A DNA stretch of 27,600 bases from a virus. The notes under the pieces are model-generated. The model worked only from the letters and a program-made list of their open reading frames with translations, was not told the DNA's origin and ran no database searches. The stretch covers positions 1 through 27,600 of the IMG/VR virus record IMGVR_UViG_3300047476_000730; one strand, given 5' to 3'. The translations under genes were made by a program, and so were the position numbers. Positions within the stretch are counted from its first letter, which is position 1; the number at the start of each line of letters is the position of its first letter. Below are positions 1 to 27,600 of this stretch, piece by piece.

Positions 1-1
1 G

Positions 2-127
2 CCTACATGTGCTGGTGTTCCAACTGGCACACCTACAACGGTAACTGGTAGAGTTCCAATAGTTGCAGACTCAACAAATAATAGATTATACATTTACTCA
101 GGTGGTGCTTGGGTAGCACTTAATTAA
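2..127 (+). CDS. C-terminus of a virion protein (tail fibre-like), partial
   Basis: The window opens inside a reading frame that runs to a TAA at 125-127, leaving the last 41 residues. They are rich in Thr, Val and Gly and end in SGGAWVALN. A short beta-rich end with an aromatic G-x-W near the terminus is common in phage tail-fibre and other structural proteins of Bacteroidetes phages. The frame sits directly upstream of the lysis cassette, where tail-fibre genes often end. The 5' part is outside the window, so the specific role is inferred only from the C-terminus and position. Confidence 0.6.
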   Translation, partial: PTCAGVPTGTPTTVTGRVPIVADSTNNRLYIYSGGAWVALN

Positions 128-138
128 CAAATAAAAAC

Positions 139-348
139 ATGAAAACACTAATCTACTTTAACAGACCAGACTGTCCTTCAAATATGGGAATCAGTCAATT
201 AACAGATGACGTTCAGGCTTTTTTAGATGAACGTTCTGACATCTTAATCAATGCCACTATTTTAAACGGCAAGATTGAATTCGAAAATGCAGAAGGCGTA
301 AAAGGCTATGCAATAACAACTAAAGTCCCAGAAACATTTGAAAACTAA
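139..348 (+). CDS. Hypothetical small protein, 69 aa
   Basis: A 69-residue soluble, slightly acidic protein starting MKTLIYFNRPDC. I recognise no family. The ATG lies 11 bases after the stop of the virion gene, in an A-rich leader typical of Bacteroidetes starts. The mixed helix/strand composition and the lack of signal peptide or membrane segment suggest a small cytoplasmic or virion-accessory protein. It belongs to the same + strand run as the lysis genes. Real-gene support comes from tight packing with its neighbours, not from homology. Confidence 0.6.
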   Translation: MKTLIYFNRPDCPSNMGISQLTDDVQAFLDERSDILINATILNGKIEFENAEGVKGYAITTKVPETFEN

Positions 349-349
349 T

Positions 350-484
350 ATGGAAGAGTTAAACAACTTAAAAGCTGCAGCGTATGACTGCTTGGCTCAA
401 ATCGAATACTTACAGCAAAAGTTAAGACAAATCAACGAGCAAATTCAAATCAAAACTAACGAACTAAATGGAACTTCTGCTTAA
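350..484 (+). CDS. Small coiled-coil protein, 44 aa
   Basis: An ATG at 350, one base after the previous stop, opens a 44-codon frame ending at TAA 482-484. The product is largely helical with heptad-like spacing of Leu and Ile (NNLKAAAYDCLAQIEYLQQK) and many Gln, Asn and Lys, which suggests a short coiled coil. It overlaps the next gene by 17 bases in a different frame. Small coiled-coil proteins before phage lysis genes are common but not functionally defined. Function unknown. Confidence 0.55.
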   Translation: MEELNNLKAAAYDCLAQIEYLQQKLRQINEQIQIKTNELNGTSA

Positions 485-719
485 ATTAATTTCTGGTCTA
501 AAGCCTGAAGCACAGGACTTGAAAATAGTTATTTTATTGTCTTTTATGTTCATAATGTTACGTGACGAAATACGTGAGAATAAGGTAATGGATATGGCCG
601 ATAAAAAGGTCATAGAGTTTCGTTTGAATGCACTTGAAGACAAAAAAGAGTTAGCGTATTTACCAATGGAAAAATTTGCTATATTAGCAGAAAAACCAGA
701 AATAGAAGATGCCGAGTAG
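468..719 (+). CDS. Small membrane protein next to lysis genes, 83 aa
   Basis: Residues about 19-33 (LKIVILLSFMFIMLR) form one hydrophobic segment, followed by a charged helical tail rich in Lys and Glu. It overlaps the endolysin start by 11 bases, so the two are probably translationally coupled. A single-span protein just before an endolysin could be an extra holin, an antiholin or a spanin partner, but the sequence does not decide. A - strand frame covering 464-811 overlaps it and the endolysin start and is treated as a shadow. Confidence 0.6.
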   Translation: MELLLKLISGLKPEAQDLKIVILLSFMFIMLRDEIRENKVMDMADKKVIEFRLNALEDKKELAYLPMEKFAILAEKPEIEDAE

Positions 720-1119
720 AAACAAAAATGATTTGAATGTAACTTTAGTAACTGCTTTTGAACAAGCGGTGAGAGAGTACGAGAGACTTTACCCAGAAGC
801 ACCACAGCCATTTCTTACGTGTACTTATAGAAGTGATGCCGAACAGGAAGCATTATATGCTAAAGGTAGAACCGAGAAAGGCCCAAAGGTAACCAACGCA
901 AGGGCTGGTCAAAGTCCGCATAATTTCAAGCCGTCATTTGCTTTTGATATTGCTTTTATCGGGCTGAATAAAAAATTGGATTGGGATTCCAAATTATTCC
1001 AAACATTTGCTGATATTATTAAGCGAATAGCACCAAGCGTTGAATGGGGGGGTGACTGGAAAAAGTTTTCTGATTTACCGCATTTTGAATTAAGAAACTG
1101 GAAAAGCTTAGCACGATGA
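709..1119 (+). CDS. M15 family endolysin (L-Ala-D-Glu type peptidase)
   Basis: A 136-residue zinc peptidase that should cut the peptide stems of peptidoglycan to release virions. The M15/VanY pattern is visible: an Arg in TYRSDAEQ (R41), the first zinc ligands in SPHNFKPSFAFD (H71 and D80), and the C-terminal LPHFE with H125 and E127. The length matches single-domain phage M15 endolysins. There is no signal peptide, so export would rely on a holin, and a holin-like gene follows with a 4-base overlap. The usual SxHxxGxAxD core is changed to HNFKPSFAFD, a divergent spacing-conserved variant. Confidence 0.88.
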   Translation: MPSRNKNDLNVTLVTAFEQAVREYERLYPEAPQPFLTCTYRSDAEQEALYAKGRTEKGPKVTNARAGQSPHNFKPSFAFDIAFIGLNKKLDWDSKLFQTFADIIKRIAPSVEWGGDWKKFSDLPHFELRNWKSLAR

Positions 1120-1352
1120 TAAAAGATTTATACAATTCTTTCTTTAACAACCGTCAAGGATTCTCTGCAAGAAAGTTAACGGCGTTTGCTTCATTTATTA
1201 CGGCAGTTTATTTGTCTTTGAAATTAGAGAATGAGAATAGACTTTATGCCGTTTATGGTTTTCTTTTAATCGGTCTGCTTTGTTTGGGAATAGTTACATT
1301 TCAAAATATAATTGATTTAAAGAATGGCGATAGCGTTAAACAACAAGAATAG
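1116..1352 (+). CDS. Putative holin, 78 aa
   Basis: A 78-residue protein with two hydrophobic segments, about residues 22-36 (LTAFASFITAVYLSL) and 43-65 (LYAVYGFLLIGLLCLGIVTFQNI), a charged N-terminus and a polar C-terminal tail. Size, two-span topology and position between endolysin and spanin fit a holin that opens the inner membrane at lysis. It overlaps the endolysin stop by 4 bases and the spanin start by 29 bases. Assignment rests on topology and context; there is no sequence motif for holins. Confidence 0.7.
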   Translation: MIKDLYNSFFNNRQGFSARKLTAFASFITAVYLSLKLENENRLYAVYGFLLIGLLCLGIVTFQNIIDLKNGDSVKQQE

Positions 1353-1761
1353 CTTTGACTGGTTGCAGGCTTTAATCTTTGGTATTGCCTTGGCCTTTGT
1401 TTTATTTCTTGCATCTTGCTCATGTGAGTATCATTTAAAGAAAGCAAAAGCAAAGTGTTCGCTGAATCAATTAACTGACACCATCTGGAAGAGAGATTCT
1501 ATTTTTGTAGACCGTGTTCATAAGGATACGGCTTTTTATTATAACCAAACTGATACCGTTATCATCAAAGAAGGCAGGTTAACGATGAAGTATTTTTACC
1601 GTGATTCTACGGTGTTTCTTTCGGGGACGTGTGATACTATCAAAATAATAAAAGAAGTTCCTGTAATGGTAAATAAAACGGAATTAAAGGATACATGGAA
1701 TATAAAGTGGTACTTACTTTTAATCGTGATACTATTCGCAGCATACAAACTAATAAAATAA
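1324..1761 (+). CDS. Probable unimolecular spanin (u-spanin) lipoprotein
   Basis: A 145-residue protein with an N-terminal hydrophobic signal (residues about 14-31) ending in a lipobox, LFLAS then Cys32, a mostly beta/polar periplasmic middle, and a C-terminal membrane span at about 127-144 (IKWYLLLIVILFAAYKLIK). An outer-membrane lipoprotein N-terminus joined to an inner-membrane C-terminus is the defining layout of u-spanins such as phage T1 gp11, which fuse the two membranes in the last step of lysis. Gene order endolysin, holin, spanin supports this. Without the C-terminal span it would be read as an ordinary lipoprotein. Confidence 0.75.
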   Translation: MAIALNNKNSFDWLQALIFGIALAFVLFLASCSCEYHLKKAKAKCSLNQLTDTIWKRDSIFVDRVHKDTAFYYNQTDTVIIKEGRLTMKYFYRDSTVFLSGTCDTIKIIKEVPVMVNKTELKDTWNIKWYLLLIVILFAAYKLIK

Positions 1762-2750
1762 TGGCAGGCAAACAAAAACTAACAGGCTCTATTGTAGTAG
1801 ACTATTTAAGGAGGTTTCCAAACACTCCGAAGTTAACTTTAGCAAAGAAAATTTATTCAGAAAATAGCACAGTTTTCAGTTCTGTTGAACACGTCCGCAG
1901 AACAGTTAGAAGTTACACCGGGTCAAACAAAGACATGGACTTAAAAAAATATGGATTAGAGCCTAAAACTTTTGACTATAATCCGTTTAAACTTCCAGAA
2001 AGTCATGCTGACCCGTTTGAACCTTATATTATTAATCAGTCAAAAACTTTAATCATATCAGACTTACACTTCCCGTATCAGTCAAATGAGGCTATAACTT
2101 TAGCTTTAAATTACGGATTAGAAAAAGAAGTTAACTGCATACTAATAAACGGAGACTTGTTGGATTTTGCTACGATTAGCCGTCACGAAAAAGACTTCAG
2201 GCATAGAAGTGTATCCGAAGAGTTTGAATCCGTTAGAACGTTTTTAAAAGCGTTAAAAGATAACTTCCCAAAGTGCAAGATAGTTTTTAAATTAGGTAAT
2301 CATGACGAAAGATGGGAGAAATGGTTGTATGTAAAAGCACCAGAGTTATTCGACTGCAATGATTTTCAGTTGGAAGTTTTGCTCAGATTAGGTGAATTGA
2401 ATATAGATATCGTAAAAGACAAAAGACCGATTAAGATTGGAAAGTTAACCGTGTTACATGGTCATGAATTAGCAGGTGGTTCTGGTGGTGTTAATCCAGC
2501 GAGGTCTACTTTTTTAAAGACTTTAGAAAATGTAATCGTTGGCCATTATCATAAAACTTCAGAGAACACAGAGGCTACGATGTACGGCGAAGTAATAACT
2601 ACCAGGTCAATGGGATGTCTTTGCGGAATGAACCCAATGTATATGCCTATTAATAAATGGAATCACGGGTTTGCTTATGTTGAACTTGATTTAAAAAGCG
2701 GTGAATATCACTTACATAATTTACGAATCATTAAAGGAAAGATTTACTAA
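1761..2750 (+). CDS. Calcineurin-like metallophosphoesterase with N-terminal HTH-like region
   Basis: A 329-residue protein. From about residue 97 it carries the full metallophosphoesterase motif set: DLH (101-103), GDLLD (131-135), GNHDE (179-183), HGH (233-235) and GHYH (261-264), so it should bind two metals and hydrolyse a phosphate ester. Residues about 8-54 look like a small helical HTH-type region that may bind DNA. Substrate unknown; phage relatives are annotated only as phosphoesterases. I chose the ATG at 1761, which overlaps the spanin stop as TAATG; an upstream in-frame ATG at 1695 lies inside the spanin gene. Confidence 0.85.
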   Translation: MAGKQKLTGSIVVDYLRRFPNTPKLTLAKKIYSENSTVFSSVEHVRRTVRSYTGSNKDMDLKKYGLEPKTFDYNPFKLPESHADPFEPYIINQSKTLIISDLHFPYQSNEAITLALNYGLEKEVNCILINGDLLDFATISRHEKDFRHRSVSEEFESVRTFLKALKDNFPKCKIVFKLGNHDERWEKWLYVKAPELFDCNDFQLEVLLRLGELNIDIVKDKRPIKIGKLTVLHGHELAGGSGGVNPARSTFLKTLENVIVGHYHKTSENTEATMYGEVITTRSMGCLCGMNPMYMPINKWNHGFAYVELDLKSGEYHLHNLRIIKGKIY

Positions 2751-3088
2751 TGGACTCTTTAAATTGGTTTAAATTAGACGTACTTTATAAAGTCACTATT
2801 GGATTCGACGAAGACGAAGAGTTAAGCGAAGTTGACAAAATACGACTTAAAGCTGAAGGCTTAGTTCACGGTGATTCTTACGAAAAAGACGAAGCTATCT
2901 TTAGTCTGGCTGAAGATACGATTATAAGAGTTGAACCACGTGCTTTTATTCCCAAAGGTGGAAAATATAAAAAGTTCTATTCCGAAGTGATATTTAAAAG
3001 CGGTGACGTTGTGTTCGCTGATGGCAAGCCTGTTGATGTTTATAAAAAATTAAACGAGTATTACGATAGTTTTAATATTACTGAATAA
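2750..3088 (+). CDS. Hypothetical acidic protein, 112 aa
   Basis: A 112-residue acidic protein with clusters such as FDEDEELSEVDK and a predicted beta-rich C-terminal half. No family recognised. It starts in a TAATG overlap with the phosphoesterase stop, so it is the last gene of that + strand operon and may act with it. Its 3' end overlaps the convergent - strand gene by 11 bases, within a hairpin that may terminate transcription. Acidic small phage proteins are sometimes DNA mimics, but nothing here proves that. Confidence 0.7.
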   Translation: MDSLNWFKLDVLYKVTIGFDEDEELSEVDKIRLKAEGLVHGDSYEKDEAIFSLAEDTIIRVEPRAFIPKGGKYKKFYSEVIFKSGDVVFADGKPVDVYKKLNEYYDSFNITE

Positions 3089-3296
3089 GTTTTAAATCAT
3101 TCAGTCCGTTTTTCTTAGCGTAATCTTTAGCAAGATAGTTGCTATTCCATTCTAATACTTGGTCATTTGCCTTTTGAATCTGGCCCATTAAGTGTTTGTT
3201 TTCTTTTACTAAGTCTTCTTTGTCGGACTTTAACACTTGGATTCTGTACGTCTGCCAGAGTAGCAAAATCGACAATATAATATACATTATTTTCAT
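3078..3296 (-). CDS. Single-span membrane protein with coiled coil, 72 aa
   Basis: The N-terminal 16 residues (MKIMYIILSILLLWQT) are a membrane anchor or uncleaved signal, followed by a charged helical region with heptads (VLKSDKEDLVKENKHLM) that looks like a coiled coil. This layout resembles Rz/i-spanin-like and other small inner-membrane phage proteins, but it lies on the strand opposite to the lysis cassette and a u-spanin candidate is already present. Function unknown. Its start is immediately after an imperfect palindrome at 3297-3358. Confidence 0.6.
   Translation of the reverse strand: MKIMYIILSILLLWQTYRIQVLKSDKEDLVKENKHLMGQIQKANDQVLEWNSNYLAKDYAKKNGLNDLKLIQ
3080..3105. terminator. 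Possible terminator between convergent genes
   Basis: ACTGAAT at 3080-3086 is the exact reverse complement of ATTCAGT at 3099-3105, leaving a 12-base loop. On the + strand the stem is followed by CCG and five T. It lies where two convergent genes overlap, a logical place for a terminator. The stem is A+T-rich and the loop long, so it may be weak. Confidence 0.4.
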
Positions 3297-3358
3297 GTTG
3301 TATTTGCGTTATTAGTAGCGGTTAGCCATTAGTTAGCGGTAATGCTATGACGGCAACT
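3297..3358. repeat. Imperfect palindrome between small - strand genes
   Basis: GTTG at 3297-3300 pairs with CAAC at 3355-3358, and GCGTTATT at 3305-3312 can pair, with G.T wobbles, with GGTAATGC at 3338-3345. The centre holds related copies of a TAGCGG motif. It spans the gap between two - strand genes and includes the stop codon of the upstream one (3345-3347). It shares the string ATTTGCGTTAT with the larger palindrome at 3944-4045. Confidence 0.45.
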
Positions 3359-3590
3359 CAATATCAATACCTTCAATTATTGTTTCAATCACTCTAATTT
3401 GTTGCTCACAAGCAATTACAGCCGACAACACAACATCTTGCGTTTTAGGATTAATCAATACTTGACGGCATTTACCATCGTCAAATTTTCCAATGATAAC
3501 AATATGCCTCAATTTAGGAGAAGCACTACCGCTAACATCGGCTTTAACGATATTGCGGCTTGACCGCTTTGATTTTACTTTTGTACTCAT
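3345..3590 (-). CDS. Hypothetical protein, 81 aa
   Basis: An 81-residue protein with a basic, Ser-rich N-terminus (MSTKVKSKRSSRNIVK) and a C-terminal half of alternating strands and helix (HIVIIGKFDDGKCRQVLINP). No family recognised. It is one of a run of small - strand genes. The 65-base gap before it (3591-3655) contains a G+C-richer patch, CCGCAACTGCG and GCCGTGGCCGTTAAC, in otherwise A+T-rich DNA. A + strand frame at 3493-3726 overlaps but has no protein-like composition. Confidence 0.55.
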   Translation of the reverse strand: MSTKVKSKRSSRNIVKADVSGSASPKLRHIVIIGKFDDGKCRQVLINPKTQDVVLSAVIACEQQIRVIETIIEGIDIELPS

Positions 3591-3655
3591 ATCAAAATTT
3601 GTTTTTCAATTTTACTTTAGTTCTTTAATTCCGCAACTGCGTAAAGCCGTGGCCG

Positions 3656-3925
3656 TTAACAAAAATTTAATTTTATTTTTTTATTCATATCCTCTAAAAA
3701 TGAATAGCAACTGTGCATATTTTTAACCTCATCCCAATATGGGTCATTATTCTTGCCCTCATCCCAATCATTCAGAACATAGTGTGTAGTTTCTGTGCTT
3801 TCTAAAAATGAAAATAGCACCTCTTCTACATCCATATCGTATTCGTTGTATGTTCTTTCATTAAAAGCATCACACTCTTTCCTGATAAATTCAAGAACTT
3901 CTTTTGTCATTTTTAATTCTGCCAT
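3656..3925 (-). CDS. Hypothetical acidic protein, 89 aa
   Basis: An 89-residue, Glu/Asp-rich, probably helical protein (EVLEFIRKECDAFNERTYNE) with no membrane segment. No family recognised. Its stop codon lies inside the GTTAAC at 3655-3660, next to the G+C-rich patch of the following gap, and its start follows an A-rich leader after the palindrome at 3944-4045. Same strand and size class as its neighbours. Confidence 0.6.
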   Translation of the reverse strand: MAELKMTKEVLEFIRKECDAFNERTYNEYDMDVEEVLFSFLESTETTHYVLNDWDEGKNNDPYWDEVKNMHSCYSFLEDMNKKIKLNFC

Positions 3926-3943
3926 AAAAAAATAAAATTAAAA

Positions 3944-4045
3944 TTCTGCTAACAGCACATTTGCGTTATGTGCCAATAAACGGTGTGCCATTGAATAAAC
4001 ATTTTTGCGTGGCACACAAACGCAAATCTGCAAAACGTTACAGAA
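3944..4045. repeat. Long imperfect palindrome, attC-like in shape
   Basis: About 102 bases form one long stem with unpaired bases: TTCTG (3944-3948) with CAGAA (4041-4045); TAAC (3950-3953) with GTTA (4037-4040); GCA (3955-3957) with TGC (4029-4031); ATTTGCGTT (3959-3967) with AACGCAAAT (4019-4027); GTGTGCCA (3983-3990) with TGGCACAC (4010-4017). A single C opposes C at 3958/4028. The stop codon of the - strand gene is in the GTTA arm. The shape recalls integron attC sites, but the RYYYAAC/GTTRRRY boxes do not match well. Confidence 0.7.
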
Positions 4046-4220
4046 CCGCCTCAATCCTTTCAATTAAATGTTCTAACAATTCACCTTTAAATGCTGGCGT
4101 CACTTCGAAGTCGTTTAACCATACTTTCTTTACGTTAATTACTTTAAAGTAACCAGTCTCATTGTGTTCGGTTTCGTATTCCCATTCAACCCAGAAGTCT
4201 ATTCCGTTAAGCGTTACCAT
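4038..4220 (-). CDS. Hypothetical protein, 60 aa
   Basis: A 60-residue protein beginning MVTLNGIDFWVEWEYE, with beta-like N-terminal half and a C-terminal amphipathic helix (GELLEHLIERIEAVL). No family recognised. It overlaps the preceding gene by 14 bases, so the two are likely translated together, and it ends within the right arm of the palindrome at 3944-4045. Confidence 0.6.
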   Translation of the reverse strand: MVTLNGIDFWVEWEYETEHNETGYFKVINVKKVWLNDFEVTPAFKGELLEHLIERIEAVL

Positions 4221-4398
4221 TTACCACCTCCTCGTATTTTTTTTCATAAGTATCTCTTAGTTCTTTAAGTTTAGCGAAGATAACCGCTGATGTAATTTTA
4301 TCTTCTGGCTGTGCCATTTGCTCTTGTACTATTTTAAGAGCCTCATTCAGTGCATTGATAGCACCGAAGTTTTCTGTTGCTTTGTCTAACTTTGTCAT
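4207..4398 (-). CDS. Hypothetical helical protein, 63 aa
   Basis: A 63-residue, strongly helical protein (FGAINALNEALKIVQEQMAQ, then ELRDTYEKKYEEVV). No family recognised. The start overlaps the stop of the 34-codon membrane peptide upstream (4395-4398), an ATGA junction, and its end overlaps the next gene by 14 bases. It is the second gene of a - strand operon driven from the divergent control region. Confidence 0.65.
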   Translation of the reverse strand: MTKLDKATENFGAINALNEALKIVQEQMAQPEDKITSAVIFAKLKELRDTYEKKYEEVVNGNA

Positions 4399-4499
4399 AG
4401 TGATTTGAAATGCTTGTAGATTTGAAATAAGATTTTAGCAAAATGAGCCGAAGCTACAGCTAATAATGTGATTTGAATGATTGCGATTATTATTGTCAT
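4395..4499 (-). CDS. Small membrane peptide, 34 aa
   Basis: ATG at 4499 opens a 34-codon frame to TGA at 4395-4397. The product, MTIIIAIIQITLLAVASAHF then KILFQIYKHFKSL, is a single hydrophobic span with a basic tail. It is the first gene downstream of a good - strand -7 box at 4520-4527, and its stop overlaps the next start as ATGA, which together support it as real. Function unknown. Confidence 0.55.
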   Translation of the reverse strand: MTIIIAIIQITLLAVASAHFAKILFQIYKHFKSL

Positions 4500-4519
4500 G
4501 TTTGTTTGTTTTGATAGTG

Positions 4520-4527
4520 CAAATATA
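4520..4527 (-). promoter_or_regulatory. Promoter -7 box for the - strand small-gene operon
   Basis: Read on the - strand, 4527 to 4520 is TATATTTG, an exact match to the Bacteroidetes -7 consensus TAnnTTTG. A GTTG at 4552-4549, about 20 bases upstream, could serve as a degenerate -33 box. The start codon of the first - strand gene is about 20 bases downstream. Confidence 0.6.
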
Positions 4528-4541
4528 CACACGTTTTTGTT

Positions 4542-4651
4542 ATGTATTACAACTATTTTTATATTTAACATTATTTAACATTTAATTATATTGACATTGT
4601 TGAAATATAGCTAATATGTTAAAATATGTTAATTATGTAAATGTATTACAA
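4542..4651. promoter_or_regulatory. Symmetric operator array in divergent control region
   Basis: TTTAACAT occurs at 4564-4571 and 4574-4581, 10 bases apart; its reverse complement ATGTTAAA is at 4616-4623 and a near copy ATGTTAAT at 4626-4633, again 10 bases apart. This makes two inverted pairs around a centre near 4598. An 11-mer, ATGTATTACAA, flanks the array at 4542-4552 and 4641-4651. One-helical-turn spacing of 8-bp boxes is what tandem dimers of a small repressor would bind. Confidence 0.65.
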
Positions 4652-4659
4652 ATAGTATA

Positions 4660-4667
4660 TATATTTG
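4660..4667 (+). promoter_or_regulatory. Promoter -7 box for the + strand early operon
   Basis: TATATTTG exactly matches TAnnTTTG and lies 22 bases before the ATG at 4689. No clear -33 TTTG is visible; the region upstream is occupied by ATGTTAAT and ATGTATTACAA boxes, so the promoter may be weak or repressed. Confidence 0.6.
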
Positions 4668-4688
4668 CTGAAAATTAAAACAAACATT

Positions 4689-4844
4689 ATGAAAACAGCA
4701 CATTTAAACCAGCAACTGCCTATCTTTTGGAAAGGTAAACTCTGTAAGTTAATTAAGTGGGAAACGCTTAATTTCGGAGGCAAATTGAAAATTAAAATAA
4801 ACAAAGCTTTTATTGAAGCAGACATTAAAGAGTTACACAACTAA
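4689..4844 (+). CDS. Hypothetical small basic protein, 51 aa
   Basis: First gene of the + strand early operon. The 51 residues (MKTAHLNQQLPIFWKGKLCK...) are basic, with an apparent strand-turn-strand core and a helical end. No family recognised. It starts 22 bases after a promoter -7 box and ends in a TAATG overlap with the ribbon-helix-helix gene. A - strand frame at 4646-4840 is its shadow. Confidence 0.6.
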   Translation: MKTAHLNQQLPIFWKGKLCKLIKWETLNFGGKLKIKINKAFIEADIKELHN

Positions 4845-4978
4845 TGAAATCAAACAGACCATATAGCATCCGACTTCCTGATGTTGTACGTGAACAGCTT
4901 GCTAAGAAAGCAGAGCAAAAGGGAGTAACTATGTATTCTTATATTTTAAATGTATTAACCAAACACGCAGTAAAATGA
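4844..4978 (+). CDS. Ribbon-helix-helix (Arc/CopG-like) DNA-binding protein, 44 aa
   Basis: A 44-residue protein with the ribbon-helix-helix layout: a short beta strand after a polar start (RPYSIRLPDVV), helix A (VREQLAKKAEQKG), a turn, and helix B (TMYSYILNVLTKHAV). Strand residues Tyr7, Ser8 and Arg10 would contact bases as in Arc, MetJ and CopG. These proteins bind tandem short boxes as dimers of dimers. It is encoded just downstream of an array of 8-bp boxes at 10-bp spacing, so it is a candidate autoregulator. Overlaps both neighbours (TAATG and ATGATA junctions). Confidence 0.75.
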   Translation: MKSNRPYSIRLPDVVREQLAKKAEQKGVTMYSYILNVLTKHAVK

Positions 4979-5070
4979 TAGCAGGATTAATTTTTTTACT
5001 TTATTTTGCGGTTGTCGTTGTATTAGGACACGCCATTGTTGAACTTTATAAACTATTTAAAAATGACTGA
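4975..5070 (+). CDS. Small membrane peptide, 31 aa
   Basis: ATG at 4975 overlaps the stop of the regulator gene and opens a 31-codon frame to TGA 5068-5070. The product is one membrane span (MIAGLIFLLYFAVVVVLGHA) with a short basic tail. It overlaps the next start by 8 bases. Tight coupling on both sides supports it, although such a short hydrophobic frame could arise by chance in A+T-rich DNA. Confidence 0.5.
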   Translation: MIAGLIFLLYFAVVVVLGHAIVELYKLFKND

Positions 5071-5386
5071 AGAGTTAATTAGAAAAGCTTTTGACCTAAC
5101 AATAGAAGGTCATCCGCAATTTAAGATTCGTGAGAAAATGGGTCTTGATAAGAAAGAAATATATGATATTTACCGTTCAAGTTTATTCCAGCAACTGCTA
5201 CTCACTCCGACTGGTGTAAAAGATAATAAAGAACAGAATAACATCGACTACATGAGAGGCATTGAAGGCATATTGTTCAATTTGCTTGACCAATACAAAG
5301 CAGCAAAAGAAAAAGATAAACCACGTTTAAATTCAATAATCGAAGAGTACACACAGATTTATTCAACAAGCATTTACAATTTATGA
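5063..5386 (+). CDS. Hypothetical helical protein, 107 aa
   Basis: A 107-residue, almost entirely helical and charged protein. Residues about 4-36 (IRKAFDLTIEGHPQFKIREK, then MGLDKKEIYDIYRSS) look like a helix-turn-helix fold of the kind in sigma region 4 and phage regulators, so DNA binding is possible. I chose the ATG at 5063, which overlaps the membrane peptide stop; an earlier in-frame ATG at 5036 would lie inside that gene. It overlaps the following lipoprotein gene by 4 bases. Confidence 0.65.
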   Translation: MTEELIRKAFDLTIEGHPQFKIREKMGLDKKEIYDIYRSSLFQQLLLTPTGVKDNKEQNNIDYMRGIEGILFNLLDQYKAAKEKDKPRLNSIIEEYTQIYSTSIYNL

Positions 5387-5613
5387 AACAAACAATAACA
5401 ATTGCACTTCTAATCGGGATGATTAGCTGCAAAAAAGAAACAAAAAAGCCATGTAACTGTGGTTTGATAGTATCGGATGATGCTATTAACTATTCAATCG
5501 ACATCCGCAATGAATGTTCTAATAACGTGAAGACGTTTTATTTAACTGAAGGCGACTGGATGAACGCACACCCCGGAAATAGACATTGTATAACTAACAC
5601 AACAAGCTGGTAA
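5383..5613 (+). CDS. Small lipoprotein, 76 aa
   Basis: The N-terminus MKQTITIALLIGMISC is a lipoprotein signal with Cys16 after a lipobox-like GMIS, followed by Lys- and Cys-rich sequence (KKETKKPCNCG). The mature part has three further Cys that could form disulfides. Exported small lipoproteins in phage early operons are often superinfection-exclusion factors, but I see no specific homology. It ends one base into the next start (TAATG). Confidence 0.65.
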   Translation: MKQTITIALLIGMISCKKETKKPCNCGLIVSDDAINYSIDIRNECSNNVKTFYLTEGDWMNAHPGNRHCITNTTSW

Positions 5614-5825
5614 TGAAAACACACAAACAAAGGCTACTTCAGGCCATGATGAGCGACAAGGTCGTATCTCAAAAGAAGTTTCCTAAGATTCAGGTAAGAA
5701 CAAGAATCACAGAGTTAAGAAAACAAGGTTATGTAATTGAATGCTTAAAGGTCGAATCGGCTAAAGGCGTTAACTACATTTACGAACTGAACTACAAAAA
5801 AACACCGAAAAAGTTATTCAAATGA
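5613..5825 (+). CDS. Helix-turn-helix protein, 70 aa
   Basis: A 70-residue basic protein whose middle (KIQVRTRITELRKQGYVIEC) fits the recognition helix and wing of small phage winged-helix proteins; the end (GVNYIYELNYKK) is a beta hairpin. The pattern of a short HTH plus T-R-I-x-E-L-R-K-x-G-Y-V-I is common in phage proteins placed near replication genes. Likely binds DNA; target unknown. Coupled to both neighbours by 1- and 4-base overlaps. Confidence 0.65.
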   Translation: MKTHKQRLLQAMMSDKVVSQKKFPKIQVRTRITELRKQGYVIECLKVESAKGVNYIYELNYKKTPKKLFK

Positions 5826-6082
5826 CTTGGCAGGAGAAAGTAGTTCATACTCTCACACTGGTAGCAATAGGGAAATGCTTTAACGAGCAAAGTACCTATC
5901 TCACAGGTGAGTTAAAACAAAGACCAAAGCAATCATTTAACTTAGCGGTTAAGTCTATTGATACGTTTATCGGAGAAATAGAAAAGAGTTTGACCGAAGA
6001 TGAGTTAAAAGTGCTTGAGTGCTTAACGGATGAATTTCACGAATTGTTAAATCACATTAAAAAAAATATTGAAGAAAGTTAA
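5822..6082 (+). CDS. Hypothetical helical protein, 86 aa
   Basis: Last gene of the first early + strand operon: 86 residues, helical, with an acidic C-terminal half (IEKSLTEDELKVLECLTDEF). No family recognised. Start overlaps the previous stop (ATGA). Downstream, base composition shifts to a more A+T-rich segment and the first structured leader RNA begins. Confidence 0.6.
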   Translation: MTWQEKVVHTLTLVAIGKCFNEQSTYLTGELKQRPKQSFNLAVKSIDTFIGEIEKSLTEDELKVLECLTDEFHELLNHIKKNIEES

Positions 6083-6100
6083 ATATTAAAAAATAAGTAT

Positions 6101-6108
6101 TATATTTG
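6101..6108 (+). promoter_or_regulatory. Promoter -7 box for leader RNA A
   Basis: TATATTTG matches TAnnTTTG exactly. Transcription would begin at about 6112-6116, right at the 5' arm of the first hairpin of leader RNA A, which is good placement. No clear -33 TTTG is present upstream; the region is A+T-rich with GTTAAAT at 6078-6084. Confidence 0.6.
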
Positions 6109-6113
6109 CAAAA

Positions 6114-6203
6114 GTTACGACTGTGCAGAGTCATTTAAGTAACATCACATTGACCACTTATGCCTTAGTAGGACTGCACTCCGAACGGGCTGAGTGGTTT
6201 TTT
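6114..6203 (+). ncRNA. Structured leader RNA A (kissing-loop attenuator candidate)
   Basis: 5' hairpin: GTTAC (6114-6118) pairs with GTAAC (6139-6143) and GACT (6119-6122) with AGTC (6129-6132), with a six-base bulge ATTTAA on the 3' side and loop GTGCAG (6123-6128). 3' hairpin: ACCACT (6153-6158) with AGTGGT (6193-6198), GCC (6162-6164) with GGC (6188-6190), GGA (6171-6173) with TCC (6180-6182), and loop CTGCAC (6174-6179), the exact complement of the first loop. Six T follow, then the ATG at 6208. Leader RNA B repeats the design with different stems. I recognise no known riboswitch class. Confidence 0.75.
6153..6203 (+). terminator. Intrinsic terminator inside leader RNA A
   Basis: The 3' hairpin of leader RNA A ends in six T (6198-6203) and has the form of a rho-independent terminator. 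It lies only four bases before the ATG of the ABC/GNAT gene, so full termination would prevent expression of that gene; conditional read-through is the natural reading. Confidence 0.65.
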
Positions 6204-6207
6204 ATTT

Positions 6208-7350
6208 ATGAAAATTAATTTAAATCACAAAATTAAAAATGACAAATATACAGAATATGTATATGAATCATTTGATATTCAAAATAAAGAAGAATCAAAA
6301 GTTTTAATTGAATCAAATCTTGAAAATTTGCCAGATGAATGGAATATTGGTGTTGTTTATGGTGGAAGTGGAACAGGTAAAACAACTATTTTAAAACATT
6401 ATTTCAAAAAAGAAATTGATAAATCTTATTTTGATAATGAAAAATCTTTAATATCAAATTTTGATTGGTTAGAACCAAATGAAGCAACTCAATTATTATC
6501 ATCAATAGGTTTATCTTCTGTGCCTACTTGGTTAAGACCTTACAATACTTTATCAAATGGCGAACAATACAGAGCAAATTTAGCTTATATGATTGGGAAA
6601 GCATCTCAAAATGAAGTTATATTGGTTGATGAATATACTTCAGTAGTAGATAGAGATGTGGCTAAAGCTATGTCAAATGCTTTACAAAAATATATTCGAA
6701 AAAATAATAAAAAAATTGTTCTTGCTTCATGTCATTTTGATATAATGGAATGGTTGCAACCAGATTGGATTTATTCACCGCAAAAAGGGCGTCTTGAAAT
6801 AGCGCCACGTCTTCGGCGACCAGAAATTAAATTGGAGATATTTCGATGTAGATATGAAACTTGGAAAATATTCAAACAACATCACTATTTAACTGAAGAT
6901 TTAAATAAAGCTGCGATTAATTATTTAGTTTTATGGAATGACAAACCAGTTGGATTTATAGCAATTTTACCATTTCCAGGAGTTGGAGATTCAAAAACAA
7001 GAAGAATATCAAGAATAGTAATTTTACCAGATTATCAAGGATTAGGAATAGGTAAAAAAATAATTGATTATATAAGTAGTTTATATTCAAAAATTGATTC
7101 TCAAATGTTTATAAGAACAATTAACCCAGCTTTAGGCATTTCATTGACTAATGATGTAAAAAATTGGCAACCAACAACTTCAAATTTAAAAGCTAATTTT
7201 GCCGCTGATACAAGCGGAAGAAAATTACTTAATAAAATAAGTTATTCTTTTAAATATATTGGACAAAAGTCCACAGATTCAGAAAATATTATTATATTTG
7301 ATGCTGATGCTTATAAACACGTATCACAAAATCAAATTGAATTATTTTAA
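6208..7350 (+). CDS. ABC-type ATPase fused to a GNAT acetyltransferase
   Basis: A 380-residue two-domain protein. N-terminal ABC ATPase: Walker A GGSGTGKTT (52-60), signature LSNGEQ (115-120), Walker B VILVDE (137-142) and switch His176. C-terminal GNAT domain, about 205-350, with the acetyl-CoA loop RIVILPDYQGLGIG (269-282). No membrane segment, so it is not a transporter. The HHYL and RRISR patterns in the GNAT part recall phage Mom-type modifiers, so a nucleic-acid or nucleotide modification role is possible but unproven. Codon use is far more A+T-rich than in the structural genes, suggesting transfer. Expression probably depends on leader RNA A. Confidence 0.85.
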   Translation: MKINLNHKIKNDKYTEYVYESFDIQNKEESKVLIESNLENLPDEWNIGVVYGGSGTGKTTILKHYFKKEIDKSYFDNEKSLISNFDWLEPNEATQLLSSIGLSSVPTWLRPYNTLSNGEQYRANLAYMIGKASQNEVILVDEYTSVVDRDVAKAMSNALQKYIRKNNKKIVLASCHFDIMEWLQPDWIYSPQKGRLEIAPRLRRPEIKLEIFRCRYETWKIFKQHHYLTEDLNKAAINYLVLWNDKPVGFIAILPFPGVGDSKTRRISRIVILPDYQGLGIGKKIIDYISSLYSKIDSQMFIRTINPALGISLTNDVKNWQPTTSNLKANFAADTSGRKLLNKISYSFKYIGQKSTDSENIIIFDADAYKHVSQNQIELF

Positions 7351-7361
7351 AAACAAACAAA

Positions 7362-7496
7362 ATGGAAACAAAAAAAGAAAAAAAATCTGAAGCAATAATT
7401 AAATTATTGTCAGAACAAAAATCGGTTAAACAAATATCTGAAGAATTAAAAACTCCTGTTGCTTATGTCTATAAAATAAAAAAGACAATTAAGTAA
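7362..7496 (+). CDS. Mini helix-turn-helix protein, 44 aa
   Basis: ATG at 7362, 11 bases after the ABC/GNAT stop, opens a 44-codon frame ending TAA 7494-7496. The sequence SEAIIKLLSEQKSVKQISEE followed by LKTPVAYVYKIKKTIK fits a compact HTH (helix, ISEEL, turn with Pro, VAYVYKIKK recognition helix), similar to the HTH of resolvases and sigma region 4. Very basic N-terminus. Its stop lies just before leader RNA B, so it might bind DNA or that RNA; this is a guess. Confidence 0.6.
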   Translation: METKKEKKSEAIIKLLSEQKSVKQISEELKTPVAYVYKIKKTIK

Positions 7497-7584
7497 TTAA
7501 AACGCTGTGCAGAGCGTATTTAAAAACAATAATAACTCATTATTTACATTAAATCTGCACGTTAATGTATTTAATGAGTTTTTT
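7497..7584 (+). ncRNA. Structured leader RNA B (second kissing-loop element)
   Basis: 5' hairpin: TTAAA (7497-7501) with TTTAA (7519-7523), ACGCT (7502-7506) with AGCGT (7513-7517), one bulged A, and loop GTGCAG (7507-7512). 3' hairpin: AACTCATTA (7534-7542) with TAATGAGTT (7572-7580), TACATTAA (7545-7552) with TTAATGTA (7562-7569), and apical loop with CTGCAC at 7555-7560. Six T follow (7579-7584) and the ATG is at 7590. Loops and spacing match leader RNA A; the stems do not match in sequence but remain paired. No promoter box is seen, so it may be read from upstream. Confidence 0.75.
7534..7584 (+). terminator. Intrinsic terminator inside leader RNA B
   Basis: A long A+T-rich hairpin with two stems of 9 and 8 base pairs separated by a 2x2 internal loop, followed by six T, then ATTTT and the ATG at 7590. 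As with leader RNA A, the terminator sits directly before a start codon. Confidence 0.65.
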
Positions 7585-7589
7585 ATTTT

Positions 7590-7976
7590 ATGATACAAAA
7601 AAAATTATTTGATGATTATCATCCACAAATTGAAAACAAAAAAATAAATTCAAAATATTACGGAAGTAATTTGAATCAATTAGTTGCTGAAAAATGCAGA
7701 ATTGACATGGTAGTTAATAACATTGATTTAATTATCAATGATTATAAAAACAATTCAATAAGAATAATAGAATCAAAACATAATAAAGAACAATTAACTA
7801 AAGGTCAAGAATTACTTTTAAAGCGTTTATCGTCAAAAGGAATAAACACTTATGTTGTATATGGTGATTATCCATACGAATCAGCTATTATTTACTCATT
7901 TCAAACCGGTAAATCATTACAAGTTAATAAAGAAACATTAATTAAATTTTTAAACAATGAAGATATATCTAATTAA
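7590..7976 (+). CDS. PD-(D/E)XK-like nuclease, 128 aa
   Basis: A 128-residue protein with a restriction-like core: Glu34 in LVAEKCR, Asp46/Asp51 in the strand DLIINDYKNNSIRIIESK, the ExK pair Glu61 and Lys63, and Gln73 in TKGQELLLKRL, followed by a strand NTYVVYGD. This resembles VRR-NUC and Hjc-type small nucleases, which act on branched or damaged DNA or in defence. The core is deduced by eye. The gene follows leader RNA B and shares the A+T-rich composition of the segment. Confidence 0.6.
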   Translation: MIQKKLFDDYHPQIENKKINSKYYGSNLNQLVAEKCRIDMVVNNIDLIINDYKNNSIRIIESKHNKEQLTKGQELLLKRLSSKGINTYVVYGDYPYESAIIYSFQTGKSLQVNKETLIKFLNNEDISN

Positions 7977-8097
7977 ATCACCGAATGGAACGAATCATTC
8001 AGTATTAGCTGAAACTTTTTTTCATGCAGTTCAAATAGCAGTAAATAGAGACAATTATCAATTTTCTAATGTTGAATATTTTAAATTAAATAAATGA
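7957..8097 (+). CDS. Hypothetical small protein, 46 aa
   Basis: ATG at 7957, overlapping the nuclease gene by 20 bases, gives 46 codons to TGA 8095-8097, which overlaps the initiator start (ATGA). The product, MKIYLIKSPNGTNHSVLAET then FFHAVQIAVNRDNYQFSNVE, looks like a strand-helix-strand unit. No family recognised. Overlaps on both sides support it as a translated gene. Confidence 0.55.
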   Translation: MKIYLIKSPNGTNHSVLAETFFHAVQIAVNRDNYQFSNVEYFKLNK

Positions 8098-8720
8098 AAG
8101 ATGCTTATTATTTTCCGCATTTTTGTAATGCGAGACATGACAGAAAAATTAAACGAGTTTTAAAAGAACTTGGAATTGAAGGATATGGAATTTATTTCAT
8201 GCTTTTGGAAGTTTTAAGAGAACAAACTGATTTTAAATATCCGTTAAATGAACTTGATTTATTGGCTGATGAATTTGGAACAAGTGAGCAAAAAGTAAGA
8301 ATAATTGTATGCAATTATGGCTTATTTCAAGTCGATGAATTTCAAAGTTTTTTTAGTCTAAAACTCATTGAATTTATGCAACCTTACTTAAAAATGAAAG
8401 AACAGCGAAGTCTTGCTGGCAAAGCATCTGCTGCTAAAAGAACTCAACGGTTGCTCAACGACCGTTCAACGACCGTTCAACAAAGTAAAGTAAAAGAAAG
8501 TAAAGTAAATGAAATAAAAGAAAATGAAATTATAGAGTATTTTACTTCAAACGGATATACTTCTGAATCTGCTAAAAAGTTTTTTAACTATTACTCCGTA
8601 GCTGAATGGAAAGACGGTAACGGTAAACCAGTAAAGAATTGGAAGCAGAAAGCACAGGCTGTATGGTTCAAAGATGAAAATAAAATGAAACCAAAAACAT
8701 TTACAAAAGAATTATTATGA
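8094..8720 (+). CDS. DUF4373-like replication initiator, 208 aa
   Basis: Residues 1-95 (start MKDAYYFPHFCNARHDRKIK, then LGIEGYGIYFMLLEVLRE) match the Lin1244/Lin1753-type N-terminal domain, a winged-helix fold in Bacteroidetes and Firmicutes phage initiators. A Lys/Glu/Ser-rich linker (about 117-146) follows, then a small C-terminal helical domain with EYFTSNGYTSESAKKFFNYY and the WKDGNGKPVKNWKQKAQAVW pattern of DnaD/replisome organizers. The DnaB-like helicase gene overlaps it by 4 bases. The linker DNA holds 11-bp repeats that look like origin iterons. The N-terminal half is more A+T-rich than the rest, suggesting a mosaic junction. Confidence 0.8.
   Translation: MKDAYYFPHFCNARHDRKIKRVLKELGIEGYGIYFMLLEVLREQTDFKYPLNELDLLADEFGTSEQKVRIIVCNYGLFQVDEFQSFFSLKLIEFMQPYLKMKEQRSLAGKASAAKRTQRLLNDRSTTVQQSKVKESKVNEIKENEIIEYFTSNGYTSESAKKFFNYYSVAEWKDGNGKPVKNWKQKAQAVWFKDENKMKPKTFTKELL
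8444..8540 (+). other. Candidate replication origin: iterons within the initiator gene
   Basis: TCAACG occurs at 8444, 8455 and 8466 and TCAACA at 8477, exactly 11 bases apart; the middle two repeat units are identical (TCAACGACCGT). An A-rich tract lacking C (about 8482-8535, repeats of AGTAAAGTAAA and GAAATAAAAG) follows directly. Iterons plus an A+T-rich opening region inside the initiator gene is the layout of the lambda origin in gene O. Confidence 0.55.
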
Positions 8721-10048
8721 ACGTAGAAGAATCAATTTTAGGTACTTGCATAGCATACCCAGAAAATAGCGACAAGATATTTGAAACGCTAAAACCAGAA
8801 CACTTCGCTAAATCAGAACATCAAGTATTGTTCAATGTTTTATCTAAACTCTACGCATCTGGAAAAGGATATGATTTACTCATCGTAACAAAAGAAATTC
8901 ACTCAAGTGGAAAGTTAGAACAAGCTGGTGGAGTTTACTATGTAACTCAGCTAACTAATCACGTCGCATATGGCGATAAGTTAGAATCTTACATCTATAT
9001 CGTTTTAGAATCGTTTTTACGGCGTTCAATTCATAAAATGGTAGTAGATATTAACTTGAAGGCAACAAACGAAACTACTGACGTTTTTGAACTTATTAGT
9101 GAGTTTAGTCAAAAGTTAGATAAATTAAGTCAAAACACATCGGTTTCGAGTTATGAAATAATTGAGAAAGTCAAAGATGATGTTTTATACTCAATGACAA
9201 AAGCGGTAACTGAGGGAGTAAGTGAAGGAGTAAAAACTGGAATTAATAGTTTAAATCGTCAAACTAACGGATGGCAGAAGTCCGATTTAATTATTTTAGC
9301 TGGAAGACCCGGAATGGGAAAGACATCCGCAGCAATAGATTTTGCATTAACTCCAGCTTTAGAGAATAAGACCGTTTTATTGTTTAGTTTAGAAATGTCC
9401 AGCGAACAGATTACTAAGCGTATTCAGTCTATACTTTCAGGAGTTGACGTTCAACGAGTGGTTAATAACACTCTTAATAAAGATGAACTCAGGCAAGTTC
9501 AAATGGCTTCTGAAAGATTAAATAACATTCCGCTATACTTAGACGATACTCCAGCAATTACTGTTTTTGATTTTAAGAACAGAGCCAAAAAGTTACAACG
9601 TGAGAAAGGATTGGACTTAATCATAGTTGATTATCTTCAACTTATGAGAGGTGAATCAAAGAATCGTGAAAATGAAATAAGCGAAATAAGCAGAGGATTA
9701 AAAGCAGTGGCTAAAGAGTTAAACGTTCCCGTGATTGCTTTGAGTCAATTAAGCAGAAAATGCGAAGAGAGACAAGATAAAAAACCGATGTTAAGTGATT
9801 TAAGAGAATCTGGTGCTATAGAACAGGATGCAGATATGGTTATATTTTGTCATCGACCAGAGTATTATTCAATACATGAATATGAGATTGGTGGTAATTT
9901 AGTGCCATCGGCTGGACTATTTGTCTTTATGATTTCAAAGTTTAGAAACGGTCAGACAGGAGAAATAAAAGCACGATGGATTGGAAATAACACGATGGTG
10001 ACTAATTATGATGTTGAGCCATTGCCAGTAAATAATGACTTTTTTTAA
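8717..10048 (+). CDS. dnaB: DnaB-type replicative helicase
   Basis: A 443-residue hexameric helicase of normal DnaB length. Residues 1-100 are the N-terminal domain (EESILGTCIAYPENSDKIFE). The RecA-like domain has Walker A AGRPGMGKTS (195-204), Walker B LIIVDY (301-306), the catalytic Glu in FSLEMS (226), a sensor-like VIALSQLSRKCEER and a C-terminal ESGAIEQDAD arginine-finger region. It unwinds DNA at the phage fork. It follows the initiator gene by a 4-base overlap, and no separate helicase loader is seen, so the initiator may load it. Confidence 0.93.
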   Translation: MNVEESILGTCIAYPENSDKIFETLKPEHFAKSEHQVLFNVLSKLYASGKGYDLLIVTKEIHSSGKLEQAGGVYYVTQLTNHVAYGDKLESYIYIVLESFLRRSIHKMVVDINLKATNETTDVFELISEFSQKLDKLSQNTSVSSYEIIEKVKDDVLYSMTKAVTEGVSEGVKTGINSLNRQTNGWQKSDLIILAGRPGMGKTSAAIDFALTPALENKTVLLFSLEMSSEQITKRIQSILSGVDVQRVVNNTLNKDELRQVQMASERLNNIPLYLDDTPAITVFDFKNRAKKLQREKGLDLIIVDYLQLMRGESKNRENEISEISRGLKAVAKELNVPVIALSQLSRKCEERQDKKPMLSDLRESGAIEQDADMVIFCHRPEYYSIHEYEIGGNLVPSAGLFVFMISKFRNGQTGEIKARWIGNNTMVTNYDVEPLPVNNDFF

Positions 10049-10054
10049 CAAAAA

Positions 10055-10077
10055 AAAGCAGCCTTTAAAGCTGCTTT
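10055..10077. terminator. Bidirectional terminator between helicase and ninG
   Basis: AAAGCAGC (10055-10062) pairs with GCTGCTTT (10070-10077) around a 7-base loop. The stem is flanked by A on the left and T on the right, so it can end transcription in both directions between the convergent operons. The ninG stop codon (10065-10067) lies in the loop. Confidence 0.85.
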
Positions 10078-10454
10078 ATTGTTTCTTTGTAATGTTCTAT
10101 CTTTTCAGCGAGTTCGTCATTTGAGAACTTTATCGTAAACCGGGCCATTCGTTCTAAAGTTTCAGCCGTTCCAAGGCCGTACTTTTTATCTAAGTTTACT
10201 CCGAACTTGAATTGTTCGCCGTATCTAAAGACGTTACATCCAGCACACTGGACTTGGCAGTTTTGTTCATCCCAGCGTGTAGCGTAGTGTTTACGAGATT
10301 GAAAGTGCCCACACTGAAGCGAACGCCAGTCATCTACTTTTCCACACGTAAAGCATTTAGAATTTCCGTATAAGTCAATATCACGTCGGCGGATATATTC
10401 GCTGAACACTTTGTCAAGTTGCTTAATTAGATAACTTCTGGTTGGTTTTTTCAT
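10065..10454 (-). CDS. ninG: NinG-like recombination nuclease
   Basis: A 129-residue protein matching phage lambda NinG (Rap), a nuclease for recombination intermediates. The zinc/HNH-like pattern is clear: CFTCGK (Cys34 and Cys37), LQCGHFQSRKHY with Cys48, Gly49 and His50, and CQVQCAGCNVFR with a second Cys pair. The C-terminal part is helical. It is the last gene of the - strand recombination operon, overlapping the exonuclease stop by 4 bases (ATGA), and ends inside a terminator. Confidence 0.88.
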   Translation of the reverse strand: MKKPTRSYLIKQLDKVFSEYIRRRDIDLYGNSKCFTCGKVDDWRSLQCGHFQSRKHYATRWDEQNCQVQCAGCNVFRYGEQFKFGVNLDKKYGLGTAETLERMARFTIKFSNDELAEKIEHYKETIKQL

Positions 10455-11128
10455 AGACTTTTAAGATATTCTCTGGACTCTAATATACGACTTTTCATTG
10501 ATTCAATTACGTCTTCATCTCTTTTTATCTCAAAAGACTTAACTCGTAACTCATCAGGTATCTGACTAAAGCGATGTGTTTTATCGATTTGTTCGCAGGC
10601 TTCTAAATATTCAGGACTTACGTCATCCAGCAAACCCATCTTCCAAGCTGTACGGCGTTTCTCATCTTCAATCAGTTGGTCAGGTGTATCAATAAGAACA
10701 TAATCCACAAAAGCAGTTTCACAATCCGTCAGCCACATATAACCCTGCATTTGGTAAAAGTAATGCTTGTTAGGTAGTTCAATATCAAACATCGGGAAAG
10801 TGTTAGCATCCCATGAAGATTTGATATCACGAATAATACCATCTTGGATAATGTCAGGCGTGCCGGAGATGTACTGGTTGCTGAACCATTCATCATTCTT
10901 TGTATAGAAGTCTCCGTGAACTTTAGATAAAAGGGCAATGGCAGATTCCTCCACCATTAACCCTTTACTGATAAATTTACTTAACACATCTTTGCGGATG
11001 CCAAACTTAACTTCCATGTAAAGTTCTTGAAGATAAGACTTAGCAGTCTCGCCCATTTTTTTCCCGCTTCGGTCATTTGTCATCAACCTTCCTAAAGCAG
11101 AACATCTGAATAATTGCTTGTCAAACAT
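10451..11128 (-). CDS. YqaJ-like (lambda exonuclease fold) recombinase nuclease
   Basis: A 225-residue PD-(D/E)XK nuclease. An N-terminal CSALGRLM with NDRSGKKMGETAKSYLQE is followed by GTPDIIQDGIIRDIKSSWD, giving the Asp of GTPD and the D-x-K pair, and YFYQMQGYMWLT with the Gln and Tyr typical of YqaJ/lambda-exo proteins. It should chew one strand of DNA ends to make single-stranded tails for the ERF-like annealing protein encoded just upstream. Spacing to that gene is 1 base and to ninG is an overlap. Confidence 0.85.
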   Translation of the reverse strand: MFDKQLFRCSALGRLMTNDRSGKKMGETAKSYLQELYMEVKFGIRKDVLSKFISKGLMVEESAIALLSKVHGDFYTKNDEWFSNQYISGTPDIIQDGIIRDIKSSWDANTFPMFDIELPNKHYFYQMQGYMWLTDCETAFVDYVLIDTPDQLIEDEKRRTAWKMGLLDDVSPEYLEACEQIDKTHRFSQIPDELRVKSFEIKRDEDVIESMKSRILESREYLKSL

Positions 11129-11129
11129 A

Positions 11130-11675
11130 TCAATTATTTTTTAAAGCGGTTTCCAATGCAACCTTTTGCTGTTCACTGATTGAATAGTTAGGCATTGCCT
11201 GACGTACTTTCTCGCCTTGACCTGCGTTGATAGCTTCAACCATTTTCTTGAAAGTAGAAGCGTTAAGTTCTGGCTTCTTTACTTCTGCTGGTACTGTAGC
11301 TTTCTCAGGCTGGCCTGCAGCATCAGTATCTTTATCGGTTACAAGTCCTAAGAGTGAACTCAAAGCATAACGACGTATGTACGTAATTGCTGAACCTAAA
11401 ACCTGATATTCGTTCATTCCTTTGAGTTGAACACCTTGCGGTATGTTAGTGATAGTTTCAATCATTTCGCCGGAAGCAATATGAAATACAACCGTTTTGA
11501 TATCACCGTTACCAACTAACTGAGTAAAGCCTAACCCGTGTTTTTTAAGTAGCGGATTGATTACTTCAAAGATTTTAGGAAGGTCGGCATAAGAGTAACC
11601 ATAACCCTGAGTTCCTTTGTGAATTACTGGTACTTCCTGCTGAAAGTCTGCCAGTGCTTTAAATAGATTTTTCAT
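11130..11675 (-). CDS. erf: ERF family single-strand annealing protein
   Basis: A 181-residue protein of the phage P22 Erf superfamily, which anneals single strands during recombination. Signature stretches are YGYSYADLPKIFEVINPLLK and HGLGFTQLV, VFHIASGEMIET, and GSAITYIRRYALSSLLGL near residues 90-107. A charged linker and helical C-terminal part follow. I chose the ATG at 11675, two bases after the upstream gene ends (stop at 11677-11679); a start at 11720 would overlap that gene by 44 bases. Works with the exonuclease next door as a two-component recombinase. Confidence 0.88.
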   Translation of the reverse strand: MKNLFKALADFQQEVPVIHKGTQGYGYSYADLPKIFEVINPLLKKHGLGFTQLVGNGDIKTVVFHIASGEMIETITNIPQGVQLKGMNEYQVLGSAITYIRRYALSSLLGLVTDKDTDAAGQPEKATVPAEVKKPELNASTFKKMVEAINAGQGEKVRQAMPNYSISEQQKVALETALKNN

Positions 11676-11676
11676 G

Positions 11677-11907
11677 TTAGAATGGATTTGAGTTATCTTT
11701 GCTGAACAATACTTTGGCATTACCTACATAACGTTTTTGTGCTTTAGCTTCTCTTTGCTCTTTTGATTGAGCGATGATGATTGAACCGTCGTTATCATAC
11801 TTGTCTTTAGTATCATTGATGGTTAAAGTAAGATTTAAATACTTTCCTTTTACGAGGTCTTCTTTGCTGATTTTTTCAAAGTCGATGTTTAATCCGATAA
11901 TTTGCAT
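11677..11907 (-). CDS. Hypothetical protein in recombination operon, 76 aa
   Basis: A 76-residue mainly beta protein (MQIIGLNIDFEKISKEDLV, then YLNLTLTINDTKDKYDNDGS) with a basic segment AQSKEQREAKAQKRYVGNAK. I do not recognise a named family. Small beta-rich proteins beside ERF genes in Bacteroidetes phages may be single-strand-binding, OB-fold-like accessory proteins; that is inference from context. It overlaps the HTH gene upstream by 19 bases. Confidence 0.65.
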   Translation of the reverse strand: MQIIGLNIDFEKISKEDLVKGKYLNLTLTINDTKDKYDNDGSIIIAQSKEQREAKAQKRYVGNAKVLFSKDNSNPF

Positions 11908-12089
11908 AATTCTTGTTTTTTTTGTTTGTAATAATTGTTAATGATTTTAATTAGTTGATACGTACCCTCTCCGTTTAAAGCACGATAGATAGTCTGGCGG
12001 GTACAGCCAGCCTTACGTGCTAAGAGTTTCACATCTCCGTGTGATTTTAACTCTTGCCATGATTTTAGTGTTTCTTCATTTATTTTCAT
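11889..12089 (-). CDS. Small helix-turn-helix regulator, 66 aa
   Basis: A 66-residue protein with a Cro/Fis-like HTH at residues about 18-40: GDVKLLARKAGCTRQTIYRA (first helix VKLLARKAG, turn with Cys, recognition helix RQTIYRAL), then a helical basic tail. It could bind the operator boxes in the adjacent control region and act as an early repressor. It is the second gene of the - strand recombination operon, ending 19 bases inside the next gene. Confidence 0.7.
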   Translation of the reverse strand: MKINEETLKSWQELKSHGDVKLLARKAGCTRQTIYRALNGEGTYQLIKIINNYYKQKKQELCKLSD

Positions 12090-12094
12090 TTGTT

Positions 12095-12433
12095 TTAGTT
12101 GTTTGATTTTATTGCATTATTTTCAATAAGTATTTTAAAAGCATTAAGTGTCATTGTGTTACCACTAACCCCACCGCAATTTTTTTCAAGCCCTGAAACG
12201 TGGTCACTTATACGAATGGTTATGCTTGTTTTCCCATCAAAACAAAACATATCAGCCCAACATTTGCATTCATTAATAACGTCAACAGTTAGTTTTACAT
12301 AATGTGAAAGACCATTTGTTAAACAAGTCGTAACGCTAACATTAGAATAGCCCATATCGTTCATCATTTTAATGATTGGTGTTGTATGGTCAAAGTTTTC
12401 GTTGTATTCTGTTTTTTTAAATATTGCTTTCAT
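12095..12433 (-). CDS. Hypothetical protein, 112 aa
   Basis: First gene of the - strand recombination operon, starting about 20 bases after the -7 box at 12454-12461. The 112 residues mix strand and helix (MKAIFKKTEYNENFDHTTP, NVSVTTCLTNGLSHYVKLTV) with four Cys, two of them in CKCWADMFC. No family recognised. The + strand frame at 12099-12302 is a shadow of this gene. Confidence 0.65.
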   Translation of the reverse strand: MKAIFKKTEYNENFDHTTPIIKMMNDMGYSNVSVTTCLTNGLSHYVKLTVDVINECKCWADMFCFDGKTSITIRISDHVSGLEKNCGGVSGNTMTLNAFKILIENNAIKSNN

Positions 12434-12453
12434 AGTTGTTTGTTTTTGTTACA

Positions 12454-12461
12454 CAAATGTA
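12454..12461 (-). promoter_or_regulatory. Promoter -7 box for the recombination operon
   Basis: Read on the - strand, 12461 to 12454 is TACATTTG, matching TAnnTTTG. A TTTG appears on that strand at 12493-12490, farther upstream than the usual spacing. The first start codon is at 12433. Confidence 0.5.
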
Positions 12462-12492
12462 GCACTTTTGTTACATATTGATACTATGTCAA

Positions 12493-12541
12493 ATGTTAAA
12501 TTATGTTAAATCTTTACATATTATTCAAGTAAAATGTTAAA
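12493..12541. promoter_or_regulatory. Operator boxes in second divergent control region
   Basis: ATGTTAAA occurs at 12493-12500 and 12503-12510, exactly 10 bases apart, and again at 12534-12541, where it overlaps the + strand -7 box. The same 8-mer at the same spacing makes up the array at 4564-4633. Outside these, the 118-base gap 12434-12551 shows only A+T-rich promoter sequence. Confidence 0.6.
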
Positions 12542-12545
12542 TTTG
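12538..12545 (+). promoter_or_regulatory. Promoter -7 box for the glycan operon
   Basis: TAAATTTG matches TAnnTTTG. It ends 6 bases before the TTG start of the first glycan gene, so an mRNA from it would have little or no leader. The third ATGTTAAA box overlaps it, which would let a repressor block RNA polymerase. Confidence 0.45.
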
Positions 12546-12551
12546 TAGTCA

Positions 12552-13250
12552 TTGAATTTAGTCAATGATAAAATAATTCTTTGCAAGGTCACTTCAAGAG
12601 GTCGGCCTGATGAACTTATCAAATGTATTAAAAGTTATCTTGACTTAGCACACAATCCAACAGCTTTAAAGTGGTTATTTTCGTTTGACGTGGACGATGA
12701 AAAATACGCTTCACTTTTTTTTACTGACTCAATAGCACACTTAATACCCGGTTGCACGATTTGTTTTGGTAAGTCAAACTCAAAAATTGACGCTATCAAT
12801 CGAGATATTCAACACTTTACTAAAATGAATGATTGGCATATCTTAGTTAACATCAGTGACGACCAACTCGCTGAAGTTCAAGATTGGGACAAAGACGTGA
12901 GAGAAACCATGCCGAATCATTTAGATGCTTCTTTGTGGTATTATGACGGAAGACAACAGAAGTTGAACACAATGGAGATAGTAGGCCGAAAGTATTATGA
13001 ACGTTTTGGATATATTTACTATCCTGAATACAAATCATTTTTCTGTGACAATGAGGCTCACGAAGTTGCTGAAAGAGATTGGAAGCTAATTAAAACAGGC
13101 AGATGTATAGTTAAGCACTATCACATCGGATGGACAAAAGACACCCACATGAAGCACGATGAAACTTACAAGCGTGCAGAAACTAACTGGGGACATGACG
13201 AAGCACTTTATAAACAACGTAAAGCAAACGGATATCCATGCAAGGCGTAA
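12552..13250 (+). CDS. Glycosyltransferase-like protein, 232 aa
   Basis: A GT-A-like protein: ILCKVTSRGRPDELIKCIKS at the N-terminus resembles GT2-type starts, and FSFDVDDEKY gives a DxD-like metal site near residue 45; NISDDQL offers another acidic pair. It probably transfers a sugar, target unknown. The frame has no ATG before residue about 90 and an in-frame TAG at 12546-12548, so the TTG at 12552 is the likely start, possibly leaderless. First gene of a five-gene glycan cluster; its end overlaps the next gene by 13 bases. Confidence 0.7.
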   Translation: MNLVNDKIILCKVTSRGRPDELIKCIKSYLDLAHNPTALKWLFSFDVDDEKYASLFFTDSIAHLIPGCTICFGKSNSKIDAINRDIQHFTKMNDWHILVNISDDQLAEVQDWDKDVRETMPNHLDASLWYYDGRQQKLNTMEIVGRKYYERFGYIYYPEYKSFFCDNEAHEVAERDWKLIKTGRCIVKHYHIGWTKDTHMKHDETYKRAETNWGHDEALYKQRKANGYPCKA

Positions 13251-13819
13251 AACTATCGATTTTAATTTGTACGATTCCAGAACGTCAACCGATGTTCAAG
13301 GAGTTGTTGGCTGAATTAACCGAACAATGCAAGTGTTGTAACTCAATGGTCCAGATAGTATGGGATGACCGACCAAAGGGAAGCGTAACAATAGGTCAAA
13401 AGAGAAATGACTTGTTGGCTCAATCTTTAGGCGATTACATAGTTTACATCGACGACGACGATACGGTGCATCCTAATTACGTTTCTGAGATACTAAAAGC
13501 AATAGAGAAACAACCTGACTGCATTGGATTTAAGATTAAGTGCAACATGGAAGGCGTGATTTATAACGCTGCCAGTTCAATGAAATACGATTGGGAAGAG
13601 AATGTGGATGGTTTTAAATATGTTCGCTATATTTATCATAAAACGCCAGTTAAACGAGAAATAGCACTTCAGACAGGATTTCCAGATAAGTCATTCGGGG
13701 AAGACTATCAATACTCAATGCGCTTAAAGACTTTATTAACTAAAGAAATATTTATAGACGAATTTCTTTATAATTATAATTACAAATACGAGAACCCGAA
13801 GACTAAGTATGGTAGTTAA
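13238..13819 (+). CDS. Family 2 glycosyltransferase
   Basis: A 193-residue GT-A enzyme: KLSILICTIPERQPMFKELL is the standard GT2 N-terminus, QKRNDLLAQSLGDYIVYIDD leads into DDDD, the metal- and nucleotide-sugar-binding DxD site, and FPDKSFGEDYQYS provides the catalytic ED region. It is short but complete for small GT2 proteins. No membrane segment. Overlaps both neighbours in the cluster (13 and 11 bases), so it is translated with them. Confidence 0.85.
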   Translation: MQGVKLSILICTIPERQPMFKELLAELTEQCKCCNSMVQIVWDDRPKGSVTIGQKRNDLLAQSLGDYIVYIDDDDTVHPNYVSEILKAIEKQPDCIGFKIKCNMEGVIYNAASSMKYDWEENVDGFKYVRYIYHKTPVKREIALQTGFPDKSFGEDYQYSMRLKTLLTKEIFIDEFLYNYNYKYENPKTKYGS

Positions 13820-14564
13820 GCACTCTGCAGGATATTTCAGTAACATGACGATTCGGCTTTACGAGTTGTTAGACTTCATGCGAACACATGGGAGATATCC
13901 AGATTATATTGATTCAAGCGAACAGTTCGGATTTTATAAGAATGACCAAAGTCAAGATATATCTAAGTTATACATAAAGCCAGCACATGGAAACATTGAG
14001 TTTAACATCCCGAAGTTAGATATTGACTTTATGGCGTTTCAGTTTAATGACTACCGTAATCTCGACTTCGCTGGACTTAATCCGATAATAAAAAAATACT
14101 TTAGTTTGGGTTACTTAGTTGAATGGAAACTGAATGAACTTAAACATAAGTACAAATTAGATAAATACATTTCGGTGTTCTACAGGGGTAACGATAAACA
14201 ACTTGAGGTCGATAATCCATCATACGAGTTATTCATTCAAAAGGCTAAAGAAGTTCAAGGCGATTTGCCGATATTGATTCTGCCGGATGAATGCAAGTTT
14301 TACAAAGCATTTACAAAAGAGTTAAAGAATGTCATTTTAATGGATGAAACCCCGTGTGCTGACTTACCGAATAGTAATTTAATATTCGAGTTACCATTGA
14401 GCCAAAGAGTTGAATATGGTGCAATTTACAACGCTGCTGTTTACTTATTATCACAGGGCGAACACTTAATCACTCATTCAGGTAACGGTGGCGTGTGGGC
14501 TACTTTATACCGAGGTCATTCAAATAAGGTACATCAAATTTATAAAGACAAAATATATGTATAG
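13809..14564 (+). CDS. Putative GT-B type glycosyltransferase (fucosyltransferase-like)
   Basis: A 251-residue protein with a Rossmann-like pattern in its second half: KYISVFYRGNDKQLE, DLPILILPDECKFYKAF, and a C-terminal HLITHSGNGGVWATLYRG. The FYRGND and THSGNGGVWATLYRG stretches recall alpha-1,6-fucosyltransferase/NodZ-type enzymes, but this is a weak recollection. The N-terminal half (SAGYFSNMTIRLYELLDFMR) is similar in style to polysaccharide enzymes. Context within a glycan cluster supports sugar transfer. Confidence 0.5.
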   Translation: MVVKHSAGYFSNMTIRLYELLDFMRTHGRYPDYIDSSEQFGFYKNDQSQDISKLYIKPAHGNIEFNIPKLDIDFMAFQFNDYRNLDFAGLNPIIKKYFSLGYLVEWKLNELKHKYKLDKYISVFYRGNDKQLEVDNPSYELFIQKAKEVQGDLPILILPDECKFYKAFTKELKNVILMDETPCADLPNSNLIFELPLSQRVEYGAIYNAAVYLLSQGEHLITHSGNGGVWATLYRGHSNKVHQIYKDKIYV

Positions 14565-15162
14565 TCAACACGGAGAGTGCAAAATAATAAATGAATACTT
14601 TAATGACAAAGGTGTTCTCATTTCTTTAGGAGAAAATGACGGTCGTACACTAAGCAATGTTTTAGGGTTAATCGAAAGAGGTTGGAAGGCTTACTTAGTT
14701 GAGCCATCAGACGTTCCGTTCGCTAAACTTAAAGAACTTCATAAAGATAACGAATCAGTAAAGTGCTTTAATTACGCCGTAGGTACATACGACGGTGATA
14801 CATTCTTTTATGACTCAGGTACTCATTTGAATAAAGGTGATACGGGTTTATTAAGTTCAATTAGTGAACAGGAAATAAAGAGATGGGGTAAATCATGTAC
14901 ATTTGAAAAAAAGACCGTTAAAGTCAAAACATGGGATTCTTTTAAAAAGGATGCAGGATTCAGAAAGGCCGACATGATAAGTATTGATTGCGAAGGCTTA
15001 GACTTTGATATTCTTACACAGATTGATTTTAATGCTTTAAAAACGAAATTAGTGTGTGTAGAAAGCAATTCAGTCGAGAATGAAAAGTACATTAAGCACA
15101 TGGCTACTTTTGGCTTTAAATTACATTATAGTAACCCATGCAACTTGATTTTCACAAAGTAG
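14557..15162 (+). CDS. FkbM family SAM-dependent methyltransferase
   Basis: A 201-residue protein with FkbM features: GVLISLGENDGRTLSNVLGL (SAM-binding loop), GWKAYLVEPSDVPFAKLKEL with the acidic end of strand 2, and ADMISIDCEGLDFDILTQID, the hallmark IDxEGxDxxIL motif. FkbM enzymes methylate hydroxyl groups on sugars and polyketides, so it probably methylates a glycan made by its neighbours. I chose the ATG at 14557, which overlaps the previous stop; an earlier frame start at 14488 lies inside that gene. Confidence 0.85.
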   Translation: MYSQHGECKIINEYFNDKGVLISLGENDGRTLSNVLGLIERGWKAYLVEPSDVPFAKLKELHKDNESVKCFNYAVGTYDGDTFFYDSGTHLNKGDTGLLSSISEQEIKRWGKSCTFEKKTVKVKTWDSFKKDAGFRKADMISIDCEGLDFDILTQIDFNALKTKLVCVESNSVENEKYIKHMATFGFKLHYSNPCNLIFTK

Positions 15163-15725
15163 TAATTAACTTACCCGAAAGGGCTGAAAGGTTAGAACGC
15201 TTCAAAATGAACTTTAATCGGTTGCATCCAGATGATACTTTCAGAGTTGTAAACGGAGTGAGAATGAAACCCGTACACGTCGGGATTGCTGAAGCACACT
15301 TAAACTGTATAAGATTAGCCAAGCAAGAAGGATGGGATAAGGTATTAATAATGGAGGATGACTTGTTAGTTCCGAACATAAAAGCAAACGAGTACATGAC
15401 ATCGGCTTTGAATAAACTGCCTGAGGATTGGGACGTTGCACTCGCTGGAGTATATTGGAAACGAAGCGAAATAAAAATAAACAACTATTGGAAAAAGCTA
15501 TCAGAGTTTTGTTCACTACATTGGTACTTAGTAAACTCAAAGGCTTACGATAAATTACTAACGTACGACGGTAGTAATCATTACGACAGATGGATAGGCA
15601 CTCAGGGATTGAATGTTTATTGTACTAATAAGTACTTTGCTATTCAATATGACGGCTGGAGTGATAACGTGAATCAAGAAACAAAATACAACGATACATA
15701 TATTAAAAAGCAGGATTTGTTATGA
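15138..15725 (+). CDS. Family 25 (LPS biosynthesis-type) glycosyltransferase
   Basis: A 195-residue GT25 protein: HKVVINLPERAERLERFKMN at the N-terminus, GIAEAHLNCIRLAKQEGWDK, then VLIMEDDLL with the conserved EDD metal site, and a C-terminal WYLVNSKAYDKLL as in LPS galactosyltransferases. It likely adds a hexose to a glycan or protein. Overlaps the methyltransferase gene by 25 bases and the next gene by 4. Confidence 0.85.
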   Translation: MQLDFHKVVINLPERAERLERFKMNFNRLHPDDTFRVVNGVRMKPVHVGIAEAHLNCIRLAKQEGWDKVLIMEDDLLVPNIKANEYMTSALNKLPEDWDVALAGVYWKRSEIKINNYWKKLSEFCSLHWYLVNSKAYDKLLTYDGSNHYDRWIGTQGLNVYCTNKYFAIQYDGWSDNVNQETKYNDTYIKKQDLL

Positions 15726-16300
15726 TAAAAGTAAATAGTTCAGAAATAAACTCATGGACTGAGTTTTATAAATGGCTTGAAGTGCATGGATATGATATAG
15801 TGAAATATTGTAATATATTCAGAGGTGAAATGTTTATAACATCATTTGACCCACAGGAAGATGGTGATAGTGGAGAGGCTGAAGAAACAATAAAAAAGAT
15901 AAAAGAAAAAGACCATTGGAATTTTCAAAATGGTGAAAAAGATGTTTATTTAGAAGAACCAAAACCATTAATGTTAACCACTCCAAAGGAGATTGAGTTC
16001 AAACAAAAGGCAGACGAAACGGCTGAACTTATACTCAGAAGGATAAAAAACCAAAAGGAACAGATTATCTTCAATAGATTAAAAGACTTAAAGTTGATGC
16101 ACTTAGTCAAGGACATGGCAAAGAAACGCTTTAAGAAAATGATAATTGAACAGCACGCAGACCGGGAAGAAGTATGGGTGGATAATGGAACATACAGAGG
16201 AAAGCACGTGGTGACTTTCTTTAATGCAAGTGAAGCGGAAGCAAAAGACGAACAATTCAGAATGTTATTAAAGTATACATTTGAACCAGTTAGTAAATAA
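15722..16300 (+). CDS. Hypothetical protein, 192 aa
   Basis: A 192-residue protein with an N-terminal domain of aromatic and acidic residues (WTEFYKWLEVHGYDIVKYCN), a charged Lys/Glu helix (EETIKKIKEKDHWNF), and a basic helical C-terminal half (LILRRIKNQKEQIIFNRLKD; MAKKRFKKMIIEQHADREE). No family recognised. It links the glycan cluster to the sigma-like gene by 4- and 20-base overlaps. Confidence 0.65.
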   Translation: MIKVNSSEINSWTEFYKWLEVHGYDIVKYCNIFRGEMFITSFDPQEDGDSGEAEETIKKIKEKDHWNFQNGEKDVYLEEPKPLMLTTPKEIEFKQKADETAELILRRIKNQKEQIIFNRLKDLKLMHLVKDMAKKRFKKMIIEQHADREEVWVDNGTYRGKHVVTFFNASEAEAKDEQFRMLLKYTFEPVSK

Positions 16301-16850
16301 GCACTATAAGTATCTACTCACGGTAGCTAAAAGAATAACCCGTAAGAAGGACGTTCAGTTGGCTGAAGATTTAATCCATGAGACTTACTTACATATTTAC
16401 GAGAATGAAAAGATTTGCCCGACGGATGACATTGGTTTTATAATGTTTTATTCAAGGTACATGAAACTTCAATTCTTAGGTGATAGGTCTACGTTTAACA
16501 AAGCCATGAGTTTAGGTGTAGATATAGACCATTCAGATATTCACATTGAAGACAACGAGGCTTTAAATGATTTAGAACTATACGTTGAAGGTACAAACGA
16601 AGCCACCAAGGAAATGTTGAAAGAGTTAACTCACTTGACTGAATCAAAAGTTAAAAAGTTAATAAAAGTATATGACTTCAAAGATACACTTCCACCGCAT
16701 TTAAAAACTATCTTTGAATTTTATTACGAGAATGGAATGAGTAGTCGCCAGATAGCAGAGTTGATGGAAAACGAGACAGGTTACAAAATGGACTTCAGGA
16801 GATATAACGACATGATAAACGAAATAAAGAAAAGAATATGCAATATTTAG
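16281..16850 (+). CDS. Sigma-70 family-like (ECF-type) factor
   Basis: A 189-residue protein with region 2-like sequence at residues about 9-40 (YKYLLTVAKRITRKKDVQLA, then EDLIHETYLHIYE, the D-LIHETY of sigma region 2) and region 4-like HTH near the C-terminus (LPPHLKTIFEFYYENGMSSR, QIAELMENETG). It could redirect host RNA polymerase to late genes or, alternatively, be a related DNA-binding packaging protein. The only usable start is TTG at 16281; an in-frame stop lies at 16269-16271 and the first Met is past residue 50. Confidence 0.7.
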   Translation: MNQLVNKHYKYLLTVAKRITRKKDVQLAEDLIHETYLHIYENEKICPTDDIGFIMFYSRYMKLQFLGDRSTFNKAMSLGVDIDHSDIHIEDNEALNDLELYVEGTNEATKEMLKELTHLTESKVKKLIKVYDFKDTLPPHLKTIFEFYYENGMSSRQIAELMENETGYKMDFRRYNDMINEIKKRICNI

Positions 16851-17107
16851 GAATAATAGCTATCACGCTTTTAATAGTCGAGTTCGCTGAACCGATTGAA
16901 TGGATAAAGAAATTCTTTGGAGTAAGCAATGACTCAGAACCAAAGATGTTAATTAAACAAGTGCTTCAGAAATTAGTTAACTGTGCTTTATGTGTAGGCT
17001 TTTGGGTTGCTTTGATTTGCACGTTTAATCTTTACGAAGCTGCAGTTTTATCATTTGCAAGTGAAATTACTTATCGTATTGTAAAACAAATATTTAACCG
17101 AATATGA
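16838..17107 (+). CDS. Membrane protein with CxxCxGFW motif, 89 aa
   Basis: An 89-residue protein with hydrophobic segments at about 3-17 (YLGIIAITLLIVEFA) and 47-77 (LVNCALCVGFWVALICTFNL and on). The NCALCVGFW motif with paired Cys before GFW is seen in small membrane proteins of phages and in the DUF1360 group. Function unknown; a second holin-like role is possible but it is far from the lysis cassette. Confidence 0.6.
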   Translation: MQYLGIIAITLLIVEFAEPIEWIKKFFGVSNDSEPKMLIKQVLQKLVNCALCVGFWVALICTFNLYEAAVLSFASEITYRIVKQIFNRI

Positions 17108-17298
17108 GTGACGAAGAACACAAGACACGTTCGCTGGACTTAATAGCCAAGTTAGAAAGGCATGAGTACAACCAAGCAAACATTCAGGAGTTATTTTTAC
17201 TCTACAATGAAAGAATGACACCAAGGGAAGCAGGCAGAAGCTGTGCCGGATGTCGTGCAAGAGTTTTCAGACGTTTAAAAGGATATTATGGCTTATAG
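17104..17298 (+). CDS. Hypothetical basic protein with CxxC, 64 aa
   Basis: A 64-residue protein, helical and charged at first (DEEHKTRSLDLIAKLERHEY), then AGRSCAGCRARVFRRLKGYY, a CxxC followed by a basic stretch that may bind metal or nucleic acid. Similar small proteins occur before terminase genes in Bacteroidetes phages. Overlaps the previous stop by 4 bases (ATGA). Confidence 0.6.
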   Translation: MSDEEHKTRSLDLIAKLERHEYNQANIQELFLLYNERMTPREAGRSCAGCRARVFRRLKGYYGL

Positions 17299-17398
17299 AA
17301 CAAATCCCTATTTTTGTAATATATTAGATATACCGATGAACTTAATCTGGATTGACAATGAAAGGGTCAAGTTCGCTGGAATAATATTTTTAAACTAA
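17288..17398 (+). CDS. Possible small protein, 36 aa
   Basis: ATG at 17288 opens 36 codons to TAA 17396-17398 (MAYRTNPYFCNILDIPMNLI then WIDNERVKFAGIIFLN). It overlaps the previous gene by 11 bases and its stop forms TAATG with the next ATG, in line with coding. However, a TATTTTTG promoter-like box (17309-17316) and TTTGTAATATAT (17313-17324) lie inside it, so this could instead be a promoter region. Confidence 0.4.
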   Translation: MAYRTNPYFCNILDIPMNLIWIDNERVKFAGIIFLN

Positions 17399-17436
17399 TG
17401 AATGACGAATATCAAATGCAACAATTCTGGAAATAA
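17398..17436 (+). CDS. Possible 12-residue micro-ORF
   Basis: ATG at 17398 begins a 12-codon frame (MNDEYQMQQFWK) whose stop at 17434-17436 again forms TAATG with the start of the next gene. Two consecutive TAATG junctions suggest a translational-coupling bridge, but chance cannot be excluded. Confidence 0.25.
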   Translation: MNDEYQMQQFWK

Positions 17437-17900
17437 TGCCAACACCAAGAAATAACGAAACTAAAGAAGACTTCCTTCAGAGATGTATGGGATGGGATGA
17501 TATGCAAAAGTACGAACCAGACCAACGGTATGCTATTTGTCAAACAAAATGGGAAACATCCAAGCAAGGTAAACTTGACAAGATACAAAAGTTAAAATCT
17601 TACACTGACTATCCAGAGTCAGCTTCAAATAATGCAAGACGTGCTTTAGAATGGGCAGAGAAAAACGGATGGGGTGATTGCGGTGAAGCTACCGGTAAAC
17701 AGAGGGCCAATCAGTTGGCTAAACGTGAACCAATCTCAAGAGATACAATAGCACGAATGGCAAGTTTCAAAAGACACCAACAGCATAAAGACGTTCCATA
17801 CTCAGAAGGTTGCGGTGGATTAATGTGGGATGCTTGGGGTGGAACATCAGGAATTGAATGGGCAATAAATAAGTTAAAAGAAATCGATGAAAAAGGTTGA
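17436..17900 (+). CDS. Phage head-associated domain protein, 154 aa
   Basis: A 154-residue protein. The N-terminal part (RNNETKEDFLQRCMGWDDMQ, with KYEPDQRYAICQTKW) and the C-terminal part (YPESASNNARRALEWAEKNG; SREPISRDTIARMASF; EGCGGLMWDAWGG) match a domain seen in many phages, often attached to portal or prohead-protease proteins, with function undefined. Here it stands alone just upstream of the terminase genes. The strong conservation of REPIS and CGGLMWDAWGG makes the domain call reasonably secure; its role in head maturation is inference. Confidence 0.75.
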   Translation: MPTPRNNETKEDFLQRCMGWDDMQKYEPDQRYAICQTKWETSKQGKLDKIQKLKSYTDYPESASNNARRALEWAEKNGWGDCGEATGKQRANQLAKREPISRDTIARMASFKRHQQHKDVPYSEGCGGLMWDAWGGTSGIEWAINKLKEIDEKG

Positions 17901-18000
17901 ATCATATAAGGTCACGTTCGGTGAAAGAAAAAAAGGTAAACACTCAAAGAGAAAGAAACCAAAAGCAAAGAATAAAAAACCATATAAAGGACAAGGATAA
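17887..18000 (+). CDS. Lys/Arg-rich small protein, 37 aa
   Basis: ATG at 17887 overlaps the previous gene by 14 bases and opens 37 codons to TAA at 17998-18000. The product (MKKVESYKVTFGERKKGKHS then KRKKPKAKNKKPYKG) is about half Lys and Arg, unstructured and likely to bind nucleic acid. It ends in TAATG with the small terminase start. A role with packaging is suggested only by position. Confidence 0.55.
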   Translation: MKKVESYKVTFGERKKGKHSKRKKPKAKNKKPYKGQG

Positions 18001-18428
18001 TGGGAAAGCATAAATACATAGAGACACCAGAAAAGATGTGGGAACTCTTCGCTGAATACGCTACACTCACTAAACAATCCCCAAGGTATAGAACACAATT
18101 TGTAGGAAGAGACGGAGTAATGGTAAAAGAACCATTAGAAAGACCACTAACTCTCGAAGGCTTTGAATTATACTTAGCTGAAAAGAATATTATAGAAGAT
18201 GTAAGCCATTATTTTTGCAATTTGGATAATAGATATGAGAATTATGTAGCTATCTGTACGCGTATTAGAAAAGCTATAAGAAAAGACCAAATCGAAGGTG
18301 GCATGGTTGGGCAGTACAACCCAAGTATCACACAAAGGTTGAATGGATTAGTAGAAAAGAATCAAACACAAATAAACATAGACCAACCATTGTTCCCAGA
18401 TGTTTCAAAGAACGACGGCAATAAATAA
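18000..18428 (+). CDS. terS: Terminase small subunit (gp3-like DNA-packaging protein)
   Basis: A 142-residue protein whose start KYIETPEKMWELFAEYATLT and the later ERPLTLEGFELYLAEKNII match the gp3-like DNA-packaging proteins of Bacteroidetes phages. The middle (FCNLDNRYENYVAICTRIRK) is the expected oligomerisation helix region and the C-terminus is acidic/polar. It recognises the packaging site and hands DNA to the large subunit, whose gene overlaps it by 29 bases. Confidence 0.85.
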   Translation: MGKHKYIETPEKMWELFAEYATLTKQSPRYRTQFVGRDGVMVKEPLERPLTLEGFELYLAEKNIIEDVSHYFCNLDNRYENYVAICTRIRKAIRKDQIEGGMVGQYNPSITQRLNGLVEKNQTQINIDQPLFPDVSKNDGNK

Positions 18429-19575
18429 AATACTTTCTTTAGAGAAATTCATAAAAGGAATACAAGGCGGAACTTCAGCCGGTAAGACCTACGGCATTTT
18501 ACCTATCTTAATCAATACGGCAATAGTTGAATCTGGAGTTGACATCTCTGTAGTAGCTGAATCAATACCTCATTTGAAAAGAGGTGCAATGAAAGACTTT
18601 CAGAAAATCATGCAGGTAACTGGAAGATGGCGTGGTGATTGCTGGAATGCTTCAGACTTTAAATACACATTTCCAAATGGTTCAAACATAGAATTTTTCA
18701 GTTCAGATTCAGATGCTAAGTTAAGAGGTGCAAGGCGTGACTATCTTTACATGAACGAGGCAAACAACCAGACGTTTAACGCTTATACTGAATTAGTAGC
18801 ACGTAGTAAAAAGGGAGTTTATTTAGACTGGAATCCAACTGCTGAGTTTTGGTTTCATGAACACTTAATGAATGACCACGATGTTGACTATCTTGTTTTA
18901 ACTTACATGGATAACGAAGCGTGTCCTGAATCAGCAAAGAACTTTATTTTAAAAGCAAAAGAAAAAGCTAAAACATCTCAATACTGGGATAACTGGTACA
19001 AAGTGTATGGCTTAGGTCAGGTTGGCTCACTTCAGGGTATAATCTTTGAGTTTAACCAAGTAGAAAATATACCAAGCAATTCAGAGTTTATTTGTTATGC
19101 TTTAGACTGGGGATTCACTAATGACCCAACAGCCTTTATAGAGGTTTATAGATATAATGGTGAGGTTTATGCTAATGAGTTGATATATTCAACAGGATTG
19201 ACAAATAGTGACATTTTGAAGCGTTTAAATGAGTTAGGAATAGATAAACGTAGATACATAGTTGCTGATTCAGCAGAGCCAAAATCTATTGAGGATATTT
19301 ACCGAGGAGGATATAACATTCACCCAGCACAAAAGGGTAAAGATTCAGTTAATAGTTCTATTGATATTTTAAAAGGTTATAAGTTAAACGTGACTAAAAC
19401 GAGTACCAATTTAATTAAAGAGTTAAGAGGTTATGTTTGGGATAAGGATAAAGAAGGCAGAGATACTAATACACCGATTGATTTTAATAATCATGCTATT
19501 GATGCTTTGAGGTATGCTTCGCTGAATAAGTTAAAACGAGGTGCTGAGTTTAACTACGGCTTCAGGGCCATGTGA
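18400..19575 (+). CDS. terL: Terminase large subunit
   Basis: A 391-residue packaging ATPase and nuclease. ATPase: Walker A GGTSAGKT (23-30) and Walker B DYLYMNE (114-120, catalytic Glu120), with the adenine/coupling segment LDWNPTAEFWF near 142-152. Nuclease: ALDWGF with Asp236, VADSAEP with Asp290, and HAIDAL with Asp368, the RNase-H-like acidic triad. It translocates DNA into the prohead and cuts it. The length is at the short end for large terminases but all motifs are present. Confidence 0.93.
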   Translation: MFQRTTAINKILSLEKFIKGIQGGTSAGKTYGILPILINTAIVESGVDISVVAESIPHLKRGAMKDFQKIMQVTGRWRGDCWNASDFKYTFPNGSNIEFFSSDSDAKLRGARRDYLYMNEANNQTFNAYTELVARSKKGVYLDWNPTAEFWFHEHLMNDHDVDYLVLTYMDNEACPESAKNFILKAKEKAKTSQYWDNWYKVYGLGQVGSLQGIIFEFNQVENIPSNSEFICYALDWGFTNDPTAFIEVYRYNGEVYANELIYSTGLTNSDILKRLNELGIDKRRYIVADSAEPKSIEDIYRGGYNIHPAQKGKDSVNSSIDILKGYKLNVTKTSTNLIKELRGYVWDKDKEGRDTNTPIDFNNHAIDALRYASLNKLKRGAEFNYGFRAM

Positions 19576-19604
19576 ACAAAATAAAAAATTTGTAATATAT
19601 AAGT

Positions 19605-19976
19605 ATGTGTTTAAGGAAAGACTTTGAGATACTTCAGTTCGTAAAGAAGTATGGAATTCCGAGATGGCAAATTGAGGAAGTAAAGGAAGAGTTCGCTGAT
19701 AGAAAGCCACAGGAAGGAATGAACTATTATTATTATGTAGGCCCGAACGATGAAAAGACACGGGCATTTTGTAAGCAAATGTTGAAGTACGACAAGGTGG
19801 TGAGCGAGTTGGATATTGAAATATTATCTAACTATTTAAACTACGACGTTAAAGAATACAAAGGGTCATATAACTGTAGACATAACTGGGTTAAGTTTAG
19901 AGGTAAAAGAATAAGCACACCAGAGTTAACGGTTCGACAGATTAAGAGATTAAGAGACTTAGGAATCAAAGGATGA
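19605..19976 (+). CDS. MuF C-terminal-like domain protein, 123 aa
   Basis: A 123-residue protein: an N-terminal helical part (LRKDFEILQFVKKYGIPRWQ) and then the pattern GPNDEKTRAFCKQMLKYDKV, LNYDVKEYKGSYNCRHNWVK, typical of the C-terminal domain of MuF-like minor head proteins. Normally this is joined to a long head-morphogenesis protein after a portal; here it is alone, 29 bases after the large terminase gene. A motif TTTGTAATATAT at 19589-19600 precedes its start by 4 bases. Confidence 0.7.
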   Translation: MCLRKDFEILQFVKKYGIPRWQIEEVKEEFADRKPQEGMNYYYYVGPNDEKTRAFCKQMLKYDKVVSELDIEILSNYLNYDVKEYKGSYNCRHNWVKFRGKRISTPELTVRQIKRLRDLGIKG

Positions 19977-20572
19977 CAATAAATCAAATCAATACACTAT
20001 TTTCAAACATAGCTTCAGCCCATAAGCAGATAAACGATTATGGCTATGGAGAACCGTGGGAAATAGAAGAGAAAATGAATGGCAATGTAAAGTACCCTAT
20101 GTTGTGGGTAGTGCCTATTTCATCTACGACTTTTGAACAAGTAAAGGAAAGAACATTTCAATTCTTAATTGTCGACCAAGTAAAGAAGGGCGATGAGAAT
20201 CAGCTTGAGGTTTGGAGTGATACCGAACAGATACTTGATGACATCATAAAGATATTTAAGTACGAGAGTGATACTTACGAGTTGGTTAATGACCCACAGT
20301 TATTTCCGTTTAAAGAGGAAATGACAGATTGGGTAAGTGGACATCGTGCAGAGTTGACTATCAGAACAAACTTCGCAAAGAACTATTGCGACGTACCAGC
20401 TTATTCTTTTGTTTCTCCTGAGTATTTAGCACTAACAACTGTAACAATCAAAGACCAGAATAATAACGTGTTAGCGGTGTTAAATGGCGGTCAATCTTAT
20501 GTAGTGACTGTATTTGATACTATCCAAGATACAATTACATTAAACGTAACAACTATAACAGACCAATTCTAA
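19973..20572 (+). CDS. Tail completion/terminator-like protein, 199 aa
   Basis: A 199-residue protein with a helix-strand layout (INTLFSNIASAHKQINDYGY; PMLWVVPISSTTFEQVKERT; FQFLIVDQVKKGDENQ; VWSDTEQILDDIIKIFKYES), as in tail-completion and tail-terminator proteins, and a C-terminal beta domain rich in Thr and Val. The position between a minor head-type gene and an HK97 gp10-like gene fits. Assignment by layout and order, not by a firm motif. Confidence 0.55.
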   Translation: MTINQINTLFSNIASAHKQINDYGYGEPWEIEEKMNGNVKYPMLWVVPISSTTFEQVKERTFQFLIVDQVKKGDENQLEVWSDTEQILDDIIKIFKYESDTYELVNDPQLFPFKEEMTDWVSGHRAELTIRTNFAKNYCDVPAYSFVSPEYLALTTVTIKDQNNNVLAVLNGGQSYVVTVFDTIQDTITLNVTTITDQF

Positions 20573-20742
20573 TGAAGCCTTTTTTAGATAAAAAAACAAA
20601 TAAATGGAAATGGGGTACTCGTGGAGTGCCAAAGTATGAGACTAAGGAAGAGTGTGCAAGAAAAGAATTAGAGGTTCTGACTGACAGATTAAACGCTTTG
20701 AGAAATAAAATAAACAGCGGATATATCAATAATGGCATCTAA
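20572..20742 (+). CDS. Hypothetical small protein, 56 aa
   Basis: ATG at 20572 forms TAATG with the previous stop and opens 56 codons to TAA 20740-20742. Charged, with a Trp-Lys start (DKKTNKWKWGTRGVPKYETK) and a helix (CARKELEVLTDRLNALRNKI) that could be a coiled coil. Overlaps the next gene by 11 bases. A - strand frame at 20553-20738 is its shadow. Function unknown, presumably a small virion or assembly protein. Confidence 0.6.
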   Translation: MKPFLDKKTNKWKWGTRGVPKYETKEECARKELEVLTDRLNALRNKINSGYINNGI

Positions 20743-21217
20743 TTTTCCACTAACTAGAAAGTACATGACCGAATATGGTCAGAGTGTTATTGGTGAAATG
20801 AAAACCAGATTAACCAATCAAGGCAAAGAGGCGACGGGTACTTTACATAAGTCATTGAAGTTTAGAACTCAGGAAACAGATACTGAATTTCTAATTACTT
20901 TCTTTATGGCCGAATATGGACAGTATGTGGATAAGGGGGTAAATGGTTATGAGCGTCGAGTTGGGTCGATATATTCATTCAAGTCAAAAGACGCTAATCA
21001 CAAACCACAGAGAAAAAGTAAGTTCATTGAGTCTTTAAAGAATTGGTGTAGGATTAAAGGAATACCAGAAGGTGCAGCGTTTCCGATTAGGAGAAACATC
21101 TGGAAATTCGGAATCAAACCAACTAATTTCTTTACGATACCAACAACGAGAAGACAAAAGCAATTTGAAGACATGATTGCTAAAAATATGGCTAAGGATA
21201 TAGAAAATCAAATTTAA
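20732..21217 (+). CDS. HK97 gp10-like head-tail/tail component, 161 aa
   Basis: A 161-residue basic protein. The pattern GEMKTRLTNQGKEATGTLHK, LITFFMAEYGQYVDKGVNGY then the C-terminal basic helix (TTRRQKQFEDMIAKNMAKDI) is that of HK97 gp10-type neck/tail completion proteins: an amphipathic start, AEYGxYVDKGV, and an Arg/Lys tail. Position before the tail genes agrees. Confidence 0.65.
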   Translation: MASNFPLTRKYMTEYGQSVIGEMKTRLTNQGKEATGTLHKSLKFRTQETDTEFLITFFMAEYGQYVDKGVNGYERRVGSIYSFKSKDANHKPQRKSKFIESLKNWCRIKGIPEGAAFPIRRNIWKFGIKPTNFFTIPTTRRQKQFEDMIAKNMAKDIENQI

Positions 21218-22422
21218 TGGCAATAACTATTCACCAAAAACCCGACGATTACACAACGGGATATAATGACCAGATATATGTACTGACTTCCAATCAGATT
21301 GGTAACTCAGACTTTCAATATAAGTTTTTGTGTACAGATGACATCACTAACTCAACTATTACTTACACAGTTCCGAAGTACCCAGTAACAGGCGAGGGCT
21401 TATTTGATGCAAAGATATTTTCAAAGAAATACCTGAAGCATTACATACCTAATAACGAGTATGGCTGGCAGGTGTGTACTGATGCGTTTAGAAAGATTGA
21501 TATTGAGTTGAGAGAATACTACAATGGGAATACGGTTGCAGCTTCTCCTCCATTGACTGATTCTTTTTTTATTTGGAATGGAGTTCTTAGAGTAAAAGAC
21601 TGGCCGAGTTTTAATTATGTAGATTACGTTTACAACTCATCTACTGTTGCATTGAATCACTTGAATAAACTTTACAATCAAAAGACATTTGTAGATAAGA
21701 GTTTATTTTTGTATACTTTACAATCAAGTAACGCTGGTATAACGGGCATAGGAATTACAACGTATGATGCAAATGGTAACTCAATCGGTTATTCTACTAT
21801 TTCAAATCCATACGTTACGCAGACAAATTTCATTCAGCAGTATGTTTGTATTGACATAGGTTATAAAGGACTTTCTCAGATTAATCCTGCTTTAGTTTCT
21901 GGAACTTATCCGATAATTACAAATCAGGTTGCAAGCTATCAGATAAACGACCCGGGATTTGACGTGCCACCATTTATGACTGTAACTGTAGAATGCGAAC
22001 CAAAGTATGACGTATATCCAGTTCACTACTTAGCTAATAATGGAAATTTTGAGACTATTTACTTTGACAAAGTTTCTATACTAAGCGAGAGGGCAGAGAA
22101 GACATATTACAGACAGAACCCGTATAGATTAGTAAATAACACTTACACATATTCAAACTTCACTCCACACGAAAGAGTGTTAGCTTCAGCAGGTCAGGAG
22201 GCTTTGCAGTTAAATACTAATTGGTTAACTGAAGCTGAGATTGCAGTTCATAGAGAACTTTACACTTCGCCTTTAGTTTATGTTGACTTCGGTTTGGATG
22301 GATTGATTCCTTACAAAGTAATAGATACCGAAGCACAGGTGTTAAAAGACTTCAACCAAAAGTTGAAAGGCTGGACAGTAACATTAGAACCAACATACAA
22401 GAATAGATATCAGAATGGTTAG
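21217..22422 (+). CDS. Tail or baseplate structural protein, 401 aa
   Basis: A 401-residue beta-rich protein, starting MAITIHQKPDDYTTGYNDQI and full of Tyr, Asn, Thr and Val strands, with no enzyme motif. Similar proteins sit before large baseplate-type proteins in Bacteroidetes phage tail modules. It could be a tail-tube or baseplate protein. One-base overlap (ATGG/TAATGG) with the previous gene and 8-base overlap with the next. Low-complexity Asn/Tyr composition is typical of virion surface proteins. Confidence 0.6.
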   Translation: MAITIHQKPDDYTTGYNDQIYVLTSNQIGNSDFQYKFLCTDDITNSTITYTVPKYPVTGEGLFDAKIFSKKYLKHYIPNNEYGWQVCTDAFRKIDIELREYYNGNTVAASPPLTDSFFIWNGVLRVKDWPSFNYVDYVYNSSTVALNHLNKLYNQKTFVDKSLFLYTLQSSNAGITGIGITTYDANGNSIGYSTISNPYVTQTNFIQQYVCIDIGYKGLSQINPALVSGTYPIITNQVASYQINDPGFDVPPFMTVTVECEPKYDVYPVHYLANNGNFETIYFDKVSILSERAEKTYYRQNPYRLVNNTYTYSNFTPHERVLASAGQEALQLNTNWLTEAEIAVHRELYTSPLVYVDFGLDGLIPYKVIDTEAQVLKDFNQKLKGWTVTLEPTYKNRYQNG

Positions 22423-25264
22423 ACTTGTACTCATTAACGAACAGGGAAGCACGATAGTAAATAATAACGTCGCAGTTATTAACGATATACCTATTGATGT
22501 AACTTTACAGATAGCAGACGTAAGAGAGCCTGAGAATGGTGCTGGTTCTTTCACAAAGACAGTAGATATACCTGGTAACCCAGAGGTTAATCAATTCTTT
22601 GAAGATGTTTATTCATTGAATGTTTCTTTGCAGACTTACAACCCGAATTTAAAAGTACGGGCTATTTATTACAAAGATGAACTCCCGCAGTTTGAAGGAT
22701 ATCTTCAGATATTAGGAATAGAAATCGACGAACCTACTCAGAAGGTTATTTATAAATGCAACATCTTGGGTGAGGTCTTGACATTGTTTAATCAAATAAA
22801 GGATAAACAATTAACTGACCTTTATAACTATTCGATTATACCAACGCCGACTTATTTGCCTTTGTCTATTTACAACCATACACTTAGTGCGTCTACAATT
22901 CAAACTTCTTGGAATTTAAACAGTCCACAAGGAACTGGGGTAGGTTATGTTTATGCACCTATTGATAGAGGTCATGTTCAAAGCTATTATTATGGAGCAA
23001 GTGGTTTTAGTGTTGAGCAATATGCTGGCTGTGCTGGTTTCTTTGCTAAGGCTTATGTAGATAGAATCTTTCAACAGGCTGGGTTTACTTATACATCTAA
23101 TTTTTTTAACTCTAATTTATTCAAGAATTTAGTAATAACCCCTACAAAGACTCCATCGTTAAGTCCGACTATATTAGGTCAAAACAAGTTTTTAGCGAAC
23201 ATCTCAACGAATCAAGTTTTAAATAAAACGCTTACAGGTTCTGGCCCTTTGTTTTCGTTTAACTCGACATCTCCTGATGTTGTAGCTTATAACAATGAAG
23301 TTTATGATGCTGGCAATAAATATAACAATACCGCATCTCCGATTGTTGTTGGGCCGAATACAATTCAACCTTATAACTTTAGGCCTGATGTAACTAAGTT
23401 GTATAATATAAGTGCTGATGCGACTATTTCATTTCAATTCTTTGATGCTGGCAATGTAGATAGAACGAGTACAACAAATGCCGTGAGTGGTAATATTACC
23501 TTGGGTGTTGGTTCAGGAACTCAGATACCTCCACTTACATCGATGACATTTGGAAGCACTAACTCTAATAGTTTTAGTGTTCAAGTTCCAAATGCTTTAT
23601 TGTTAAGCGGTCAGGCTATTTATGGTTATTTTAGTTTTAATAACTTATCGTTTATAAATAATTCTCACGTCATTACTCAAATGAGGGTGACGATAACAGC
23701 GGGTGCGTTTAGTGCTGAGTTTGCAAGTCCTTCACCATATTCTGGGCAGAACATTGACGCATTGGATTTGATTCCTGAGAATTACACTCAGGATGAGTTC
23801 ATGCGTGACTTAAGGAAGTTGTTTAATCTTTATTTCACTGTAGATAAAACAAACCCAAAGAATCTAATCGTTGAGCCACGTCCTGACTTTTATTTGTCTA
23901 CTCCGCTGAACTGGGAAAATAAGCATGACAGAAATTCTATTGTTGAGATAAAACCAGTTGGGGAGTTGGATGCTATTAAGTATAAGTTCAGTTACTCAGA
24001 TGATGGCGACTACTTTAACACAAAGTACAAAGCTGACTTCAAAGATAGTTATGGATATGAAGAGGTTGATGTTCAGAATGACTTTATCAAAAGTGAAAAA
24101 GAAATTAAAGTAAGTTTAGCACCTACGCCATTGGTTGGTAACTCTTATAATAACGGATTGATTTTAAGCACATACAGAAAGCAAGAAAATAACTTAATCA
24201 GTGAATTTAAAGCTAAGCCGAGAATACTTTATTGGGGTGGATTAATAGCTGCGAGTAATAACGCCAAGCCGATTAGCTTTGCGTTTAACAATTCTATTCA
24301 AAATACATTTCCGTATTTAGGACATTTAGATAATCCGTTTAACCCACAGTTTGATTTGAACTTCGGGCTGGTATCTTATGTTTATTACGTAAAACCTAAC
24401 CAAACGTTAACGAATAACAATCTTTACAACAAATATTATAGTCAGTACATCAATCAAATCACAGACAAAGATTCAAAGATAGTAAAAACAAGATTCTATT
24501 TAACTGAAGATGACATCCATAGGTTTGAATTTAGATACCCAGTTTACACGATTATAAACAACGAACCTGGATATTACTTAGTTAACAAGATTGTGTTTAA
24601 TCCAATGGCTGACGAAACTTCAGAGGTTGAACTTTTAAAGTTAGTTGACTATCCGATATTCACTCCGCAAAGTGTAGACTTTGTTAACGGCTTAGGCTGG
24701 ACTGAAAATTTAAACTTAAGAACAACAAGTTTAGCACCAGTAAGCGGTGATAACAATTTCAGCAACTCACCAAGTTCAATGATTGTAGGCGGTGAGAATA
24801 ACTTTATCAACGAGGAAAGTCAATCGGTTAGTTTAATAGGCTCAGAGAATGTACAGCTTCAAGATACGGTTGATACTTTTGTGGGTGTTGGTTTGACTTC
24901 TACTTCTTTGATAGAAAGCAACTCAGTAAACTTATTTGATTCTTTTAGAGTCAATAGTTCTGGAATGAGTTATGAATCCAAAACATTTCAAACTGTTACT
25001 GGCGACTTTACTGTTGATGGTAAAACCAGAGTTTATTTAATAGACTTAGATTCAATCGGTGTACCTGTTACTTGTGTTTGGGATGCTGCTTTATATCCGA
25101 TTCAGTTGACGTTTAAAATAGTTTCAAATACTTCGAATATAGATTTTATAATTGACGGAGGCACAGCACCAGTTGACGGGAATACGAGTCCATTTACTAC
25201 AGGAGCAATAACAAACGATTCATACGAAGCTTATTCGGATGGTTCACATATTTATATTATATGA
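22415..25264 (+). CDS. Large baseplate/tail protein with beta-helix-like end, 949 aa
   Basis: The largest protein here. The N-terminus (LQIADVREPENGAGSFTKTV, DIPGNPEVNQFFEDVYSLNV, LQTYNPNLKVRAIYY) is a recurrent Bacteroidetes phage tail/baseplate start. The centre (about 425-640) contains NLIVEPRPDFYL and repeating strands. The C-terminal 180 residues hold SGDNNFSNSPSSMIVGGENN followed by FINEESQSVSLIGSENVQL, resembling the Asn/Gly-turn coils of beta-helical tailspikes. Probably host contact or baseplate structure. A big baseplate-type gene before the tape measure gene departs from lambda order. Confidence 0.7.
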   Translation: MVRLVLINEQGSTIVNNNVAVINDIPIDVTLQIADVREPENGAGSFTKTVDIPGNPEVNQFFEDVYSLNVSLQTYNPNLKVRAIYYKDELPQFEGYLQILGIEIDEPTQKVIYKCNILGEVLTLFNQIKDKQLTDLYNYSIIPTPTYLPLSIYNHTLSASTIQTSWNLNSPQGTGVGYVYAPIDRGHVQSYYYGASGFSVEQYAGCAGFFAKAYVDRIFQQAGFTYTSNFFNSNLFKNLVITPTKTPSLSPTILGQNKFLANISTNQVLNKTLTGSGPLFSFNSTSPDVVAYNNEVYDAGNKYNNTASPIVVGPNTIQPYNFRPDVTKLYNISADATISFQFFDAGNVDRTSTTNAVSGNITLGVGSGTQIPPLTSMTFGSTNSNSFSVQVPNALLLSGQAIYGYFSFNNLSFINNSHVITQMRVTITAGAFSAEFASPSPYSGQNIDALDLIPENYTQDEFMRDLRKLFNLYFTVDKTNPKNLIVEPRPDFYLSTPLNWENKHDRNSIVEIKPVGELDAIKYKFSYSDDGDYFNTKYKADFKDSYGYEEVDVQNDFIKSEKEIKVSLAPTPLVGNSYNNGLILSTYRKQENNLISEFKAKPRILYWGGLIAASNNAKPISFAFNNSIQNTFPYLGHLDNPFNPQFDLNFGLVSYVYYVKPNQTLTNNNLYNKYYSQYINQITDKDSKIVKTRFYLTEDDIHRFEFRYPVYTIINNEPGYYLVNKIVFNPMADETSEVELLKLVDYPIFTPQSVDFVNGLGWTENLNLRTTSLAPVSGDNNFSNSPSSMIVGGENNFINEESQSVSLIGSENVQLQDTVDTFVGVGLTSTSLIESNSVNLFDSFRVNSSGMSYESKTFQTVTGDFTVDGKTRVYLIDLDSIGVPVTCVWDAALYPIQLTFKIVSNTSNIDFIIDGGTAPVDGNTSPFTTGAITNDSYEAYSDGSHIYII

Positions 25265-25809
25265 GTTACATTAATTTCTTAAGACATACATTTGTTGATA
25301 CTGGTTCAATGAATACGCCAGAAGGTGCTATAATTAGAACAGGTGGAAAGATATTTGAAAAAACAATAACACTAAGTGCAAGTAATGCAACCGATGTTAT
25401 TGATGTTTGCGAGTTCACAGGTGTTATCGAAATACTTGGGTTAACTGCTGAGGTTATGGTGGTTAATACTTTAAATAATTGTACCAACGTTCATTTTTTA
25501 GTAAGCGACGGAACTACAGATATTGTTTTAAGTAAAGCTACAGGTGCTAATATTAGTGGATTTAATTCTGGTTCTTTTTTAATCAAAGAAGGAAATGCAA
25601 GTGTTGAACTCTCAGTTGCTGATTCAAATACTATAACCATGATTGAAGGAACAACAGGAGGAAAGGCAAGAACGCCATTTATATTAGTAGCTAACAAAGG
25701 AGCTTCAAATTTCATTCAATTTAAATATACAACAACAGACACGCCGATTGATGCTGAGTTAAAAGTCATCATCACATGGGCGGACATAAACAGCGGAGTA
25801 TTAATATGA
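25261..25809 (+). CDS. Beta-rich virion protein, 182 aa
   Basis: A 182-residue Ser/Thr/Val/Gly-rich protein, mostly strands, with GKIFEKTITLSASNATDVID and a C-terminal ASNFIQFKYTTTDTPIDAEL. The style (IDVCEFTGVIEILGL then a Thr-rich body ending in a short hydrophobic strand) is like decoration or tail-tube-type virion proteins in tailed phages. It sits where a major tail protein is expected, just before the chaperone genes. It starts on the last 4 bases of the preceding gene. Confidence 0.6.
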   Translation: MSYINFLRHTFVDTGSMNTPEGAIIRTGGKIFEKTITLSASNATDVIDVCEFTGVIEILGLTAEVMVVNTLNNCTNVHFLVSDGTTDIVLSKATGANISGFNSGSFLIKEGNASVELSVADSNTITMIEGTTGGKARTPFILVANKGASNFIQFKYTTTDTPIDAELKVIITWADINSGVLI

Positions 25810-26375
25810 CAGTAAAAGTACCAGATGGATGGCATGAGGTAAGTATCTCAACATTCCAAGAGTTAATCAATGCAGGCGACAACGTGATAGAACGTGTGGC
25901 TATCTTAACAGACCAAGACCCTGAAGATATACGTAGATGGGATTTAAACTCATTTAAACGAGTTTCTGACGCTTTAGAGTGGACAAATATTCTACCTGAA
26001 CAAAAAGACTGGAAGCGTAATATAACAGTAAATGGTAAGGAATATCAGTTCATTGAGAAGCTAAGCAGTTTAACAGCAGGCCAGTGGTTAGATTTAGAAC
26101 ATTGGGTTTTGGATTCAAGTAATAATCTACATAAGATAATTGCTTTGTTCTACGATGGAGATGCTGAAGAGTTCAAGAGTGTAAGCATGGCTGATGCCTA
26201 TGGATGTATGGTTTTTTTTTCGACTATCGTAAACAAATCTTTAGAGAGTATGCAGGATTATTTAGTGAAGGAAATAGTGACGAAGGAGATGAAAAAAATA
26301 CATTCGCTTGGTTCGGGTTCTTTTACTCGATGGCTAAAGGGTGTCCGGTTAAAATGTCTCACATACTTGAACTAA
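25806..26375 (+). CDS. Tail assembly chaperone, zero-frame product
   Basis: A 189-residue protein from the ATG at 25806, overlapping the previous stop (ATGA). Mostly helical (WHEVSISTFQELINAGDNVI and QLI-type segments), it occupies the G-gene place immediately before the tape measure, where lambda G and GT lie. Ribosomes reading on in this frame end at 26373-26375. A different frame is open over 26195-26485 and is reached by -1 slippage, so a longer fusion (see next entry) is likely. An upstream start at 25776 would overlap the preceding gene more. Confidence 0.75.
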   Translation: MTVKVPDGWHEVSISTFQELINAGDNVIERVAILTDQDPEDIRRWDLNSFKRVSDALEWTNILPEQKDWKRNITVNGKEYQFIEKLSSLTAGQWLDLEHWVLDSSNNLHKIIALFYDGDAEEFKSVSMADAYGCMVFFSTIVNKSLESMQDYLVKEIVTKEMKKIHSLGSGSFTRWLKGVRLKCLTYLN

Positions 26376-26485
26376 ATTTTATTTATTTATTAAACTTTAA
26401 GGCCTTCGAGGCTAAGAATAAAAAAACAGCATCATATTATGACTACGGTAGATATAACGTTGCAGACTGGGCAACTGCCAAATGA
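26195..26485 (+). CDS. -1 frame extension of tail assembly chaperone (GT-like)
   Basis: This frame is open from 26195 and is not preceded by a natural start except an ATG at 26204 inside the other gene. Its C-terminal part, TFAWFGFFYSMAKGCPVKMS and HILELNFIYLLNFKAFEAKN, looks like a real helical T-domain. Two slippery runs lie in the overlap: nine T at 26212-26220 (zero frame ...GTT TTT TTT) and seven A at 26292-26298 (ATG AAA AAA ATA). A -1 slip would give a fusion of about 226 residues. Two-product chaperone genes made by -1 frameshift are known in lambda and most long-tailed phages. Confidence 0.7.
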   Translation, partial: CLWMYGFFFDYRKQIFREYAGLFSEGNSDEGDEKNTFAWFGFFYSMAKGCPVKMSHILELNFIYLLNFKAFEAKNKKTASYYDYGRYNVADWATAK

Positions 26486-26612
26486 TAAACGAGAGTTTGT
26501 CGTTGGCGAGTTTGTTAAATTGAGTGTAATGAATTTATTAGTAATTAAAAATATAATCGAAGCATTCGGTGAAGAAATAGTAGTCGATGCAGAAAGGAAT
26601 TTAAATGGCTGA
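26439..26612 (+). CDS. Small protein between chaperone and tape measure, 57 aa
   Basis: ATG at 26439, overlapping the chaperone extension by 47 bases, opens 57 codons to TGA 26610-26612, overlapping the tape measure start by 8. The product is MTTVDITLQTGQLPNDKREF then VVGEFVKLSVMNLLVIKNII, with a hydrophobic centre and an acidic end. No family recognised. It may be a further assembly factor. Confidence 0.6.
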   Translation: MTTVDITLQTGQLPNDKREFVVGEFVKLSVMNLLVIKNIIEAFGEEIVVDAERNLNG

Positions 26613-27600
26613 CGTACAAGTTAACGTAAAGGTAGATGCTAAGCAAGCAGATGACTCATTAAGAGGTTTAACAAAACAACTCAAAGATTTAAGGGTTGAA
26701 CAATCCCGTGTTGTAGAGGGTTCAAGTGATTGGAAACGATTAGGTCGTGAGATTAACGAATTAGAAGGAAAAATTGGTGACTTAGGTGACCGTTTTAACA
26801 CTTTGCGTGGTTCGGGAGTAGAACGTTTAAATTCATCTTTTGGGTTATTCCGTGAGGGCTTAGTTAGTGCTGACTTTGGAAAGGCGAAGATAGCTTTACA
26901 AGGTATCGGACAGGCTATGTCTGCAATTCCTGTTTTGTTGATTGTAACAGGCATAATGAAGTTGATTGAAAACTTCGATAAACTTAGGAACTCAGGCGGT
27001 TTACTTGGTCAGGTTTTCAAAGGCATTGGAGAAATTATAACAACTGTAACTGATGCTATTACAGACTTTACAGACTGGTTAGGGATAACTACTGTAGAGT
27101 CAGAGAAGTTGGCTGAAACTCAATTAAACAATTCTAAAGCACTTCAAGATGCGGTAACTGAAAGATATGATGCTGAAATAAGATTAGCTAAAGCCGCAGG
27201 TAAAAACACAGAAGACTTAGAAAAGAAAAAAGTAATGGCCGTAAGGCAGTCACTACTTGAGCAAATAAATCTAAAAGCCAAGGCTGCTGTAATGGATGGC
27301 GAGTTAAGTCAGGAAGAGTTAAAGAATCTTGACGAACTTAGAAAGGCGTTGACCGAAAATTACATTCAAGAAAAGGAAATGGATTTAAAGGCCAACAAAG
27401 AAAAAGTTGAACGTGTAAAGAAAAGAAATGAAGACATATTAAAAGAAAATGACTCTTTAACAAGGAAACTTGAAGACCAGCAAATTGCATTAATAGAGAA
27501 TGACCGTAACCGTGAAGAGGCAAAGTTATTGCTTGACTTAGAGCGTGCAAAAGAAGATATTGAAAAATCAGGTGCAATCAAAGCAGTAAAGTATCAATCG
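26605..27600 (+). CDS. Tape measure protein, N-terminal part (runs off window)
   Basis: ATG at 26605 starts an open frame of 332 codons to the window edge. The start DVQVNVKVDAKQADDSLRGL, then TKQLKDLRVEQ, SSFGLFREGLVSADFGKAKI and AMSAIPVLLIVTGIMKLIEN (a membrane-active hydrophobic stretch near residues 105-125), followed by a long charged coiled coil (LEKKKVMAVRQ...; KLEDQQIALIEN), is characteristic of phage tape measure proteins that set tail length. - strand frames over 26601-26954 and 27338-27581 are shadows. Confidence 0.9.
   Translation, partial: MADVQVNVKVDAKQADDSLRGLTKQLKDLRVEQSRVVEGSSDWKRLGREINELEGKIGDLGDRFNTLRGSGVERLNSSFGLFREGLVSADFGKAKIALQGIGQAMSAIPVLLIVTGIMKLIENFDKLRNSGGLLGQVFKGIGEIITTVTDAITDFTDWLGITTVESEKLAETQLNNSKALQDAVTERYDAEIRLAKAAGKNTEDLEKKKVMAVRQSLLEQINLKAKAAVMDGELSQEELKNLDELRKALTENYIQEKEMDLKANKEKVERVKKRNEDILKENDSLTRKLEDQQIALIENDRNREEAKLLLDLERAKEDIEKSGAIKAVKYQS

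Follow-up and report, generated by a model that had tools for sequence, protein, structure and literature searches.

Comparison of leaders from many Bacteroidota phages showed a conserved RNA fold, predicted from sequence, in which a loop–loop (kissing) helix is joined to a terminator-like hairpin between a promoter and a start codon. Two copies, leaders A and B, lie in the window, i.e., the whole 27,600-nt stretch of viral DNA analysed here (IMG/VR record IMGVR_UViG_3300047476_000730). The leader is best read as a cis-acting kissing-loop attenuator, to which we assign a probability of roughly 52%, and would point to an undescribed type of gene switch.

The features of both leaders and their neighbouring genes are listed in Table 1. 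As the preliminary description had claimed, GTGCAG in the loop of the 5′ hairpin (loop 1) and CTGCAC in the loop of the second hairpin (loop 2) are present in A and B (coordinates in Table 1), with loop-to-loop gaps of 45 nt (A) and 42 nt (B) and a CTGCAC-to-T6 distance of 18 nt in both. The start codon follows CTGCAC at 28–29 nt and the beginning of the T-run at 10–11 nt. The ATTTAA motif, proposed as a single-stranded linker in both leaders, was found in leader A within the extended 5′ hairpin. Compared with dinucleotide shuffles, the folds of A and B had z-scores of −3.2 and −5.5, respectively. A descriptor of two complementary-loop hairpins with T6 and a nearby ATG matched A, B, and one unrelated site in the window, compared with an average of 0.2 matches in shuffled windows, and two same-loop elements occurred in one of 200 shuffled windows. 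A simple terminator scan detected neither leader because internal loops interrupt the terminator stems. With filters off, covariance model R1, from which the kissing helix was left out, scored leader A at 25.9 bits (E 0.003), its terminator-like hairpin being the top match within the window; leader B was not found in the R1 scan of the window. No TAnnTTTG promoter was found upstream of leader B, which is probably inside an operon. Leaders A and B have one loop pair in common despite different stems and flanks, and cross-pairing of A loops with B loops is possible.

Table 1 Positions of leaders A and B, their parts, and the adjacent genes in the window.
Feature	Position	Strand	Description
−7 promoter element of leader A, Bacteroidota-type	6101..6108	+	TATATTTG, by sequence
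Leader A	6114–6207	+	5′ hairpin, terminator-like hairpin, T6, start codon
Leader A 5′ hairpin	6114..6143	+	GTTAC-GACT-(GTGCAG)-AGTC-ATTTAA-GTAAC; extended by GTTAC 6114–6118 pairing with GTAAC 6139–6143
Leader A kissing loop 1	6123–6128	+	GTGCAG, complementary to 6174–6179; flanks GACT 6119–6122 and AGTC 6129–6132
Leader A terminator-like hairpin	6152..6203	+	Basal stem, AGTA/GAA internal loop, apical GGA/TCC, T6 (6198–6203)
Leader A kissing loop 2	6174–6179	+	CTGCAC; flanks GGA 6171–6173 and TCC 6180–6182
Leader A start codon	6208	+	ATG
ABC-type ATPase/GNAT fusion	6208..7350	+	phrog_11143; first gene past leader A
44-residue HTH-like ORF	7362..7496	+	Between the leaders; Pfam HTH_23, under gathering score
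Leader B	7497–7589	+	5′ hairpin, terminator-like hairpin, T6, start codon
Leader B 5′ hairpin	7502..7517	+	ACGCT 7502–7506, (GTGCAG), AGCGT 7513–7517
Leader B kissing loop 1	7507–7512	+	GTGCAG
Leader B terminator-like hairpin	7532..7584	+	Loop 2 CTGCAC 7555–7560, T6 7579–7584
Leader B start codon	7590	+	ATG
Nuclease-like protein	7590..7976	+	First gene past leader B; weak phrog_5702 (Holliday junction resolvase) match, E 3e-4
Lin1244_N replication-initiation-like protein	8094..8720	+	Leader B operon; Pfam PF14297, phrog_2562
DnaB-like replicative helicase	8717..10048	+	phrog_19

A DNA pattern with the GTGCAG loop matched 13 viral contigs, most of which have TATATTTG directly 5′ and a start codon directly 3′; in L001, L002, and L009, the pattern matched one strand and the leader lies on the other. 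A structural scan yielded many leaders with other complementary loops, e.g., GTGGAA, CGTGAG, CGGGCA, GGGCAT, GTAGAA, and GTTACG. When run strictly on the DUF6291 set, it gave nine matches versus none in reversed sequence, and 47 of the 58 distinct regions upstream of DUF6291 genes carried a leader (three in the reversed control). A covariance model without the kissing helix recovered more leaders in other phages, most of those inspected having complementary loops; the remainder were plain terminators or had matched by chance. Relatives with conserved complementary loops, on which the preliminary description had made its proposal depend, were thereby found in many Bacteroidota phages, with loops that are otherwise entirely different.

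The usual order of the leader is a TAnnTTTG promoter, the 5′ hairpin, an A-rich linker, the second hairpin, a T-run, and a start codon, and in most leaders the promoter is directly upstream and the start codon directly downstream. TAnnTTTG is the primary-sigma consensus of Bacteroidota (PMC7366714). In most relatives, this element precedes loop 1 by 12–24 nt. Loop 1 comprises 6 to about 14 nt, and the linker of about 20 nt contains a AAAGAAATTATTA-like sequence. The second hairpin has a basal stem of 7–11 bp, an apical stem of 3–5 bp (longer in B), and, at one place, a 3 × 4 or 4 × 4 purine internal loop (TGAA/GGAT in either orientation, GGA/GAA, or AGTA/GAA), which is replaced by TT/TT in leader B (2 × 2), L078, and L040. 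The AGTA/GAA form in leader A may resemble a sarcin–ricin module. Complementarity between the loops extends over 6–10 bases. The T-run, retained in nearly all members, lies 16–28 nt from loop 2, and the start codon follows the second hairpin and T-run at about 8–36 bases. A short upstream ORF of the kind found in amino-acid attenuators was considered and rejected, since on visual inspection no conserved reading frame begins at the AUG of the AATGAA motif.

The loop–loop contact was evaluated in 29 leaders upstream of DUF6291 genes, gathered solely via the downstream protein. The kissing helix was paired in 96.4% of cells with double-sided changes at seven of eight pairs, and covariation over the whole structure was 0.540, compared with 0.176 when partners were shuffled and at most 0.10 when they were slid. 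Fifteen different loop pairs comprised 117 Watson–Crick pairs out of 120, and 0 of 100,000 permutations did as well, permutation figures that are not exact probabilities because the related sequences are not independent. Two pairs of near relatives, each with a common gene, have different loops and intact pairing: L234 (CTGCAT/ATGCAG) and L240 (ATGCAG/CTGCAT), in which the loops are swapped, and L043 (GTGCAG) and L095 (AGTCTC). These exchanges therefore represent repeated compensated change. A DNA pattern blind to the loops gave promoter/terminator matches that were sorted by T-run: loop–loop complementarity of at least 7 bp was present in 40 of the 41 matches with a T-run, which contain at least 21 different loop sequences, and in 6 of the 38 without one. 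In an all-against-all covariation scan of 68 leaders, the first-ranked pair belonged to the kissing helix, and all of the top 16 mapped to that helix, to the 5′ hairpin, or to the basal or apical stem of the second hairpin. One compatible four-helix fold was thus returned, and the terminator-like hairpin and kissing helix were therefore selected together. Because matching loops change together between viruses, we consider the kissing contact real. The covariation that had been proposed from A and B is not strong for that pair alone, the two leaders being too dissimilar; the proof comes from the relatives, across which covariation strongly supports a kissing-loop leader.

Genes after leaders encode DUF6291 and Lin1244_N proteins, HTH proteins, a helicase, NUMOD4/HNH endonucleases, DNA methyltransferases, YopX-like and ABC-GNAT proteins, and many short proteins; replication-initiation, HNH endonuclease, or methyltransferase genes often follow. 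In L074, a relative of the Lin1244_N gene is directly 3′ of a leader. The ABC-GNAT protein (phrog_11143, unknown function) has 174 viral relatives and occurs in 76 phage records, including Nonlabens, Tenacibaculum, Vibrio, Aeromonas, and Leptospira phages; a search of genome contigs with this protein found nothing. A tie between leader and ABC-GNAT gene was rejected, as nearly all of 80 inspected relatives have no leader directly upstream; one that does is L078 (loops GTAGGAG/CTCCTAC).

Cultured carriers are Flavobacterium phage 11b, Cellulophaga phage phi19:3, and Flavobacterium phage tooticki6-1. The covariance model matched three of 198 Bacteroidota genomes, of which solely a Vicingaceae prophage contig was convincing; the other two (L288 and L289) have no convincing kissing loops. 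A chromosomal housekeeping leader was rejected on this basis, one of the three being the prophage-bearing genome used as a search centre, and the element is phage-borne. Of 25 leader-bearing records, which may be fragments, one contained a tyrosine integrase, and most carriers therefore look virulent. A short plain hairpin with a T-run and no kissing loop follows a promoter at L004:3624-3714, L006:2709-2801(-), L184:8577-8662, L199:7980-8071, L201:5228-5319, and L203:723-814, several with a start codon next, in the same kinds of phages. The promoter–terminator–gene order may be a general plan of early genes in such phages.

Attenuation is preferred because the terminator-like hairpin with its T-run and the start codon are conserved alongside the kissing helix. 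The second hairpin would be an intrinsic terminator. The 5′ hairpin would fold first as RNA polymerase departs and then capture the emerging loop 2; this contact would brace the interrupted terminator hairpin, and most transcripts would end in the T-run. Read-through into the gene would be confined to a fraction of transcripts or to those with the contact broken, possibly by a competing RNA, a protein, or a faster polymerase. In this way, the contact would determine how strongly or when early and replication genes of the phage are expressed. Terminator bracing with low default read-through is preferred over a mutually exclusive switch because the four helices are compatible and co-selected; no competing or antiterminator helix was seen in the all-against-all covariation of the 68 leaders. 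The coexistence of all helices favours bracing, as an indication rather than a proof that kissing aids termination. Some of the same phages have plain promoter–terminator–gene leaders without kissing loops, and the contact would therefore be dispensable for termination as such. More tentatively, and at somewhat less than even odds, the leaders may form a new class of self-contained regulatory terminators, in which intramolecular kissing of an upstream hairpin with the terminator loop sets termination and the loops diversify as address labels would; such terminators would be widespread among Bacteroidota phages that look virulent and would time replication and other early genes.

Early-gene regulation in Bacteroidota phages is hardly known, and a compact RNA with a covariation-backed tertiary contact, positioned between promoter and start codon in many phages, offers a directly testable switch. 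It would be among the few natural terminator hairpins in a loop–loop tertiary contact, and the variety of loop pairs found in nature would supply orthogonal regulators.

The main rival to the attenuator is antitermination resembling that of HK022 put, in which the folded leader near the polymerase would cause read-through of its own and perhaps later terminators, the contact being the ON state. Early transcripts of HK022 likewise begin with a two-hairpin RNA, put, and the leader stands at the extreme 5′ end of phage early transcripts behind a constitutive-type promoter, with a fixed loop 2-to-T-run distance by which the kissing complex comes to lie close to the RNA exit channel and a purine internal loop conserved below the apical stem. 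We nevertheless consider this reading unlikely: the T-run is kept in nearly all leaders, whereas to our knowledge none directly follows put sites; leader B is within an operon; and no compensating loss of termination is apparent from sequence. We also know of no described loop–loop helix with hypervariable covarying loops in put. A somewhat less probable reading is self-recognition in trans, by which terminated leaders of ~95 nt would accumulate and kiss nascent leaders of the same phage type, giving copy-number feedback or keeping out like phages, in the manner of P4 immunity or the copy control of plasmids. The fast turnover of loops between relatives with complementarity kept, as for address labels, and the many leaders that precede replication genes would fit, and the P4 CI RNA terminates its own replication operon via leader pairing (PMC4825925). 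However, lysogenic immunity is unlikely as a general role because most carriers have no tyrosine integrase, and no separate antisense gene was seen. Leaders of one genome, moreover, mostly differ in their loops (10 of 11 contigs by inspection, the window being the exception), so there is no common loop address, and the idea of one address per phage was rejected.

The preliminary description had also suggested ligand sensing. A receptor formed by the kissing complex and the purine internal loop, either a riboswitch or a site for a host or phage protein, would set termination or translation; the recurrence of the internal loop at one place and the A-rich linker with its AAAGAAATTATTA-like sequence are in its favour. 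Against it, loop sequences are not fixed, and the sole recurring core-like feature is that small purine loop, which has several forms, is flipped in some leaders, and gives way to TT/TT in others; no conserved aptamer core, no pathway common to the downstream genes, and no Rfam match were found. A metabolite riboswitch is thus unlikely given the wide gene range and the absence of a fixed core, the ligand-sensing claim found no support, and a receptor in the broader sense is improbable. Least probable is a structural 5′ element or replication-primer RNA, with a fold that would shield the 5′ end of the mRNA, place ribosomes, or prime DNA replication and a T-run that merely belongs to an A/T-rich start region. 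Bacteroidota start regions are A/T-rich and leaders are frequent before replication genes, but the T-run adjoins the hairpin and separates the complementary-loop cases from the rest in the loop-blind pattern, and endonuclease, ABC-GNAT, and YopX genes also follow leaders.

The attenuator-like leader was compared with known systems. No Rfam family matched in the window or 12 leader-bearing loci, weak matches (E up to 10), e.g., RsaOG, being rejected. The earlier statement that no described class fits is supported by Rfam and the open-access literature, in which neither a family nor a paper describes the leader, subscription papers and preprints being largely outside the search; we rate it as a new class within leader attenuators. 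P4 and pT181 are similar in logic, and by the features tested the leader is a member of neither. The P4 CI RNA/seqA–seqC system likewise involves a phage leader, internal complementarity, and premature termination before replication genes. In P4, a processed antisense RNA acts on two leader sites, one on either side of it (PMC4825925), and the termination site is Rho-dependent, to judge from the title of a cited work. In contrast, loop 1 here has the terminator-like hairpin's own loop as its partner, Rfam gave no match, and the carriers mostly have no integrase, the mark of a P4-type temperate phage with an immunity RNA having been found in one of the 25 possibly fragmentary records. In the plasmid pT181, a terminator in the 5′ UTR of the replication gene repC is under loop–loop kissing control, and the internal loops of the kissing hairpins matter (PMC4878617). 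The leader resembles it in having a terminator-like hairpin, often ahead of a replication gene, and a kissing contact; however, in pT181 an antisense RNA made separately and an antiterminator sequence are needed, whereas the present leader has both loops on a single RNA and no covarying alternative helix that would correspond to the competing antiterminator helix. As to an antisense RNA from the opposite strand, sigma-70-like promoters matched the leader region at chance level. The loops of the guanidine-II riboswitch are short, nearly invariant, and guanidinium-binding. Two 5′-leader hairpins of this (mini-ykkC) riboswitch are proposed to kiss (PMC7544219, PMC9300104). The present leader differs in its freely varying complementarity of 6–10 bp, its phage genes downstream, and its at least 21 loop sequences.

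Upstream of 10001 in L273 (Pedobacter sp. Leaf170), a promoter, GATTGACA...TGTCAATC, and a longer hairpin precede a DUF6291 gene, an arrangement that may be a diverged version of the leader. The leaders at L095:2420-2539 and L229:1230-1350 are near-identical, and their downstream proteins have different N-terminal domains and a common C-terminus, as if modules had been exchanged behind the leader.
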